64,000 nt of DNA from Caballeronia turbans (GTDB taxonomy: Bacteria; Pseudomonadota; Gammaproteobacteria; Burkholderiales; Burkholderiaceae). Shown here one piece after another: positions 1 through 64,000 of this stretch. Under the pieces are notes generated by a model. The model searched no databases. It was given only the letters and a program-made list of their open reading frames with translations, and was not told the origin of the DNA. Both the position numbers and the translations under genes were made by a program. Numbering within the stretch: the stretch's first letter is position 1; each line of letters begins with the position of its first letter. The DNA lies in NCBI GenBank assembly GCA_001544655.2, contig FCOD02000004.1, positions 186,001-250,000 on the forward strand, in the 5' to 3' direction.

Positions 1-172
1 CGAAGCGCTCGTCGAAGGTGTCATCGATCTCGTGATCGATACACCGCTTCAGCGCATCGCTCAGACCGCCGTTCAGACGATGCTGCGCAGTTTGCAGGCG
101 CTGCCGGGGGAAGCCGCGCAAGCGAGCCAGTATCCGCTGCCGGCGCAGCTCTATACGCCGGAGAATGTCTGA
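1..172 (+). CDS. LacI-type transcriptional regulator, C-terminal fragment (partial)
   Basis: The first 172 bases read open in one frame and stop at TGA 170-172, giving the last 56 residues of a protein whose start lies left of the window. The tail ends in LPAQLYTPENV, and the pattern of a hydrophobic strand, an amphipathic helix (TPLQRIAQTAVQTML) and a YTPEN terminus is what I know from the effector-binding domain of sugar-sensing LacI-family repressors. If so it would be a cytoplasmic DNA-binding repressor. The family call rests on a short tail only. A periplasmic sugar-binding protein is the main alternative. Confidence 0.5.
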   Translation, partial: EALVEGVIDLVIDTPLQRIAQTAVQTMLRSLQALPGEAAQASQYPLPAQLYTPENV

Positions 173-891
173 GCGCGGCCGACGCACTCACGATGGACCC
201 AGCACGAAGCGTGGCACCGCGGTGTACGCCGATGCGAACTTTTTTCGTCTCGGCCCGTTCTTATGCGCAAAGGGGAAGAAAAATTTGCTGATATCACCCC
301 GGCACGAAGCGGTTGTCACGCTTCATAGCTCTCCATGAACCTTGCATGTGGCCGAGCGCACCGAAATTACTGTCACAAGCCTGGACGATAACGTTGTGAG
401 ACTTCGTCTGTCACCGATGTGGCGAGCGCCAATGATCACTTCAAATCGGGAGCTCGCATCTTTGTTTTTCTATTAGTATGTCGCGGAGGAGTCGGCTTCG
501 CCGTTCCAATCGCATATCACGCGCAGATGCGGCGTCATTGTTCCGTTGTTTTTATCGGCTAACATGCAGGCCGCCGGGGAACGACACCCTGCGAAGCTGC
601 TCTATTGAAGTTTGTTCCATCGACATGCACGTCAGGCTGGGGCATCCGGGGCCCGCCATATGATGTGGCATGCTCCAACAACAATAACGTCACGCGGTAT
701 TCGAATGGCCGTTCCCCGTCTTGTACGGTCGTCGAGCCAACCGCATCCATCAGACCAACTGCGTGTCTTGCTGTGCCGCGATTCTCGTGATTGCGCACCA
801 TCGCGTGTGGCACATCCAGACATCGACCAAGGCTCTTCGCATCGAGCGTGCGGAGAGACACAGCCCAATCATCCGATGGAGAGCGTCATCC
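173..891. other. Long non-coding stretch before the glycosyltransferase gene
   Basis: About 720 bases with no ORF I can support; the short ORFs are arginine-rich and lack ribosome binding sites. Base composition is visibly more AT-rich around 270-480 than in the flanking genes. A 6-bp inverted repeat, GAAGCG N7 CGCTTC (306-324), has no T-run and is weak as a terminator. The promoter of the downstream glycosyltransferase presumably lies here, but I cannot place it. Confidence 0.5.
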
Positions 892-1974
892 ATGCCGTTT
901 GAGAGTGACTCATTGCGAGACACCGGTCCGCTGCTCAGCATCGTCGTGGCGGCGTATAACATCGAGGGATATATCGAGGAAGCGCTCGATTCCCTCCTGT
1001 CCCAACCTCATATCGATGCGATGAAAATCATCGTCGTCGATGACGGTTCTCGCGACGAGACCTATGCGGCAGCGCGCGCCATCGTGGAGCGCGATCGAGG
1101 CGTACACGTCGAACTGCTGCACCAGGAAAATCGCGGCCTGAGCGCCGCGCGCAATACGGGCCTGGCGGCAGTGCGCACGCCTTATGTCGGCTTCCTGGAC
1201 GGCGACGATATTTATCTGAAGGGTTTCACCGACGCGGTCATTCCGGTCCTCGCCGAGCGCAAGTGGGATGTGGTCGAATACAACGTCAAGATCATCGACG
1301 ATAACGGGCGAGAGCTCGATGAAATCGAAATCGCCGACGAAGCGACGAGCGGCGGCCACCCGATGGACCGCGCAGCGTTGCAGCAATTCGCCGATCGATT
1401 CCACACGTTCGCGTGGGCGCGTATCTATCGCACCGACCTCTTCGACGAAGCGCCGTTTCCCGTGGGACGAAATTACGAGGACATGGCGCTCGTGCCCGCG
1501 ACCTATCTTCGCGCAAACAGCATCTACCGTATTGCGAGGCCGCTGATCGGCTATCGCCGGCGCTTCGGCAGCATCACGCAAACCGCCAAGCTGAGCGACA
1601 TGCACGATCTTCGCGTCTCCGGTCAGGAAGCGCTCGCGCGTTGCGACGGCAGCGAGATCGACGATTACTGGCTCACCGTGTTCGACAAGCTATTTCATCG
1701 CGCACGTCATGTTTGCGCGCGCGTCGATCGCGCATCGTTCAGGCAGGCATCGGAGACGCTCACGGCCATGGCCGTCGATCATCGCAAGATGCGCGAGAAA
1801 CGCACCGAGGACGGCGGGCGTAAGGTCGTCGAGCTTGCGCCTTTCGATCTGAACGTGCGCGCGGATCGCTCGATTCACTTCCTCAAAGGTCTTGTGAAGA
1901 AAGTATTGCGGCGCAGTCTCGATCATCATCAGCGCGAGCGGCGACCGAGCACTTCAAATCAAATGAGCGGCTGA
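892..1974 (+). CDS. Family 2 glycosyltransferase
   Basis: A 360-residue GT-A fold glycosyltransferase, predicted to transfer a sugar from a nucleotide-sugar donor onto a surface polysaccharide or glycolipid at the cytoplasmic face of the membrane. Visible landmarks are the N-terminal strand LLSIVVAAYN, the nucleotide-binding IIVVDDGSRDE (about 46-56), the helix ENRGLSAARNTG, and the metal-binding DGDD at 103-106. The frame is open upstream to 721, but ATG 892 is preferred because it directly precedes the conserved domain and follows a GGAGAG-like site. The gene stands alone between non-coding DNA and a small ORF, so the acceptor and pathway cannot be read from context. Confidence 0.85.
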   Translation: MPFESDSLRDTGPLLSIVVAAYNIEGYIEEALDSLLSQPHIDAMKIIVVDDGSRDETYAAARAIVERDRGVHVELLHQENRGLSAARNTGLAAVRTPYVGFLDGDDIYLKGFTDAVIPVLAERKWDVVEYNVKIIDDNGRELDEIEIADEATSGGHPMDRAALQQFADRFHTFAWARIYRTDLFDEAPFPVGRNYEDMALVPATYLRANSIYRIARPLIGYRRRFGSITQTAKLSDMHDLRVSGQEALARCDGSEIDDYWLTVFDKLFHRARHVCARVDRASFRQASETLTAMAVDHRKMREKRTEDGGRKVVELAPFDLNVRADRSIHFLKGLVKKVLRRSLDHHQRERRPSTSNQMSG

Positions 1975-2063
1975 ACAGTACGGACCGCGGCAAGGACGTC
2001 TGACGCGCGTGAGGTGAACGGAGGCACGCAAAACCCGGCATTGTTTCGCGGTAGACTTTGAGG

Positions 2064-2321
2064 ATGGAAAAATGTCCCTACTGTGAGCGAATCCGTGACG
2101 AATGGGATTGTCACGGTCAGGAGTGCCGCACCGCCATCGCCCGCGCGCTGCGCAGACAGCGCATGGGTTTGCCGATGGTACCGAAGGTCATCCGCAATGA
2201 AATTCCGCCGGGCGCGTCGACGGGCGAAGTGATCGCCCAGTTGTCGCGCCAGCGCTTGCGCGCGCGCCGCGCGAACGAGGAACGCCGCGCGCGCAAGGAA
2301 GCCGACGACCTCGATCTCTAG
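2064..2321 (+). CDS. Small protein with a CxxC...C zinc-ribbon-like N-terminus, function unknown
   Basis: An 85-residue protein. Four cysteines (C4, C7, C16, C21) with a nearby histidine give a CPYC...CHGQEC arrangement that could bind zinc. The C-terminal half is a highly charged Arg/Glu helix (about 55-85) typical of nucleic-acid or ribosome contacts. The frame also allows a TTG start two codons upstream at 2058. The GAGG directly before the ATG is too close for a standard site, so the start is uncertain. I do not recognise a named family. Confidence 0.55.
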   Translation: MEKCPYCERIRDEWDCHGQECRTAIARALRRQRMGLPMVPKVIRNEIPPGASTGEVIAQLSRQRLRARRANEERRARKEADDLDL

Positions 2322-2614
2322 CGGCACTCCACTCATCGAGCGCGCGCCGGAGGATCTACGTTCGATCCGCCGCTCTGCGCAAGCGACCCTTCCTCGTTCC
2401 ATGCACGCCGCGATTCGCGCATCTTCGCGAGCGCCATGCGGGCGACCTTGAGCCACCCATAAGAACGGGGATCGGCGACCCTGCTGAGCGCGCGCGTGCA
2501 TAGTCGAGCGTGAGGCCAAGCGTCCAGGCCATGGTCACCGCGCGCTTGCACCGCATCAAGATCGCCGCGCGGGACATACTTTGCACTGCCCATCCCTCAA
2601 GCGACGGAGACGCC
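2322..2614. other. Intergenic region with no supported gene
   Basis: About 290 bases. The open frames crossing it are extensions or antisense of DUF1349 and read as arginine-rich shadows. No clear promoter or terminator hairpin was identified. Confidence 0.4.
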
Positions 2615-3199
2615 ATGTTCGAGCAATGCCGATGGATCAACGAGCCTGCGCAATGGCGCATCGAGCACGACACGCTCATCGTCACCACTGACACGAACAC
2701 GGACTTCTGGCGCAAAACCCACTACGGTTTCGTCCGCGACAACGGCCACGTTTTCGCGGCGACCGTAAACGGCGACTTCTCGGCCGAAGTCGCCGTCGAT
2801 GGCGATTTCTCCGCGCTATACGACCAGGCGGGCCTGATGGTGCGTGAAAGCGCCGAGCGCTGGATCAAGGCCGGCGCCGAATACAACGACGGTGCGCTCA
2901 CTTTTAGCACCGTTCTCACGAACGATCTCTCCGACTGGTCGCTCAGCTCACGCGCCGATACGAACCGCTTCCGGCTGCGCATGACGATCGCGCAAGGCGT
3001 GCTGAAAGTGCAATGCAGCGCCGATGAACGCAGCTGGACCCTCATGCGCCTCGCGCCTTTCGCGCCGAGCGGTGCGAACGCGCAGTGGCTCGTCGGCCCG
3101 ATGTGCTGCACGCCTGAGCGCGGCGGTCTCGACGTGCGCTTCTCAGACTTCACGATAGGGCCGCCCATCGCGAAAGACTTGCACGACATCTCGATGTGA
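2615..3199 (+). CDS. DUF1349 domain-containing protein
   Basis: A 194-residue soluble protein made almost entirely of a beta-rich DUF1349 domain (concanavalin-like jelly roll, related to the yeast YPL067-type regulation proteins). Typical features are the opening WxxEPAQWRI, the block TDFWRKTHYGF, the central strand YDQAGLMVRESAERWIKAG, and the closing LVGPMCCTPERGGLDVRFSDF. The start at 2615 follows GACGGAGAC; the frame is open to 2510 but the upstream residues do not resemble the family. No signal peptide is visible. The biochemical role of the family is not established. It lies alone upstream of a decayed permease gene. Confidence 0.8.
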   Translation: MFEQCRWINEPAQWRIEHDTLIVTTDTNTDFWRKTHYGFVRDNGHVFAATVNGDFSAEVAVDGDFSALYDQAGLMVRESAERWIKAGAEYNDGALTFSTVLTNDLSDWSLSSRADTNRFRLRMTIAQGVLKVQCSADERSWTLMRLAPFAPSGANAQWLVGPMCCTPERGGLDVRFSDFTIGPPIAKDLHDISM

Positions 3200-3245
3200 A
3201 GCGACGCAGGGCGGCTCGGTAAAAACACTCACTTGCTCCGTTCGC

Positions 3246-3898
3246 GTGGGCTCTCTTATTAGCTGGGGCTCATCGTGCTGCTCGTGGTCGGCGCGCTGGA
3301 GCTCGCCGCACGCGGCGAACGGCGGCAACATCTTTCTGTCGAGTGCCAATATCTTCGACGTGTTTCGTCAGGTGGCGAACGTCGGCGTGATTTCCATCGG
3401 CATGACGCTCGTGATCATCACGGGGGGCATCGATCTGTCGGTCGGCGCGATCATGGGTCTCGGCAGCGTGCTCACCGCAATGCTGCTCACGACCGATGGC
3501 TTCAATCGCGCGACATACGCATCGCTCGTGCTCGATGCGGTCGCCGTGTTCGCGATCGTGTTCGCCGCGCTCGGCGTCATGCGCGGCATCATGCGTGCCC
3601 GCGACACGCAGACCGTGCGCGTCGCGGACCGTTCATCGTTTGCGATACGTGCGGTCGTTGCGTTGCTCTTCGCGCCGTTGGCTTGTGGATATATCTTTCG
3701 GGTGGCGTCGGACGCGTGTCGGGCACGGTGGCCGGCGTGCTGATCTTCGGCTTTCTGAGCAATATCCTGCTGCTCAACGATATCGACAGTAATACGCAGC
3801 TCGTGCTGAAGGGATTGATCATCGTTATTGCCGTACTCCTGCAGCAGACCGACATGGCCAAGCGCGCATGGCTCAAGCGCTTCGGTGCGCGGAAGTAA
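3246..3898 (+). pseudogene. Decayed ribose/xylose-type ABC transporter permease (RbsC-like)
   Basis: Pieces of a sugar ABC permease are spread over three reading frames. An N-terminal membrane segment GLIVLLVVGALEL is followed, after a frame change, by the hallmark region NVGVISIGMTLVIITGGIDL and SVGAIMGLGSVLTAMLL. A further frame change leads to GPFIV and then to the C-terminal segment SGTVAGVLIFGFLSNILLLN with a QTDMAKRAWLKR tail. An intact member is about 320-340 residues; here the middle is missing and at least two frameshifts are present. No ATPase or binding-protein gene is adjacent, so this is a transporter remnant. It ends immediately before the stop codon of the opposing aldolase gene. 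Confidence 0.8.
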
Positions 3899-4687
3899 TC
3901 ACGACTCGAAATCGATCCCTCGCGCGCGCAACTGCCGCATGCCGCTTGCGAGATGCGCCCGCGCGCTCTCGGCGTCGCCCGCGCGCATCTGCTCGTACGT
4001 GCGCTGCGCGATGTCGTGCGGCACCGGCTTGAGCGGACGGTTCGCGCTCATCGCCCGCAATTGCACTTGCGCCGCGCGCTCCAGATAGTAGAGATCGTCC
4101 CACGCCTGCGCGATAGTTGCGCCTGCAACCATCACGCCGTGATTCTTGAGGAAGAGGATATCGGCCTCGCCCATCGCGCCGGCGATGCGATCGCCTTCGG
4201 CATCGTCGAGCGCAAGACCGTTGTAATGCTCGTCGACCGCAGTGCGTCCGTAGAACTTCAGCGAGGTCTGCCCCAGCCAAAGGAGCGGCGGGCCGTCGAG
4301 CAGGCATAGCGCGGTCGCGTTCGGCATATGCGTGTGAAAAGCGGCCTTCACGCGCGGCAGCAGCTTGTGCACGCGCGCGTGAATGTAGAACGCGGTCGCC
4401 TCGGGCTCGCCGTCACCGTCGACGACATTGCCGTCGAAATCGCAGATCAGCAGACGCGACGCCGTGATCTCGCCGAACGCGTAGCCGTAGGGGTTCACGA
4501 AGAACAGATCGTCGCGGCCCGGCACCATCGCCGAGAAGTGGTTGCAGACACCTTCTTCGAAGCCGTGCAGCGCAGCGAGCCGGAAACACGCCGCGAGCTG
4601 ACGGCGCGCCTCGGCAATCGCGGGCGCATCGAGCGCGGCTAAAACCGACGCGGACCGCCGCGCGGCACTGGAGAGCGTGTGAGCCAT
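3899..4687 (-). CDS. Class II aldolase/adducin family protein
   Basis: A 262-residue metal-dependent aldolase-fold enzyme. The zinc ligands are evident as H118 and H120 (FHTHMPNAT) and H183 (LKNHGVMVAG), with an acidic residue and His in the EATAFYIHARVHK helix. The phosphate-binding GN(x)S motif of fuculose- or rhamnulose-phosphate aldolases is replaced by EGVCNHFS, so the substrate is probably not a sugar phosphate. The frame runs open upstream for another 140 residues, but ATG 4687 begins the recognisable domain. Convergent and adjacent to the decayed permease; the divergent upstream neighbour is the cold-shock gene. Substrate unknown. Confidence 0.85.
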   Translation of the reverse strand: MAHTLSSAARRSASVLAALDAPAIAEARRQLAACFRLAALHGFEEGVCNHFSAMVPGRDDLFFVNPYGYAFGEITASRLLICDFDGNVVDGDGEPEATAFYIHARVHKLLPRVKAAFHTHMPNATALCLLDGPPLLWLGQTSLKFYGRTAVDEHYNGLALDDAEGDRIAGAMGEADILFLKNHGVMVAGATIAQAWDDLYYLERAAQVQLRAMSANRPLKPVPHDIAQRTYEQMRAGDAESARAHLASGMRQLRARGIDFES

Positions 4688-4843
4688 ATGAAGTCTGCCT
4701 TGGGGTCGTCTGCCCGATCGGAATGTCGAGGATAATCGAACAGGCGGGCGAATTACGTCCGAACAAAAAAATTTCCGCGGTAACGGCGCTGGCGGCGCGA
4801 AGTATGACGCGCTTATGTCGTGTCTCTTAGCAGAAACGCTTAT

Positions 4844-4872
4844 TTGAACTCCGCATTCTGGCATGGTAAAAC
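4844..4872 (+). promoter_or_regulatory. Candidate sigma-70 promoter of the cold-shock gene
   Basis: TTGAAC (4844-4849), a 17-base spacer, then TAAAAC (4867-4872). This predicts a leader of about 60 bases before the ATG, shorter than the classic long cspA leader. The assignment comes from spacing and resemblance only. Confidence 0.4.
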
Positions 4873-4937
4873 TCAATGCCGCTCGAAAATTCGAAGCGCA
4901 AACTTCAACGTAATTCGTCTCAATAGGGTTTGGAAAA

Positions 4938-5141
4938 ATGGCAACAGGTACTGTGAAGTGGTTCAACGATGCGAAGGGTTTCGGTTTCATCACGCCGGAC
5001 GACGGTGGTGAAGACCTGTTTGCACATTTCTCCGAAATCCAGTCAAAGGGTTTCAAATCGCTCCAGGAGAACCAGAAGGTGAGCTTCGAAGTCAAGCAAG
5101 GCCCGAAGGGCAAGCAAGCTTCGACGATCCAGCCGCTGTAA
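4938..5141 (+). CDS. Cold-shock protein, CspA family
   Basis: A 67-residue single cold-shock domain that binds single-stranded RNA and acts as an RNA chaperone. Both RNA-binding motifs are present: KGFGFI (RNP1) and LFAHF (RNP2), after the standard opening [10 protein letters not shown]. Length and composition match CspA/CspD-type proteins of Burkholderiaceae. A candidate promoter sits about 70 bases upstream and an intrinsic terminator follows, so it is a single-gene transcript. Whether it is cold-induced or constitutive cannot be told from the sequence. Confidence 0.95.
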
Positions 5142-5170
5142 GTAACTTCAGCGCTGTCGCCTCAGGCACG

Positions 5171-5194
5171 AAACGGCCCATCCGGGCCGTTTTG
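5171..5194 (+). terminator. Intrinsic terminator after the cold-shock gene
   Basis: A perfect 9-bp stem AAACGGCCC / GGGCCGTTT around an ATCC loop, ending in a T-run. It starts 30 bases after the stop codon, as expected for a rho-independent terminator. Confidence 0.85.
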
Positions 5195-5509
5195 TATTGG
5201 CGCGCCCGGCATTCATCACTCTCTCCAATGACCGAGTTCGCGCACCGCGTCATGTTGGACGCAGCAGCCGCTTAATATAAATAAAATCAGTAGAATCGCT
5301 GCATTATTCAAGCGGCATCCATTCGCGGCGACGCGAAATTATTTCCACTGATTCGTGTGAACTCGACAAGCAATCGGAAAAAATGCCGTACGCTCGTACG
5401 ACATAAAACAAAGGCATTGCTCGTCTCCATATGGTTCCTGACTTGCGATGCGCACGCGCAATCGTTCGCGGTGAACCGGAACGCGGCGCGCTTCGTCACG
5501 GAAGTCGTG
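5195..5509. other. AT-rich intergenic region
   Basis: About 315 bases between the csp terminator and the next supported start. The stretch 5270-5410 is clearly AT-richer than the surroundings. An open frame through it would extend the next gene to 5357, but it has no family support. No specific regulatory motif is claimed. Confidence 0.4.
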
Positions 5510-5860
5510 ATGAACGACTTTCATACGGCGCAGGCAGGCGGCGGTTATGTCTTCTCTTACGATAGCCACGAAACGGAAGCGTCCCTCGCAGACAGGCTCG
5601 ACCACTGGTTCTCCGGTGACGACCCGCACGCGATCGTCATGGAGCCCGCCGAAAAGCAGGCGCTCTTCGGCTTCTACTGGGCCGCGACCATGATGCCGGC
5701 GAATTCGCCGTGTTTCCGCGACATCGCCGATCCCGGCTGCGGCGCGGATCTGTCGAAGTGGATGGCGCGCGAACTCGACGACGATCCGCGCTTCATCCGG
5801 GCCTACGAGGCCGCGAAAAAGCCGCTCGGCCTGCCGCCACTCGAACGCAACGCGCATTGA
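5510..5860 (+). CDS. Conserved hypothetical protein
   Basis: A 116-residue soluble protein starting MNDFHTAQ, with a GGAAG site about 6 bases before the ATG. It is acidic and rich in Trp/Phe (DHWFSGDD, FGFYWAATM) with no membrane segment and no motif I recognise. The same frame is open back to 5357 and would add a hydrophobic stretch ending AHAQS that could be mistaken for a signal peptide. I prefer 5510 because the upstream DNA is AT-rich and the site fits. Function unknown. Confidence 0.55.
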   Translation: MNDFHTAQAGGGYVFSYDSHETEASLADRLDHWFSGDDPHAIVMEPAEKQALFGFYWAATMMPANSPCFRDIADPGCGADLSKWMARELDDDPRFIRAYEAAKKPLGLPPLERNAH

Positions 5861-6053
5861 GCGTAAGGCGTTGGCGTCGCGCTTCTCGCCGCTCCCTGCA
5901 CCGGCAACACACGGCTCGCGCAGGTGCGATCGACGTGGCTTCCGGCGTCTCGGGCACGTCCTCGTCACATGCCCGGCGCAATAACGCGATCTTCGCCGCG
6001 ACGCTCACGAGCAGCGAAAGCGCGCCGATTGTTTCGAGCAAGGCGGGAATCAT
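5793..6053 (-). CDS. Possible small membrane protein downstream of the TauE/SafE gene
   Basis: An 86-codon frame on the same strand as, and 33 bases downstream of, the TauE/SafE gene. It has a GGGAGA site seven bases before its ATG and an N-terminal hydrophobic helix (IGALSLLVSVAAKIALL). The C-terminal half is Arg/Cys-rich and overlaps the end of the opposite-strand hypothetical gene by 68 bases, which weakens the case. It could be a genuine short operon partner or chance. Confidence 0.3.
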   Translation of the reverse strand: MIPALLETIGALSLLVSVAAKIALLRRACDEDVPETPEATSIAPARAVCCRCRERREARRQRLTLNARCVRVAAGRAAFSRPRRPG

Positions 6054-6086
6054 GAAGGTCTCCCTAAGCGCCGACGTGCGCGCGCA

Positions 6087-6854
6087 TCATCGATGCAACA
6101 GCATCGGCCCGTAGGTCTTGACGAAGAATGCAATCGTGATGCCGGCGCTGACAACCAGCGTGCCCGCACGAATCCAGTGCGGCGGCGCGCGCCGGCCGAG
6201 TTGCGCGCCGCTATAACCGCCGGCGATCGCTGCGAGCAGCATCGCGATCGTTTCCGGCCAGCGCACGGCCTGCGCCGCCGCGAAGGTGAGAACGGCGACC
6301 GAGTTGGCCGCGCTCACGAGCAGCGTGCGCGGTGCGTTCAGGCTCTTCAAGTCGCGCGAATCGAGCAGGCCCCAGACGGCCATCATCATGATGCCAACCG
6401 CGCCGCCGAAGTAGCCGCCATACACGCCGAGCAGCAACTGGATCGACAGCACCGATGCCACGCCGATATGCCAGCGCCGCCGCAGCGCTTCGCCGAGCTT
6501 GCGGCCGAACGCAAGCGTGAAGCTCGCGCACAGGAGAAGCCAGGGCAGCACGAAAGAAAATGTCTTGGACGACGTAGACAGCAAAAGCGCCGCGCCGACG
6601 AAGCCGCCTATGAGCGTCGTCACCAGCATCTTGCGGATCGACACCGAACCGACGGGTCCGAGCCCGTCGCGATAGGCCCACGCGCTCACCACGCCGCCGG
6701 GAAACAGCGCGACGGTGCTCGAAGCGTTCGCCTGAACCGGTGGCAAACCGGCTGCGATCATCGCCGGCAGGCTCACGAACGAGCCGCCGCCCGCGAGCGC
6801 GTTCATCGCGCCCGCGATAAAACCGGCGCCGATGACGAGAATGAAGGGTTCCAT
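6087..6854 (-). CDS. TSUP/TauE-SafE family transporter
   Basis: A 255-residue inner-membrane protein of the sulfite/sulfonate exporter superfamily with about eight hydrophobic helices. The N-terminal repeat signature GxxNALAGGGSFVSLPAMIAAGLPP, followed by ANASSTVALFPGG, is diagnostic of the family. Members export sulfite or sulfoacetate or move other small anions; the substrate here is not determined. A LysR regulator is transcribed divergently 82 bases away and probably controls it. Confidence 0.88.
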   Translation of the reverse strand: MEPFILVIGAGFIAGAMNALAGGGSFVSLPAMIAAGLPPVQANASSTVALFPGGVVSAWAYRDGLGPVGSVSIRKMLVTTLIGGFVGAALLLSTSSKTFSFVLPWLLLCASFTLAFGRKLGEALRRRWHIGVASVLSIQLLLGVYGGYFGGAVGIMMMAVWGLLDSRDLKSLNAPRTLLVSAANSVAVLTFAAAQAVRWPETIAMLLAAIAGGYSGAQLGRRAPPHWIRAGTLVVSAGITIAFFVKTYGPMLLHR

Positions 6855-6936
6855 GCGACAGATGCTAACGACGCCGCGCGCCGCTTACAATCTGGCATTT
6901 CCAATGCGAGGCTTCGGCTAAACCGAAGGATGCAGC

Positions 6937-7827
6937 ATGCGATTCGACCTGACCGACATGCGGCTTTTCCTGACTGTGGTCGAACGCGGCAGCATCACGG
7001 CGGGCGCGCAGGCGATGCATCTCGCGCTCGCATCGGCGAGTGAGCGCATCGCCGGGATGGAAGCCGCGCTCGGCGCGCCGCTCCTCGAACGCAACCGGCG
7101 TGGCGTGCAGACGACCGCCGCCGGCGACGCCTTCGTGCGCCACGCACGCGCGATCCTCGGTCAGGTCGAGCAGATGCGCGGCGAACTGCGCTCGTTTGCG
7201 ACCGGCCTCAAAGGCCGAATCCGGATGATGTCGAACACGGCCGCGCTGGCCGCCTTCCTGCCGCCGAGGCTCTCGCATTTTCTCGCCGCTCATCCCGATC
7301 TTTCGATCGATCTCGACGAGCGCCCGAGCGTCGATATCGTGCTGGCGATCGCGGAAAGCCGCGCCGATCTGGGCGTCGTTTCAGATACGGCGGACCTCGG
7401 ACAGCTCGAGACGCATCTGCTCGCACAGGATCAACTGGTGGTCGTGGCGAACCGCGCGCATCGCATCGCGGGGGAAAGCGCGGTGGCGTTCGCGGAGATC
7501 GTCGGGGAGGCGTTCGTCGGCCTGTCGGATGCCGCGCTCGAATTGCATCTGGCCGAGCGCGCGTCGCGGCTTGGCCGGCAGATGAGCTATCGAATTCGCA
7601 TGCGCAGTATCGACAACGTCGGGATGCTGGCCGCGGCGGGCATCGGGCTCGTGATTTTGTCGGAGGCGTCGGCACGCATGCTGGAGCGGCCGGAACTCGC
7701 CATCGTGCCGCTCTCGGAGCCATGGGCGACGCGCCGTCTGCATCTGTGCGCCCGCGACTTCGACGCGCTCACGCCCCACGCGCGCCTGCTCGCAGAGACG
7801 TTGATGGACGGCGCGAGCGCCAGCTAG
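6937..7827 (+). CDS. LysR-family transcriptional regulator
   Basis: A 296-residue regulator with an N-terminal winged helix (MRLFLTVVERGSITAGAQAM, LGAPLLERNRRG) and a C-terminal periplasmic-binding-like effector domain (from about residue 90). In the first part of the helix-turn-helix the usual Ser-Gln-Pro-x-x-S appears as LASASERIAGME, a variant of the canonical recognition helix. It is divergent from the TauE/SafE transporter gene, the standard arrangement for a LysR regulator of its neighbour. Its TAG stop overlaps the stop of the opposing PPK2 gene in a shared CTAG. Confidence 0.9.
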   Translation: MRFDLTDMRLFLTVVERGSITAGAQAMHLALASASERIAGMEAALGAPLLERNRRGVQTTAAGDAFVRHARAILGQVEQMRGELRSFATGLKGRIRMMSNTAALAAFLPPRLSHFLAAHPDLSIDLDERPSVDIVLAIAESRADLGVVSDTADLGQLETHLLAQDQLVVVANRAHRIAGESAVAFAEIVGEAFVGLSDAALELHLAERASRLGRQMSYRIRMRSIDNVGMLAAAGIGLVILSEASARMLERPELAIVPLSEPWATRRLHLCARDFDALTPHARLLAETLMDGASAS

Positions 7828-8900
7828 AACGGCCGCCCGACGATGAACGGATCGACCGCGCCGATCGCCTTCAGGTCGCGATTCGCGTACGGCAGCCTGT
7901 GCAGCACGTAGCGCATCGCGTTGAGCCGCGCGCGTTTCTTGCAATCGGAGCGCACGACGGTCCAGGGCGTGTCAGCGCTATCGGTGTGCGCGAACATCGC
8001 TTCCTTGGCCTCGGTATAGGCGTCCCATTTGTCGAGCGATGCGAGATCGACAGGACTCAGCTTCCACTGCTTGAGCGGATGAATCTCGCGCTCCTTGAAG
8101 CGGCGGCGCTGCTCGGCGCGGCTCACGGAAAACCACAGCTTGATGACGTGCGTGCCGCCCTGAGACAAATGCCGTTCGAACGCGGGCACCTGCTGCATGA
8201 ATTCGTCGTACTCACGCTGCGAGCAGAAGCCCATCACGCGTTCCACGCCCGCGCGGTTGTACCACGAGCGGTCGAAGAGAACGATCTCGCCGGCCGTCGG
8301 CAAGTGCTCGACATAGCGCTGGAAGTACCATTGCCCCCGCTCGCGCTCGGACGGCTTTTCCAGCGCGACCACGCGCGCGCCGCGCGGATTGAGATGTTCC
8401 ATGAAGCGTTTGATGGTGCCGCCCTTGCCTGCCGCATCGCGCCCTTCGAAGAGAATCACGAGGCGCTGGCCGGTCTCTCGCACCCATGCCTGCAACTTCA
8501 GCAGTTCGACCTGAAGGCGATACTTCTGCTTCTCGTACGCGCGCCGCGACATGAGGTTGCGATACGGATAGCCGCCTTCGCGCCACGACGGCGACAGTTC
8601 GTCGTCGGGATCGGCCGACGCGCCGGCCGATCGCAGCACGGCATCCCCATCGAAAAGATGAGCCCGCAGCATGGATACTTCATCCGGCGACATGCCGCCG
8701 ATCAGCGTTCTCACCGTATCGACCAGCGATTCCGTCTCCTCGCGGCTCTGGAGTATGTCGCCGACACTGTTCGTCAGCAGCGCGTGCGCCGCTTCGACCG
8801 CGCCGCCCGTCGCTTCCTGCTCGATGCGGTCCGGCATCGTTCGTACCGCGATGTCGCCATCATTCGATTCGACAGCCTTTTCTGGCGATATCAACTTCAT
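7824..8900 (-). CDS. ppk2: Polyphosphate kinase 2 (PPK2 family)
   Basis: A 358-residue PPK2 enzyme that transfers phosphate between inorganic polyphosphate and nucleotides. The P-loop kinase fold is clear: Walker A FEGRDAAGKGGT (about 151-162), lid region EKPSERERGQWYFQRY, and Walker B IVLFDRSWYNRAGVERVMGF (from 206). A single PPK2 domain plus an N-terminal extension of about 100 residues suggests the nucleoside-diphosphate-using type, though the subclass is not proven. ATG 8900 is preferred over 8951 because of the GGGGAAGGA site. The gene follows ydcH by 50 bases and is probably co-transcribed. Its stop shares CTAG with the opposing LysR gene. Confidence 0.92.
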   Translation of the reverse strand: MKLISPEKAVESNDGDIAVRTMPDRIEQEATGGAVEAAHALLTNSVGDILQSREETESLVDTVRTLIGGMSPDEVSMLRAHLFDGDAVLRSAGASADPDDELSPSWREGGYPYRNLMSRRAYEKQKYRLQVELLKLQAWVRETGQRLVILFEGRDAAGKGGTIKRFMEHLNPRGARVVALEKPSERERGQWYFQRYVEHLPTAGEIVLFDRSWYNRAGVERVMGFCSQREYDEFMQQVPAFERHLSQGGTHVIKLWFSVSRAEQRRRFKEREIHPLKQWKLSPVDLASLDKWDAYTEAKEAMFAHTDSADTPWTVVRSDCKKRARLNAMRYVLHRLPYANRDLKAIGAVDPFIVGRPF

Positions 8901-8950
8901 TCCTTCCCCTTCGTTGTTGCTCTCGTGTCTCTGTCTCTGGCGGCGTCTCA

Positions 8951-9172
8951 TCAGGCGGCTTCGTGCGCCTTTCTCAAGACGGCATAGAGCTTGTCCTTCA
9001 GCAGCAGCTTTTCCTTTTTCAGCGATTCGATCGTGAACGAGTCGGCAGGCGTGACGCCCGTCTCCATGTTGTCAATCCGATGATCGAGTTCGTTGTGACG
9101 CTCGAAGAGCCGCGAGAAATGAGCGTCTTCGGTTTTCAAGCGTGAGATGAGATCGCGATATTCGGGAAACAT
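8951..9172 (-). CDS. YdcH/DUF465 family small helical protein
   Basis: A 73-residue coiled-coil protein starting MFPEYRDLISRLK and ending in LKKEKLLLKDKLYAVLRK, the hallmark of the DUF465 (YdcH) family. GGAGG seven bases before the ATG at 9172 decides the start over the two ATGs further upstream at 9196 and 9217. Function is unknown; the protein is cytosolic by sequence. It is the first gene of a likely two-gene unit with PPK2, hinting at a stress or polyphosphate connection, which is inference from position only. Confidence 0.85.
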   Translation of the reverse strand: MFPEYRDLISRLKTEDAHFSRLFERHNELDHRIDNMETGVTPADSFTIESLKKEKLLLKDKLYAVLRKAHEAA

Positions 9173-9201
9173 GCGGTGATCCTCCGGTGCGTTCATATTG
9201 A

Positions 9202-9215
9202 GTACTTCGAAGTAC
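9202..9215. promoter_or_regulatory. Perfect 14-bp palindrome, candidate operator
   Basis: GTACTTCGAAGTAC lies 30 bases upstream of the ydcH start in the divergent gap toward the secreted-protein gene. A perfect 7+7 palindrome of this kind suits a dimeric repressor or activator. No regulator is adjacent, so its partner is unknown. Confidence 0.35.
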
Positions 9216-9395
9216 ATAGTACCGACCGGGCACCGCTATTAGTTAGACATTTATCAAACGCCACTGCGCCGTAACGTCGCAGCGCGTGCGTCGACACTTA
9301 CCTAGGCAAAACCCTCCTATGGCCGGGCATCGTCCTTGCACACAATGAGATGCCGCTGCGCATCCGCGTGGCGAGCGTGAACCAGGGAGGCCGTC

Positions 9396-9716
9396 ATGAA
9401 GAAGAGCCGCAATCGCGCGCAACATCGCGCACTGCATATGGCGTTGATCGCCGGCGTTGCCGGCATGTGCTTCGCCACGGCAGCCAGCGCGGACAGTCAG
9501 GCCGCGAAGAAGTTGGGGCAGATGGGCGTCATCAATCAGACGCTTCAGCCCAAGCCCGTCAGGCCGCCGCCCACCGCGAACGCGCCCGCACCGAACGCCC
9601 CCACTACCAACCCGAATTACAACGCAAATTCGACCTATAAGCCCAACACGGCCAACAATGCGAATGCCGTGAACCCCGGGGCCGCCGCGGCTGCGGGCGG
9701 GGGACAAAAGAAGTAA
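9396..9716 (+). CDS. Small exported Pro/Asn-rich protein
   Basis: A 106-residue precursor with an N-terminal signal peptide (positively charged MKKSRNRAQHR, hydrophobic core, cleavage near ASA-DS at about residue 32). The mature part is low-complexity and rich in Pro, Asn, Ala and Thr, with a Gly-Gly-Gly-Gln-Lys-Lys end. GGGAGG precedes the ATG at good distance. Likely periplasmic, intrinsically disordered, of unknown role. Confidence 0.7.
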   Translation: MKKSRNRAQHRALHMALIAGVAGMCFATAASADSQAAKKLGQMGVINQTLQPKPVRPPPTANAPAPNAPTTNPNYNANSTYKPNTANNANAVNPGAAAAAGGGQKK

Positions 9717-9881
9717 TTTCCGCACGGCGTGCCGATGCCGCCTGCCCGATACCGGGCAGCGGCGTCGCGTTCACGCGCCCTTCCCCGACGAATCAGCACG
9801 CGCGCATGCGTACATTCGCGCGCATTCGATCTTTTATACTTGGCTCACGGTCCAGCGTCCCAGGCGCACACTCCTGAGTCC

Positions 9882-10529
9882 ATGAAAAAGATCAAGCCCG
9901 GTCTCGTGCTCGAACTCGCCGCCAATCTGCTGCTGCCGTGGCTCGCGTATCGCCTTGCGCTGCCCTATTGGGGCGATGTCGGCGCGCTTTACGCGTCGGC
10001 CGCGCCGCCGCTCGCCTGGAGCATCGGCGAGTTCGCCCGTTCGCGCCGTGTCGATGCGCTCTCCGCGCTCGTGCTGTTCGGCATTGCGCTGTCGATCGTA
10101 TTGCTCGCGATGGGCGGTAGCGCCCGCATCCTGCTCGTGCGCGAATCGCTCGCGGCGGGCGCGACAGGCCTCGTCTTTTTGATCTCGCTTCTTTTCCAGC
10201 GTCCGCTCATCTTCTATCTCGCCCGCGCGACCGTCACGCGCGAGCAGGAAGACGGCGCCGAGCGCTTCGAGGCCTACTGGCGCGAAAGCGCGTCATTGCG
10301 CGCGTCGTTGCGGCTCATGACGTTCGTGTGGGGCGTCGGGTTGTCGGTCGAAACCGTGCTGCGCTTCTGGTTCGCGTGGACGTGGCCCGTCGAGCGCTAT
10401 CTCGTCGTATCGCCGGTGGTCAGTTACGTCATCTACGGCGGATTGCTCGCGTGGACGTTCTGGTTTCGCGCGCGGCTCATCGAGCGTCAAGGCGAAAGCG
10501 CCCCCTCGCGCGACGGGCTCCTCGGCTAG
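9882..10529 (+). CDS. VC0807-family integral membrane protein
   Basis: A 215-residue protein with about six hydrophobic helices. The opening LELAANLLLPWLAYRLA, the YWGDVGALYASAAPPLAWSI block, and the loop LLVRESLAAGATGLVFLISLL match my memory of the VC0807 family of Proteobacteria. Family function is unknown. The ATG at 9882 begins the conserved part; the frame is open upstream to 9729. Its stop shares CTAG with the opposing hydrolase. Confidence 0.7.
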   Translation: MKKIKPGLVLELAANLLLPWLAYRLALPYWGDVGALYASAAPPLAWSIGEFARSRRVDALSALVLFGIALSIVLLAMGGSARILLVRESLAAGATGLVFLISLLFQRPLIFYLARATVTREQEDGAERFEAYWRESASLRASLRLMTFVWGVGLSVETVLRFWFAWTWPVERYLVVSPVVSYVIYGGLLAWTFWFRARLIERQGESAPSRDGLLG

Positions 10530-11347
10530 CTGACGGGCCGCGCATCGCAGGCGGCGATGTGACGCGCGATCGCCTCATTCACCGCCGGCGCATGCGTGAG
10601 CGGCCCCATGTGGCCCGCATCGGGCACGACGATCAGCTTCGCCGCCGGCATCAGATCGGGCAGCGTCTCCGCGATCAGTCGGGTCGGCACGGGCGCATGC
10701 TCGCCGCGCATCACGAGCGTGGGAATGCGCAGCTTCGCATACGCGCTCGCCGGCGTGGGCTCATGAATCAGCGCGCGAAAATCGAGCGGCGCTTTCGGCA
10801 CCCAACGCGTGAGCATCGCCTGCACGGACGGCCGCAGCGCGGTCCACGCACCGTGTCCTCCCCAATAATCGACGAACGCGCGCGCCGCGCCGCGCAGATC
10901 GCCTGCGACGACGCCCTCCGCCGTGCGCGCCGCGATCGCGAGAATCTCCGCGAACGCCGCCGCGCCGTGCGCGCCCATGCTCTTCAGCAGATGAAACGCG
11001 GATGGCTCGTACAGCGTGATGCTCGCGACATCGTGCGGCCGCTCGAGCGCCGCGCGCAGCGCGACGCCGCCGCCATATGAATGCCCGACGAGATGCACCT
11101 TGCCGCGCTGGCGATCGATGATGCCGACCGTGCGCGCAGCTTCATCCGCGAGCGTGAAGGCTCGCTCGCCGCTCCACGGGCCGACGCTGTCGCAGCCGTA
11201 GTGCTCGGGCGCGATCAGCGAATAGCGGGTGTTGTCCGTATTGAGCGTGTCGAGGGTTTCGCCCAACTGACGCCATTGATTCGCGCCAGCGCCCGAGCAA
11301 TGCAGCGCGATGACCGGCGCACCGATGTGTTCGTCGTTGAAAGCCAT
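10526..11347 (-). CDS. Alpha/beta hydrolase
   Basis: A 273-residue cytosolic hydrolase with the nucleophile elbow VGHSYGGG (Ser90), an oxyanion region near LHCSGAGANQWRQL, and the catalytic His in DAGHMGPLTHAP near the C-terminus. The fold suggests ester, lactone or C-C bond hydrolysis; no closer assignment is possible. ATG 11347 is chosen because homology to the fold begins there; ATG 11392 is in frame but has no better site. A DUF3563 gene lies just upstream on the same strand. Confidence 0.8.
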   Translation of the reverse strand: MAFNDEHIGAPVIALHCSGAGANQWRQLGETLDTLNTDNTRYSLIAPEHYGCDSVGPWSGERAFTLADEAARTVGIIDRQRGKVHLVGHSYGGGVALRAALERPHDVASITLYEPSAFHLLKSMGAHGAAAFAEILAIAARTAEGVVAGDLRGAARAFVDYWGGHGAWTALRPSVQAMLTRWVPKAPLDFRALIHEPTPASAYAKLRIPTLVMRGEHAPVPTRLIAETLPDLMPAAKLIVVPDAGHMGPLTHAPAVNEAIARHIAACDARPVS

Positions 11348-11373
11348 ATCGTTCTTTCTCGCGTCGTGAATGA

Positions 11374-11547
11374 TCAGCTTTCGCTGTCGCATGCGCGCAT
11401 GCGGCGCTCGAGTTCACCGATATCCGCGCACGATTCGAGATAGTTATCGCGGCGGCAATGCTCCGCACGGTCGAGCAGCATCCCTGTCCAGCAGATCAGA
11501 TGCGGCAGCATGATGTCCTTTCCAACATTGATTAGGTATCCCAACAT
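11374..11547 (-). CDS. DUF3563-like small protein
   Basis: A 57-residue protein whose C-terminal half, RDNYLESCADIGELERRMR, matches the pattern of the DUF3563 family common in Burkholderiaceae. GGAG sits eight bases before ATG 11547, which decides the start over ATG 11565. The N-terminal helix is hydrophobic (LGYLINVGKDIMLPHLICW). Unknown function; 26 bases upstream of the hydrolase start, so possibly co-transcribed. Confidence 0.6.
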   Translation of the reverse strand: MLGYLINVGKDIMLPHLICWTGMLLDRAEHCRRDNYLESCADIGELERRMRACDSES

Positions 11548-12019
11548 GATTCGCTCCACTTGCACCGATATTTCCTTGATGAAATGCCGCTGAGCGATCG
11601 ACTAAAAACGATGATTCGAAAGAGTCGCTGGGGCGGCGGGTGCGGATGTAATGCAGCCACCGTGCCAGCGATGCGAATCCCTTGTGCCACAAGGCTCGGC
11701 GCGAGTGCGGCCACGCGCCGTCCGACACGAGTGTCGGGCGCGAGCCAACGCTTTCAGTCTTGAAAGATGGCAAACTTCGAACACGTCTGCCGAGCCGAAT
11801 CCCTGCTTGAGATACGGAAAAAGCCGCCAAAATATTCCCGTCGCGCGGGGTCAAGTTTGTGCGCCGTCGCGCCGTAGACATGTTTGATGCCCGGGCAAAC
11901 GCGGCAATTCGCCTTGCCCGCCCGTCGAACGGTCGCCGCCGAACGACGCGATAAGATACGGCAGCGTTCGATCTTCGCGCCCGGTGCGGCGCCCGGCAAT
12001 CGCTCATTGGAGACACGGC

Positions 12020-15000
12020 GTGCTCAGTCGCCATTCGCTCACGTTCCGGATGACGGTGTTCATCGTCATCGTCTGCATGCTTTTGATCGGCACCGATATC
12101 GGGCGCAGCGCCGCCGCCCGCCGCGTGCAGCTCGAGGAAATGACGACGGCGACATCCAATCTCGCGCGCGCAATGGCGCAGCACGCGAACGACACCTTCA
12201 AGGAAGCCGACACGACGCTCATCGGCATGGTGGAACGCGTCGAGGAAGACGGCACGTCGCCGCAAGCGCTCGCGCGCCTGCATCGCTCGCTCGTCGCGCG
12301 CGTCCAACAACTGCCGCAACTGAACGGCCTCTTCATCTACGACAAGACCGGCGCCTGGCTCGTCAACTCACAGCCACAACTCGACTCGCGCTTCAACAAC
12401 TCGGACCGCGAGTACTTCGAATATCACCGCACACATACCGATCAAGGCTCGCATATCGGCCCGCCGGTCAGGAGCCGCTCGACCGGCAAGTGGATCGTGC
12501 CGATATCGCGTCGCATCGATGCGCCCGACGGCAGCTTTGCGGGCGTCGCCCTCGCGACCATCGACATCGACTTCTTCTCGCGCTTCTACGACAGCCTCGA
12601 TCTCGGACAATCGGGCGCGGCGGCGCTCGTCCTGAACTCAGGCGTGATGGTCGTGCGCCGTCCGTTCGAGGACCGCTTCGTCGGCAAGAACGTGACCGAC
12701 ACGGCGCTTTATCGCGCGCATCTGGAGCTGGGCCGCTCCGGGGTGTTCACGACGCGCTCTTCGCAGGATCACATCACGCGCCTGAACAGCCTGCGCGAAT
12801 TGCAGGACTATCCGCTCTTCGTCGCGGCGGCGCTCTCGGAGGATGAGATCCTCGCGCCGTGGTGGCGCGACACACTCTGGCACGCTTCGGTTACGACCGT
12901 CCTCGCGCTCGTGCTGGCGATGTTCGGTGCGCGCCTCGTGCGCCAGGTCACCGCACGCACGCGCATCGAGCAGGAACTCGCCCGCAGCCTCGCGACGACG
13001 CAAACCGTGCTCGACACCGCGATCAGTCCGATCATCACCGTGGACGAGCGCGGCGCCGTGCGCTCGTTCAACTCGGCCGGCGAAAAGGTGTTCGGCTACA
13101 AGGCGGACGAGGTCATCGGGCAGAACATCCGGATGCTGGTGCCGCCGCCACATCTGGATGCGTATAACGAATACATTATGCAATTCAAGGGCGAAAACGG
13201 TGTCGCGACCGCCGATTGCGAGCTGGCGGGCCAGCGCAAGGACGGCACATCGTTTCCCGCGCACGTGTCCACGGGCGCGATGCGGCTCGATGGCGCTTTG
13301 CATTTTGTATCCGTCATCACGGATATTTCCCGGCAGAGAAAGGAGCGGACCGAACTGGCTCACGCGCGCGACCAGTTGCTGCTCGCTGCGGACATCGCCG
13401 AGCTGGGCATCTGGTCCTGGAATCTGGCAACGGGCAAGCTGCACTGGAACGCCCGCATGTTCGAGCTGTACCAATACCCGCCGGAACTGCTCGACAACGG
13501 CCTGCACTTCGAGCACTGGCGTCTGCGCATTCATGCCGACGATCACGACGCGATCATGGCGGGCCTGCGCGCCGCCGCCGCGGGTGAAACCGAGACCTTG
13601 CCGCCGTTTCGCATCGTGCTGCCGGATGGCACGACGCGTCGTATCCAGAGCGGCCTGCGCACGCAGCGCAACGCGAGCGGCACGCCTGTCGTGATGACCG
13701 GCGTGAACTACGACGTCACCGATCAATACGAGCTGGAATTCCATCTGCGCAATGCGAAGGAACAGGCAGATGCGGCGAGCGCGGCGAAGTCGTCGTTTCT
13801 CGCGAACATGAGCCACGAAATCCGCACCCCGATGAACGCGGTGCTCGGCATGCTGCATCTCGTGCAACTGACGGCGCTCAATGCGCGCCAGCAGGAGTAT
13901 GTGAGCAAGGCCGAAACCGCGGCGAAATCACTGCTGAACCTGCTCAACGACATCCTCGACTATTCGAAGATCGAGGCGGGCAAGCTGCAACTCGACAGCC
14001 ATCCATTCGAGCCCGAGAAGCTGATGCAGGAGCTCGGCATCGTGCTCGCCGGCAATCAGGGCGCGAAAGATGTCGAAGTGCTATTCGACCTCGATCCATC
14101 CCTGCCCACGGTGCTCGTCGGCGACAGCTTCCGGCTTCAGCAGGTGCTCATCAACCTTGCGGGCAACGCGCTCAAGTTCACGTCGACGGGACAGATCGTC
14201 GTGAGCGTGCATCGATGCGAAGACCCGAACGAGACAGCGGGCGATGCGGTGCGCGTGCGCATCGCCGTGAGCGACAGCGGCATCGGCATCAGCGAGGAAC
14301 AACTGGAGCGTATCTTCGAGGGCTTTACGCAGGCGGAAGCATCGACGTCGCGGCGTTACGGCGGCTCCGGCCTCGGACTCGTCATCAGCAAGCGGCTCGT
14401 CGCCATGATGGGCAGCCAGCTCGAAGTCGAAAGCCGCGTCGGCGAAGGCAGCCGCTTCTGGTTCGACATCACGCTCGGCGTGGACACGTCCGGTGCGGCG
14501 ACGCATGACATCGTCGCTATCCCCGAACATGGCGCGCGTATTCTCATCGCCGACGACAACGCGGTTGCGGGCGAGATCATGTCGCGCACGGTGCGCGCGC
14601 TTGGCTGGCAGGCGGACATCGTGACGAGCGGCTCCGAGGCGGTCGAGCGCGTCGGCAATGCTGCGCTCGGCGATGCGCCCTATGACATCGCCCTGCTCGA
14701 CTGGCGTATGCCGGGACTCGACGGCCTGAACACCGCAAGGCAGATCAGCACGATGAAGGGCCGCGCGACGCCGCCGCTCGTGCTGCTCGTCACTGCTTTC
14801 GGACGAGAGGTGTTGAAAGAATCGCAGGACGGCGGCGCCGCTCCCTTCGCCGGTTTTCTCACGAAGCCCGTGACACCGCGACAGCTCGCCGCCGCAATCC
14901 GCGCCGCGCTGCCTCGCAATAACGAAGCGATCCCGCGCGACACCCGGCCGCCTGCGAAAAAAACGCGCCGCCTCGCGGGACTTTCGTTACTCGTGGTCGA

Positions 15001-15964
15001 GGACAACGCGCTCAACCGTCAGGTCGCCGAAGGCCTGCTGCTTGCGGAAGGCGCGTCCGTGACGCTCACGGATGGCGGGCGCGAAGGCGTCGATCGGATC
15101 GTGACGGCGAATGGCCGCTTCGATGCCGTGCTGATGGACGTGCAGATGCCCGATCTCGACGGCCTCGAAGCGACGCGCCTGATTCGCGTAGATGGCCGTT
15201 TCGCCACGCTGCCGATCATTGCGATGACGGCGAATGCATCGGGCGCGGATCGCGACGCCTGCTTGCAGGCCGGCATGAACGATCACGTCGGCAAGCCGAT
15301 CGATGTCGAACGGCTCGTAGCGGTGCTGCGCGCGCACACGGGACGAGCGCACATGGAGGCGGATACGCACGAGGCTAGTGCCGAGTCGATCATCGAGCCG
15401 CGCGATTCGATCATCGCGCGCTTCGGCGGAAATATTGATTTGATCCGCAATGCGCTCGGCCGCTTCAGCGCGCAGACGGACAAGCAACTGGCGCAGCTTG
15501 CGAAGGCGCTCGCGGCACACGACGCGCAAAGCGCCGCATCGATGCTGCATGCGATCAAGGGCAGCGCAGGCACGATCGGCGCGGCGGCGCTCGCGAAACT
15601 CGCAGGCACGCTCGAAACCGATGCGCATTTGCTCGACGCAGCGCGCGTGAAACTGCCGCATATGCAGGCTTTGCTTGCATCGAGCGTCACGCAACTCGTC
15701 GATGAATTCGGTCAGCCGTCGTCGTCCGTGAAGCCGGAGACCAACACGTCGCCGATCGATGATGAAAACTGGCGCGCTCGTCTCACCACGATCATCGAAT
15801 TGCTCGATGCATCGAATCTGCAAGCGATCGCACTATCCGAGAAGCTGTCGCCGCATGCGCCGGGCGTGTACCGCGCAGACTTCGAGCAATTCCTCGCGCG
15901 CGTGCGTGCGCTCGATTTCGCGCGCGCCTCGGAGATCGCGCGCGATATGCTGGAACAGGTGTGA
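12020..15964 (+). CDS. Hybrid sensor histidine kinase: Cache-PAS-PAS-HisKA-HATPase-REC-REC-Hpt
   Basis: A 1314-residue membrane sensor. An N-terminal transmembrane helix (about 10-28) and a second near residue 280-300 flank a periplasmic double-Cache sensor. Two PAS domains follow (about 325-445 and 450-570), then HisKA with SHEIRTP (phospho-His near 599), HATPase with DSGIGIS and GGSGLGLVISKRL, two receivers (ILIADDN, Asp near 894; LLVVEDN, Asp near 1040), and an Hpt domain with HAIKGSAGT (His near 1177). The GTG at 12020 follows GGAGAC and is preferred over 11984. It converges on a double-receiver gene 20 bases away, its likely but unproven partner. Confidence 0.92.
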   Translation: MLSRHSLTFRMTVFIVIVCMLLIGTDIGRSAAARRVQLEEMTTATSNLARAMAQHANDTFKEADTTLIGMVERVEEDGTSPQALARLHRSLVARVQQLPQLNGLFIYDKTGAWLVNSQPQLDSRFNNSDREYFEYHRTHTDQGSHIGPPVRSRSTGKWIVPISRRIDAPDGSFAGVALATIDIDFFSRFYDSLDLGQSGAAALVLNSGVMVVRRPFEDRFVGKNVTDTALYRAHLELGRSGVFTTRSSQDHITRLNSLRELQDYPLFVAAALSEDEILAPWWRDTLWHASVTTVLALVLAMFGARLVRQVTARTRIEQELARSLATTQTVLDTAISPIITVDERGAVRSFNSAGEKVFGYKADEVIGQNIRMLVPPPHLDAYNEYIMQFKGENGVATADCELAGQRKDGTSFPAHVSTGAMRLDGALHFVSVITDISRQRKERTELAHARDQLLLAADIAELGIWSWNLATGKLHWNARMFELYQYPPELLDNGLHFEHWRLRIHADDHDAIMAGLRAAAAGETETLPPFRIVLPDGTTRRIQSGLRTQRNASGTPVVMTGVNYDVTDQYELEFHLRNAKEQADAASAAKSSFLANMSHEIRTPMNAVLGMLHLVQLTALNARQQEYVSKAETAAKSLLNLLNDILDYSKIEAGKLQLDSHPFEPEKLMQELGIVLAGNQGAKDVEVLFDLDPSLPTVLVGDSFRLQQVLINLAGNALKFTSTGQIVVSVHRCEDPNETAGDAVRVRIAVSDSGIGISEEQLERIFEGFTQAEASTSRRYGGSGLGLVISKRLVAMMGSQLEVESRVGEGSRFWFDITLGVDTSGAATHDIVAIPEHGARILIADDNAVAGEIMSRTVRALGWQADIVTSGSEAVERVGNAALGDAPYDIALLDWRMPGLDGLNTARQISTMKGRATPPLVLLVTAFGREVLKESQDGGAAPFAGFLTKPVTPRQLAAAIRAALPRNNEAIPRDTRPPAKKTRRLAGLSLLVVEDNALNRQVAEGLLLAEGASVTLTDGGREGVDRIVTANGRFDAVLMDVQMPDLDGLEATRLIRVDGRFATLPIIAMTANASGADRDACLQAGMNDHVGKPIDVERLVAVLRAHTGRAHMEADTHEASAESIIEPRDSIIARFGGNIDLIRNALGRFSAQTDKQLAQLAKALAAHDAQSAASMLHAIKGSAGTIGAAALAKLAGTLETDAHLLDAARVKLPHMQALLASSVTQLVDEFGQPSSSVKPETNTSPIDDENWRARLTTIIELLDASNLQAIALSEKLSPHAPGVYRADFEQFLARVRALDFARASEIARDMLEQV

Positions 15965-15984
15965 GATAAAGACGACGCTATAAC

Positions 15985-16899
15985 CTAGCCCCCGCGCGTG
16001 TCGCGAGCGAATACAGGGAACGCGTGCACGCTTGCGCCACCGGCCGATTCCAGTTGCGCGCGCAATTCTTCCCGCGCTTGGCGCGCCGAGGTCAGCGCGC
16101 CTTGCACGCGCGCCTGCAGCACGGCAGATTTGACGGACCTTGCGATGACATCCGCCGCGCCGGCATCGAGCGTACATTGCTCCGTTTCGACATCGCGCGC
16201 ATCGGCCAGCACGACGATGGGCACGTGAGCCAGTTCCGCAAGCAATGTACGCACGGCTTCGCAAGGGTTATGGCAGCAACGCGCATCAAGCACGATCGCG
16301 TCCGGCTCCTTGCTTTGTGCAAGACGCAGCGCGGCTTCGCAATCCTTCACCCGATCGAGTGCGCCGATGGCTTCGAGCGCGTGGCGATGCGCCTCGAGCA
16401 TGTCGTCCTCGAGGATGCCGAGCACGCGCACGCCCGTGGGTTTCGTCATGGCGGGCTTCGCTGCCTGCGCCTCCATCACGCGATGCCTCAAGCGAAGCTG
16501 CGCGCGCACGCGCGCGCGCAGGCGTGGCGCGACAAGCGGCTTGATCACGTAATCGGCGGCGCCCATGCGAAACGCATCGACTTCGAGCGCAGGCGCGTCG
16601 TGACTCGTGATGAATATGACTGGCACGCGCGCGAGGTTCGTGTCGCTCTTCAATATCTCGCAGACATCGAAGCCCGTCATGGTGGGCAGATTCGCGTCGA
16701 GAAGAATCAGGTCCGGCGTCGATTCGCGCGCCAGGGCCAGCGCGGCCTCGCCGGTCGTGGCGAAGCGCTGGTTGGGAAATTCCGCGAGCATTTCGCCGAT
16801 GATGCGGATCATCGCCGGATCGTCGTCGACCAGAAGCAAACGCGGCTGATGTGTTGAAGTGCGGTTCTCTGCTTTTTCCATATTCGAACGAGTATTCAT
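15985..16899 (-). CDS. Double-receiver response regulator without output domain
   Basis: A 304-residue cytoplasmic protein with an intact first receiver (LLLVDDDP, phospho-acceptor D68 in LILLDANLP, Thr in FITSHD, Lys in VIKPL). A second receiver-like domain from about 155 has ILEDD and AIVLDARC but lacks a normal conserved Lys and is probably degenerate. A short coiled coil ends the protein (ARQAREELRAQL). There is no DNA-binding or GGDEF output, so it likely acts by protein contact. It is transcribed toward the hybrid kinase and away from the VpsR-like activator. Confidence 0.85.
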   Translation of the reverse strand: MNTRSNMEKAENRTSTHQPRLLLVDDDPAMIRIIGEMLAEFPNQRFATTGEAALALARESTPDLILLDANLPTMTGFDVCEILKSDTNLARVPVIFITSHDAPALEVDAFRMGAADYVIKPLVAPRLRARVRAQLRLRHRVMEAQAAKPAMTKPTGVRVLGILEDDMLEAHRHALEAIGALDRVKDCEAALRLAQSKEPDAIVLDARCCHNPCEAVRTLLAELAHVPIVVLADARDVETEQCTLDAGAADVIARSVKSAVLQARVQGALTSARQAREELRAQLESAGGASVHAFPVFARDTRGG

Positions 16900-17288
16900 C
16901 AGACGATGACGCGCTCACGAACTCTACGCCCGCAATGTGTGCGCCGCAAATTCAAAAAATGCATGAAGGAAATAATTATCTGATATTTCAGCGCGGGCCA
17001 GTTTCGACTGCACAAATACTTTCATAGCTAAACATATTCATAAGCGAATAAGTAATTCGTTCCGGCCGCCGCATGCGATGGAAGCCATACCGCATATGAC
17101 CCAGTCGATAAAGCACGCACGTACAATAAATTTCAGCACGGCCGTAATGCAAAAAATGCTCTGACAATTTCAATCGATTCCACCGATCAATGTAAACATT
17201 CAAAATCGGGTTATCGTTTGCGAGGCGTTCTACATTGCGGCAACCGGGAGCATACTGGCCGCTACACCTAAAAAAGCCGGGAAAAGCC
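16900..17288. other. AT-rich divergent regulatory region
   Basis: About 390 bases between the divergent double-receiver and sigma-54-activator genes. It is markedly AT-rich from about 16950 to 17220 compared with the rest of the window. No gene is supported. It must contain the promoters of both genes; I could not identify a TGGCAC-N5-TTGC sigma-54 site. Confidence 0.45.
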
Positions 17289-18662
17289 ATGCACGGGGAA
17301 GCCAGAACACTCTACTTCGTGGGTCGCGCCGTATCGGAGGATTTGTCCGGGCGCTTGCATGATCGCGGCTGGACCATCGAGCGCATCGATCCGGCGAAGC
17401 CGCCCAAATCCGCCAAACACGGCAAACGTGCCGCCGCCGGCATCGTCGATCTGACGACGCGCGGCTTTTCCGCGGAAGCCGCCGCGCTCACCGCACTGCT
17501 TGCAAGTTATCAGATCGGCTGGGTCGCGACCGTCGACGCCGAGCATGTCGACAACCCCGAGATTTGCAGGCTGATTCGCGATTTCTGCTTCGACTATGTG
17601 ACGGTGCCCTCTTCCGCGGACCGTATCGTCGACGCAGTCGGGCATGCATACGGGATGGTTTCACTGCACGACACTGCCAGCAATGATCCACGCAAGGACG
17701 ATTGCAGGGAAGGCAGCATGGTCGGCTCTTGCGATGCGATGCAGGCGCTCTATCGCTCGATTCGCAAAGTCGCAATGACCGATGCGCCCGTTTTCATCTC
17801 CGGCGAATCGGGGACCGGCAAGGAACTCACGGCAGTTGCGATTCACGAGCGCTCAGTGCGGCGCGAGCAGCCGTTCGTCGCGATCAACTGCGGCGCGATA
17901 CCGGCGCATCTTCTGCAATCGGAACTTTTCGGCTACGAGCGCGGCGCGTTCACCGGCGCGAATCAACGCAAGATCGGACGTGTAGAAGCAGCTGACGGCG
18001 GCACGCTCTTTCTCGATGAAATCGGCGATTTGCCGCTCGAAAGCCAGGCGAGCCTGTTGCGCTTCCTGCAGGAGCGCAAGATCGAGCGTCTGGGCGGGCA
18101 AGGCACGACGGACGTCGATGTGCGCATCATCTCCGCGACGCACGTCGATATGCAAACGGCGATGCTGGAAGGACGCTTCCGCGCGGACTTGTACCATCGC
18201 CTGTGCGTGTTGCAGATCGACGAGCCGCCGCTGCGCGTGCGCGGAAAAGACATCGAACTGCTCGCGAATCACATGCTCGATCGCTTCAGAAAGGATGCGA
18301 GCCGGCGGCTGCGCGGCTTTGCACCGTGCGCAATCGCGGCGCTTCATAACTATGGCTGGCCCGGCAATGTGCGCGAGTTGATCAATCGCGTGCGGCGCGC
18401 AATCGTCATGTCCGAAGGACGGCAGATTCTCGCGAGCGATCTCGAACTGGGCGAATATGCGGAGGCCGCGCCTATGACGCTCGCGCAAGCACGCGAGGCG
18501 GCAGAGCGGCAAGCCATCGAAGTGGCGCTGTTGCGTCACCGCGGACGTCTCGGTGAAGCCGCGGATGAATTGGGGATTTCTCGTGTCACGCTGTATCGCA
18601 TGCTCACCGCCTATGGCTTGCGCGCGAAAACGGATCGGCCCCTGGAGGCATCCGGAACCTAG
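17289..18662 (+). CDS. Sigma-54-dependent activator, VpsR/BerB-like
   Basis: A 457-residue enhancer-binding protein. The N-terminal 150 residues form a receiver-like domain without the normal phospho-acceptor cluster. The AAA+ core has Walker A GESGTGKE (about 171-178), a full GAFTGA loop (about 218-223) for contact with sigma-54, and Walker B TLFLDEIGDL. A Fis-type helix-turn-helix closes it (AADELGISRVTLYRML, about 425-440). This layout resembles VpsR of Vibrio and BerB of Burkholderia, which bind c-di-GMP and control exopolysaccharide genes; the link is by architecture, not proven. The start follows GGGAAAAG. Confidence 0.85.
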   Translation: MHGEARTLYFVGRAVSEDLSGRLHDRGWTIERIDPAKPPKSAKHGKRAAAGIVDLTTRGFSAEAAALTALLASYQIGWVATVDAEHVDNPEICRLIRDFCFDYVTVPSSADRIVDAVGHAYGMVSLHDTASNDPRKDDCREGSMVGSCDAMQALYRSIRKVAMTDAPVFISGESGTGKELTAVAIHERSVRREQPFVAINCGAIPAHLLQSELFGYERGAFTGANQRKIGRVEAADGGTLFLDEIGDLPLESQASLLRFLQERKIERLGGQGTTDVDVRIISATHVDMQTAMLEGRFRADLYHRLCVLQIDEPPLRVRGKDIELLANHMLDRFRKDASRRLRGFAPCAIAALHNYGWPGNVRELINRVRRAIVMSEGRQILASDLELGEYAEAAPMTLAQAREAAERQAIEVALLRHRGRLGEAADELGISRVTLYRMLTAYGLRAKTDRPLEASGT

Positions 18663-19015
18663 CTTTTAACGATCCTGTGCGAATCATGATTCGCTTAAGA
18701 GCACGCGAAGGAACCTTCATTCGCGCTCGCCACTCCAATCACCGCATCGCATTCGATGCATGGTGAAAACCTGAAGCGGCATACGCGCATCATGCGCCGT
18801 CAGGCCCGTCACGTCTTTCCTCTCTAGCCCGCTGGCGTTTTCTCGCGCCGCCAGACCGCGCGCTACGCAGTCTCGTTTCATTCATATGCGGCCCGCCTGA
18901 GCTTCATCGGCGCGCTCATACAGCGCTCATGCGCCATGCCATAAGCTTTTGCCTCGCACGTCGAATGCGTCGCGCTCGTATTGGCGTGTCTGCGAGTTAT
19001 CTCGGGTAGTCAGTC
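18663..19015. other. Intergenic region with no recognised element
   Basis: About 350 bases between the sigma-54 activator and the MATE gene. No supported ORF, terminator hairpin with a T-run, or convincing promoter was found. Confidence 0.4.
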
Positions 19016-20398
19016 ATGGTTTCGCTCAACAACAACATTTCGCTCGTTCGTCAATATTCGAACTTCGCCGTACCCACCGTGCTTGCCGCATGGGTGTACT
19101 GCATGCATTCGGTCATCAGCGGCATCTTCATCGGACGTCATGTCGGCGCCGATGCGCTTGCCGCGTTGAATCTGCTCGTCCCTTTGCTTTATCTGCCCTA
19201 CGCGTTCAGCGTGATGATCGGTGTCGGCGGATCGACGCTCGTCTCGCGATTGCTCGGCGAGCAGCGCGAACGCGAGGCCGCGGAAGCGTTCACGCAGGCG
19301 CTCTGGCTGTTGGGGTTCTCCGGCGTGGCGTTCGCACTCGCGACTCATTCTTATGCCGATACCTTCGTGCAATGGACAGGCGCTCGCGGCGAACTCGCGC
19401 GACTCGCAAACGATTTCCTGCATGCCTATGCGCCTTTCGTTCTCTTTCCGACAGCATGTTATGCACTCGAACTCTTCTTGCGCATCGAGGGTGCGGCGAG
19501 TTTCGGGCTCGTCTGCCTGATCGCGGGCGGCATCGCCGACGTCGCGTTGACATGGTGGATGGTGAGTCACATGCAATGGGGCATGCGCGGCGCGGCGCTT
19601 GCTTCGGGCATCAGTCAGGCGCTTGCTTGCATCCCCATGCTGGCCTATCACTTCGTGAGGGCGCAACACGTTCGTCCCGTCGCCCGTGCATTCGCACGCC
19701 TCGACCATGCGTGGCGCATGGCCTATAACGGCGGATCAGAGTTTCTCGGCGAGATCGCGCCGAGCGTCACGCTCTTCGCATTCAATCACGCGGTGTTGCG
19801 CTGGCTGGGCGAAACGGGTCTCGTCGCGTTCGCAGTCGTCGAATACATGACGATGATCGCGTCGGTCACGATGGTCGCGCTCGTGCAGAGCATGCAACCG
19901 ATCGTGAGCTTTCAGCGCGGCGCGGGCAACGCGCACGCCGTATCGCGCGCATTTTCGATCGGCATCCTGGTTACCGCCGGTTTCGCGCTCGCCGCCGCCT
20001 TCGCGCTTCTCACGCTTGCACAACCGCTGGGCGCGCTCTTCGTGCCCGATAGTGCGGCGGCGCAAGCGCTTCTGCGCGACGCCTTGCCGTGGTGTGCACT
20101 CGCGTTCCTGCCGGCCGCAATCAATGTCGCGATCAGCGGCTATCTGACTGCCATCGAGGCGCCGCTCGCTTCGATGATCGTCGCGCTGCTGCGTAGCTGG
20201 GTGTTGCTGTTGACGATGCTGTGGCTACTCACTCAATGGTTCGGGCCTAATGGCATCTGGATGACCGTCGCCGTCACAGAACTCGCGACGCTCGCCGCGA
20301 GCATGGTGTTGTATCGCACGCGTGGACACGGCGTGAAATCACTACATTCGATGCGAAGCCCGCACACCGTTCGCGGCGCATCGCATCCTCACGGCTAG
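19016..20398 (+). CDS. MATE-family multidrug/metabolite efflux transporter
   Basis: A 460-residue inner-membrane transporter with twelve predicted helices in two homologous halves, the MATE pattern (GIFIGRHVGADALAALNLLVP in the first half, ATPase and drug-binding motifs absent). It would export organic cations or metabolites using H+ or Na+. The upstream in-frame and overlapping ORFs are arginine-rich shadows. It converges on the acyltransferase gene, the two stops sharing CTAG. Substrate unknown. Confidence 0.88.
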   Translation: MVSLNNNISLVRQYSNFAVPTVLAAWVYCMHSVISGIFIGRHVGADALAALNLLVPLLYLPYAFSVMIGVGGSTLVSRLLGEQREREAAEAFTQALWLLGFSGVAFALATHSYADTFVQWTGARGELARLANDFLHAYAPFVLFPTACYALELFLRIEGAASFGLVCLIAGGIADVALTWWMVSHMQWGMRGAALASGISQALACIPMLAYHFVRAQHVRPVARAFARLDHAWRMAYNGGSEFLGEIAPSVTLFAFNHAVLRWLGETGLVAFAVVEYMTMIASVTMVALVQSMQPIVSFQRGAGNAHAVSRAFSIGILVTAGFALAAAFALLTLAQPLGALFVPDSAAAQALLRDALPWCALAFLPAAINVAISGYLTAIEAPLASMIVALLRSWVLLLTMLWLLTQWFGPNGIWMTVAVTELATLAASMVLYRTRGHGVKSLHSMRSPHTVRGASHPHG

Positions 20399-21591
20399 GC
20401 GTCACGCGTCAGGTGAAAACGTCGATCGACCCATGCGAGCAGGCGTCTCGACAAGCGTGTTGCACGCCCTTGAATCAGTCGATCCGACACGCGTGACAGT
20501 ACATAGGAGACGACGAGCACAGCGATCAGCGTCGCGCCGAATAGGGCGAGTGAAGTCTCGCCATTCTTCTCTCCGAACGTGCGGTCGAAGAAATGAAACG
20601 TCATGTAGACGCATATGAAGTGCCAGAGATAAATACCATAACTTTCGCGTCCGAGCGCGGCGGCGCAGTGTCGGACGAACCGGGCGCGCGGCGCTGCCGG
20701 CGCGCTATCGCGACGTTTGCGGGCGTGATGTGAACACACGAACAGCAGAAACGCCACGGCACTGCATGCGGCGAATACGGGCGCGAGCGCATGCGCCTTG
20801 TCGAGCCATACGCCGAGCGCAGCGGTCGCGAGTGCGAAACCCAGTGCAAGCGAAAAATAAAGCCACGATACGCGCCGCGTGACATCGGATGCGCCGAGCA
20901 AATGCGGGCGGAATGCATACCAGCCCCACATGCCGACGATGAAGCACGGTCCTTGCACGGGCGGCCAAAAGTAGCTGAAGGTGTTATTGGCGACATTGCA
21001 GTCGAGGCCGCCGTTGCAATCGCTCATCGACATCGCCGCATACGAGAGACACAGCAGCAAGACCGTAGCGACCAACAGGCGCGCGCGATTCATCGCGAGG
21101 AAAAACAGCAGCGGCGCAATCATGTAGAACAGCATTTCGACACCGATCGACCATCCTCCAGGCACGACGTTATTGATTGCGGTCGGCGAAAGCGCATGCA
21201 GAAAGAGCATGTTGAGCAACACGTCCATCGGGCCATGCGCACCGAGAACCCATGCACGCTCGATGCCCGAGCGCGTCGCGCCATAGCTGATGAGGCCATA
21301 TACCGCAATCGCCGCGTAATACAGCGGTGCTATGCGAAAGAAGCGCTTGATATAGAAGCGCAGCGTGACATGACGCGCATCCGCGCAGCGCGCGTGATCC
21401 ATTTCGAGCGTCATGAAGATCGTGATCGCGCTGATCACGAAAAATAACTGCACGCCATATTGGCCCATGCGCGCAATGAGCGTCACTGCACCGGGCAGAT
21501 TGGGGAACTGAAACGACAGGTGTACTGCAACTACCCCGACGATCGCGAGCGCCCGGCCTGCGTCGAGCGCGGCAACACGTCCTTTATCCAT
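20395..21591 (-). CDS. Membrane acyltransferase, acyltransferase-3 family
   Basis: A 398-residue integral membrane O-acyltransferase with about ten helices. Typical features are the N-terminal LDAGRALAIVGVVAVHLSFQF (catalytic His), the RFYIKRFFRIAPLYY motif after the third helix, and GYWSIGVEM-like GGWSIGVEMLFYM. Such enzymes acetylate surface polysaccharides, LPS or macrolides. GGAGAG seven bases before ATG 21591 supports the start. Possible target is an exopolysaccharide, given the VpsR-like activator nearby, but that is only positional inference. Confidence 0.9.
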   Translation of the reverse strand: MDKGRVAALDAGRALAIVGVVAVHLSFQFPNLPGAVTLIARMGQYGVQLFFVISAITIFMTLEMDHARCADARHVTLRFYIKRFFRIAPLYYAAIAVYGLISYGATRSGIERAWVLGAHGPMDVLLNMLFLHALSPTAINNVVPGGWSIGVEMLFYMIAPLLFFLAMNRARLLVATVLLLCLSYAAMSMSDCNGGLDCNVANNTFSYFWPPVQGPCFIVGMWGWYAFRPHLLGASDVTRRVSWLYFSLALGFALATAALGVWLDKAHALAPVFAACSAVAFLLFVCSHHARKRRDSAPAAPRARFVRHCAAALGRESYGIYLWHFICVYMTFHFFDRTFGEKNGETSLALFGATLIAVLVVSYVLSRVSDRLIQGRATRLSRRLLAWVDRRFHLTRDA

Positions 21592-21746
21592 CGATACTCT
21601 CCTCGCGGTTGATGCCGACCTTCAAAGGCCGCGAGGCTCGTGGACAATCGCGCTTTTGATGAAGTTCCTGAAAATCGCCGACGCATCGGCAGCTCTTACA
21701 TCAAGAAACGTCATACACGTCTCGATACAACTTTCAGGCACACACG

Positions 21747-22925
21747 CTAGATGGCGGGCGCATCCTGCCGCAGAAAGCGCAGAATGCGACTGGCGACTGT
21801 ACTCGGTTGTTCCTGTTGCACCCAATGCCCCGCGCCTTCAATCAGATGCGTCGCGCGAAAATCGGTGCACGCCAGGACGCGCATCGCTTCGAAGTCGCCC
21901 GGACGCTGGTAGCAGCCCCAATCGCTAGCGCCCGCGATGAAGCATGAGGGCACGTCGATCGTGCGTCCCGACCAGGTCCGTAAATCGGCCGCATAGCGCG
22001 GGTCGGTGCCGCAGCGATACCAGTTCAATCCGCCCTGAAATCCGGTGCGCGCATATTCGCTTGCATAGACGTTCAAATCCCGATCGGGCAGCCACGCGCA
22101 GGTCGCGATATGATCCGCAGCGGGCATATGTTCCGCGACGGTCTGCGGCATCGTTGCATCCGCATGCATGACGTAATACGTCGGCAGCATCGCGAGTTGA
22201 TCCGGTGTCACCGACCCAAGCGGATGAGGATGATTGCCCGGCCAGTCCGCGCTCTTGACGTGGTAATACGCGCGCAAGAATGCGGCGAGCCCTTGCGGCG
22301 CGTGCCGCATATCGTCATTGGCCTGCGCGCCCGAGTAATACCATTGATAGTGCTTGCGCGGCGGATCGAGCGATGCGAGCCCGGCCACGGCCTCCGCCAT
22401 CACCGATGGAGCCGTTTCGACGCGCGCGAGCCTCGCGTCGTTCTTCGCGGTATTGAACGCGAATGCGGGCGGCCCCGCGAAGGGCGCGCTCATCATGACG
22501 ACGGACGCGAACACATCCGGGCGAATCAATGCACACCACGCGGCGACGGGCGAGCCGAAATCATGACCGATTACCGATGCAACCCTGCGATAACCGAGTG
22601 CCGATACGAGACCGAGTACATCGCGCACGAGGTTCGGAAAGTTGAACTCGTCGAGATCGGCATCGAATAAGGTAGCGCCGCCCATCGTGCGTCCATAACC
22701 TCGCTGATCGGGTGCGATGACATAAAACCCCGCATCCGCGAGCGGCTTCATGACCTTTCGCCAGCTATAGGCGAGTTCCGGAAAGCCGTGCAGTAGCACG
22801 ATGCATGGCCTCCCAGGCGCGTCGAACCCGGCTTCGAGCACGTGCATCGAAAGGCCATTGCCGTTCTCGATCATGCGCGCGCGAATGCCATCCGGCAGCG
22901 GCAGATCGTTCGGAATCTCGTTCAT
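21747..22925 (-). CDS. Alpha/beta hydrolase, epoxide-hydrolase-like
   Basis: A 392-residue hydrolase. HGFPELAYSWR (oxyanion HGxP), GHDFGSPVAAW with nucleophile Asp122, and C-terminal GAGHWVQQEQP with catalytic His form the soluble epoxide hydrolase/haloalkane dehalogenase triad. Two lid-domain tyrosines typical of epoxide hydrolases are plausible in HYQWYYSG. ATG 22925 follows GAGGAGAC and is used instead of the longer frame to 23063. It lies 10 bases downstream of the LysR gene on the same strand, so it is likely in one transcript with the regulator of the catabolic cluster. Confidence 0.82.
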   Translation of the reverse strand: MNEIPNDLPLPDGIRARMIENGNGLSMHVLEAGFDAPGRPCIVLLHGFPELAYSWRKVMKPLADAGFYVIAPDQRGYGRTMGGATLFDADLDEFNFPNLVRDVLGLVSALGYRRVASVIGHDFGSPVAAWCALIRPDVFASVVMMSAPFAGPPAFAFNTAKNDARLARVETAPSVMAEAVAGLASLDPPRKHYQWYYSGAQANDDMRHAPQGLAAFLRAYYHVKSADWPGNHPHPLGSVTPDQLAMLPTYYVMHADATMPQTVAEHMPAADHIATCAWLPDRDLNVYASEYARTGFQGGLNWYRCGTDPRYAADLRTWSGRTIDVPSCFIAGASDWGCYQRPGDFEAMRVLACTDFRATHLIEGAGHWVQQEQPSTVASRILRFLRQDAPAI

Positions 22926-22935
22926 GCATGTCTCC

Positions 22936-23817
22936 TCATGCTTCGAGCAAGGCTGCGAAGCGATCCGCGAGTGTAGGACGCGAGCGCGTCGGCCATATTG
23001 CGCTGAGTTCGAATTGCGGCAGGTTATCCCCGTCGCGCACATCGCAAAAGCGCACGCCGGCAAATTGCAGCGCGGTTACCGATTGCGGCAAAAGCGATGC
23101 GCCGCATCCCGCCGCAACGCAGGCAAGCACGGTCAGCGAGCGATTCGCGTCCTGCACGACATTCGCCTCGCAGCCCGCTTTACGAAAAGCACTCAGGATG
23201 CCCGCGCGCACGACCGGCAACTGATCGCCGGGGAACCACACCAGCCCCGCATCGGATAGGTCCTTCAGGCCTACTTTTCCATCTTCGCCGACTGCAAAAG
23301 CGCGCGGCAGCACGGCCAGCAAGCGTTCTCTTACGATCAGCTTCTCGCGCATGCGTCCGCCCACCGCGACGGGCGTATGCAGCAAACCGATATCGATGGT
23401 GCCTTTCTCCAGCGCCCTCGCCTGCTCCGCATTGCTCATTTCCCTAAGCATGAGCTCGACGTTGGGCACTTCCTCGCGCAGCGCGGCAATCGCGCGAGGC
23501 AAGAGACTAAAAAGCGCCGCCGATGCAAAGCCGATCGTCAGGCGCCCACCACGCTGCGCGCCGATTTCCCGCGCGCGATGCGAGGCGGCATCGATGCGCG
23601 CGACGCTCAATCGTATGTCTTCGACGATCGCCTCGCCTGCCGGTGTCAATTGCGCGCCGCGGCGCGTGCGCTCGAATAGCTTGACGCCCAGATCGCGTTC
23701 CATGCGGGAAAGCGCCTGACTCAAAGCAGGTTGCGCGATGTCGAGCACGTCAGCCGCGCGCGTCACGCTGCCGGCATCGACTACGGCGAGAAAGTATTTG
23801 AGGTTGCGCGTCTCCAT
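22936..23817 (-). CDS. LysR-family transcriptional regulator of the adjacent catabolic genes
   Basis: A 293-residue LysR regulator with a canonical winged helix (NLKYFLAVVDAGSVTRAADVL, AQPALSQALSRMERDLGV, LFERTRRGAQLTPAG) and an effector domain resembling that of catabolic regulators such as CatM and BenM. It is divergent from the transporter gene at 23944, with 126 bases between, and likely autoregulated. It probably senses the substrate or an intermediate of the MFS-amidohydrolase-lyase cluster. Confidence 0.92.
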   Translation of the reverse strand: METRNLKYFLAVVDAGSVTRAADVLDIAQPALSQALSRMERDLGVKLFERTRRGAQLTPAGEAIVEDIRLSVARIDAASHRAREIGAQRGGRLTIGFASAALFSLLPRAIAALREEVPNVELMLREMSNAEQARALEKGTIDIGLLHTPVAVGGRMREKLIVRERLLAVLPRAFAVGEDGKVGLKDLSDAGLVWFPGDQLPVVRAGILSAFRKAGCEANVVQDANRSLTVLACVAAGCGASLLPQSVTALQFAGVRFCDVRDGDNLPQFELSAIWPTRSRPTLADRFAALLEA

Positions 23818-23823
23818 GCGGCC

Positions 23824-23839
23824 AGCATATCAAAATGCT
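23824..23839. promoter_or_regulatory. Candidate LysR binding site
   Basis: The dyad AGCAT N6 ATGCT sits in the divergent promoter region just upstream of the LysR gene. LysR proteins bind a T-N11-A-containing dyad in such positions. The match to a general pattern is modest. Confidence 0.35.
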
Positions 23840-23943
23840 ATGAAAAACGAACGTATCCATAGTATGCGAGGCCGGCATTCGTTTCTAGAATGCAGTGGCA
23901 TATTGAACAAGAGCCGGCCCGAGGCCAGCACAGGAGACGCAAG

Positions 23944-25227
23944 ATGAATTGGTACCGTGAAATTTCCACGGCGGAGAGACGCACGCTGTGGGGATGCTTC
24001 GCAGGCTGGGCGCTCGATGGCGTCGATACGCAGGTATTCAGTCTCGTCATCCCGACCCTCATCGCGACATGGGGCATCGGTAAAGGACAAGCTGGCTTGA
24101 TCGGTGGGGCGACGCTCGTCGCGGGCGCATTGGGCGGCCTGCTGGCGGGCGTGCTGTCCGATCGCATCGGGCGCGTCAAAGCTTTGCAGGTGACCGTTCT
24201 CTGGTTTTCGCTATTTACGTTTCTCAGCGCCTTTGCGCAGAATTTCGAGCAGTTGCTCGTGCTCAAATCGCTTCAGGGACTCGGCTTCGGCGGCGAATGG
24301 ACGGCAGGCGCAGTATTGCTCAGCGAAACGATTCGCGCGAAACATCGCGGCAAGGCTATGGGCATTGTGCAAAGCGCGTGGGGCTTCGGCTGGGCCGGCG
24401 CGGTATTGCTCTATACCGTCGTGTTCTCGTGGGTTTCGCCCGATTGGGCCTGGCGCGTGCTGTTCGCGGTCGGCCTCCTTCCGGCGCTGCTGGTTGTTTA
24501 TATGCGCCGCAATATCGAAGAACCGCCGCGCGAATCGAAACCCGCCGGACAGGATCATGCGCAACGTCAGGGCACATTCGCGATCCTCGCCGGCATCTTT
24601 CATCCTTCGGTATTGCGCACGACGATCGTAGGCGGATTGATTGGACTCGGCGCGCATGGCGGTTATCACGCCATCACCACATGGCTTCCCACTTACCTCA
24701 AAACGGAGCGCCATTTGTCGGTGCTCGGCACGGGCGGCTATCTGGCCGTCGTGATTACCGCGTTCATCATCGGATGCTTTGTGAGTGCGTGGCTGCAGGA
24801 CAAGATCGGCCGCCGGAAAAACGTGATTCTTTTCGCGATCTGCTGCGCGGTCACGGTCAATGTCTATGTATTTCTGCCCATCGGCGATGTTGCGATGCTC
24901 ATGCTGAGCTTTCCGCTCGGCCTTTTCTCCGCAGGCATTCCGGCGACGCTCGGCGCGCTCTTCAACGAGTTGTATCCACAAGGTGTGCGCGGCACGGGCG
25001 TCGGCTTCTGCTACAACTTCGGGCGCGTGGTGTCTGCTGTTTTTCCGGTGCTCGTCGGGCACATGGGCAATTCGATGCCGATAGGACAGGCGCTCGGCAT
25101 CGACGCGGGCATCGCGTATGGACTCGTCGTCGTGGCCGCGTTGCTGTTGCCCGAAACGAAGGGCCGTCGCATCGCAACCGTGCCCGCTCAAACCGCATCG
25201 AGCGAGCGCTCGCCCACGCATGTCTGA
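23944..25227 (+). CDS. MFS transporter, sialate/organic-acid symporter type
   Basis: A 427-residue twelve-helix MFS carrier. The loop 2-3 motif GVLSDRIGRVKAL, the GLGFGGEWTAGAVLLSE helix, and the C-terminal ELYPQGVRGTGVGFCYNFGR are shared with the NanT/aromatic-acid branch of H+ symporters. It imports an acidic substrate by inference from family and context. ATG 23944 follows a GGAGAC site. Its last 8 bases overlap the start of the amidohydrolase gene (ATGTCTGA), implying translational coupling. Confidence 0.88.
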   Translation: MNWYREISTAERRTLWGCFAGWALDGVDTQVFSLVIPTLIATWGIGKGQAGLIGGATLVAGALGGLLAGVLSDRIGRVKALQVTVLWFSLFTFLSAFAQNFEQLLVLKSLQGLGFGGEWTAGAVLLSETIRAKHRGKAMGIVQSAWGFGWAGAVLLYTVVFSWVSPDWAWRVLFAVGLLPALLVVYMRRNIEEPPRESKPAGQDHAQRQGTFAILAGIFHPSVLRTTIVGGLIGLGAHGGYHAITTWLPTYLKTERHLSVLGTGGYLAVVITAFIIGCFVSAWLQDKIGRRKNVILFAICCAVTVNVYVFLPIGDVAMLMLSFPLGLFSAGIPATLGALFNELYPQGVRGTGVGFCYNFGRVVSAVFPVLVGHMGNSMPIGQALGIDAGIAYGLVVVAALLLPETKGRRIATVPAQTASSERSPTHV

Positions 25228-26104
25228 TCTATCCATGACGCCTTCACTTCACTCCACGCTCGCCGACGCGCAATGGCTCGCATCGACGCCCGCCGCAATC
25301 GAAGCGATCGACAGTCACGCGCATGTCTTCGTGCGCGGGCTTCCGCTTGCACCGCATCGTCGTCACGCACCCGACTACGATGCGACGCTCGATGCCTACG
25401 CGGAACATTTGCGCGCGAACGGCATATCGCATTCAGTGCTCGTGCAGCCCAGTTTCCTGGGCACGGACAATTCATTTTTCCTCGATGTGTTGCAGCGCTA
25501 TCCGCAGCGCTTTCGCGGCGTGGCCGTCATCGATTCTTCGATCAGCGATGGCGAATTGCAGCGTCTCGCGGCGCGTGGTGTCGTCGGCATGCGGCTGAAT
25601 CTTATCGGCCTTGCGCTGCCCGACCTGCGCGCGGCGCATTGGCGCGAATTGTTCGGGCGCATCAATGCGCTCGGCTGGCATGTCGAGATTCATCGCGATG
25701 CGGTGGATCTGCCGATGCTCATCACGCCGCTGCTCGAACAAGGCTGCACGATCGTGGTCGATCATTTCGGCCGTCCCGATCCCGCATTCGGCATCGACGA
25801 TCCGGGCTTTCGCTATCTTCTGACGACGGCGAAGAGCGGGCGCGTGTGGGTCAAGTTATCGGCGGCCTATCGCAGCGTCCGTAGCGAAAACGGCATCGCG
25901 CTCGGGCAAACGCTCACGTCCGCCTTGCTCGGTTCATTCGGCGCCGCACGGCTCGTCTGGGGCAGCGACTGGCCGCACACGCAACATCAAAGGCTGATCG
26001 ACTACGAGGCGTCGCGCGATGCGCTCGACCGCTGGATTCCGGACGCATCGCTGCGTACCATCGTGTTGCGCGATTCCGGGCGTGCACTGTTCCGCTTCGC
26101 GTAA
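25220..26104 (+). CDS. TIM-barrel amidohydrolase, PDC-hydrolase/lactonase type
   Basis: A 294-residue metal-dependent hydrolase of the amidohydrolase-2 family. DSHAHVF (H33, H35), MRLNLIG, VVDHFGRPD, and WGSDWPH trace the metal-binding strands of 2-pyrone-4,6-dicarboxylate hydrolase and sugar lactonases. It would open a lactone or pyrone ring. The ATG lies inside the end of the transporter gene, so the two are translationally coupled. The gene downstream is a lyase of the isocitrate lyase family, suggesting hydrolysis then C-C cleavage. Confidence 0.85.
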   Translation: MSDLSMTPSLHSTLADAQWLASTPAAIEAIDSHAHVFVRGLPLAPHRRHAPDYDATLDAYAEHLRANGISHSVLVQPSFLGTDNSFFLDVLQRYPQRFRGVAVIDSSISDGELQRLAARGVVGMRLNLIGLALPDLRAAHWRELFGRINALGWHVEIHRDAVDLPMLITPLLEQGCTIVVDHFGRPDPAFGIDDPGFRYLLTTAKSGRVWVKLSAAYRSVRSENGIALGQTLTSALLGSFGAARLVWGSDWPHTQHQRLIDYEASRDALDRWIPDASLRTIVLRDSGRALFRFA

Positions 26105-26200
26105 TAGCCGCGCAAGCGCCCAAGTGCATCGCGGGTTAGCATTGCAGACGCGGGCGAAACGTCGACGCGAGACACGAATTCACTTTCCGGAACCGAAACC

Positions 26201-27082
26201 ATGACCACTTCCTCTTCACGCCGCCGTGCCGCCTTTCGCGAACGGGTGAACGCACGCAGCGCCCTGCTCTTGCCCGGCGCATTCAATGCAATGAGCGCGC
26301 GCGTCGCGGCCGATCTGGGTTTCGAAGCGATCTACATCACCGGCGCGGGCGTGACGAACATGTCGCTCGGCATGCCGGATCTCGGCTTCATCGGCCTCGC
26401 GGAAATCGCGGAGCATACGTCGCGCATTCGCGATGCCGTGGACGTGCCGCTCATCGTCGATGCGGATACGGGCTTCGGCAACGCGCTCAACGTGCGTCAT
26501 ACGGTGCGCACGCTGGAACGCGCGGGCGCCGATGCAATTCAACTCGAAGATCAGGTAACGCCGAAGAAATGCGGCCATTTCGCGGGCAAGGCCGTGATCT
26601 CGACGAATGAAATGACAGGCAAGATACGCGCGGCGGTGGATGCGCGCGAAGATGATAACTTTCTGATCATCGCACGCACCGATGCATGCGCGGTGGAAGG
26701 CTTCGATGCGGCGATCGAACGCGCGCGTGCATTCGTCGAAGCGGGCGCCGACATTCTATTTGTCGAAGCTATCGAAACCCCGGAGCAAATCGCCTCGCTT
26801 CCCAAGCTGCTCGATGCACCGCAACTCATCAACATCGTAATCGGCGGCAAGACGCCCGTGACGGATCAGGCAGATCTTGCGCGGATGGGCTTCAGTCTCG
26901 TGCTCTATGCGAATGCAGCATTGCAAAGCGCCGTGCGCGGCATGCAGACTGCGCTCGGCGCATTGAAATCGCAGGGACGGCTCGATGAAGATCCGGCAGT
27001 CGTCGCGCCGTTCGCCGAACGTCAACGGCTCGTGAACAAGCCGCTCTTCGATGAACTCGACCGCAAATACGCCGCGGACTGA
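26201..27082 (+). CDS. Isocitrate lyase/PEP mutase superfamily C-C lyase
   Basis: A 293-residue TIM-barrel enzyme. The signature KKCGHF (122-127) is the catalytic loop of 2-methylisocitrate lyase and related lyases. D87 and D89 (IVDADTGFGN) and E116/D117 (QLEDQ) coordinate Mg. It cleaves a 2-hydroxy-acid C-C bond or decarboxylates oxaloacetate-like acids, releasing pyruvate, glyoxylate or similar. Substrate undetermined; it lacks the extra segment of true isocitrate lyase. It lies 96 bases downstream of the amidohydrolase and is followed by a hairpin. Confidence 0.88.
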   Translation: MTTSSSRRRAAFRERVNARSALLLPGAFNAMSARVAADLGFEAIYITGAGVTNMSLGMPDLGFIGLAEIAEHTSRIRDAVDVPLIVDADTGFGNALNVRHTVRTLERAGADAIQLEDQVTPKKCGHFAGKAVISTNEMTGKIRAAVDAREDDNFLIIARTDACAVEGFDAAIERARAFVEAGADILFVEAIETPEQIASLPKLLDAPQLINIVIGGKTPVTDQADLARMGFSLVLYANAALQSAVRGMQTALGALKSQGRLDEDPAVVAPFAERQRLVNKPLFDELDRKYAAD

Positions 27083-27090
27083 ATCCTTCG

Positions 27091-27120
27091 CCTGAAGCGG
27101 CCATGAAAGACCGCTTCGGG
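27091..27120. terminator. Hairpin between convergent genes
   Basis: CCTGAAGCGG / CCGCTTCGGG forms a 10-bp stem (one wobble) around a 10-base loop between the lyase gene and the DUF4148 gene. Without a good T-run it may be a bidirectional terminator of moderate strength. Confidence 0.5.
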
Positions 27121-27130
27121 CATTCACGCC

Positions 27131-27430
27131 TCAGCGCGAGTACATCGCATTCCAGTCCGATTGCGATACGCGTGCACCCCCCGATTGCGACGTGCCGTTA
27201 GCGGCGCCACCATAAGCCGTCGCGCCCTCGCGTGCTGCGAGTTTCGCTTCGGCTGCCTGGATCGCTTCCGGATAATGCGCCTGATCGCCGTCGCCCGCGT
27301 GATAACCGACGCTCTGCAATTCTGCGAGTTCGGCACGAACTTGCGCCCGAGTGATTTGGCTTTGGGCGAACGAAGCGACGGGAATGACGAGAGCGGTTGC
27401 GACGATGGCTGCGCGAATGATCGACTTCAT
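27131..27430 (-). CDS. DUF4148 family exported protein
   Basis: A 99-residue precursor with a clear signal peptide (MKSIIRAAIVATALVIPVASFAQS). The mature part ITRAQVRAELAELQSVGYHAG is the DUF4148 consensus, a small periplasmic family expanded in Burkholderiaceae. GGAG lies eight bases before the ATG. Function unknown; often linked with stress or stationary phase, not shown here. It converges on the lyase gene. Confidence 0.88.
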   Translation of the reverse strand: MKSIIRAAIVATALVIPVASFAQSQITRAQVRAELAELQSVGYHAGDGDQAHYPEAIQAAEAKLAAREGATAYGGAANGTSQSGGARVSQSDWNAMYSR

Positions 27431-27691
27431 GATGAAACTCCAGTGTTATGAGGTGCCTGGCTTCGAACGCGGTGTCGTTCGAAAGCAGTGATAGCAGTCT
27501 ATGACGCTGGTTATTCCGGGTTAACCCCTAGCACAGGAAAGCACCTTTCCCGGAAACACGCAGAATCGACAGCGCGAGTCGCACGGGGCATTAACGCCCG
27601 AGAATTTGTTATGCTGGCCGCCGGACTGAACGCACATGCGCGTTGCGTTCGCCTCATGGCGCAAAGCGCCCGTCAAACACTGGAGATACAG

Positions 27692-27985
27692 ATGGCAAAA
27701 GGATATTGGGTCAGCGTGTACAAGAAGATCATGAAGCCCGAGCAGGCCGCCGAATACGCGAAGATCGCAACTCAAGCCATCGCGGAAGGCGGTGGCCGTC
27801 CGCTCGTCCGCGGCGTCGCGGCGATGGTGCAAGGCGAAGGCGTCATCGAGCGCACGGTGGTCATCGAATTCGATTCGCTCGATGCAGCCGTCGCCGCCTA
27901 TAACAGCGCGACCTATCAGCACGCACTGGAAGTACTTGGCGATTCCGTCGTGCGCGATTTCCGCATCGTCGAAGGTGCCGCATAA
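27692..27985 (+). CDS. DUF1330 family protein
   Basis: A 97-residue dimeric ferredoxin-like alpha+beta barrel protein. AKGYWVSVYKKIMKPEQ and TVVIEFDSLDAAVAAYNS are the usual DUF1330 strands. ATG 27692 follows TGGAGAT; the frame continues upstream to 27488 without domain support. The family has no established biochemical activity. It converges on a HAD-like dehalogenase gene with 29 bases between stops. Confidence 0.85.
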   Translation: MAKGYWVSVYKKIMKPEQAAEYAKIATQAIAEGGGRPLVRGVAAMVQGEGVIERTVVIEFDSLDAAVAAYNSATYQHALEVLGDSVVRDFRIVEGAA

Positions 27986-28014
27986 CATCCCTTACAGGCC
28001 GATGCTTGCGGCGC

Positions 28015-28737
28015 TCAGGCGCCCACGGCGTCGGCCAGTTCGTTCATGTCGTTCGCGACGACATCCCAATCGCTCTCAGCTTCCAAATCGACTGACTGAC
28101 CCGGGCCGCGCTCATACGGACGCGAGACGAACGCAGTGCGCAAGCCGCACTTTCTTGCCGCTGCGAGATCGTCGTTATGCGCGGCGACGAGGCAGACTTC
28201 TTCTGGCTTCAGCATCAAAACGTCTGCGGTGCGCAGATAAGCCTGCGGATCGGGCTTGTAAATCTGCGCGATCTCCGCGCCGAGAATCGCATCCCAGGGC
28301 AAGCCTGCGCGCTTCGCCATATCCACCATCAGCCTGATATTGCCGTTCGAAAGCGGCGCAATGATATGGCGTGCCTTGAGCCGTTGCAAACCCGCGATCG
28401 AATCGGGCCACGGATCGAGTCGATGCCACGCGAGGTTCAGTTCGTCCAGCGCCTCCGAAGGAACCGCTTCAGGATTGATGCCAAATTCCGGCAGGAGGTC
28501 CACGAGATTCTCGCGATGCAGCACATCGAGCCGCACGAACGATCGCTCGCCGCTGATGATCTTGCGCATCGCGGGCACGTAGCGGCTGCGCCATGCATCC
28601 GCGAAGGCCTCAGGCTTCAAGCCGGTCGCGCCGTAGCGCTGCAGGAACGGCGCGGCCTCGCGGGCAATCCCGCCGCGCCAGTCCACGACGGTTCCGAATA
28701 CATCGAATACGAATGCCTTTACGTTTTGCAAGCTCAT
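28015..28737 (-). CDS. Haloacid dehalogenase type II (HAD superfamily)
   Basis: A 240-residue enzyme hydrolysing 2-haloacids or acting on related small acids. Motif I FDVFGTVVDW (nucleophile D12), motif II PLSNGN, motif III Lys in QIYKPDPQAY, and motif IV VAAHNDDLAAA are all present. The VAAHN(D/W) motif and SNGN match L-2-haloacid dehalogenases rather than phosphatases. Cytosolic. The true substrate may be non-halogenated. The upstream SDR and tautomerase genes run divergently. Confidence 0.88.
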   Translation of the reverse strand: MSLQNVKAFVFDVFGTVVDWRGGIAREAAPFLQRYGATGLKPEAFADAWRSRYVPAMRKIISGERSFVRLDVLHRENLVDLLPEFGINPEAVPSEALDELNLAWHRLDPWPDSIAGLQRLKARHIIAPLSNGNIRLMVDMAKRAGLPWDAILGAEIAQIYKPDPQAYLRTADVLMLKPEEVCLVAAHNDDLAAARKCGLRTAFVSRPYERGPGQSVDLEAESDWDVVANDMNELADAVGA

Positions 28738-28921
28738 GTCATTGCTCCCGTTGAGTCATTCATCTGATCGATTTCTCCTGCGATGCATTTGTTCCTCGCG
28801 CGCAAGACTGATTGTCCACCGCGTGTGTACGCAACGAATCTCGAAGAGCCTACATTACAAGCCATCGGAGCCTTCGGTCCGATCCGCAACAGGCCCACAT
28901 CAACATCTATCGAGGTTCATC

Positions 28922-29632
28922 ATGAGCAACGCAAACAAAGTCGCTATCGTCACCGGCGCGTCGCAAGGCATCGGCGCTGAAATCGTCAATGCCTTTCGCG
29001 CGCAAGGTTATCGCGTCGTCGCAACCGCCCGTTCCATTCGGCAGCCGGACGATCCGAACGTCGTGGCTGTCGCGGGCGATATCGGCGATCGCGCCACCGC
29101 GCAACGCGTCGTCGATGCGGCGATCGCCAAGTTCGGCCGCATCGATACGCTCGTCAACAACGCGGGCATCTTCATCGCCAAACCCTTCACGCAATATACG
29201 CAGGAAGACTATGCGGCCGTCCTGAACGTGAATCTGAACGGCTTCTTCCATGTCACTCAACTCGCCATCGAGCAAATGGAGAAGAACAAGAGCGGGCATA
29301 TCGTCAGCATCACGACGACGCTCGCCGATCATGCGGTAAGCGGCGTGCCTTCGGTGCTGGCGTCGCTGACGAAGGGCGGCCTGAATTCTGCGACGAAGTC
29401 CCTCGCCATCGAATATGCGAAGTCCGGCATTCGCGCGAATGCAGTGTCTCCCGGCATCATCAAGTCGCCGATGCACGCGCCCGAAACGCACGAAGCACTC
29501 GGCGCTCTGCATCCGATGGGACACATGGGCGAAATGAGCGACATCGTGAACGCCGTTCTGTATCTTGATTCCGCGCCGTTCGTGACGGGTGAGATCCTGC
29601 ACGTCGACGGCGGCCAAAGCGCGGGACATTGA
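28922..29632 (+). CDS. SDR-fold protein lacking the catalytic tyrosine
   Basis: A 236-residue short-chain dehydrogenase/reductase. The NAD(P) site TGASQGIG and NNAG motif are intact. The YxxxK site reads A147-S-L-T-K151: lysine is present but tyrosine is replaced by alanine, and the usual catalytic serine region is SITTTL. The protein may therefore have an altered mechanism, or be a regulatory or binding protein. The start follows a GAGG site within CGAGGTTCATC. A tautomerase gene follows 69 bases downstream. Confidence 0.85.
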   Translation: MSNANKVAIVTGASQGIGAEIVNAFRAQGYRVVATARSIRQPDDPNVVAVAGDIGDRATAQRVVDAAIAKFGRIDTLVNNAGIFIAKPFTQYTQEDYAAVLNVNLNGFFHVTQLAIEQMEKNKSGHIVSITTTLADHAVSGVPSVLASLTKGGLNSATKSLAIEYAKSGIRANAVSPGIIKSPMHAPETHEALGALHPMGHMGEMSDIVNAVLYLDSAPFVTGEILHVDGGQSAGH

Positions 29633-29653
29633 TCGATCCTTCACCGGTTGTGT

Positions 29654-29685
29654 ATGCGCCCTTCGCGGGCGCGTCGCTGTTTTTC
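29654..29685 (+). terminator. Intrinsic terminator or attenuator between the SDR and tautomerase genes
   Basis: Stem GCGCCC / GGGCGC (extendable to eight pairs with a wobble), loop TTCGC, followed within ten bases by TTTTT. It sits 22 bases after the SDR stop. Confidence 0.5.
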
Positions 29686-29701
29686 ACTCAAGGAGATCGC
29701 C

Positions 29702-29938
29702 ATGCCGATGGTTACGATTCAGGTGACACGCGAAGGCAACAAGGCAGGCACGAACGCCGTCACCGCCGACGAGAAAGCGCAACTCATCGAAGGTGTCAGC
29801 CAGTTGTTGCTCGACGTGTTGAACAAACCGCTCGACTCTACGTTCGTCGTGATCCAGGAAGTCGACATGGAGAACTGGGGCGTGGGCGGCGTGCCGGTGC
29901 AGGAATATCGGCGGCGGAAGCAGGAAAAGGAAAGTTGA
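29702..29938 (+). CDS. 4-oxalocrotonate-tautomerase-like protein
   Basis: A 78-residue small tautomerase. After Met removal the N-terminal Pro is the catalytic base of the family. The sequence MPMVTIQVT, the STFVVIQEVDMENWGVGG strand-loop and the short length match the 4-OT family, which normally forms hexamers or dimers. It catalyses keto-enol or related isomerisation; the substrate is unknown. Possible substrate link to the SDR upstream. GGAGATC precedes the ATG. Confidence 0.85.
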   Translation: MPMVTIQVTREGNKAGTNAVTADEKAQLIEGVSQLLLDVLNKPLDSTFVVIQEVDMENWGVGGVPVQEYRRRKQEKES

Positions 29939-29954
29939 CGTGCATTGTTATGCA

Positions 29955-29986
29955 GGCATCGCCGCATGAAGAGCCGCGGCGATGCC
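29955..29986. terminator. Bidirectional hairpin between tautomerase and trehalase genes
   Basis: A perfect 11-bp stem GGCATCGCCGC / GCGGCGATGCC with a 10-base loop lies in the 62-base gap between convergent genes. Strong hairpin; T-runs are weak on both sides. Confidence 0.55.
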
Positions 29987-30000
29987 GTCGTTTCGCTGTC

Positions 30001-31650
30001 TTATTGCCCCGGCGCGTAGAGGTCGAGTAGCTTGAGCGTGACGCCGTTGGTCCATCCGAAGCCATCTTGCAGCGGATATTCGCCGCCTCCGCCGCCGCCC
30101 GTTCCCTCGCCTTCGACGATGTATTTCTCGACGAGCTTCTGCTGCGTCTTGTAGACGTTATTCACGTCGGCAAGAAAGCGCGTACCGATCTGCTGCGCGA
30201 GATCGCTGCGCCCATATCGCTTCAAGCCTTGCACCGCGATCCAGTGCAATGGCGCCCATCCGTTCGGCGCATCCCACTGTTGCGTCGTGTTGTAAGTGGT
30301 CGTCGTGAGGCCGCCGGGCTTCAGCAACATCGCTTCGACCGTCTCTGCTGTCTTGTGCGCACGATCCGGCCACGCCGCATTCGCGAAGAGCGGATAAAGC
30401 ATCGCCGCTGATGGATTATTGCGCGGTTGCCCGAGCTTCCAGTCGTAATCGCCGTAATAGCCGTTCTTGTTCCAGAGATACTTGTTGATGGCGATCGCGC
30501 GCTTGGCCGCGCGCCCGATGTACTCGCCGACGCATCCGAAATCGCGCGCCTCGCCGCAACCGATCGCGATGCTCGTTTCGAGGTGGAACATCAGGCTATT
30601 CAGATCGACGGGAATGATCGATGTCGTGCGGATCGTCGCGAGCGTCGTGTTGTCGCCGAACCAGCGCGAGCTGAAGTCCCAGCCGCTCTCGGCTGCCGCG
30701 CGCAGATCGCGATACACCTCGTTCGCCGGACGGCTCGTGACCTGTTTGGCGGTGGCTACATCTTCCGAGTAAGACTCGTCACGCGGCGTGTCGCGTTCGT
30801 CCCAATAGCGATTGAGCACGGTCTTGTCGGGCAGCATCACGACGTTGCGCACCGCACCGCCCGGCTGCAGCGTATTCGCGCCTTGCATCCAGTAGCTATG
30901 CTCCTTGCGCAATTGTGGCAAATACTTCTGATAAACCCGGCCGCCTTCTTTGTGCGCGGCAAGTTCGACCATATACGAGAAGAACGGCGGTTGCGACCGG
31001 CTTACATAGTACGTGCGATTGCCATTTGGAATATGTCCGATCGTATCGATCAGATACGCGAAGTTATCGAGCATGTCGTCGACGAGATCTTCGCGGCCGG
31101 CCTCCTGAAGGCCGAGCATCGTGAAATACGTGTCCCAGTAATAGCCCTCGCGAAAGCGCCCGCCCGGCACCACATATTGCTTGGGCATCGGAATCAGTGA
31201 GCTATTCGGCGGCACGTTGGCGGTGGTCGTCAAACGCGTGAGTTCGGGCCACAGCCAGTCGATATGTTCTCGCAATGTCTGATTCGGCGGCGGCGTGATG
31301 ACCTGATCCGTCGGAGGCGTGAAGTACTGCCCGACGAAGTTCTTGAGCGAAAAGCCCGGCACCGACATCTGCTGATGATAGGCCTGCACGATCTGCGCGG
31401 GATCGATCTTCGGTACCGCATCGACGAAGGTTTTTTGATCGGGATAGATGCCCTGCGTCTGCACGGCGACGAAAAGATCGCCGTATAACTCGCTCGGCGG
31501 AGGCGGCAGCGTATAACCGGTTTGCGCGTCCGCATACGCGAGGTTCGCAGCCGCGCTCATGACGAGCCAGCCGCATAACGCTGTGCGTGCCTTGAACTGG
31601 AAACGCCGCGACGCCTCGTGCGCCGCGCGATACGATGACAGTGCGATCAT
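30001..31650 (-). CDS. treA: Periplasmic alpha,alpha-trehalase (glycoside hydrolase family 37)
   Basis: A 549-residue enzyme hydrolysing trehalose to two glucoses. Both family signatures are present: [15 protein letters not shown] and [10 protein letters not shown], plus the acidic catalytic regions [10 protein letters not shown] and, near the end, the glycine-rich [13 protein letters not shown] followed by [11 protein letters not shown]. The N-terminal hydrophobic segment ending near AYADA resembles a signal peptide, so it acts in the periplasm. The gene is isolated, with an AraC gene 145 bases upstream. Confidence 0.93.
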
Positions 31651-31795
31651 GCTCCCTCCTCATCAGGATGAGTGAACCGGACTGGTCTCGCTCGTGCCGT
31701 TCTTGTTTTGACTGAATCACAGCACGGCGAAGCATCGCATGCTTGCACCGCGGTGGCAACCCTCCGGGATTGGGGCGACGCCGCTATTGCGTCGG

Positions 31796-32689
31796 CTATT
31801 GAATGGCGAGCGCCTTATGCGCCTGAGCCTGAAACTGCGTCGGCGTGACGCCGGTCTGCTTGCGGAAATAACGGCTGAAATAGGCGATATCGGCAAAGCC
31901 CAATCCATGCGCGATCTGCTTGACCGACATGCTCGAATAAACGAGATCGCGCTGCGCCTCACGCACGAGATGCTCGTTGATCATTGCAAGCGGCGAGCTC
32001 GATATTTCCTCGCGGCAAATACGTCCAAGCTGCGTGACGGTCATGCCGAGCCTTTGCGCATAGAAATCCACCGCGCGATGCTCGCGAAAGTGTGCGGCCA
32101 CCAGCTCCCTGAAGCGCCTGATCTGTTGCGCGCGTCTTTCCGTCGATGCGACGTTCGGCGCGGACGTGCTCTCGCATAGCCGCGAGACATGCACGAAAAG
32201 TGCAATCAGGAGCGACATGCCCGCCGCCATGTGCCCGCGGTTCGTCGCGCGAAATTCCTTTTCCAGCAATTCGACGATCGTCATGAATGCGCTTTCCTTG
32301 ACGGACTGCGCGCTCACACGGGAGAGGCCCGCGCGCTGCAGCACCGGAATGAGCCCCGGGGCTGCGATCGATGCGAGGGCCTCGATCGATCTTTGCGCGA
32401 CGGTAACAACGAGACCATCGACGTTCGGCGCGAAGTTGAATCCATGCACCGTTTGCGCGGGCAGCACGATGACGCAGGGCGGCAAGATATCGATCACGCT
32501 GTTCTCGATCAGCACTTGCCCGCCGCCGCCGCGAATGTACAGAAATTGCAAGAGCGCGTCGTGACGATGCGCGTCGATATGCCAGTCGTTCGGCGCGCTG
32601 CGCTCGGCGATCCACTCGAAATTGAACGCGTCATACCACGGCGGGCGCGCCGACTCTCCATACAGGTTGTAGTTAGGGATTTTCCTCAT
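31796..32689 (-). CDS. AraC-family activator, HpaA/PobR type
   Basis: A 297-residue regulator. An N-terminal cupin-like sensor (HIDAHRHDALLQFLYIRGGGG, VLPAQTVHGF) is followed by the double helix-turn-helix of AraC (VDFYAQRLGMTVTQLGRICRE; SVKQIAHGLGFADIAYFSRYFRKQTGVTP). The opening IPNYNLYGE is the one I know from activators of 4-hydroxyphenylacetate and 4-hydroxybenzoate genes. It is divergent from the SDR gene at 32826 and likely activates that cluster in response to an aromatic or alicyclic acid. Start 32689 keeps the coding region out of the operator repeats. Confidence 0.88.
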   Translation of the reverse strand: MRKIPNYNLYGESARPPWYDAFNFEWIAERSAPNDWHIDAHRHDALLQFLYIRGGGGQVLIENSVIDILPPCVIVLPAQTVHGFNFAPNVDGLVVTVAQRSIEALASIAAPGLIPVLQRAGLSRVSAQSVKESAFMTIVELLEKEFRATNRGHMAAGMSLLIALFVHVSRLCESTSAPNVASTERRAQQIRRFRELVAAHFREHRAVDFYAQRLGMTVTQLGRICREEISSSPLAMINEHLVREAQRDLVYSSMSVKQIAHGLGFADIAYFSRYFRKQTGVTPTQFQAQAHKALAIQ

Positions 32690-32703
32690 GTCATGCGTCT
32701 CCT

Positions 32704-32755
32704 CATGCACAAATTGTCCTGTCGTCTGCTGCCTTTGTCCAATTTTTTGTGCATG
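32704..32755. promoter_or_regulatory. Candidate AraC operator: 21-bp-spaced direct repeats inside an inverted repeat
   Basis: Two TTGTCC copies start at 32714 and 32735, exactly 21 bases apart (two helical turns), typical of AraC half-sites. They are bracketed by a perfect 10-bp inverted repeat CATGCACAAA (32704-32713) / TTTGTGCATG (32746-32755). The element lies in the divergent gap between the AraC gene and the SDR gene. Confidence 0.5.
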
Positions 32756-32825
32756 ACCGTGAATATACTTTTTTCACAGGCAAGGCCATCGTCGCCTTCG
32801 CATCGAATGGACTCAGGAGACAAGC

Positions 32826-33665
32826 ATGACTAATCACCTCGCGCATGATCACAATACGCCGCATTGGCTCGGGCTCGAATCGAACGTGTGTGTGGTGACG
32901 GGTGCGGCGGGCGGCATAGGCCGCGCCATCGCATCGACATTCGCCGATGCGGGCGCTCGTCTCGCATTGCTGGATCGCGATGAAGCGGGCTGCATGGAAG
33001 TGGCCGACACGCTGCGCGCAAGCGGAGTCGATGCGCTTGCCATCGCGTGTGATATTGCCGATGCGGCGAGCGTGAACCGCGCGCGCGATCAGGTCGAGCG
33101 GAAGTTCGGTCATGTCGATGTGCTTGTGAACAACGCGGGCTTGTTGAGGGCGGGCGGCATCGAAGATATCGGCCTCGATGGGTGGAATGCGATGCTTGCC
33201 GTCAATCTCACCGGTTACATGTTATGCGCGCAGGCATTCGGTCGCGGCATGCTCGCGCGTGGCGCCGGCAGCATCGTGCATATCGCATCGGTGGCGGCAC
33301 ATCATCCGCAAACCTGGAGCGGCGCATATAGCCCGAGCAAGGCCGGCATCGCAATGCTGTCGCGTCAGATCGCCGCCGAATGGGGTGCGCGTGGCGTGCG
33401 CAGCAACACCGTGTGCCCCGGCATGATCCGCACGCCGCTCTCGAAAGCGTTCTATGAACAAGGCGATGTCGAAGCGCGCCGCAGCGCGATGACCGCGAGC
33501 AGGCGCATCGGCGAGCCGCGCGATATCGCCGAGGTAGTTGCATTTCTCGCGAGCCGGCGCGCGGCCTACGTGAACGGGGCGGAGCTTGCCGTCGATGGCG
33601 GCTTCGAATGCATGTTGATGGACCTCGTTCCGCGTCCCGGCTTCGAGGCGCCGCGCACCGCCTGA
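32826..33665 (+). CDS. SDR-family oxidoreductase
   Basis: A 279-residue classical SDR. TGAAGGIG (cofactor), NNAG, Ser in IASVA, and YSPSK give a complete active site. It probably oxidises a secondary alcohol to a ketone with NAD(P). Start 32826 follows AGGAGACAAGC. It is the first gene of a unit with the KstD-like flavoprotein 60 bases downstream, so a plausible role is to supply its ketone substrate. Confidence 0.9.
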   Translation: MTNHLAHDHNTPHWLGLESNVCVVTGAAGGIGRAIASTFADAGARLALLDRDEAGCMEVADTLRASGVDALAIACDIADAASVNRARDQVERKFGHVDVLVNNAGLLRAGGIEDIGLDGWNAMLAVNLTGYMLCAQAFGRGMLARGAGSIVHIASVAAHHPQTWSGAYSPSKAGIAMLSRQIAAEWGARGVRSNTVCPGMIRTPLSKAFYEQGDVEARRSAMTASRRIGEPRDIAEVVAFLASRRAAYVNGAELAVDGGFECMLMDLVPRPGFEAPRTA

Positions 33666-33725
33666 AACACGGCCTTTCATCTCACGGGTGCGCGACGCGC
33701 CCGCTTCCAATCAAAGGACTTCACC

Positions 33726-35471
33726 ATGACTACCGTAACGCGGTCGTCCGATCTCGCTTGCGATGTGCTCGTGATCGGCTCGGGCGCAGGCGGCCTTTCG
33801 ACGGCCATTACAGCGAAGAAACAAGGACTCGACGTGATCGTCGTCGAGAAGGAGGAATACTTCGGCGGCACGACCGCATTCTCCGGCGGCGTGCTGTGGA
33901 TTCCCGGTAATCGCCACGCGAAGGAAGCGGGTGTTCAGGATACGCGCGAAGCGGCGCTTCGGTACATGCGTGGCGAAACGGGCGCGATGTACGACAAAGC
34001 AGCCGTCGATGCATTTCTCGACAACGGCCCGCGCATGATTGAGTTCTTCGAGCGCGAGACGTCGGTGAAATTCCTGCCGACGCTTTACCCCGACTACCAT
34101 CCAGATGCGCCGGGCGGCGTCGACGTGGGTCGCTCCGTCGTCGCAAAGCCTTTCGATGCGCGCGAGCTGGGCAGGGACATCGCACGCCTGCGTCCGCCAC
34201 TCAAGACGATCACGTTCATCGGCATGATGTTCAATTCGTCGAGCGCGGATCTCAAGCACTTCTTCAACGCGACTAGATCGCTTGCGTCGGCGTGGTATGT
34301 CGCCAAGCGGCTCGCGAGCCATATCATGGAACTCGCGCTGCATAAGCGCGGCGTGCAGATCACGAGCGGCAATGCCCTCGCCGCGCGCCTCGCCAAGTCC
34401 GCACTCGATCTCGGCATTCCAATTCATACACGCACGGGCGCGAAGGAACTCAGTACGGTCAAGGGCCGCGTGACGGGCGCGATCGTGATGGCGAATGGAA
34501 GCGAAACGCGCATCACCGCGCGGCGTGGGGTCGTACTTGCGTGCGGCGGCTTCTCGCATGATGTCGCACGCATTGCAAAGGCGTATCCCCATGTGCGACG
34601 CGGCAGCGAGCATGTATCGCCGGTTCCCGCGGGCAATACCGGGGACGGCGCACGCATGGCCGAACGCGTGGGCGGCCGCGTCGATATCCGCTATCCGCAG
34701 CCCGCCGCGTGGATGCCCGTCTCGCGCGTGCCGCTGAAAGGCGGCAAATACGGCGTGTTTCCGCATCTGCTCGATCGCTACAAGCCGGGCGTGATCGGCG
34801 TGACGCGCGACGGCGTTCGTTTCACCAACGAATCGAACTCTTATCACGATGTCGGCGCGGCGATGATCGAAGCGTGCCGCGATGATAAAGAAACGTCGAT
34901 GTGGCTCGTCTGCGATCACAAGACGATTCGCAAATACGGTCTCGGTTTCGCGAAGCCCGCGCCGATTCCGCTCGGTCCTCATCTGAAGAGCGGCTATCTC
35001 GTCAAAGGCCGCACGCTTGCAGAACTCGCGCGGCGCGCAGGCATCGATGCAACTGCGCTGGAAGCCACCGTGCGCGACTACAACCGCGACGCCGTGGCAG
35101 GCCAGGACACCGCATTCGGCCGCGGCACGACTTCGTTCAACCGCTATCTCGGCGATCCCTCGCACAAGCCGAATCCTTGCGTCGCGCCCATCGGCGATGG
35201 CCCGTATTACGCGCTCAAGATCGTGATGGGCGACCTCGGCACGTTCGACGGAATCGCGACCAATCCTCACGGTCAGGTACTCAAAGGCAGCGAGCCGATT
35301 CCGGGGCTTTATGCCGTCGGCAACGATCGCGCGAGCGTCATGGGCGGCAACTATCCGGGCGCCGGCATCACGCTCGGCCCGATCATGACCTTCGGTTATC
35401 TCACCGGACTACATCTCGCGGGCCGCATCGACGAGCGCGCTAATTCCAGCGAATTGAGGAGCGCAGCATGA
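33726..35471 (+). CDS. FAD-dependent 3-ketosteroid-1-dehydrogenase-like oxidoreductase
   Basis: A 581-residue flavoprotein. The dinucleotide fold VIGSGAGGLSTAITAKKQG, then EKEEYFGGTTAFSGGVLWIPGN, and the C-terminal GNDRASVMGGNYPGAGITLG are signatures of the KstD family. In KstD the Tyr and Gly of YPGAG are catalytic, and both remain. Such enzymes desaturate a ring next to a ketone. Related proteins desaturate 4-oxocyclohexanecarboxylate. The substrate here is not known. It overlaps the NIPSNAP gene by ATGA. Confidence 0.88.
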   Translation: MTTVTRSSDLACDVLVIGSGAGGLSTAITAKKQGLDVIVVEKEEYFGGTTAFSGGVLWIPGNRHAKEAGVQDTREAALRYMRGETGAMYDKAAVDAFLDNGPRMIEFFERETSVKFLPTLYPDYHPDAPGGVDVGRSVVAKPFDARELGRDIARLRPPLKTITFIGMMFNSSSADLKHFFNATRSLASAWYVAKRLASHIMELALHKRGVQITSGNALAARLAKSALDLGIPIHTRTGAKELSTVKGRVTGAIVMANGSETRITARRGVVLACGGFSHDVARIAKAYPHVRRGSEHVSPVPAGNTGDGARMAERVGGRVDIRYPQPAAWMPVSRVPLKGGKYGVFPHLLDRYKPGVIGVTRDGVRFTNESNSYHDVGAAMIEACRDDKETSMWLVCDHKTIRKYGLGFAKPAPIPLGPHLKSGYLVKGRTLAELARRAGIDATALEATVRDYNRDAVAGQDTAFGRGTTSFNRYLGDPSHKPNPCVAPIGDGPYYALKIVMGDLGTFDGIATNPHGQVLKGSEPIPGLYAVGNDRASVMGGNYPGAGITLGPIMTFGYLTGLHLAGRIDERANSSELRSAA

Positions 35472-35803
35472 GCAAGCCATTCATCGATCACCGCATCTAC
35501 ACTATCAAGCCGCGCGGAATGGCTGAATTCATCGACGTGTTCGATCATCTGGCGATGCCGATTCAGCTCAGGTACCTCGGCGTGCCTGTGGGCTTCTACA
35601 TGAGCGACATCGGTGCGTTGAATCAGGTCGTGCATTTATGGGGATACGAGAGCATCGCAGATTACGACGAGCGGCGCACCGCTCGCGACAACGATCCCGA
35701 ATGGCCTGCTTATCTGCAAGCGTCCGCGCATCTGATCGTCGCACAGGAGAGCCGCATCATCAGGCGCGTCGAGTTCAAGAGTCTCTCGCCCGCTGTGCGT
35801 TGA
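35468..35803 (+). CDS. NIPSNAP family protein
   Basis: A 111-residue protein with a ferredoxin-like fold: IDHRIYTIKPRGMAEFIDVF and LNQVVHLWGYESIADYDERR are typical NIPSNAP strands. The function of bacterial members is uncertain, but they often sit in catabolic operons. Its ATG overlaps the stop of the flavoprotein gene (ATGA), implying coupled translation and a shared pathway. Confidence 0.88.
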   Translation: MSKPFIDHRIYTIKPRGMAEFIDVFDHLAMPIQLRYLGVPVGFYMSDIGALNQVVHLWGYESIADYDERRTARDNDPEWPAYLQASAHLIVAQESRIIRRVEFKSLSPAVR

Positions 35804-35877
35804 AGCGCGGCATTGCGGCACGAAGAAGGCCGCATCCTCGCGACTGCTTTTAGATAAATGAATGGAGACATACCGGC

Positions 35878-37260
35878 ATGGAAAAGAACTTCGGGACCAT
35901 CGAGGTCCAGAGCTTCATCGACGGCGAACGCTTTTCGCCGTATCAATGGGTCATTCTGATCCTGTGCTTTCTGGTCGTCGCGGCCGATGGCTTCGACACG
36001 GCGGCGGTCGGCTTCATCGCGCCTTCGTTGATTGGCGATTGGGGCATCACGCGCGCCGCGTTGGGACCCGTGATGAGCGCGGCGCTCGTGGGTCTCGGTA
36101 TCGGCGCGCTCGCGGCAGGACCGGTTGCCGATCGCATCGGGCGCAAGGCGGTGCTCGCGCTTTCCGTGTTCTTCTTTGGCGTGTGGAGTCTCGCGTCGGC
36201 GCAAGCAAGCTCGGTCGAAACGCTGACCGCGTGGCGCTTTCTCACCGGCCTGGGCCTCGGTGCGGCAATGCCCAACGCCGTCACGCTGATGGCGGAATAT
36301 GCGCCCGCACGCATTCGCGCGGTCGTCGTCAACACGATGTTCTGCGGCTTCTCAGTGGGCCTTTCGATCGGCGGACTGTGCGCCGCGTGGCTCATTCCGC
36401 ATTTCGGCTGGCAGAGCGTGCTCGTCGCCGGCGGCCTCGGCCCGATCGTGCTCACGGTGCTGCTGCTCTTTCTGCTGCCCGAGTCCGCGCAATTCATGGT
36501 CGTGAGAAGACACTCCGCGCAGAAAATCGCACGCGTCTTGCGGCGTATCTCGAACGATGCACGTCTTGCCGAAGGCGAGCGCGTCACATTCACTGCCGCC
36601 GATACGCGCACCGGCGGCGCGGACCAGTCCGCGCTTGGACTCATCGTTTCGCGGCCCTATCGCTTCGGCACATCCATGTTATGGCTCGCCTATTTCATGG
36701 GCTTGCTGATCTTCTATCTGCTGACCAACTGGCTGCCGACGCTCTTCAAAGACGCAGGCTTCTCCGCCGAACGCGCGGCGCTCACGACGTCGCTATTTCC
36801 GCTCGGCGGCATTCTCGGCAACCTGTCTCTCGGCTGGGTGATGGACAAGGCCAATCCGCGACGCGTCAACGCATGCGCCTATGTGCTCGCGGCGGCACTC
36901 GTGCTGACGATCGGACGCGGCGTCGCGGATCAGTTCTGGCTCGCGGTGCTCATCTTCCTGACGGGAACAGCGGTGACGAGCGCGGTCACGTCGATGTCTG
37001 CACTCGCGGCATCGTTCTATCCGACGCGAAGCCGCGCAACGGGCGTGGCATGGATGCTCGGCATAGGACGCATGGGCGCGGTCGCGGGCGCGATGACCGG
37101 CGGTCTTCTCATGAGCATGGGCCTGCAATTCGGCGCGGTCTTCACGCTGCTCGCCGTTCCGGCAGCCGTTGCCGCGTTGGCATTGGGCGCGTTGAGCCGG
37201 CGCGATGCGTCGCGTCAGGCAAGCGAAATGGATCAGACGGCGCGCGTGCCGGCAGAATGA
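35878..37260 (+). CDS. MFS transporter, aromatic acid:H+ symporter family
   Basis: A 460-residue twelve-helix carrier. The first-helix DGFDTAAVGFIAPSL, the loop GPVADRIGRKAVLALSV, and the GLGLGAAMPNAVTLMAEYAP helix are the marks of the AAHS family (PcaK, BenK). It would import an aromatic or alicyclic acid for the SDR-flavoprotein pathway. The C-terminal end overlaps the opposing Ohr remnant by 28 bases. GGAGACATACC precedes the ATG. Confidence 0.9.
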   Translation: MEKNFGTIEVQSFIDGERFSPYQWVILILCFLVVAADGFDTAAVGFIAPSLIGDWGITRAALGPVMSAALVGLGIGALAAGPVADRIGRKAVLALSVFFFGVWSLASAQASSVETLTAWRFLTGLGLGAAMPNAVTLMAEYAPARIRAVVVNTMFCGFSVGLSIGGLCAAWLIPHFGWQSVLVAGGLGPIVLTVLLLFLLPESAQFMVVRRHSAQKIARVLRRISNDARLAEGERVTFTAADTRTGGADQSALGLIVSRPYRFGTSMLWLAYFMGLLIFYLLTNWLPTLFKDAGFSAERAALTTSLFPLGGILGNLSLGWVMDKANPRRVNACAYVLAAALVLTIGRGVADQFWLAVLIFLTGTAVTSAVTSMSALAASFYPTRSRATGVAWMLGIGRMGAVAGAMTGGLLMSMGLQFGAVFTLLAVPAAVAALALGALSRRDASRQASEMDQTARVPAE

Positions 37261-37705
37261 GTCGTGGCATCGCTTTCGGTTGCAAGCGCAACTATATTGA
37301 CGATGCCCTTATGCGCCATCTTCGTATAAGGGCAAAAGCGCTCTGTGTTGCACACGAGTTCCTCCGCCGTCGTGCGGTCGATAGCGGGCATCTGAACGCG
37401 CGCGTGCGCGGTGAGCACGAAGAGGCCGTCCATTGGATCGCGGCCGAATTCGACCGTGACCGACACGCTTGCGCCCTCCACCGCGATGCCCGCGCGCGCC
37501 GCGAGCAATACGAGCGCGCCATGAAAGCACGCGGCATAGCCTGCGGCGAACAATTGCTCGGGGTTCGTACCGCCGCCGGGCCCGCCAAGCGTTTTCGACA
37601 TGCGCAAGTCGAGGTCGAGATTGCCGTCGTCGAATAAAGCGGCTGCACGTCGCGCCCTTCATACTTGTCGAGCAGGCCAACGGGCGGCGGATGCAGTGGC
37701 TCCAT
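37233..37705 (-). pseudogene. Ohr/OsmC peroxiredoxin with frameshift deletion near the N-terminus
   Basis: The downstream frame carries a nearly complete Ohr protein: LGGPGGGTNPEQLFAAGYAACFHG (active Cys) and CNTERFCPYTKMA (second Cys). A separate frame beginning at ATG 37705, with a GAGG site, gives MEPLHPPPVGLLDKYEG and VQPLYSTTA, which belongs to the same family N-terminus. The join lies at TTCGACGACGGCAA on the coding strand (37621-37634), and the usual TATGGRxG segment is missing. About 30 bases appear lost with a frame change. A shortened product from a downstream TTG cannot be excluded. Confidence 0.7.
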
Positions 37706-37742
37706 GACGACCTCTTCTATCAGCGATGACGACAGAGATCGC

Positions 37743-38042
37743 TCAATGCGCCGTTTGCGTCCGACTCTGGCTTCGCTCGAACCAGGCATCGAAATACATT
37801 GTGCCGAGATGCGCTTGTCCGCCTGGCAGCAGCGTGTCCGCTGCGAGTTGCGCGCCGAAGTAGAGCGCGCTCTCGTCGGCGAAGACCGTTCTTGCATCGC
37901 CCGTTACTTTGAAATAGCGCTGCATCAGATCGGACAGACGCGACCTGTCCGGACCCGCGATCTCGACAACACCGTTCACCGACGAACCTCCCGCGCGTGA
38001 TGCACCGTAGGTGTGCGCGCACGCGTCCGCTAGCGCCGTCAC
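37743..38042 (-). pseudogene. C-terminal remnant of an NAD(P)-binding SDR/NmrA-like oxidoreductase
   Basis: Only about 95 residues remain, with VNGVVEIAGPDRSRLSDLMQRY and FGAQLAADTLLPGGQAHLG, the C-terminal substrate-binding part of NmrA/epimerase-like oxidoreductases. The NAD-binding Rossmann domain is absent and an in-frame stop precedes the remaining sequence. It follows the LysR gene by 27 bases on the same strand. It is probably the decayed partner gene of the ECF41 module. Confidence 0.7.
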
Positions 38043-38069
38043 CGTACGCGCAGTGTTGCCTCCGTTGCA

Positions 38070-39077
38070 TCAATCGGCGATCGCGAGCGCCGAGGCGTTT
38101 GTGTTCGTCATGCTCGTCGTGAGGCAATGCAGATCGAGCGTGCGCGTATGCTCGGTCATGTAATCGACGAATACACGCACCCGTGCGGGCAAATGCTTGC
38201 GGCTGAGATAGCAGAGATAGTGGCCGCCGTCATCGGGCGCATGTTGCGCGAGACAGATGACGAGGCGCCCCGCCTTGAGCGAATCGCACACGAGATAGGC
38301 AGGCAGTTGCGCGATGCCCTGCCCGTAGAGCACCGCTTGCAACATCAGGTCGATGTCGTTGAACGTTTGCCTCGCGGCGGGCGAGCGTTTGTGCGTAAAG
38401 CCGTCTACCTTGAATTCCCAGTCGGCGATACGTCCTGCCGACGTACGGAAGTTGATGCAGCGATGGTTTTCGAGTTCCTCGACATGACGGGGCAAGCCGT
38501 GCTCACGCGCATACTCGGGCGATGCGCACACGACCATCTGCATCGGAATCAATTGCTTCGCGACGACTTCGCTGTCTTCCATATGACCATCGCGAAATGC
38601 GACGTCGACACGGTCGGCCGTGAAATCGCAAGGGCGATCGTTCAGGACGAGTTCCAGAGCAATCTCCGGATAGCGCGCATTGAAGCCTGACAGAAGCGGC
38701 GCGACGACTCTGCGGCCGAACCCCGGCGCGGACGCAATACGCAAGTGTCCGCGGGGCGGGCCGTGGCGCAGTTCGCGCATGTCCTCGAGCGCCTGCACGA
38801 TGCGCTCCACGCCCGGCTGACAGTTCTTGTAGAAGAGTTCACCCTCGCGCGTGAGCGACGTGCTGCGCGTGGTGCGAAGAAAGAGACGCGCATCGAGCTG
38901 TGCTTCCAGCTTCTGCACGTTGCGGCTGACGGCGGACCGCCCGATGCCCAGGCGATCGCTCGCTTTGGCGAAGCTGCCTTCATTGGCAACGGCAAGAAAT
39001 GAAACGACGCCCGCATAACTCGCCACGAAGCTATACGCGAGCGAATCGTCCGAGTGACATACGAGTTCAGATGGCAT
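38070..39077 (-). CDS. LysR-family transcriptional regulator in the ECF41 locus
   Basis: A 335-residue LysR regulator: FLAVANEGSFAKASDRLGIGRSAVSRNVQKLEAQLDARLFLRTTRST gives a canonical winged helix, split here by me for reading; the C-terminal half has the CbbR/DgdR-like effector fold (GHLRIASAPGFGRRVVAPLL). The first 25 residues precede the usual start of the domain, and a GTG at 39026 is an alternative start. A perfect ECF41-type promoter points at this gene 30 bases upstream. Confidence 0.88.
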   Translation of the reverse strand: MPSELVCHSDDSLAYSFVASYAGVVSFLAVANEGSFAKASDRLGIGRSAVSRNVQKLEAQLDARLFLRTTRSTSLTREGELFYKNCQPGVERIVQALEDMRELRHGPPRGHLRIASAPGFGRRVVAPLLSGFNARYPEIALELVLNDRPCDFTADRVDVAFRDGHMEDSEVVAKQLIPMQMVVCASPEYAREHGLPRHVEELENHRCINFRTSAGRIADWEFKVDGFTHKRSPAARQTFNDIDLMLQAVLYGQGIAQLPAYLVCDSLKAGRLVICLAQHAPDDGGHYLCYLSRKHLPARVRVFVDYMTEHTRTLDLHCLTTSMTNTNASALAIAD

Positions 39078-39110
39078 GGCGGCACGAAACGTAGTGGTTC
39101 TGTCTCACTA

Positions 39111-39137
39111 GACGTTCATGCCCTGCGCTTTGTGACA
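39111..39137 (-). promoter_or_regulatory. ECF41-type promoter TGTCACA-N16-CGTC
   Basis: On the minus strand the -35 TGTCACA (39137-39131), a 16-base spacer and the -10 CGTC (39114-39111) reproduce the published ECF41 consensus without mismatch. Transcription would start near 39104 and run into the LysR gene at 39077. It lies between the cupin gene and the LysR gene, two kilobases downstream of the ECF41 sigma gene itself. Confidence 0.7.
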
Positions 39138-39153
39138 CGCCATGCCGGATTTT

Positions 39154-39561
39154 TTATTTCACCGGCGTCAAAACCGGTTTGCCCTTGTCTTTGAGAAGCA
39201 GCACGATGAACTTCGCGCGCTTCGTGTTGCTGGCGTTGCGACCTACAGTGTGGATATCGTCAGGGCCTTCATAAAAGGTATCGCCGGGCTTGAGCGTCAC
39301 GGCCTTGCCGCCCTGAAGCTGCATGACGATCGTGCCTTCGAGCACATACACGAACGCCTGCGCGTCATGGCGGTGCACCGGATCGACCGCGCCCGGCGGA
39401 TATTCGACGCTGATCATCAGCGCTTCCTTGCCCGGAGATTCGGGCAGCGGCTTCGTCATGAGCTCCTTGACGATGGCCTCTGGCGCGGCCTGCGCCGTCT
39501 CCGCGACGAGCGCCGCGCATCCGAAGACGAGCGTAAGTCCCACCCGTTTGATGCTGTGCAT
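39154..39561 (-). CDS. Exported cupin-domain protein
   Basis: A 135-residue precursor with a signal peptide (cleavage near AQA-AP at 26). The mature cupin has VHRHDAQAFVYVLEG with H63 and H65 as metal ligands, and a later GDTFYEGPDDIH motif. A small-molecule-binding or dioxygenase-like role is possible. It lies 37 bases downstream of the CMD gene and belongs to the ECF41 operon. GGGAGA precedes the ATG. Confidence 0.88.
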   Translation of the reverse strand: MHSIKRVGLTLVFGCAALVAETAQAAPEAIVKELMTKPLPESPGKEALMISVEYPPGAVDPVHRHDAQAFVYVLEGTIVMQLQGGKAVTLKPGDTFYEGPDDIHTVGRNASNTKRAKFIVLLLKDKGKPVLTPVK

Positions 39562-39598
39562 GATCGTTCTCCCATGATCGAATGACGGCGCGAGCACA

Positions 39599-40078
39599 TT
39601 ACGAGAGGTTCGACTTGTCGAGGCCGAAGGCCTTGTCGGACGAACCCGGCACCGTCTGGAACGCGACATTCGCGCGATTCCATCCGTTGATCGCCATGAT
39701 GGCGTAGGTCAGGTCGGACAGTTCCTTTTCCGAGAACTGTTCGCGCACGCGCGCATAGAGTTCGTCGGGCACGCCGTGCTCGGGAATGCGCGTCAGGACT
39801 TCGGTCCACGCGAGCGCGGCCCGTTCGCGTGGCGAGAATAGCGTCGACTCGCGCCAGATCGCCACATGATGCGTGCGCAGTTCGCGCTCGCCGTGAATCT
39901 TCGCTTCCTTCACGTGCATATCGACGCAGAAGGCGCAGCCATTCATCTGCGATGCGCGAAGCGTGACGAGATCGCGCGTCGTCTGTTCGATCGAGCACTC
40001 CTGCACCGCCTGACTGAACTCATAGAACTTCTTGAACAGTGCGGGCGATTGTTGAATGTAGTTGATTCGCTGCGTCAT
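39599..40078 (-). CDS. Carboxymuconolactone-decarboxylase/AhpD-family protein (ECF41-linked)
   Basis: A 159-residue helical protein with the redox motif CAFCVDMH (C48, C51, H55), typical of AhpD-like alkylhydroperoxidases rather than true gamma-carboxymuconolactone decarboxylases. Such genes are the most common partners of ECF41 sigma factors. The likely role is peroxide or thiol chemistry. ATG 40078 starts the domain. It is 142 bases downstream of the sigma gene on the same strand. Confidence 0.9.
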   Translation of the reverse strand: MTQRINYIQQSPALFKKFYEFSQAVQECSIEQTTRDLVTLRASQMNGCAFCVDMHVKEAKIHGERELRTHHVAIWRESTLFSPRERAALAWTEVLTRIPEHGVPDELYARVREQFSEKELSDLTYAIMAINGWNRANVAFQTVPGSSDKAFGLDKSNLS

Positions 40079-40220
40079 GATGACTCCATGCCTGGTTGAA
40101 AATATCGCCGGCAACCCGTGGCCGGCATGGATGTCATCGTAAGTTTGCGCGCCTTTTCGCGGTAGGCGCGGGATCGTGCGCACGCTATTGCTTCGCGCGC
40201 ATCAATCAAAGTGGCAGGCG

Positions 40221-41102
40221 TTACGCATTGCCGTAACGCGCCGCGATGCGTTCGAGCTTGTCCGGGTTGCGTTGCACCTGAATTCGCACGATGCGCTCGT
40301 CTTCGATGTCGAATGTCTGCGCGGATTCGAGCTTGCCGTCGATGAAGCGCAAGAACGCCCATTCGCCATTGAGCATGACGAGGTCGAGACGCACGCCCTT
40401 TCCATAGCGCAGGAACGCCGCATAGAAAAGCTGCGCGATGCGCTTGCCGCCGAATAGCGGCTCCGGGAAACTCTGCACGCGACCGCCGCCATCGCCGACG
40501 AGCGTCGCGTCTTCCGAGAGCATCGCGTGGATGGCCGCGAAATCGCCGTGTTCGATCGCATGCGCGAATGCGCGCAGCAAACGCCTGTGAATCTCGCGCG
40601 GCACCGATTGGCGCGGGCGCGCCTCGCGCAATTGCGCTTTGGCACGGCTCACGAGCTGACGGCACGCGGCCTCCGTCTTGCCGATGATGCGCGCGAGCTC
40701 GGGATAATCGGCGTCGAAGACCTCGCGCAGCAGGAACGCCGCGCGTGCTTCGGGGCTCAGGCGTTCGAGCAGCATCAGAAACGCCACTGACACATCGTCC
40801 GCACGCTCGGTGACTTCTTCGGGCGTCGCGGGCGGCTCGGTGATTTGCGGCTCCGGCAGCCAGATGCCCGCGTAATGTTCGCGCTGCAGTTTCGCGGCGC
40901 GCAGCCGGTCGATGGAATGGCGCGTCGTGACGGCGACGAGCCATGCTTCCGCATTATCGATAGCTTCGCGCGCCGCCGCATGCCAGCGCAGCCATACATC
41001 CTGCACGATGTCTTCCGCCTCGGCGACCGAACCGAGCATGCGATATGCGATGCCCTGCAGACGAGGGCGCAGCCGGTCGAATTCGCGCGTGGCGTCATCC
41101 AT
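40221..41102 (-). CDS. sigJ: ECF41 extracytoplasmic-function sigma factor with C-terminal SnoaL-like domain
   Basis: A 293-residue sigma factor. Region 2 (AYRMLGSVAEAEDIVQDVWLRW) and region 4 (ELARIIGKTEAACRQLVSRAKAQL) recognise DNA, joined by a linker with WLPEP (81-85). The C-terminal SnoaL-like domain, about residues 165-293, holds DGGGR (204-208) and NPDKL (279-283). These three motifs define group ECF41, in which the fused domain replaces a separate anti-sigma factor. No anti-sigma gene is adjacent, as expected. It leads the operon with the CMD and cupin genes. Confidence 0.93.
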   Translation of the reverse strand: MDDATREFDRLRPRLQGIAYRMLGSVAEAEDIVQDVWLRWHAAAREAIDNAEAWLVAVTTRHSIDRLRAAKLQREHYAGIWLPEPQITEPPATPEEVTERADDVSVAFLMLLERLSPEARAAFLLREVFDADYPELARIIGKTEAACRQLVSRAKAQLREARPRQSVPREIHRRLLRAFAHAIEHGDFAAIHAMLSEDATLVGDGGGRVQSFPEPLFGGKRIAQLFYAAFLRYGKGVRLDLVMLNGEWAFLRFIDGKLESAQTFDIEDERIVRIQVQRNPDKLERIAARYGNA

Positions 41103-41249
41103 GAAGGCGATTAAATGAAAGGTGCGGAAAAGGTGATCGTATATCACGCGCCTATGTTCGTGACGATCACGACGATGCGCCAAAAGATCTGAGCAATGCA
41201 GCCGTTAATATCGGAAGCCGGATCCGACTGCATCAACCTCCGTTCATTC

Positions 41250-42539
41250 ATGACTCAATCCGAACATCAAAACGCGTCCGCGAATCCGACCCGCATCATC
41301 GTCGCGACCGTGATCGGTAACGGTTTCGTCGCCTACGACTTCACCGTGTATGGTTTCTCCGCGGCGATCATCGGACGGCTCTTCTTTCCCGCGCACGACG
41401 CCGCTTCATCCCTATTGCTTTCGCTCGCAACTTTCGGCGCGGGCTTCGTCATGCGTCCGCTCGGTGCCATGCTGATCGGCCGATACGCGGACCGGCGCAG
41501 CCGCGAGGCGGGCATGCGGCTGTCGATCGCGTCGATGGCGGCGGGCACCTGGCTGATCGCATGTCTGCCGACGCATGCGGCGATCGGTGCGAGCGCGACC
41601 GTGCTTATCGTGTTCGCGCGGCTTCTGCAAGGACTCGCGGCGGGCGGCGAGATCGGCCCGGCATCGGCGCTGCTGATGGAGTCCGTGCCCTACGAACGGC
41701 GCTGTTTCATGGTCAGCTGGCGCGGTGCGAGCCAGGGCGCCGCCGCATGCGCCGCGGCGCTCGTCGGCGCATGCACGTCCGCGCTGCTGTCGCAGGAGCA
41801 ACTCATGCAATGGGGATGGCGCGTGCCCTTCGTCATCGGCGGACTGATCGCACCGCTCGGCTGGTTTCTCCGGCGCATGCCGGGCCACGCGTCGGCGGCG
41901 AAGACACGTGCCGCACGCACGCCGCTCGCGATCGTGCTTCGCGAGCACGCACGGCCTCTCATTTGCGGCATCCTGATGATGGCCGCGCCTTCGTCGAGCA
42001 TCTACATTGCCGTGCTGTACATGCCGAGCTATCTCACGCACACATTGCACCGGCCACCCGCGATCAGCTTCCTGATCGCATCGCTCTCCGGTCTCGTGAT
42101 CCTCATCGTCACGCCGCTCGTCGCGCTCGCCGCCGATCGCCTGATGAGCCGCAAGACGCTGCAATACGCATCGCTCATCGGCGCGCTCGCGACGGCATAT
42201 CCCGCGTTTCATGCGCTCACGCAAGGCGCACCGGATACGCTCGCGCTCGTGATCATCCTGCTCTATGTCGCCATCGCGCTGAACAACGCGGGTGCGGGTT
42301 CGGTGCTCATGCTCGAAGCCTTTCCGAAGCATCGGCGCGCAGCGAGCCTCTCGGTCATCTACACCTTCGGCGTCGTCATTTTCGGCGGATTCTCCCCGCT
42401 CGCCGTCGCCTGGCTCATCGGCGCGACCGGCAATGTCATGACGCCCGCTTGGTATCTGCTCGCGGCGAACTGCGTGACGCTCTTCGCGCTCAGCCGCTTC
42501 CCCGAACGCCCCTCGAATGCGCGGCGTGCATGCGCATGA
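41250..42539 (+). CDS. MFS transporter, metabolite:H+ symporter family
   Basis: A 429-residue twelve-helix carrier. The first helix IGNGFVAYDFTVYGF, loop RPLGAMLIGRYADRRSR, and RLLQGLAAGGEIGPASALLMES are MHS-family marks (as in CitA, ShiA, ProP). It is expected to import an organic acid or a compatible solute with H+. The start is uncertain; ATG 41196 is an in-frame alternative. The gene overlaps the opposing AraC gene by 50 bases. Confidence 0.85.
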   Translation: MTQSEHQNASANPTRIIVATVIGNGFVAYDFTVYGFSAAIIGRLFFPAHDAASSLLLSLATFGAGFVMRPLGAMLIGRYADRRSREAGMRLSIASMAAGTWLIACLPTHAAIGASATVLIVFARLLQGLAAGGEIGPASALLMESVPYERRCFMVSWRGASQGAAACAAALVGACTSALLSQEQLMQWGWRVPFVIGGLIAPLGWFLRRMPGHASAAKTRAARTPLAIVLREHARPLICGILMMAAPSSSIYIAVLYMPSYLTHTLHRPPAISFLIASLSGLVILIVTPLVALAADRLMSRKTLQYASLIGALATAYPAFHALTQGAPDTLALVIILLYVAIALNNAGAGSVLMLEAFPKHRRAASLSVIYTFGVVIFGGFSPLAVAWLIGATGNVMTPAWYLLAANCVTLFALSRFPERPSNARRACA

Positions 42540-43542
42540 CGGGATCGTTGGCCGCCGCGCGCAACAGATCCAGCGCGCGCAGACGCATCTCAAGCGGACT
42601 CACGTCGAACGCGCGACGAAACGCCCGCGTGAAATCCGATGCGCTCTTGAAGCCGAGGCCGAATGCGATATCGGCGATCTGGAGGTTCGGGAAGCGCGCC
42701 AGTTCATCGGCCGCCTCGCGCAGGCGGCGATGTCGAATGTATGCGGCAAGGCCGCCTTCCTGCTCGAACCATCGATAGATCGTCGCACGCTTCAGACCGA
42801 GTGCGTCGACGATCTTCATCGGCGTGAGATCGGCTTCATGAAGATGCGTCTCGACATAACGCTTCACCTGGCCTTTCACGGCCGTTTGCAGCGCGGCGCG
42901 TGAATCGTGCAACGCATGCGGCTTGTCGGCGAATGCCGCGAGCAGCAGTCGCGCGCCGGCTTCGAGCGCGTCGATCGCATCAGGCCGTTTCAGCGCCGGC
43001 AGCGCGCGCGCGGTGGCATCGAAATGCTGGCAAACGAAGCGCGCGAGCGGCGCGTCCTCGGGCAGGATGCGGCCATGCAGCGCATCGCAGTCAGCGGTAT
43101 GCGCGGCCACGACCGAACGCGGCGCGAACATCGTCAACACGCGGCATGCCGGGCGTTCGACGCGGAACCGCTGGTTCAGATCGAACGCGACGATGCCGCG
43201 CACCGAGCCCGGCGCACTGCGCTTCACGCTCAGGCCGCTCACATGGCCGCACTCGCCTTCGGCATATACGTGAAACGCGAAATCGCGACGGGTATCGGTC
43301 GAGACGCGCGCGATCGAGCGCTCGAGCACCAGCGCATCGGTGCGCGCCTCAGTGAACACGAGCCCTCCCGCCGCATGCAGGTCGATGCTGCCCGCAAAGC
43401 CGCGCGCGATCTGATCGTTGTCGGGAAGGACATCGACGACATGCCCGACGCGATCGCGCCATGCGAGCAACTGGCGCTCGCGCGGCACTGCCTCCGTCGA
43501 GAAGCGCGTGAATAGCGTGGGCGGATCGGAATCGGCGGGCAT
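42490..43542 (-). CDS. AraC-family transcriptional regulator
   Basis: A 350-residue activator with a long N-terminal ligand-binding domain of the AraC-binding-like type and a C-terminal double helix-turn-helix (DLTPMKIVDALGLKRATIYRWFEQEGG; LQIADIAFGLGFKSASDFTRAFRRAFDVSP). It resembles regulators of aromatic or xenobiotic catabolism (XylS/FeaR group). It converges on the MHS transporter with a 50-base overlap; whether it controls that gene is open. Nothing else on its strand is adjacent. Confidence 0.85.
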   Translation of the reverse strand: MPADSDPPTLFTRFSTEAVPRERQLLAWRDRVGHVVDVLPDNDQIARGFAGSIDLHAAGGLVFTEARTDALVLERSIARVSTDTRRDFAFHVYAEGECGHVSGLSVKRSAPGSVRGIVAFDLNQRFRVERPACRVLTMFAPRSVVAAHTADCDALHGRILPEDAPLARFVCQHFDATARALPALKRPDAIDALEAGARLLLAAFADKPHALHDSRAALQTAVKGQVKRYVETHLHEADLTPMKIVDALGLKRATIYRWFEQEGGLAAYIRHRRLREAADELARFPNLQIADIAFGLGFKSASDFTRAFRRAFDVSPLEMRLRALDLLRAAANDPVMRMHAAHSRGVRGSG

Positions 43543-43809
43543 GGGAGTCGATGTCGGTCCAAAGAGTCCTTTCGATCGGTGGCGCGCACACGAGGCGCCG
43601 CCCGGTGAGACGCATGGTAAAGCGTAGTCGAAATGCCGGTATATCGTGCTGATTGAGGAGCAGCGTGTGCGGCGTCGCGGGCGGTTCAGGTCGGCGATTC
43701 CTTGCCGTCATCCCGCTGTCACATCGCTGTCTCTCACTCATACGGTTTACGGCTGACAAGATCAAAAACACAGCCGTATGCAGCAAGAAAAGACGTTTCG
43801 GGGCGTCAA

Positions 43810-44106
43810 ATGGAAAAGTCGAAAGTTTTGCGAACCAGGCGCGAAGCGGAAGCCACGCGAGCGGCGCTCAAGCCCGCGCGCGTCGCGGACGCCCAGCTCG
43901 ATCATCTCGAGCGTATGGTCCGTTCGCTCGCGCGGGCGAGCGATCCGAAGGCGTTCGCCTGTCTCGATCGCGCCTATTGGACAAAGCGACTCGCCGCGCT
44001 CGGCGACGAAAGCGATCTCGTATCCACGCAGCGCGCTCGCGTGCTGCGGCTGCTCGATCTTCTCGCACAGGATCGCGCCGCCGGACCTGACAAGGCCGCG
44101 GCGTGA
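43810..44106 (+). CDS. Hypothetical helical protein
   Basis: A 98-residue basic, all-helical protein of Ala, Arg and Leu (QLDHLERMVRSLARAS, RARVLRLLDLLAQDR). The frame is open to 43702, but ATG 43810 fits better. No motif or family is recognised. Codon composition is consistent with a real gene, yet function is unknown. Confidence 0.5.
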   Translation: MEKSKVLRTRREAEATRAALKPARVADAQLDHLERMVRSLARASDPKAFACLDRAYWTKRLAALGDESDLVSTQRARVLRLLDLLAQDRAAGPDKAAA

Positions 44107-44386
44107 TTTTTCGTCGGATATGCATGCGGAATGCAAGACACAAGACGGCATTCCGAATGCAAAACGCAAGATGCCAGCCATCAGCGGCAAGTCGATTGAA
44201 AGGCCAGCCTGAGAGAGCACGATCGACGCGCGGTCGTTTTTGACCGTCGTCCCGAAAAGTGCTATTACGACGGGGCTTCGCGTCCCGCGCATGCTTCGCC
44301 AGCACGCGCGAGGTCATGCGCGGGACTCGAAAGCTCCACGTAATCGCATCGGCATTCAAGACGATGCGCGTCAGCTCAAGGTCACC

Positions 44387-45760
44387 GTGAATCCCACAAC
44401 CCTAACTCCCTGGTCTGCCCACGACACGCAACTGCTGATCGCCTGCGCGCTCGGCCTCGCAATCATCATCGTTTCCATCAGCGTGCTCAAGCTCGCGCCG
44501 TTCCTGTCCATTCTCGTGGGCACGTTCGCGGCGGGCTTCGCCGCGCATCAACCGCTCGAAGCAATCGCGCAAGCGTTCAGCAAGGGCGCTGGCGCACTGC
44601 TCGGCGACGTCGGCATCATCATCGCGCTCGGCGCCATGCTCGGCGCGCTGATGGCCGAGTCCGGCGCGGCCGACCGGCTCGTCACCACGCTGCTCGATCA
44701 TTCGACGCCGCGCCGCCTGCCGTGGATGATGGCGTTCGTCGCGATCATCGTCGGCTTGCCCCTGTTCTTCGAAGTCGGGCTCGTGATGATGGTGCCGATC
44801 ATCTTCGTGATGGCGCGTCGCGCGAAGCAGCCGATCCTGCGTATCGCCATTCCCGCGCTTGCCGGCATGACGACGCTGCATGCGTTGCTGCCGCCGCATC
44901 CCGGTCCGCTGATCGCGGTGAGCGCATTGCATGCCGATCTCGGCCTGACGCTCGGACTGGGCCTCATCGTCGCGCTGCCCGCCGTGATGCTCGCCGGGCC
45001 GCTCTATGGCATCTGGCTGTCGAAACGGCTGCATATCGAAGAGCCCGAGGAAATGGGCAAACTTTTCACCGCGCATGAAGACGGTGCAGCGACGCCGGGC
45101 TTCGCGATCTCGCTCGTGACGATCCTGCTGCCCGTCGTGATGATGCTCGGCCGCACCGTCGCCAAGCTCGCGCTCACGAAAGACACGCTGCTCTACAACA
45201 CACTCGATTTCGTCGGCGAGCCGCTCGTCGCGCTGGCGTTGACGGTGCTCTTTGCGATCGTGATGCTCGGCTGGTCGCGCGGCATGGCGCGCGAGCGCGT
45301 GGGCGGCATTCTGCGCAAGAGCCTGCCGCCGATCGCGGCGCTCCTGCTCACCATCGGCGCGGGCGGCGGATTGAAGCAAATGCTCGTCAACGCGGGCATC
45401 AGCGCGACTATCGGCAAGATCGCGGTGGGCACGCATCTGCCGCTGATCCTGCTCGCATGGCTGATCGCGGTCGCGCTGCGTCAGGCGACGGGCTCGGCGA
45501 CCGTCGCCACCACGACCACCGCGGGCATCGTCGCGCCCGTCGTGAGCGGACTCACGGCGACGCACAACTCGCTGATGGCGCTCGCGATCGGCGCGGGCTC
45601 GGTATTCTTCTGCCACGTCAACGACGCGGGTTTCTGGATGGTGCGCGAATACTTCGGGCTCACGCTGAAGCGCACGGTCGCGGTATGGTCCGTGTTGCAG
45701 ACGATCGTCTCGGTGGTGGGACTCGTGCTGACGCTCGTGTTGTGGAGCGTGCTGGCGTAA
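44387..45760 (+). CDS. Gluconate:H+ symporter family permease (GntP type)
   Basis: A 457-residue inner-membrane permease with about twelve helices of the GntP family. Hallmarks are ALGAMLGALMAESGAADRLV, LPPHPGPLIAVSALHADLG, and the C-terminal ATGSATVATTTTAGIVAP, GSVFFCHVNDAGFWMV. Family members import gluconate, glycerate or similar hydroxy acids. The GTG at 44387 follows CAAGGTCACC and is preferred over the long upstream frame. It converges on the GntR gene. Confidence 0.88.
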   Translation: MNPTTLTPWSAHDTQLLIACALGLAIIIVSISVLKLAPFLSILVGTFAAGFAAHQPLEAIAQAFSKGAGALLGDVGIIIALGAMLGALMAESGAADRLVTTLLDHSTPRRLPWMMAFVAIIVGLPLFFEVGLVMMVPIIFVMARRAKQPILRIAIPALAGMTTLHALLPPHPGPLIAVSALHADLGLTLGLGLIVALPAVMLAGPLYGIWLSKRLHIEEPEEMGKLFTAHEDGAATPGFAISLVTILLPVVMMLGRTVAKLALTKDTLLYNTLDFVGEPLVALALTVLFAIVMLGWSRGMARERVGGILRKSLPPIAALLLTIGAGGGLKQMLVNAGISATIGKIAVGTHLPLILLAWLIAVALRQATGSATVATTTTAGIVAPVVSGLTATHNSLMALAIGAGSVFFCHVNDAGFWMVREYFGLTLKRTVAVWSVLQTIVSVVGLVLTLVLWSVLA

Positions 45761-45783
45761 GGACGTTTCAGGCGTTCGGGCGT

Positions 45784-46515
45784 TCAGCCCGACGCTTCCT
45801 CGCGCGCGAGATCGCCGATGCGCGCAGCCGGCGCATCGCGCTTTGCGCGTTCGAGGACGGCGAGCACTTCGCGCGCCGTGTTCTCCGAATGCTCGCGCAG
45901 GACCGCCGGCAAGCCATCGCGCGCGGGATCCTCGAGCGCGGCCAGAATGGCTTCGTGCTCGCTCGCGGATTCGGCCCAGCGCAGCGTGTCCGCATTCGCC
46001 GCGCCGCGCGCCCGATGCACCTTCGACATCAACGTCGAATAGACGCTCGCGAGCACGGGATTGTCGGCGGCATCGACGATCATTTGGTGAATCTGCTGAT
46101 TCAGCTTGAAATACTCGACGCGCTTGCCGGCGTCGTGACACTCCACCATGCGCCGGTGCTTCGCCGCGATTGCCGCGATTTGCGCATTCGTGATGCGCTG
46201 CCGGACCAGTTCGCCCGCCATCGCTTCGAGGCCGTGAAGCAGTTCGAAGGTGGCGGCGAGATCATCGAGATCGATCTCCGCGACGCGATACCCGATGTAC
46301 TGCCGGTGCGTCACGCGCCCCTCCGACACCAGCACCTTCAGCGCCTCGCGCAAGGGCGTCTTCGAGACGTCGAACGCGCTGCTCAGTTCTTTTTCGTCGA
46401 TGCGCGCGCCGGGCGGCAATTCGCCCTCGTCGATCATGTCGCGCAGGCGCGCGGCGATCTCCGCAGCCATGCCGCGAGTGCGCAAAAGGAGGGGGCTTTT
46501 GATGGTCTGGTTCAT
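45784..46515 (-). CDS. GntR-family regulator with FCD domain
   Basis: A 243-residue repressor with an N-terminal winged helix (AEIAARLRDMIDEGELPPGARI, ELSSAFDVSKTPLREALKVL) and an all-helical FCD effector domain carrying metal-binding His (AIAAKHRRM, EHEAILAAL). FCD regulators usually sense small organic acids. It is divergent from the MFS gene at 46687, with 171 bases between, containing a dyad and a promoter. It likely represses the transporter-hydantoinase cluster. Confidence 0.9.
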   Translation of the reverse strand: MNQTIKSPLLLRTRGMAAEIAARLRDMIDEGELPPGARIDEKELSSAFDVSKTPLREALKVLVSEGRVTHRQYIGYRVAEIDLDDLAATFELLHGLEAMAGELVRQRITNAQIAAIAAKHRRMVECHDAGKRVEYFKLNQQIHQMIVDAADNPVLASVYSTLMSKVHRARGAANADTLRWAESASEHEAILAALEDPARDGLPAVLREHSENTAREVLAVLERAKRDAPAARIGDLAREEASG

Positions 46516-46537
46516 TGCAGTGCAAGCTTATCACGAA

Positions 46538-46560
46538 GTTGGTGAAAACCCTGCACCAAC
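46538..46560. promoter_or_regulatory. Candidate GntR operator dyad
   Basis: GTTGGTG N9 CACCAAC, a perfect 7-bp inverted repeat just upstream of the GntR start, in the divergent promoter. FadR/FCD-family sites contain TGGT...ACCA half-sites, though the gap here is longer than usual. Confidence 0.45.
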
Positions 46561-46603
46561 ATTTACCTCGTTAATTTTCAATAAAACCAATCGTTTACAC
46601 TGT

Positions 46604-46632
46604 TTGTAATTATAAATTTCTAATCCTATACT
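46604..46632 (+). promoter_or_regulatory. Sigma-70 promoter of the MFS-hydantoinase cluster
   Basis: TTGTAA (46604-46609), a 17-base AT-rich spacer, and TATACT (46627-46632). It would start transcription near 46640, about 47 bases before the MFS ATG. It is the best sigma-70-like match I found in the window. Confidence 0.55.
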
Positions 46633-46686
46633 CTGTCCAACGTTGCGCGACGTCACGAAAACATCCGCTTATCCAGGAGCCCGTTC

Positions 46687-47985
46687 ATGTCTTCAACATC
46701 CGGTGTTGCCGCATTGACGGTGGGCAAATCCACCGTTCGCTGGAAGATTTTCGTCGTCATGCTGAGCCTCATCGCGATCAACTACATCGACCGCGCGTCG
46801 CTGTCCGTCGCGATGCCGCTCATTTCCAAGGAGTTCGATATCGGCCCGGCGATGGAGGGGCTTATCCTCTCCTCCTTCTTCTGGACCTACGCGGTGATGC
46901 AGATTCCCGGCGGCATGCTCGCCGACCGCTTTAAGCCGCGCGTCGTGATCGCATCCGCGACCGTGTTCTGGGGTTTCTTCCAGGCGATCGCCGCCGTCTG
47001 CACCAATGCGCCAGGCCTGCTGCTCACGCGTCTCGGACTCGGCGCGTCGGAAGCGCCGATCTATCCGGCCGGCGGCAAGCTCAACGCGATCTGGATGACG
47101 CAGACCGAGCGCGGCCGCGGCGCGACGCTGCTCGACGGCGGCGCACCGCTCGGCGCGGCGCTGGGCGCGATTCTGATCACCGGGCTGATCGCGATGCTCG
47201 GCTCGTGGCGGCTCGCATTCGCGGTGGCGGGCGTCGGCACGGTCCTCGCGGGCATCCTCGCCTGGTTTTATGTACGCAATACACCACGCGAGCACCCGGG
47301 CGTGAACGAACTCGAAGCGGCCTATATCGAGGAATCGCATGCCCGCGACGCCGCCGCCGAGCCGTCGTCGCTCTCGGGCCGCACGCGCGATTTCTTCAAG
47401 TACCGCTCGGTGTGGTGCATGTTCTTCGGCTGGATGTGTTTCAACAGCGTGTTCTACGGCCTGCTCACGTGGATGCCCAACTACCTGCACATGGTCCACG
47501 GTTTCGACATCAAGCAGATGGGCGGCTCGAGCTTCATCATCTTTTTCAGCGGCTTCATCGGCGAGTTGATCGGCGGATGGATCGCGGACAAGTGGAAGGC
47601 CGCGGGCGGGCGTCCGAATGTCGTGATGCGCACGCTCTTCGGCATCGCGGCGGTCATCGCGACCGTGTCGATCTTCTCGGTGGCGTATGTGACGAATGCG
47701 GTCGCGGTCGTCGCCCTGCTTTCGACGACGCTCTTCTTCCTGCGCTGGTGCGGTCTCTACTGGTGCATTCCGTCGTCGCTCGGCACGCGCAACAAGATCG
47801 GCTTTCTCGGCGGCTTCATGAATCTCGGCGGCAACATCGGCGGCATCGCGGTGCCGATCATCGTCGGCGCGATCGTGCAGCTCACGCACTCCTACTTCCT
47901 TGCGCTGATGTTCTTCGCGGCGGCCGGCATCGGCTTGCTCGTGTGCTCGAGCGCCATCGATTACGAAAAGAAGATTCCCGTCTGA
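46687..47985 (+). CDS. MFS transporter, anion:cation symporter family
   Basis: A 432-residue twelve-helix carrier. INYIDRASLSVAMPLISKEF, FFWTYAVMQIPGGMLADRF, and LGLGASEAPIYPAGGKLNAIW are hallmarks of the ACS family (hexuronate, galactonate, phthalate-type carriers). It likely imports an acidic substrate for the following enzymes. CCAGGAGCCC precedes ATG 46687. It opens the cluster controlled by the divergent GntR gene. Confidence 0.9.
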   Translation: MSSTSGVAALTVGKSTVRWKIFVVMLSLIAINYIDRASLSVAMPLISKEFDIGPAMEGLILSSFFWTYAVMQIPGGMLADRFKPRVVIASATVFWGFFQAIAAVCTNAPGLLLTRLGLGASEAPIYPAGGKLNAIWMTQTERGRGATLLDGGAPLGAALGAILITGLIAMLGSWRLAFAVAGVGTVLAGILAWFYVRNTPREHPGVNELEAAYIEESHARDAAAEPSSLSGRTRDFFKYRSVWCMFFGWMCFNSVFYGLLTWMPNYLHMVHGFDIKQMGGSSFIIFFSGFIGELIGGWIADKWKAAGGRPNVVMRTLFGIAAVIATVSIFSVAYVTNAVAVVALLSTTLFFLRWCGLYWCIPSSLGTRNKIGFLGGFMNLGGNIGGIAVPIIVGAIVQLTHSYFLALMFFAAAGIGLLVCSSAIDYEKKIPV

Positions 47986-48041
47986 GTGGAATCGGCAGTT
48001 CACGCTGCAACGCTTCGCTCAATTCACACAGAGACATCACG

Positions 48042-48770
48042 ATGAAAAAACGTACCTTGCTCGGCATGCTCACGCCCTCGTCCAACACGTCCCTCGAACC
48101 GCTGACGAGCGCGATGGTTTCGAACCTGCCAGGCGTCTCCGCGCATTTCGCGCGCTTTCCGGTCACGGAGATCTCCCTCTCCGATCAGGCGCTCGGCCAG
48201 TTCGACGATTCGAAGATCCTGCAGGCGGCGCAATTGCTCGCCGATGCAAAAGTGGACGTGATCGCCTGGAACGGCACATCGTCGGGCTGGCTCGGCTTCG
48301 AAGCCGATGAGCGTCTGTGCCGGCGCATCACGGAAGCGACGGGCATTCCCGCGACGACCTCCGTGCTCGCATTGAACGAAATCCTGAAGAAGACCGATGC
48401 GCGTGAATTCGGTCTCGTCACGCCGTATCTCGACGACGTGCAGGAGAAGATCATCGCGAACTATCGGAGCGTTGGCCTGAACTGCATCGCCGAGCGGCAT
48501 CTGAACCTGAAGGCCAACTTCTCGTTCTCGGAAGTTCAACCCGATGAAATCCGCCGCATGGTGCGCGAAGTGGCGAAGGACAAGCCGCGCGCGATTTCGA
48601 TCTTCTGCACCAACCTGAACGCCGCGCATCTCGTGCCCGAGTTCGAAGAAGAAACCGGCATTCCGATCTACGACACGATCACGACCGTCGTATGGAAATC
48701 GCTGCAGCTCGCCGATTACGACACGCGCAGCGTCAAGGGCTGGGGACGTCTCTTCAGCGAAGTCGTCTAA
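48042..48770 (+). CDS. Arylmalonate-decarboxylase-like/maleate-isomerase family enzyme
   Basis: A 242-residue protein of the Asp/Glu racemase superfamily, with the TPSSNTSLEP opening of maleate isomerases. The first catalytic Cys of the racemases is replaced by Gly in NGTSSG (G78, T79, S80); Y129 is in VTPYLDD; the second Cys is C189 in IFCTN. This pattern, and nearly the numbering, matches G74/T75/S76/Y126/C188 of arylmalonate decarboxylase. A decarboxylase acting on a substituted malonate is therefore as likely as an isomerase. It lies between a transporter and a hydantoinase gene. Confidence 0.8.
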   Translation: MKKRTLLGMLTPSSNTSLEPLTSAMVSNLPGVSAHFARFPVTEISLSDQALGQFDDSKILQAAQLLADAKVDVIAWNGTSSGWLGFEADERLCRRITEATGIPATTSVLALNEILKKTDAREFGLVTPYLDDVQEKIIANYRSVGLNCIAERHLNLKANFSFSEVQPDEIRRMVREVAKDKPRAISIFCTNLNAAHLVPEFEEETGIPIYDTITTVVWKSLQLADYDTRSVKGWGRLFSEVV

Positions 48771-48781
48771 GGAGACAGGCC

Positions 48782-50188
48782 ATGTCGAACGAACTCGATT
48801 TCGTGATCCGTCACGCCGACGTCGTCACCGCGTCGGACCGGTTTTCGTGCGACATCGGCATTCGCGACGGCCGCGTGGCGATGCTCGGGCATGGCCTGCC
48901 CGACGCGCCGCGCGAGCTCGATGCGAGCGGGATGCTGGTGTTGCCGGGCGGCGTGGACGGTCACTGTCATCTCGATCAGCCGATGCCCGACGGCCTGCGC
49001 ATGGCCGACGACTTTCTCAGCGGCACGCGCTCCGCGCTATGCGGCGGCACGACAACCGTGATTCCGTTCGCCGCGCAAGCCAAGGGGCAATCCCTGCAAG
49101 CGGCCGTCGACGATTATCACCGCCGCGCCGAAGGCCGCGCGGTCATTGACTACGGCTTTCATCTGATCGTCGCCGATCCGACGCCGCACGTGCTCGCAGA
49201 AGAGTTGCCGCATCTGATCAAGAACGGCTACACGTCGTTCAAGGTTTATATGACTTACGACGATCTCAAGCTCAATGACCGTCAGATGCTCGACGTTCTC
49301 ACGGTCGCACGCGAGCACGGCGCGCTCGTGATGGTGCATGCGGAGAACTCGGACTGCATCGGCTGGCTGACCGAACGCCTGTTAGGAAATGGTTTGCATG
49401 CGCCGCACGCCCATGCGCTCGCGCGGCCCGCCGTCGTGGAACGCGAGGCGACGCATCGCGCGATTGCGTTCGCGGAACTCGTCGACGTGCCGATTCTGAT
49501 CGTGCATGTATCGGGCGCGGATGCGATCGAACAGATTCGCTGGGGCCAGTCGCGCGGGTTGCCGATTCTCGCGGAGACCTGTCCGCAGTACATGTACCTG
49601 ACCGCCGACGATCTCGGCCACGGCGAATACGAAGGCGCCAAGTGCGTATGCAGCCCGCCGCCGCGCGATCCCGCGAATCAGCACGCGGTGTGGAAAGCAT
49701 TGCGCCAAGGCGTGTTTTCGCTCGTCTCGTCCGATCACGCGCCCTTCTCTTATGACGATCCGCAGGGCAAGAAGCCGGGCGGCAAGGAAGTGTCGTTCGA
49801 TCACATTCCGAACGGCATTCCCGGCCTCGAAACGCGCTTGCCGCTGCTCTTCAAGGGCGTGAAGGAAGGACGCATCTCGTTGCATCAGTTCGTCGAACTC
49901 ACGTCGCTCGCGCCCGCAAAGCTATACGGCCTGTATCCGAAGAAAGGCACCATCGCGGTGGGCGCGGATGCGGACATCGTCGTGTGGGACCCGGAGAAGC
50001 GCGTGACCATCGCGAACGCGTCGCTGCATCACGCGGTGGATTACACGCCTTATGAAGGCATCGAAGTGACGGGATGGCCGCGTCATTGCTTCTCGCGCGG
50101 CGAACTGCTCGTCGAAGACGGCAGGCTTCTGAACGTGCAGAGTGGACGCGGTCGCTTTCAGCCAGCCGGCAAACCCAATCTCGAATGA
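48782..50188 (+). CDS. Dihydropyrimidinase/D-hydantoinase family cyclic amidohydrolase
   Basis: A 468-residue amidohydrolase that opens cyclic ureides or imides. The binuclear metal site is complete: H61 and H63 (DGHCHLD), carboxylated K154 (FKVYM), H186 (VHAEN), H242 (IVHVSG), and D318 (SSDHAPF). The start follows AGGAGACAGGCC, 11 bases after the decarboxylase-like gene. The family acts on dihydrouracil, hydantoins and related rings; the exact ring is not known. The ATGA at its end allows coupling to the next gene. Confidence 0.92.
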   Translation: MSNELDFVIRHADVVTASDRFSCDIGIRDGRVAMLGHGLPDAPRELDASGMLVLPGGVDGHCHLDQPMPDGLRMADDFLSGTRSALCGGTTTVIPFAAQAKGQSLQAAVDDYHRRAEGRAVIDYGFHLIVADPTPHVLAEELPHLIKNGYTSFKVYMTYDDLKLNDRQMLDVLTVAREHGALVMVHAENSDCIGWLTERLLGNGLHAPHAHALARPAVVEREATHRAIAFAELVDVPILIVHVSGADAIEQIRWGQSRGLPILAETCPQYMYLTADDLGHGEYEGAKCVCSPPPRDPANQHAVWKALRQGVFSLVSSDHAPFSYDDPQGKKPGGKEVSFDHIPNGIPGLETRLPLLFKGVKEGRISLHQFVELTSLAPAKLYGLYPKKGTIAVGADADIVVWDPEKRVTIANASLHHAVDYTPYEGIEVTGWPRHCFSRGELLVEDGRLLNVQSGRGRFQPAGKPNLE

Positions 50189-50199
50189 AGGCGAAAGCG

Positions 50200-51366
50200 A
50201 TGAAGATGCGTTTGTTGTCACTGACCGCTGCGGCGTTCTGCATGAGCGCACACGCCGCGGAAAAAGATATGCCGAGCGTCGCGCCGGAATCCGTCGGCGT
50301 CGATTCAGCGCCGCTCGTACGCATGTCGGAATGGATACGCGCGGACAACATGGATGTGCGCAGCCTCGTCATCGTGAAGGACGGCAAGATCGTGTTCGAG
50401 CGCTATGGCGATGGTCTCACGCGCGACAACAACTACGAGCTGTATTCAGTCACGAAGACAATCACTTCGTTGCTCGTCGGCGTGCTCGAAGGCGAAGGCA
50501 AGCTGAGTCCGTCGACGAAAGCTGCGCCGCTCATCGCGAAAGCGCGGCCCGATCTCGCCGCTCAACTCGCCGACAAGCAGAGCATCGAATTGCGTCATCT
50601 GATGTCGATGTCGAGCGGCCTCAGTTATCAGGCGCGCGAAGGCACCGACCCGCTTTACTACGGCGCGCCGGATCGTTTGCGTGTCGCGGTGACGGCGAAG
50701 GCCGCAAAGACGCCGGGCACGGACTTCGATTACATCGACGTGAACCCGGTACTCGTCGGCACGGCCGTGAGCGTCGCGGCACACGAACGCGAGGATCGTT
50801 TCGCGCAGAAGAAGCTATTCGAGCCGCTCGGGATGTCGCATTACCGCTGGACCGGCGTCGATGAGACCGGCGCGGTCGCGGGCGGCTGGGGCCTGCGGCT
50901 GCGCGCCGTCGACATGGCGAAGATCGGCATGCTCATGCTCGACAACGGCCGCTGGCAAGGCAAACAACTCGTGCCGCAGGCGTGGATCAGACAGATGACG
51001 ACGCCCTCGCCCGCCGCCGCCGATTATGGTTACTACTGCTGGATTCAGCATGTCGTCGAGAAAGGCCAGCCTGAATTCGGCGCGATGGGCTTCAAGGGGC
51101 AATTCATCACGGTCCTGCCGAAGCAACATGCGGTCGTCGTAATAACGAGCCTCTTGCCGACCGATGGCGGATTGCGCGACGCCACTTATCTCAATCAATA
51201 CCGCCGCATGGTGAACGATTTCATCTTGCCCGCGCTGACACCGACGACGCGTCCTGCCGTGACGGCCGCGAAGACCGAGGCGCTCAGCGAAGAACTCGAA
51301 CGCAGCAACAAGACACAGGGCGTGCCCGGCACCGCGGCCGCATTCAACGACGCACCCGAGACCTGA
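50200..51366 (+). CDS. Exported serine hydrolase, class C beta-lactamase/6-aminohexanoate-dimer-hydrolase fold (copy 1)
   Basis: A 388-residue exported enzyme with a signal peptide (MKMRLLSLTAAAFCMSAHA) and the SxxK nucleophile motif SVTK (S83, K86). A YxxxN-like element is in DYIDVNP. A GWGLRLRAVDMAKIG segment is typical of the esterase/amidase branch and argues against a drug-resistance beta-lactamase. ATG 50200 is preferred; ATG 50185 overlaps the hydantoinase stop. A close paralogue follows 3 bases downstream. Amide or ester substrate unknown. Confidence 0.85.
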   Translation: MKMRLLSLTAAAFCMSAHAAEKDMPSVAPESVGVDSAPLVRMSEWIRADNMDVRSLVIVKDGKIVFERYGDGLTRDNNYELYSVTKTITSLLVGVLEGEGKLSPSTKAAPLIAKARPDLAAQLADKQSIELRHLMSMSSGLSYQAREGTDPLYYGAPDRLRVAVTAKAAKTPGTDFDYIDVNPVLVGTAVSVAAHEREDRFAQKKLFEPLGMSHYRWTGVDETGAVAGGWGLRLRAVDMAKIGMLMLDNGRWQGKQLVPQAWIRQMTTPSPAAADYGYYCWIQHVVEKGQPEFGAMGFKGQFITVLPKQHAVVVITSLLPTDGGLRDATYLNQYRRMVNDFILPALTPTTRPAVTAAKTEALSEELERSNKTQGVPGTAAAFNDAPET

Positions 51367-51369
51367 TCC

Positions 51370-52557
51370 ATGACTCTACGCTCGCTGCTCAAGTGCATCG
51401 CGCCGGCTATCGTCGCGATGTCGATCTCGAACGCCCAGGCCGACGCGCCGCTGCGTGAGACGGGTCTCGCCGAGGCATCGCCGGAAGATGCGGGCGTCGA
51501 TTCGCATGGACTCGTGCGCCTGTCGCAATGGATTCGCGAGCAGAAGCTCGATGTGTACAGCCTGCTCGTCGTGAAAGACGGCAAGCTGATTTTCGAGCGC
51601 TATGGCGCGGGCGCATCCCGCGATTCGAACTACGAGCTGTACTCGGTCACGAAGTCGGTGACGTCGATGGTCGCGGGCATGCTCATCGGCGAGGGGAAGG
51701 TCAGTCTGGACGATTCCGTCGCAACGAAGCTCGCCGCGTGGCGACCCGACTTGCGCGCCGAGCTCGCCGACAAGCGCAACATCGAACTGAAGCACGTGCT
51801 CTCGATGTCGAGCGGCCTGCACTACGACTTCAAGCCGAAAGACGATCCGATCTACTACGCCGCGCCCGATCGTTTGAAGCTCGCGGCCGAAACGAATCCC
51901 AAGGCCGAGCCCGGCTCAGCGTTCGAATACACCGACATCAACCCGATCCTCGCCGCCGCGATGTTGAGCGCCGCAGCGCATGAGCCCGTCGAGAAATACG
52001 CACAGGCCCATCTCTTCGGCCCGCTCGGGATGAAGCACGCGGTATGGGCGCGCACAGACCGTTCGGGACTCGTGTCGGCGGGATGGGGCTTGCGGCTGCG
52101 CGCCGTCGACATGGCGAAGATCGGCATGCTCGTGCTCGATCACGGCCGCTGGCAAGGGCGCCAGATCGTGCCGCGAACATGGATCACGCAGATGACGTCG
52201 CCCGGTGTCGCGCCGTACTTCGGCTATTACTGGTGGATCAACAACATCGTGCAGAAAGAGCCGGAATTCGATGCGATGGGCTTCAAGGGGAAATTCATCA
52301 CGGTGCTGCCCGAACGAAATACGGTGATCGTGATGACGAGCATCATGTCCGTCGCCGGCGGCCTGCGCGATGCGAAGAATCTCCAGACGTTCCGCCAGAT
52401 GGTGAACGACTATGCGATTCCCGCACTCGACAATGCGCATCACGCGCGGCCCTCGGCGCAACGCCGCGCGACGTTGCGGCATGAGCTTGCCGTCAGCGCG
52501 CAAACGAAAGGCATGCCGGGCGCACAAGTGGACCCGACCGATCTTCCCGGCCTTTGA
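51370..52557 (+). CDS. Exported serine hydrolase, tandem paralogue (copy 2)
   Basis: A 395-residue exported enzyme, closely similar to copy 1 (shared YELYSVTK with S92 and K95, AGWGLRLRAVDMAKIGML, and a GFKGKFITVLP element). The order and spacing suggest tandem duplication followed by divergence. It likely acts in the periplasm. Both copies end with an extended tail ending KGMPGAQ or TQGVPGT. A substrate shared with copy 1 is plausible but not shown. Confidence 0.87.
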   Translation: MTLRSLLKCIAPAIVAMSISNAQADAPLRETGLAEASPEDAGVDSHGLVRLSQWIREQKLDVYSLLVVKDGKLIFERYGAGASRDSNYELYSVTKSVTSMVAGMLIGEGKVSLDDSVATKLAAWRPDLRAELADKRNIELKHVLSMSSGLHYDFKPKDDPIYYAAPDRLKLAAETNPKAEPGSAFEYTDINPILAAAMLSAAAHEPVEKYAQAHLFGPLGMKHAVWARTDRSGLVSAGWGLRLRAVDMAKIGMLVLDHGRWQGRQIVPRTWITQMTSPGVAPYFGYYWWINNIVQKEPEFDAMGFKGKFITVLPERNTVIVMTSIMSVAGGLRDAKNLQTFRQMVNDYAIPALDNAHHARPSAQRRATLRHELAVSAQTKGMPGAQVDPTDLPGL

Positions 52558-52559
52558 CC

Positions 52560-53714
52560 CTAACGCACGCCGAATTTCCAGACCGTGATTTCGTGATACT
52601 CGTCACCCGGCTTGAGTGCGGTCGAGGGGAACGCCGGACGATTCGGCGAATCCGGGAAATGCCCGGCTTCGAGCGCGAAGCCATCCGTTTGCCGGTACGC
52701 CGTACCCGACGTGCCGATGGCGCTGCCATCGAGCCCATTGCCCGTGTAGAACTGCAGGCCCGGCTGCGTCGTGTAGACATCCAGCACGCGACCGCTCGAC
52801 GGATCGTAGGCGCGCGCCGCGAAGCTCGGCTCGCCATTGCGCTGTCCGTTCTTGTTGAGCTTCCAGTTGTGATCGTAGCCGTGCGCATAACGCATCTGCT
52901 GATTCGACGAACGCAGCCGCGCGCCTATCGGTGTCAGCGCGCGCAAATCGAGCGGCGTATTCTCGACGCTCATGATCTCGCCGGTCGGAATCGAATCGGC
53001 ACGCGTCGGCGTATAGCTCGATGCCGCGATCATGATGAGTTGCCCTTCGACACTGCCGCTACCCTCGCCCGCCAGGTTGAAGTAGCTATGGTTCGTGAGG
53101 TTCAGGACTGTCGACTTGTCCGTCTTAGCGCGATAGTCGATGCGCACTTCGTTGTCGTCCGTAAGCGTGTAGGTCACATCGACCGTGAGCGTGCCGGGAA
53201 AACCGTTCTCGCCATCGGGACTCACATAACGAAGTTGCACGCCCGCGCGCTGCGCGCCCTGAAACGTCCTGACCACGGTCCAGACTTTTTCGTCGAAGCC
53301 GTGCGGGCCGCCGTGCAACGTATTCGGCGGCTCGTTGACGGGCAGCTTGTAGCTGCGTCCGTCGAGCTCGAACCGGCCATCGGCGATGCGGTTCGCATAG
53401 CGCCCGATCAGACTGCCGAAGTGAATCTTGCCGTTGTACTTCTCGTAGTCGCCGAGGGAGCCGAAGCCGAGCACGATATCCGCGCGACGCCCGCGCCGGT
53501 CGGGGACATCGATTCGCGTCACGATGCCGCCATAGGTGACGCAGTTCATAGACACGCCCCGCGCATTCGAGAGCGTGTATTGAACGACCGCTTGCCCTTG
53601 CTGCGTCGCGCCATACGGTGTGGAAGTGATCGACGCCGCAAAGCCATGCAACGGCATGAACGTCGCGCATGCAAGGGCGGCAAAACGGATGAGCGTTCGG
53701 TTGGTATCCGGCAT
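52560..53714 (-). CDS. galM: Aldose 1-epimerase, exported form
   Basis: A 384-residue mutarotase. GRYANRIADGRF, the catalytic His in LTNHSYFNL, and the catalytic Glu in GFALEAGHFPDSPN trace the GalM active site. A signal peptide (from MPDTNRT through FAAS) implies periplasmic action, unusual for a mutarotase but seen in some Proteobacteria. The frame is open to 53762; ATG 53714 gives the better signal peptide. It converges on the serine hydrolase gene. Confidence 0.9.
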   Translation of the reverse strand: MPDTNRTLIRFAALACATFMPLHGFAASITSTPYGATQQGQAVVQYTLSNARGVSMNCVTYGGIVTRIDVPDRRGRRADIVLGFGSLGDYEKYNGKIHFGSLIGRYANRIADGRFELDGRSYKLPVNEPPNTLHGGPHGFDEKVWTVVRTFQGAQRAGVQLRYVSPDGENGFPGTLTVDVTYTLTDDNEVRIDYRAKTDKSTVLNLTNHSYFNLAGEGSGSVEGQLIMIAASSYTPTRADSIPTGEIMSVENTPLDLRALTPIGARLRSSNQQMRYAHGYDHNWKLNKNGQRNGEPSFAARAYDPSSGRVLDVYTTQPGLQFYTGNGLDGSAIGTSGTAYRQTDGFALEAGHFPDSPNRPAFPSTALKPGDEYHEITVWKFGVR

Positions 53715-53860
53715 AAGCGGCGTGAACAGAAGGCTGCTCGATATGGCTGTGAAATCACGCATGGAGCCGAACGCAGCATCGCCTATGCCTGATGAGGCCG
53801 GGCACGCACGATGCGTTCGCTTGTCGCATTCAGTTCGACGATGACGACAAGGAGCCTTTC

Positions 53861-54046
53861 ATGAACGAACCAGCCGATCGTCCGACGCCACCGAAGCAGA
53901 CACCCGACGATCCGAACGTGGCGGATCGCCGTCTGTCCGACGAACAAAAGGATTCAATGAAAAACGAACCGGAGCCGCCGAAGCGTACCGACGAAGGCAA
54001 TAACACCAAGCTGCCGAATCCGAAGGACGTCGGGGAAGCGGGGTAG
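53861..54046 (+). CDS. Small disordered acidic protein
   Basis: A 61-residue highly charged, Pro/Asp/Lys-rich protein without hydrophobic core. AAGGAG sits at ideal distance before ATG 53861. I recognise the style of small stress proteins common in Burkholderia but no family. Function unknown. Confidence 0.55.
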   Translation: MNEPADRPTPPKQTPDDPNVADRRLSDEQKDSMKNEPEPPKRTDEGNNTKLPNPKDVGEAG

Positions 54047-54103
54047 TCTTCGCGGGCCGCGGGTTATTCGTTAGATGAATCGGCGGTCCGCACGTACGAA
54101 TTA

Positions 54104-54124
54104 CATACGACGCTCGCTCGTATG
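54104..54124. promoter_or_regulatory. Inverted repeat upstream of the PAS kinase gene
   Basis: CATACGA N7 TCGTATG, a perfect 7-bp dyad in a locally AT-rich intergenic stretch, 124 bases before the kinase start. It could be an operator or attenuator structure; no T-run follows. Confidence 0.35.
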
Positions 54125-54247
54125 AAATCTGCAATGGCACTTCGCGGCGTTGTCGAGCGCTTTTGTTGTATGGTATTCCGAAACTGTTGCAGCGTTCGAA
54201 GCCGCGCCCGGCGACGCGCCTCGCCGGAATAAGGAAGCACGACGCCC

Positions 54248-56857
54248 ATGTACGATCCTGCTCACTTTTTGCCATCGTTCGTATGGCGCGCGACGCGAGA
54301 CGGAGTGATTCAATACGCCAATCCGTGGGCGTGCCGCTATCTCGGCATCCCCTTTCCGGAACTGGTCGGGCGGCATTGGAATGCTTTTGTCCACCCCGAC
54401 GACATCCCGCCGGTGCTCGACGCATTGCGGCAAATGCGCGACGGCACGCTTCTCCGCAATGTCGACGTGCGCCTTCTGCGCAACGATGGCGCGTTTCGCT
54501 GGCACACGTTGCATCTTCAGGCGCGGCGCGACGAGGAAGGACAAATCAGCGATACGGTCGGCGTCGCGATCGACATCCACGAATGCCGTCACGCCTGGGC
54601 GATGTACGAGGAGAGCGAGCGGCGACTGCAGGCCGCATTCGCCGGCGCACGCATGGGCGCATGGGAATGGGACATGAAGACGCGTGTCGTGCGCATGACC
54701 GCGCAGCTCGCCGCGCTCTACTCCTTTCCACCCGGCACCGACGCGGTGCTCCTTTCGGAAGTATGGGACCGCGTCGCGCCCGAACACCGCGAGCCGTTTC
54801 AGCGCAAGCTCACGGAAGCATTGCGTGACGGCGGCCCGTTCGAGTTCGACTTCATGCTCGAAGGCGATCAGGGACAACAACGCTGGCTGCGCATGCGCGG
54901 GCATCCCGAGTTCGACCGTCATGGCGTGCTCGCTCGCGTGTATGGCGTGAGCTTCGACATCAGCGCGCAGCGCGCCGACGAGGAACGCCTCAGTCTGTCG
55001 GAAAGGCGCTATCGCGCGCTTGTCGAAACGACGGGTGCGCTCGTCTGGTCCGCCGATGCGAAAGGCGGGATTCGTGCTTCGGGCGGCGAATGGGAGCAGT
55101 TCACGGGCAAGTCGCCGGACGTGCTGTCCGGCTGGGGCTGGCTCGACTACATCCATCCGGATGATCGCGAGCGCACGCATCAGGCATGGCTCGACGCACT
55201 GCGCGAAGGCGCCGCGCGCACGCTCACCTTCCGCATGTACCGGCGTGACGGACTCTATCGCATGGTGGAGGCGCACGCGGCGCCGCTTTACGACGACAAG
55301 GGCAACTTGCAGGAATGGTTCGGCACGACAACCGACGTCACGCCGCGCTATGAAGCGCAGGCCGCGATCGAAGCGCGCAGCCTGCGCCTGACGGTGGCGA
55401 TGCAGGCCGCGAAGATTCATATCGCATCGCTCGAACTCGAGACGTGGACGCTCTTTCTCGAAACCGGCGGCGAGCGCCAGATCACCGAAACGCTCAGCTA
55501 CGACGCAGCACTCGCCCGCGTGCATCCCGACGACAGTGCGACGCTCGACCGCTATGTGCGCAGCATTGCGGCAGGCGAAAACCCCGAGGGTCATTTCGAG
55601 TTTCGCGTGCGCAACCTGCACGGCGAACAATGGATGCAAGGCAGCGCCCTGCTCCAGCGCAGCAAGGACGGCAAGCCGCTGCGCATCATCGGCAGCGTGA
55701 TCGACATCACCGAACGCAAGCACATGGAGCTGATGCTGCGTGAAGCGGGACGCCGCAAGGACGAGTTCCTCGCGATGCTTGCGCATGAGCTGCGCAATCC
55801 GCTTGCGCCGCTGCGCACGGCCCTCGCGCTGATGCAGAAGGATCAGGATGGCGACACGCATCTGCGTGAGCTGACCGACCTGATGCGCAGGCAAGTGGAG
55901 CACATGACCCGCATCGTCGACGACCTGCTGGAAGTCTCGCGTATCACGCAGGGACGCATCGCGCTGCAAACCGAACCGATTCTGGTCGGCACGGCCGTGT
56001 ATCACGCGGTCGAGGCGATCGCGGGCATGGTCGAGTCGCGCTCGCAAACCATTCAAGTCGATGTATCCGATGCCACCACATGGGTATGCGGCGATCCCAC
56101 ACGCCTCTCGCAGATCCTCGTCAACGTGCTCAACAATGCGAGCAAGTACACGCCCGAGCAAGGCCGCATCACCGTGAGCGTGCAGGCGGACGAGGCATGG
56201 GTGTCGATCGTCATCGCCGATACGGGCACCGGCATTTCGGCCGATCTCCTGCCGAAAGTATTCGAGCTCTTCTCGCAAGGCGAGCGCACGCTCGACCGCT
56301 CGAACGGCGGCCTCGGCATCGGGCTGTCGCTCGTGAAGAAGCTCGTCGAGATGCATAAAGGCACGATCACCGTGCAAAGCCCCGGACCGGGACTGGGCAC
56401 GACCGTCACCGTGCGGCTGCCGCGATTGCATCATCACGAAAGGCATTCGGCGCTCGCGCTCTCCGAGACGAGCATGCGCGAGACGCGCGCGGCGCTGCGC
56501 ATTCTCGTCGTCGACGATAACCGCGATGCCGCCGATTCGCTCGCGATGCTGTGTGAATCGGAAGGACATGTCGCGCGTGTCGCGTACTCGCCGACGGAAG
56601 CGCTGGAGGCCGCGCCGCACTTTCAGCCCGATGTGGCGCTGCTCGATATCGGCCTGCCCGATATCGACGGCTATGAACTCGCGCGGCGCCTGCGTCGCAA
56701 AGGCGACACGACGCCCATGCTGATCGCGATCACGGGCTATGGACAGGCGGAAGACCGGTTGCGCGCGCAATCAGCAGGCTTCGATTATCACTTCGTGAAG
56801 CCAGTGAATGTGGACAGCCTGCTGAAACTCCTGTCGTCGCTGACGGTCGCGCGTTGA
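54248..56857 (+). CDS. Hybrid sensor histidine kinase with several PAS domains
   Basis: An 869-residue cytoplasmic sensor. PAS folds begin near residues 5, 125, 260 and 385, with PAC ends such as WFGTTTDVTPRYEA and RIIGSVIDITERK. The kinase core has AMLAHELRNPLAPL (phospho-His 513) and an ATP lid SNGGLGIGLSLVKKLVEMH. A receiver at the C-terminus ends it (ILVVDDNRDAAD, Asp800 in ALLDIGLPD). No membrane helices, so it senses an internal signal such as redox, light or a small ligand. AAGGAAG precedes the ATG. Confidence 0.92.
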   Translation: MYDPAHFLPSFVWRATRDGVIQYANPWACRYLGIPFPELVGRHWNAFVHPDDIPPVLDALRQMRDGTLLRNVDVRLLRNDGAFRWHTLHLQARRDEEGQISDTVGVAIDIHECRHAWAMYEESERRLQAAFAGARMGAWEWDMKTRVVRMTAQLAALYSFPPGTDAVLLSEVWDRVAPEHREPFQRKLTEALRDGGPFEFDFMLEGDQGQQRWLRMRGHPEFDRHGVLARVYGVSFDISAQRADEERLSLSERRYRALVETTGALVWSADAKGGIRASGGEWEQFTGKSPDVLSGWGWLDYIHPDDRERTHQAWLDALREGAARTLTFRMYRRDGLYRMVEAHAAPLYDDKGNLQEWFGTTTDVTPRYEAQAAIEARSLRLTVAMQAAKIHIASLELETWTLFLETGGERQITETLSYDAALARVHPDDSATLDRYVRSIAAGENPEGHFEFRVRNLHGEQWMQGSALLQRSKDGKPLRIIGSVIDITERKHMELMLREAGRRKDEFLAMLAHELRNPLAPLRTALALMQKDQDGDTHLRELTDLMRRQVEHMTRIVDDLLEVSRITQGRIALQTEPILVGTAVYHAVEAIAGMVESRSQTIQVDVSDATTWVCGDPTRLSQILVNVLNNASKYTPEQGRITVSVQADEAWVSIVIADTGTGISADLLPKVFELFSQGERTLDRSNGGLGIGLSLVKKLVEMHKGTITVQSPGPGLGTTVTVRLPRLHHHERHSALALSETSMRETRAALRILVVDDNRDAADSLAMLCESEGHVARVAYSPTEALEAAPHFQPDVALLDIGLPDIDGYELARRLRRKGDTTPMLIAITGYGQAEDRLRAQSAGFDYHFVKPVNVDSLLKLLSSLTVAR

Positions 56858-56905
56858 AGAGCCGCGCTCTACAATGAGCGTTCCATCCAGGTCTTCGAGG
56901 ACGTC

Positions 56906-57493
56906 ATGACGCCAAAGCCCATCAGCCGCTATCCCGTTCCCGATCCGCAAGACTGGCCGGACGATATCCGCGCCCGCATTCTCGACGTGCAGGAAAAGGC
57001 GGGCTTCGTGCCGAACGTGTTCCTCACGCTCGCCCATCGTCCCGACGAGTTCCGCGCGTTCTTCGCCTATCACGATGCGCTGATGCTGAAGGACGGTGGC
57101 CTCACCAAAGGCGAGCGCGAGATGATCGTCGTCGCGACGAGCGCGGTGAACGATTGCCTCTATTGCGTCGTCGCACACGGCGCGATTCTGCGGATCTATG
57201 AAAAGAACCCGCTCGTCGCGGATCAGGTCGCGGTGAATCATCGCAAGGCGGACATCACGCCGCGTCAGAAGGCCATGCTCGATTTCGCGTTAAAGGTATG
57301 TCGCGCGTCGGGCTCCGTGGACGACACCGATTTCGCCGCCCTGCAAGCGCATGGTTTCAGCGATGAAGACGCATGGGATATCGCGGCTATCACGGCGTTC
57401 TTCGGTTTGTCGAATCGCATGGCGAACGTGATTTCGATGCGCCCCAACGATGAGTTCTTCTTGATGGGGCGTGTGCCGAAAGAGCCGAAATAA
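56906..57493 (+). CDS. Peroxidase-related AhpD/CMD-family enzyme
   Basis: A 195-residue helical protein with the CxxC redox motif NDCLYCVVAHG (C84, C87, H91) of the uncharacterised peroxidase-related subfamily (typically 180-200 residues). It likely reduces peroxides with thiols. The gene is followed at once by a LysR regulator on the same strand, 6 bases away, suggesting a shared transcript. Confidence 0.88.
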   Translation: MTPKPISRYPVPDPQDWPDDIRARILDVQEKAGFVPNVFLTLAHRPDEFRAFFAYHDALMLKDGGLTKGEREMIVVATSAVNDCLYCVVAHGAILRIYEKNPLVADQVAVNHRKADITPRQKAMLDFALKVCRASGSVDDTDFAALQAHGFSDEDAWDIAAITAFFGLSNRMANVISMRPNDEFFLMGRVPKEPK

Positions 57494-57499
57494 GCACCC

Positions 57500-58393
57500 A
57501 TGCGCCTGCCTCCGCTGAAATCCATCATCGCGTTCGAAAGCGTCGCGCGAACGAAGAGCGTGAACCGCGCCGCCGACGAGCTCGGCCTCACGCCCTCCGC
57601 CGTCAGCCATCAGTTGGCGAATCTGGAAAGCATCGTCGGGCGCCCGTTGTTCACGCGCCTGGGCCGCGGCCTCGTGCTCACGCCGACCGGCTCGCAATAT
57701 CTCTCGGACGTCACCGGCGCGCTCGCCGAGCTGAACCGCGCAACCGAGCGCGCGTCGAGCGAAACGTCGGTCGAGATATTGCGGATTCATTCGAGCCCGA
57801 GCTTCGGTCTGATGTGGTTGCTGCCGCGTCTCGCCGCATTTCAGGAAGCGAACGGCGATATTCAGATGAATCTCGCGTGCTCATATGAGAATGTGTCGTT
57901 CACCTCGGGTTACTACGATATCGACGTGCGTCACGGCTACGCACACTGGACCGATGTCGAAGTGAAGACCCTGCGTCATGAGACCATCGCCCCGCTCGCT
58001 TCGCGCACGTATCTCGAACGCTTTCCTGTTTCTTCACCCGAGGATCTGCTCAACCGTCGCCTGATCTTTTCCGAATCGCCGCTCGTCCAGTGGCAGCAAT
58101 GGTTCGGCAAGTTCGGCGTGGCGGTGAAGCGCAAAGCGTTCGATTTCTCCTTCGACCGCTCGTACATGTCGCTCGAAGCGGCCGCGCTCGGTCATGGCAT
58201 CGCGCTGGAAAGCACGATGCTCGCGTCCGGTCATCTCGAACGCGGCTCGCTCGTGCCCGTGTTCGGCAAGGAATACGCGGTTGAAGTCGACGCGCATCAT
58301 CTGGTTTACCCGAGTCAGAACGCCGGATTGCCGCGCGTGGCCAAGTTTCTGCTGTGGATGGATCAGCAAATCGGGCGTCGCGGCGACACCTGA
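57500..58393 (+). CDS. LysR-family regulator, GcvA type
   Basis: A 297-residue regulator. MRLPPLKSIIAFESVARTKS, AVSHQLANLE and RLGRGLVLTPTGSQYL are GcvA-group marks. It lies immediately downstream of the peroxidase-related gene and upstream of the SDR-transporter-transketolase genes on the same strand. Likely regulates one of them. Confidence 0.9.
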   Translation: MRLPPLKSIIAFESVARTKSVNRAADELGLTPSAVSHQLANLESIVGRPLFTRLGRGLVLTPTGSQYLSDVTGALAELNRATERASSETSVEILRIHSSPSFGLMWLLPRLAAFQEANGDIQMNLACSYENVSFTSGYYDIDVRHGYAHWTDVEVKTLRHETIAPLASRTYLERFPVSSPEDLLNRRLIFSESPLVQWQQWFGKFGVAVKRKAFDFSFDRSYMSLEAAALGHGIALESTMLASGHLERGSLVPVFGKEYAVEVDAHHLVYPSQNAGLPRVAKFLLWMDQQIGRRGDT

Positions 58394-58486
58394 AAATTTC
58401 TCAGCAACAGTTGAACCAAACTGCGTTGATCGTCAGGTCAAAGGCGAAGAAACTGCGCCTACACCAGACAACCAACGGAGACAACG

Positions 58487-59236
58487 ATGTTGCTCGACAA
58501 CCAGGTAGTGATCGTCACAGGCGCGGCTTCGGCTCGCGGCATCGGCAAGGCAACGGCAAAGGCGCTCGCCGCGCAGGGCGCGCGCATCGTAGTGCTGGAC
58601 CTGAAGGAAGCGGACGCGCAAAGCGCCGCGAACGATCTGGGCGAAGGTCATCTCGGCCTCGCCTGCGATGTCACCGACAAGGCCGCGTGCGTCGCGGCCG
58701 CCCGAGCGGCGATCGACAAATACGGGCGCATCGACGTGCTCATCAACAACGCCGGCATCACGCAGCCGATCAAGACGCTGGAGATCAGCGCGGATAACTT
58801 CAACGCGGTTATCGACGTGAATCTGCGCGGCACGCTCTACATGTCACAGGCCGTCATTCCGCAGATGAAGAAGCAGAAGAGCGGCAGCATCGTGTGCATG
58901 TCGTCGGTGTCGGCGCAACGTGGCGGCGGCATTTTCGGCGGACCGCATTACAGCGCGGCGAAGGCAGGCGTGCTCGGTCTCGCCAAGGCGATGGCGCGCG
59001 AATTCGGCGGCGATGGCATCCGCGTGAATTCGATCACGCCCGGCCTGATTCAAACCGATATCACTGGCGACAAGCTCACGCCGGACATGCGCGCGGACAT
59101 CATCAAGGGCATTCCGCTCGCGCGTCTCGGCGATGCGGCGGATATCGCCAATGCATGCCTGTTTCTTGCGAGCGGCCTGTCGTCGTATCTCACTGGCGTG
59201 ACGCTCGATGTGAATGGCGGCATGCTGATTCATTGA
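58487..59236 (+). CDS. SDR-family oxidoreductase in the split-transketolase cluster
   Basis: A 249-residue classical SDR. TGAASARGIGKATAKALA (cofactor), NNAG, the SSVSA Ser and YSAAK give a complete active site, and the C-terminus DVNGGMLIH fits the FabG-like group that oxidises sugar or polyol hydroxyls. GGAGACAACG precedes ATG. It is followed 57 bases later by the transporter gene. Probable first enzyme of a sugar or polyol pathway. Confidence 0.9.
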   Translation: MLLDNQVVIVTGAASARGIGKATAKALAAQGARIVVLDLKEADAQSAANDLGEGHLGLACDVTDKAACVAAARAAIDKYGRIDVLINNAGITQPIKTLEISADNFNAVIDVNLRGTLYMSQAVIPQMKKQKSGSIVCMSSVSAQRGGGIFGGPHYSAAKAGVLGLAKAMAREFGGDGIRVNSITPGLIQTDITGDKLTPDMRADIIKGIPLARLGDAADIANACLFLASGLSSYLTGVTLDVNGGMLIH

Positions 59237-59293
59237 TCGCACGCAATAGCGCACCCGGATAACCGGGGCGTCATAACATGGCTGGAGACATCT

Positions 59294-60622
59294 ATGAAAT
59301 CCAAACTCGCCGCATCGGCGGCAACGGCTGAATTCGCATCGTCCGAAGATGCAGGCAGCTTCGAGGCGAAGACCTACGCCAAGGTCGGACGCCGCCTCAT
59401 CCCCTTCCTGATGCTGTGTTATCTCGGCGCGTATCTCGACCGTGTGAACGTCGGCTTCGCCAAGCTGCAGATGCTCAACGATCTGCGCTTCTCCGAAACC
59501 ATCTACGGCATCGGCGCGGGCATCTTCTTCCTCGGCTACTTCCTGTTCGAAGTGCCCAGCAACGTCATCCTGCATAAAGTGGGCGCGCGCAACTGGCTCG
59601 CGCGCATCATGCTGACGTGGGCCGTGATCTCCGCGAGCTTCGTCTTCGTCAAGTCACCGACTACGTTCTATATCCTGCGCTTTCTGCTCGGTGTCGCCGA
59701 AGCGGGCTTCGCGCCCGGCGTGATTCTCTATCTCACGTACTGGTTTCCCGCAGCGCGGCGCGCCAAGGCGCTCTCGCTTTTCTTCATGGCAATTCCGCTC
59801 GCGGGTATCGTCGGCGGTCCGCTCTCCGGCTACATCATGCACGCGTTCCAGGGCATGCACGGGCTCGCCGGATGGAAGTGGCTCTTCATGCTCGAAGCGC
59901 TGCCCTCGCTTTTCCTCGGTGTCGCGATCCTGTTCTATCTCGACAACGGCATCGCCGGCGCGAAGTGGCTTACCGACAAGGAAAAGGCCTTGCTCAAGCG
60001 CAATGTCGAAAAGGACAACGCCCAAACGGTGAAGCATGTATCGATCGGCGCATTCATCCGCGATCGTCGTCTGTGGCTCATGGCCGCGATCTACTTCTGC
60101 GTCGTGCTCGGTCAGTACGGACTTACCTTCTGGCTGCCGACGATCGTGCGTCGCACCGGTGTAGCGGACCCGCTGTGGGTCGGCATTCTCACCGCGATTC
60201 CGTATCTCTGCGCGATCATCGCGCTGCCGCTGATCGGTGCGAGCGCCGACAAGCGCCGCGAACGCCGCCTGCATCTCGCGATTCCGATGCTCGTGTCCGC
60301 AGCCGGCTTCGCCACCTTGCCGATGCTCGGCAGCGTAGGCGCCTCGATCGTCTGCGTGAGTATTGCGGCGGCCGGCATTCTCGCTTCGTCGTCGCAATTC
60401 TGGTCGCTGCCTACCGCGGTGCTCGGTGGCATGTCGGCAGCGGCGGGCATCGCCGCGGTCAACTGCTTCGCCAATCTCGCGGGCTTCTTCTCGCCAGCGA
60501 TCGTCGGCTGGCTCAACGACTTCACCGGCAAATCGACGGCGGGCCTGATCTTCATTTCTGTGGCGATCGTGCTGGGCGCGGTGCTCGTGTTCTTCGTGCC
60601 CGCCAAAACCGTCAATCGCTGA
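59294..60622 (+). CDS. MFS transporter, anion:cation symporter family
   Basis: A 442-residue twelve-helix carrier with ACS-family hallmarks YLGAYLDRVNVGFAKLQM, IFFLGYFLFEVPSNVILHKVG, and GVAEAGFAPGVILYLTYWFP. It likely imports the substrate of the SDR-transketolase pathway, such as a sugar acid or polyol-derived acid. GGAGACATCT precedes the ATG. Confidence 0.9.
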   Translation: MKSKLAASAATAEFASSEDAGSFEAKTYAKVGRRLIPFLMLCYLGAYLDRVNVGFAKLQMLNDLRFSETIYGIGAGIFFLGYFLFEVPSNVILHKVGARNWLARIMLTWAVISASFVFVKSPTTFYILRFLLGVAEAGFAPGVILYLTYWFPAARRAKALSLFFMAIPLAGIVGGPLSGYIMHAFQGMHGLAGWKWLFMLEALPSLFLGVAILFYLDNGIAGAKWLTDKEKALLKRNVEKDNAQTVKHVSIGAFIRDRRLWLMAAIYFCVVLGQYGLTFWLPTIVRRTGVADPLWVGILTAIPYLCAIIALPLIGASADKRRERRLHLAIPMLVSAAGFATLPMLGSVGASIVCVSIAAAGILASSSQFWSLPTAVLGGMSAAAGIAAVNCFANLAGFFSPAIVGWLNDFTGKSTAGLIFISVAIVLGAVLVFFVPAKTVNR

Positions 60623-60649
60623 TTTCAGCTTCAATCAAGGAGACAACAC

Positions 60650-61492
60650 ATGAATACCCCCGTCATCGAGGAGGTGACGCTCGCCGAGCGCGCCTACCGT
60701 ATCCGTCGTAACGCCCTGCTGATGGGCGAAGTGCAGGGCCAGGGTTATATCGGCCAGGCGCTCGACATCGCCGATGTGCTGGCCGTCGCCTACTTCGGCG
60801 CGATGAACTACCGCCCTGAAGATCCCGACTGGGAAGAGCGCGACCGCTTCCTGCTCTCGAACGGTCACTATGCAATCGCGCTGTACGCCGCGCTTTTCGA
60901 AGCGGGCATCCTGCCCCAGGAAGAACTCGAAACCTATGGCAGCGACGACAGCCGTCTGCCGATGTCCGGCATGGCGAGCTACACGCCCGGCATGGAGATG
61001 TCGGGCGGATCGCTCGGGCAAGGACTCACGATCGCCGTGGGCCGATGCCTTGGCCTCAAGAGCAAAGGCTCGAAGTCCTTCGTCTACACGCTTTTCTCCG
61101 ATGGAGAACTCGATGAAGGCGCGATCTGGGAAGGCCTCATGTCCGCTGCGCACTGGAAGCTCGACAACCTCATCGCGATGGTCGACGTGAACAATCAGCA
61201 AGCCGATGGCCCCTCGACGCAGATCATGGCGTTCGAGCCGCTCGTCGAAAAGCTCGAAGCGTTTGGCTGGTACGTGCAGCGGATCGACGGCAACGATATC
61301 GACGCCGTGAAGCAGGCCTTCGACAACGCACGCAATCTGAAGGACGCGAAGCCGCGCATCATCGTATGCGATACGAAGATGGGCTGCGGCGTGCCGTTCC
61401 TCGAACAACGCGAGAAAAATCACTTTATCCGCGTCGATGCCGATGAATGGCAACTGGCGCTTCAGGCACTCGAAGCAGGGAGACAAGCATGA
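60650..61492 (+). CDS. Transketolase, N-terminal (ThDP-binding) subunit
   Basis: A 280-residue half of a split transketolase, binding the diphosphate of ThDP. SNGHYAIALYAAL, GSLGQGLTIAVG and the Mg-binding stretch SDGELDEGAIWEG (S150-D151-G152 with N181/N182) are typical. The first Gly of the usual GDG is Ser. It would pair with the downstream C-terminal subunit, with which it shares ATGA. GGAGACAACAC precedes ATG. Substrate is probably a keto-sugar not processed by the housekeeping transketolase. Confidence 0.9.
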   Translation: MNTPVIEEVTLAERAYRIRRNALLMGEVQGQGYIGQALDIADVLAVAYFGAMNYRPEDPDWEERDRFLLSNGHYAIALYAALFEAGILPQEELETYGSDDSRLPMSGMASYTPGMEMSGGSLGQGLTIAVGRCLGLKSKGSKSFVYTLFSDGELDEGAIWEGLMSAAHWKLDNLIAMVDVNNQQADGPSTQIMAFEPLVEKLEAFGWYVQRIDGNDIDAVKQAFDNARNLKDAKPRIIVCDTKMGCGVPFLEQREKNHFIRVDADEWQLALQALEAGRQA

Positions 61493-62472
61493 GCACCCGT
61501 CTGAAAACTTCCGCGATGATCGCGTCGATTGCAAGCGAAGGACAGGTCACCCGGTCCGCGCCTTTCGGTAATGCGCTGGTCGAACTGGCGGGCACGAAGA
61601 CGAACGTCATCGGCATGACGGCCGACCTCGGCAAGTACACGGACTTGCATATTTTCGCGAAGGAGTTTCCCGAGCGCTATTACCAGATGGGCATGGCCGA
61701 GCAATTGTTGATGGGTGCAGCGGCGGGCTTCGCGCATGAAGGCGCGCAGCCGTTCGTCACGACCTATGCCGTGTTCGCGACGCGCCGTGCGTATGACTTC
61801 ATCCACCAGACGATCGCCGAAGACAATCTCGACGTGAAGATCGTCGCCGCGCTGCCCGGTCTCACGACAGGCTACGGTCCGAGCCATCAGGCCGCCGAAG
61901 ATCTCGCCTTGATGCGCGCAATGCCGAACATGACCGTGATCGACCCGTGCGATGCGCTCGATATCGAGCAGATGGTGCCCGCCATCGCCGCGCACAAAGG
62001 GCCGGTGTATGCGCGCCTTCTTCGCGGCAACGTGCCCGCCGTGCTCGACGAATACGATTACCAGTTCGAATTGGGCAAGGCGAAGCTGCTTCGCGATGGC
62101 CGCGATGTGCTCATCATCTCGTCCGGCATTCTGACGATGCGTGCGCTCGAAACCGCCAAGGCATTGCAAGCCGACAACGTCGATGTCGCCGTGCTCCACG
62201 TGCCGACGATCAAGCCACTCGATACGGAAACGATCATCCGCGAAGCGAAGCGTTCGGGACGTCTCGTGGTGGTAGCAGAAAATCACACGACGATCGGCGG
62301 ATTGGGCGAAGCAGTGGCGACGGCGCTGCTGACCGCAGGCGTAACGCCAACGTATCGTCAGATCGCGCTGCCCGATGCGTTCCTCGATGCGGGCGCGCTG
62401 CCTACGCTGCACGACCGCTATGGCATTTCGACCAATGTGATGTCGGCCACCATCAAGGGCTGGCTCGCCTGA
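61489..62472 (+). CDS. Transketolase, C-terminal subunit
   Basis: A 327-residue pyrimidine-binding and C-terminal-domain half. Catalytic Glu in YYQMGMAEQLLMGAAAGFAHEG, TTYAVFATRRAYDF, and the C-terminal fold VAVLHVPTIKPLD match split transketolases. Its ATG lies in the stop of the N-terminal subunit (ATGA), ensuring equal amounts. It forms the heteromeric enzyme with that subunit. A hairpin follows. Confidence 0.92.
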   Translation: MSTRLKTSAMIASIASEGQVTRSAPFGNALVELAGTKTNVIGMTADLGKYTDLHIFAKEFPERYYQMGMAEQLLMGAAAGFAHEGAQPFVTTYAVFATRRAYDFIHQTIAEDNLDVKIVAALPGLTTGYGPSHQAAEDLALMRAMPNMTVIDPCDALDIEQMVPAIAAHKGPVYARLLRGNVPAVLDEYDYQFELGKAKLLRDGRDVLIISSGILTMRALETAKALQADNVDVAVLHVPTIKPLDTETIIREAKRSGRLVVVAENHTTIGGLGEAVATALLTAGVTPTYRQIALPDAFLDAGALPTLHDRYGISTNVMSATIKGWLA

Positions 62473-62478
62473 TGGACG

Positions 62479-62511
62479 AGCGCCGCGCAGTTCGATGAAA
62501 CGCGCGGCGCT
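62479..62511. terminator. Bidirectional hairpin between transketolase and DUF2894 genes
   Basis: A perfect 10-bp GC stem AGCGCCGCGC / GCGCGGCGCT with a 13-base loop lies in the 42-base gap between convergent genes, followed by a pyrimidine-rich stretch. Confidence 0.55.
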
Positions 62512-62514
62512 TGT

Positions 62515-63096
62515 TCACTTCTTCTTTCGTCCGCCCTTCTTCGCGCCCGCCGCCTCTTTCGCGACGATCACGCCGGGCCCGTTCATTTCTTCCATCCACG
62601 AAAGCGCGTCGGCATAGGCGAGGAATTGCTGGAAATAACCCGGCGATACTTCGCGCATGAGCGACAACGAACGATGTACGAGGCTGCTCGAATTGAGCGG
62701 TCCCGCATTCCTCGGAACGTGCGCGAGCGAATCGCGCAACTGCTTTTCCGCGCTGACTTTCGACCACACCGCGCGAAAGTATTCGAGCAACTCGGCGTGC
62801 GATGTCGCGTGCTTCGAAGACGGCTTCGCGATGTCATCGACCAGCGCAGCAAGCGGTCCGCGTTCGTCGGCATCGTGAGTTGCGGTGCGGTGCAATGCGG
62901 CACGCTCGATATCGGTGCGATAAGCATCGAGCAACTGCGCGAGGCGCGCATCGAGCTTGCGGCGCGTCTCGCCGTCGTAAGCCGCCGCGCGTTTGGCGAG
63001 CGCATCGATGAGATGAAAGCGCACGGGATTCGCGCGATCGTCGCCGTTCGCGCGCCATGCGTCGAGCATCGCACGTGCCGACGCTGCGTTATTCAT
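62515..63096 (-). CDS. DUF2894 domain-containing protein
   Basis: A 193-residue helical protein: ARAMLDAWRANGDDRANPVRFHLIDALAKR and LLEYFRAVWSKVSAEKQLRDSLAHVPRNAGPLNS, as separate blocks, follow the DUF2894 pattern. A Lys-rich tail (AKKGGRKKK) ends it. It is the last gene of the DUF802-OmpA-DUF2894 unit; its start overlaps the OmpA stop by 8 bases. Unknown role, cytosolic by sequence. This trio is conserved in Burkholderiaceae by my recollection. Confidence 0.75.
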   Translation of the reverse strand: MNNAASARAMLDAWRANGDDRANPVRFHLIDALAKRAAAYDGETRRKLDARLAQLLDAYRTDIERAALHRTATHDADERGPLAALVDDIAKPSSKHATSHAELLEYFRAVWSKVSAEKQLRDSLAHVPRNAGPLNSSSLVHRSLSLMREVSPGYFQQFLAYADALSWMEEMNGPGVIVAKEAAGAKKGGRKKK

Positions 63097-63736
63097 GAGC
63101 CTTCACCGCGCCATCCGCGGGCCGCGGCACGGCTGAAATCTCGACGCGACGATTTTTCGCGCGCCCGACTTCATCGGCGTTCGAACTCACGGGCTGCTCC
63201 GACCCGAACGCCGCAGCGAACACCGACGAAGAAGGCACGCCCGCATCGATCAAAGCGCGTGTCACGGTCAACGCGCGTTTCGCGGAAAGCTCCCAGTTAT
63301 CCGCGAAGCGCCGGTTGCCTTCGTGCACTTGTTGATCGTCGGCGAAACCGCTGACCATGAGGATCTCCTCATGCGCATGCAGATAGGCGCCGAGCGGCGC
63401 GGCCAGGCTCTTCAACACATCGCGGCCCTGCGGCTGCAACTGATCGGAATTGAGCGCGAAGAGCACGCTGCCGCTGATGCCGATGCGCCCGTTCACGAGC
63501 GTCACGCGTCCCGATGCGAGCGGCCCCGCGAGCGCCTGTTCCAGCGTCTGGCGGCGCTGCGTTTCTTCCTGGCGATGCTTCACCTCCTCGTCGAGCTTGT
63601 TCTCGAGCTGCAATTGCACGCCAATCACGCCGACGAGTATCAGCACGAACGCACCCAGCAGCACGGACATCAAATCGGCGAACGCCGGCCAGATCGGCGC
63701 GGCGTGTTCCGCGCCGCCGTCGATTTCCTCGTTCAT
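63089..63736 (-). CDS. MotB/ZorB-like OmpA-domain membrane protein
   Basis: A 215-residue protein with a short cytosolic N-terminus, one transmembrane helix (about 21-41) beginning PAFADLMSVLLGAFVLILVG, a coiled periplasmic linker, and a C-terminal OmpA peptidoglycan-binding domain (GFADDQQV, NWELSAKRALTV, NRRVEIS). D21 at the start of the helix corresponds in position to the proton-carrying Asp of MotB. It should anchor a stator-like complex to the wall. Overlaps the DUF802 gene by 4 bases. Confidence 0.85.
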   Translation of the reverse strand: MNEEIDGGAEHAAPIWPAFADLMSVLLGAFVLILVGVIGVQLQLENKLDEEVKHRQEETQRRQTLEQALAGPLASGRVTLVNGRIGISGSVLFALNSDQLQPQGRDVLKSLAAPLGAYLHAHEEILMVSGFADDQQVHEGNRRFADNWELSAKRALTVTRALIDAGVPSSSVFAAAFGSEQPVSSNADEVGRAKNRRVEISAVPRPADGAVKAHE

Positions 63737-64000
63737 GCCGCCCGCGCTCCGGCCGCGCGCTGTCCCGCGATGTGCTGCAAGTCCTCGACGATCTGCTTCT
63801 GCGACATCATGCTCAGATCGATGACTTCCTTCGCCTGCGCGACGTAATACGCGAGCTGTTCGTCGCTGCGTGCCAGCGATTTGTCGAGTGCGCTTTCGAT
63901 ACGTTCGAGATGCGCGACGAGCTTGTCGTTCGATTCGCCGAAGGACTGCACGGCCGCACCGAACGCGTCCGAGAGGCTCGCCATTTCGACCGCGCTCGTC
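63733..64000 (-). CDS. DUF802-type protein, C-terminal part (partial)
   Basis: The last 88 residues of a larger protein continuing beyond the right edge; the ATG at 63984 is internal. It is alpha-helical and coiled-coil-like (LVAHLERIESALDKSLARSD, QLAYYVAQAKEVIDLSMMSQ), the form of DUF802 proteins, which are long, with N-terminal membrane helices in the parts I cannot see. It is translationally coupled to the OmpA-domain gene by a 4-base overlap. Confidence 0.65.
   Translation of the reverse strand, partial: TSAVEMASLSDAFGAAVQSFGESNDKLVAHLERIESALDKSLARSDEQLAYYVAQAKEVIDLSMMSQKQIVEDLQHIAGQRAAGARAA

Follow-up and report, generated by a model that had tools for sequence, protein, structure and literature searches.

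An ECF41 promoter motif before a LysR-type regulator gene in Caballeronia turbans: a candidate two-tier circuit

The ECF41 locus and the described systems

Sigma factors of the ECF41 group occur widely, and a neighbouring COE gene has been reported as their only target. In Bacillus licheniformis (ydfG) and Rhodobacter sphaeroides (RSP_0606), the main text of one study describes COE genes as the sole detected targets and places the promoter, with the consensus TGTCACA-N16-CGTC, before COE or sigma genes (PMC3426412). The main-text account of RpoE9 from Sinorhizobium meliloti agrees, as the sole detected target is a COE gene with this promoter (PMC6180224).

The locus considered here lies in a stretch of 64,000 nucleotides of Caballeronia turbans, referred to below as the window. 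The genes are on the minus strand in the order sigma, CMD, cupin, ECF41 motif, LysR, SDR remnant and OsmC/Ohr remnant, with the following features:

40221..41102, minus strand: ECF41 (SigJ/SigX4-type) sigma factor, 293 aa (TIGR02957, PF04542, PF08281, PF14534 below cutoff, SigJ structure 5xe7)
40134..40207, minus strand: predicted LysR-type operator/promoter element before the CMD gene (R1 model, E 7.8e-11)
39599..40078, minus strand: CMD/AhpD-like gene, the C of COE (PF02627, E 6.4e-21; TIGR00778)
39154..39561, minus strand: cupin gene (PF07883, E 5.8e-17)
39111..39137, minus strand: ECF41 promoter motif TGTCACA-N16-CGTC, predicted start near 39104 (exact match and conserved position)
38070..39077, minus strand: LysR-type regulator, 335 aa (PF00126, E 1.2e-18; PF03466, E 1.7e-43)
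38002..38075, minus strand: predicted LysR-type operator/promoter element before the SDR remnant (R1 model, E 3.4e-12; regular-expression match)
37743..38042, minus strand: SDR (NmrA/epimerase-like) remnant, of which the C-terminal part alone remains (comparison with relatives)
37233..37607, minus strand: OsmC/Ohr-like gene remnant (PF02566, TIGR03561; comparison with relatives)

The sigma protein is an ordinary member of the ECF41 group, and the variant feature is the wiring of the locus. The protein scores 374.7 bits against TIGR02957 (cutoff 323.25) and possesses sigma regions 2 and 4 (PF04542, PF08281) followed by a SnoaL-like C-terminal extension, for which PF14534 remains below its cutoff; the SigJ structure 5xe7 matches residues 6-282 (E 4e-46). 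Its gene has the CMD, cupin and LysR genes, the SDR remnant and an MFS gene as neighbours, with a COE-type neighbour and no adjacent anti-sigma gene. The C-terminal extension, the promoter sequence, the CMD neighbour and the absence of a neighbouring anti-sigma gene are shared with the B. licheniformis, R. sphaeroides and S. meliloti RpoE9 systems. In those organisms, however, the promoter stands on the COE gene, whereas in the Caballeronia locus it precedes LysR, and LysR-type boxes are found at the COE genes in its place. The placement of the motif before a COE or sigma gene described in PMC3426412 is not seen in the window, where the match precedes LysR. The word LysR does not occur in the main text of PMC3426412 or PMC6180224, and a literature search returned no title or abstract opening that describes an ECF41-to-LysR cascade, although a mention in the supplement of PMC3426412 is possible.

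The regulator itself has the N-terminal HTH_1 and LysR substrate domains of its family. The two genes downstream of it are damaged. An earlier note on this DNA, made from the sequence alone, had called the SDR gene truncated, and comparison with the Caballeronia relative L068 bears this out, since about 540 nt are absent. The SDR remnant alone has no Pfam or NCBIfam match, and the intact gene of L068 matches PF13460, PF05368 and PF01370 (NAD(P)-binding, NmrA and Epimerase). The OsmC/Ohr remnant lacks about 60 nt relative to L068, a deletion that puts its N-terminal part out of frame; intact copies occur in relatives.

The ECF41 motif before LysR

The earlier note had reported an exact TGTCACA-N16-CGTC on the minus strand at 39137..39111, and this is correct. 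The -35 element TGTCACA occupies 39137..39131 and the -10 element CGTC occupies 39114..39111, with the spacer inside the 16 ± 1 nt of ECF41 promoters, and the LysR gene begins 33 nt after the site. Also in agreement with the note, no ECF41 match within one mismatch was found upstream of the sigma and CMD genes of the window, and an ECF41 promoter for either gene at this locus was rejected on these grounds. The site is the only exact match in the window, where base composition predicts 0.03. The note had further proposed to ask whether it is the only hit in the genome, which it is not: the 7.35-Mb genome contains five exact matches, with 3.3 expected, and none to the reversed pattern. Uniqueness in the genome was consequently rejected as proof of the site, and the genome-wide count alone proves nothing because it is near the chance expectation. 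Two of the four other genomic matches recur with a near-identical spacer among exact matches in the genus and, read by eye, sit at conserved 5' ends of coding sequence; the remaining two do not recur among those matches. As a candidate promoter, the site before LysR is weak evidence taken alone and strong once compared across loci, since its conservation there is what raises it above chance.

For this comparison, LysR orthologues with their flanks formed a first set of 95 distinct loci, kept from 111, and a motif was scored if it lay within 220 nt before LysR with at most one mismatch. When the sigma gene is upstream on the same strand, the motif is present before LysR in 52/52 distinct loci (33 exact and 19 with one mismatch, all with a spacer of 16), as opposed to 3/43 loci without such linkage, counts that are not independent because related loci share ancestry. 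In the three unlinked positives, the sigma gene is on another contig (L095) or on the opposite strand (L146), or the contig ends before its place (L122). L144 and L168, both counted among the 40 unlinked negatives, offer less than 70 nt of upstream sequence, which is too little to score, and the unlinked locus L147 has a one-mismatch, spacer-15 match 253 nt away that is found with a 260-nt limit and lies outside the 220-nt limit. On the LysR tree, the motif label requires 6 changes, compared with a mean of 31 for shuffled labels. The 55 motif loci were selected by having a match, a procedure by which no sigma-linked locus was dropped (52/52 match); in them the -35 and -10 elements carry 1.86 and 1.97 bits per column, the values falling to 0.37 for the 5' flank and 0.70 for the spacer, and the T following CGTC is invariant.

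A second set was taken from genomes of the family outside the genus, with the unlinked genes chosen from the list of LysR matches. Here the motif was found in 18/18 sigma-linked loci (16/16 of those not seen in the first set) and in 5/20 unlinked loci (5/17 of those not seen in the first set). Fisher values for these counts take no account of the shared ancestry of the loci. All five unlinked positives are from genomes with an ECF41 gene elsewhere (G081, G121, G139, G148 and G155). The 15 unlinked loci lacking the motif come from 11 genomes without an ECF41 match at E ≤ 1e-60 and four with one (G122, G131, G156 and G163). Locus L221, where the sigma gene follows LysR, has no motif and is in neither group of these counts. 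In the first set, genome G011 has two LysR copies, one with the motif and one without. Before the other genes of the first set, the ECF41 motif was found in 5/57 cases for the sigma gene, 1/71 for CMD, 0/55 for SDR and 0/70 for OsmC; the single match before 68 cupin genes results from a contig edge. With reversed sequence as control, LysR, cupin and CMD each had one upstream match, with a single mismatch.

Several additional observations concern promoters of the sigma and LysR genes. In L136, L152 and L153, where the sigma gene is not followed by LysR, the ECF41 motif is found 35 nt before the sigma gene itself. A diverged second ECF41-like sigma gene, about 40% identical to that of the window, is present in 11 genomes (G001, G021, G029, G030, G033, G034, G036, G043, G047, G052 and G055) and has its own exact motif about 100 nt upstream, as in self-activation. 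In six Achromobacter and Bordetella loci (L138, L139, L140, L141, L142 and L177), an ATG (ATGGAC...) stands 8 nt after the CGTC -10, and the LysR mRNA would be leaderless or nearly so in these loci if this ATG is the start codon. A conserved TRATATACGATCA-like stretch precedes the sigma gene in Caballeronia (41134-41146 of the window, minus strand) and is perhaps part of a housekeeping promoter; TRATATACGATCA as a shared LysR site was rejected on account of its single occurrence in the window. Scans of 37200..41300 for sigma70 promoters and terminators found nothing exceeding shuffled sequence.

The candidate 74-nt LysR-type element

The spacer between the sigma and CMD genes contains a conserved block that also precedes SDR, OsmC and CMD in loci arranged differently, whether ECF41 is present or not. 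This element is 74 nt long, and its core consists of ATTGRTGC-N7-GCAACA, then CTACCG, 18 nt and a -10-like TACGAT. Within it, TGC-N7-GCA forms a T-N11-A dyad whose centre lies about 66 nt upstream of the start that the -10 predicts, and a position near -65/-66 is usual for the T-N11-A of a LysR-type box. The window holds two elements. In that before CMD (40207..40134), the T-N11-A box is at 40201..40189 and TACGAT at 40141..40136. In that before the SDR remnant (38075..38002), the box is at 38069..38057, and the element overlaps the stop codon of LysR. These boxes before CMD, SDR, OsmC and a distant hydrolase were absent from the earlier note.

A regular expression for the element matched upstream of CMD in 56/72 cases, SDR in 24/54, OsmC in 19/71, cupin in 8/69 and the sigma gene in 1/60; reversed and complemented controls gave no match. 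No match was found before LysR in the direction of LysR (0/93), and in sigma-linked loci none was found in either orientation (0/52). A box before its own gene, as in autoregulation, is common among LysR-type regulators, though not universal, and was not found for this one. The regulator thus resembles the T-N11-A LysR-type regulators in its HTH_1 and LysR_substrate domains and in a dyad at about -66 of the predicted starts, but differs from them in that none of the 52 sigma-linked loci has an own box and in that its expression appears to be put under an alternative sigma factor. In 4/43 unlinked loci, an element within the LysR upstream region faces away from LysR, and autoregulation is possible in these. 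Alignment of LysR upstream regions from genomes without ECF41 showed no clear shared box.

The profile R1 was built from 43 instances of the element, part of them from genomes of the genus. Over the whole C. turbans genome it returned three clear sites, namely the two in the window and one on another contig before a gene for an MBL-fold hydrolase (Lactamase_B), with the next match at E 0.16. Within the genus, a LysR orthologue (E ≤ 1e-60) is present in 30/58 genomes and the R1 element (E ≤ 0.01) in exactly those 30, a co-occurrence that is not a blind test because 13 of the 30 supplied training sequences for R1. In a survey of 150 genomes of the family, the listed ones of which include 15 from the genus, 54 have both the element and LysR, 1 has LysR only, 8 have the element only and 87 have neither. 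The lone LysR-only match is a 39% paralogue, and the element-only genomes comprise three at E 0.003-0.006 and five at E < 1e-5. The MBL hydrolase (E ≤ 1e-90) is found in 15/58 genomes of the genus, every one with LysR, and the element lies about 80-135 nt before 15/16 copies (one of them weak, L254); at L250 the nearest is about 1 kb away. Among 33 CMD matches in the genus, 30/30 of those retrieved as loci have the element upstream, and it is absent at the other three, one in each of the LysR-less genomes G039 and G041, and one being a second copy in G050.

A candidate two-tier circuit and its alternatives

What the sequences show of the two motifs, namely where they stand, how conserved they are and how they co-occur with the two regulators across the genomes compared, points to a conserved two-tier circuit, to which we give a probability of roughly 0.77. 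In the first tier, the ECF41 sigma factor, which in this group is reported to be restrained or set free by its own SnoaL-like C-terminal domain, would guide RNA polymerase to TGTCACA-N16-CGTC and produce the LysR mRNA. In the second, the LysR protein would bind TGC-N7-GCA, some 66 nt upstream of where weak sigma70-type promoters (-10 TACGAT) are predicted to start, and activate CMD-cupin, SDR and OsmC/Ohr and, in trans, the MBL-fold hydrolase. LysR would in this way control genes of a kind that is under direct ECF41 control in Bacillus, Rhodobacter and Sinorhizobium. Activation rather than repression is suggested by the position of the box. LysR probably has a small-molecule or oxidant signal of its own. 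Since no element precedes its own gene in sigma-linked loci, the sigma factor would set the amount of LysR and the LysR signal its activity, resulting in an AND-like relay. Read-through from sigma-CMD-cupin could also feed LysR. Against this model, the element covers SDR and OsmC only partially, and its orientation away from LysR in some unlinked loci slightly lowers confidence. Overall, the two-step wiring appears to be kept in many related soil bacteria.

The earlier note had proposed that the sigma factor drives both LysR and the former oxidoreductase gene in an unusual relay from one regulator to another. The association of motif and sigma linkage in both sets (52/52 vs. 3/43 and 18/18 vs. 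5/20) makes the LysR part of this proposal, direct control by the sigma factor, most likely. The SDR part needs revision: SDR has its own predicted LysR-type promoter element, which overlaps the LysR stop codon, and for this reason a view of SDR as no more than the second gene on the ECF41 transcript is probably wrong. The relay is likewise supported, in that the motif tracks the sigma gene; it is not an oddity of this strain, as the arrangement is conserved across loci.

Three other explanations must be weighed. The ECF41 promoter might give rise to a single LysR-SDR-OsmC transcript, so that ECF41 would directly control the COE-type SDR and LysR would be a passenger in first position. The three genes are co-directional in many Caballeronia loci, and the NmrA and Epimerase domains of the intact SDR correspond to the E of COE as defined in the main text of PMC3426412. 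In many loci, nevertheless, a LysR-type element separates LysR from SDR or OsmC; L091, L092 and L093 retain the motif before LysR with no match to this SDR/OsmC in the stretch compared; and in Achromobacter and Bordetella the SDR, OsmC and CMD genes are oppositely directed while LysR still has the motif, all of which make the single transcript an unlikely explanation. It is also conceivable, though improbable, that the ECF41 promoter is real and that the 74-nt element belongs to another regulator, in which case LysR would be a target rather than a relay to the COE genes. The eight family genomes with the element and no LysR match at E ≤ 1e-60 would be consistent with this, but the identity of the 30 genus genomes carrying element and LysR, the presence of the element in 54/55 LysR-positive family genomes, and the T-N11-A at about -66, the usual LysR-type place, argue for LysR. 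Finally, the site could be a chance match, of which a 7-Mb genome should hold a few at 11 exact bases, as the five matches found, close to expectation, would allow; this is hardly credible for a site whose sequence and position are conserved in dozens of species in dependence on the presence of the sigma gene.

Beyond the two-tier circuit itself, we lean, with some reserve, toward the view that the ECF41 factors of Burkholderiales have been rewired as a class. Direct COE control would have been given up, and a dedicated LysR would own an independent regulon of CMD-cupin, SDR, OsmC/Ohr, the MBL-fold hydrolase and others. This ancestral regulon would exist without ECF41 and be captured, as a two-signal AND gate, whenever an ECF41 promoter is placed before LysR. 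If true, this would be an instance in nature of one regulon taking over another by means of a single promoter. A regulator as the conserved target would open a further way into the ECF41 system. The candidate LysR operator is resolved to single bases, so that the regulon could be compiled for any genome and the inducer sought with a reporter.

The kinds of effectors (CMD, Ohr, SDR and MBL hydrolase) suggest oxidant or electrophile detoxification as the purpose of the circuit. Similar gene kinds respond to hypochlorite in Burkholderia cenocepacia J2315, where NaOCl induces a gene of the CMD family together with Ohr/OsmC genes (PMC2830190), a likeness at the level of gene family; the main text of that study has no occurrence of 'lysr', and no ECF41-LysR circuit appears in the passages considered. 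In Caballeronia, the element is additionally found before a pyridine-nucleotide oxidoreductase gene (Pyr_redox_2) in L195, similarly in L197, and before a phosphatidylethanolamine-binding-like gene in L188. The MBL hydrolase genes G000:C51:71570-72499 and G035:C5:425729-426658 are 100% identical between two species that show 88-95% identity in sigma, LysR and CMD, and the other species also has an 89% identical copy; the identical pair looks like a recent transfer.
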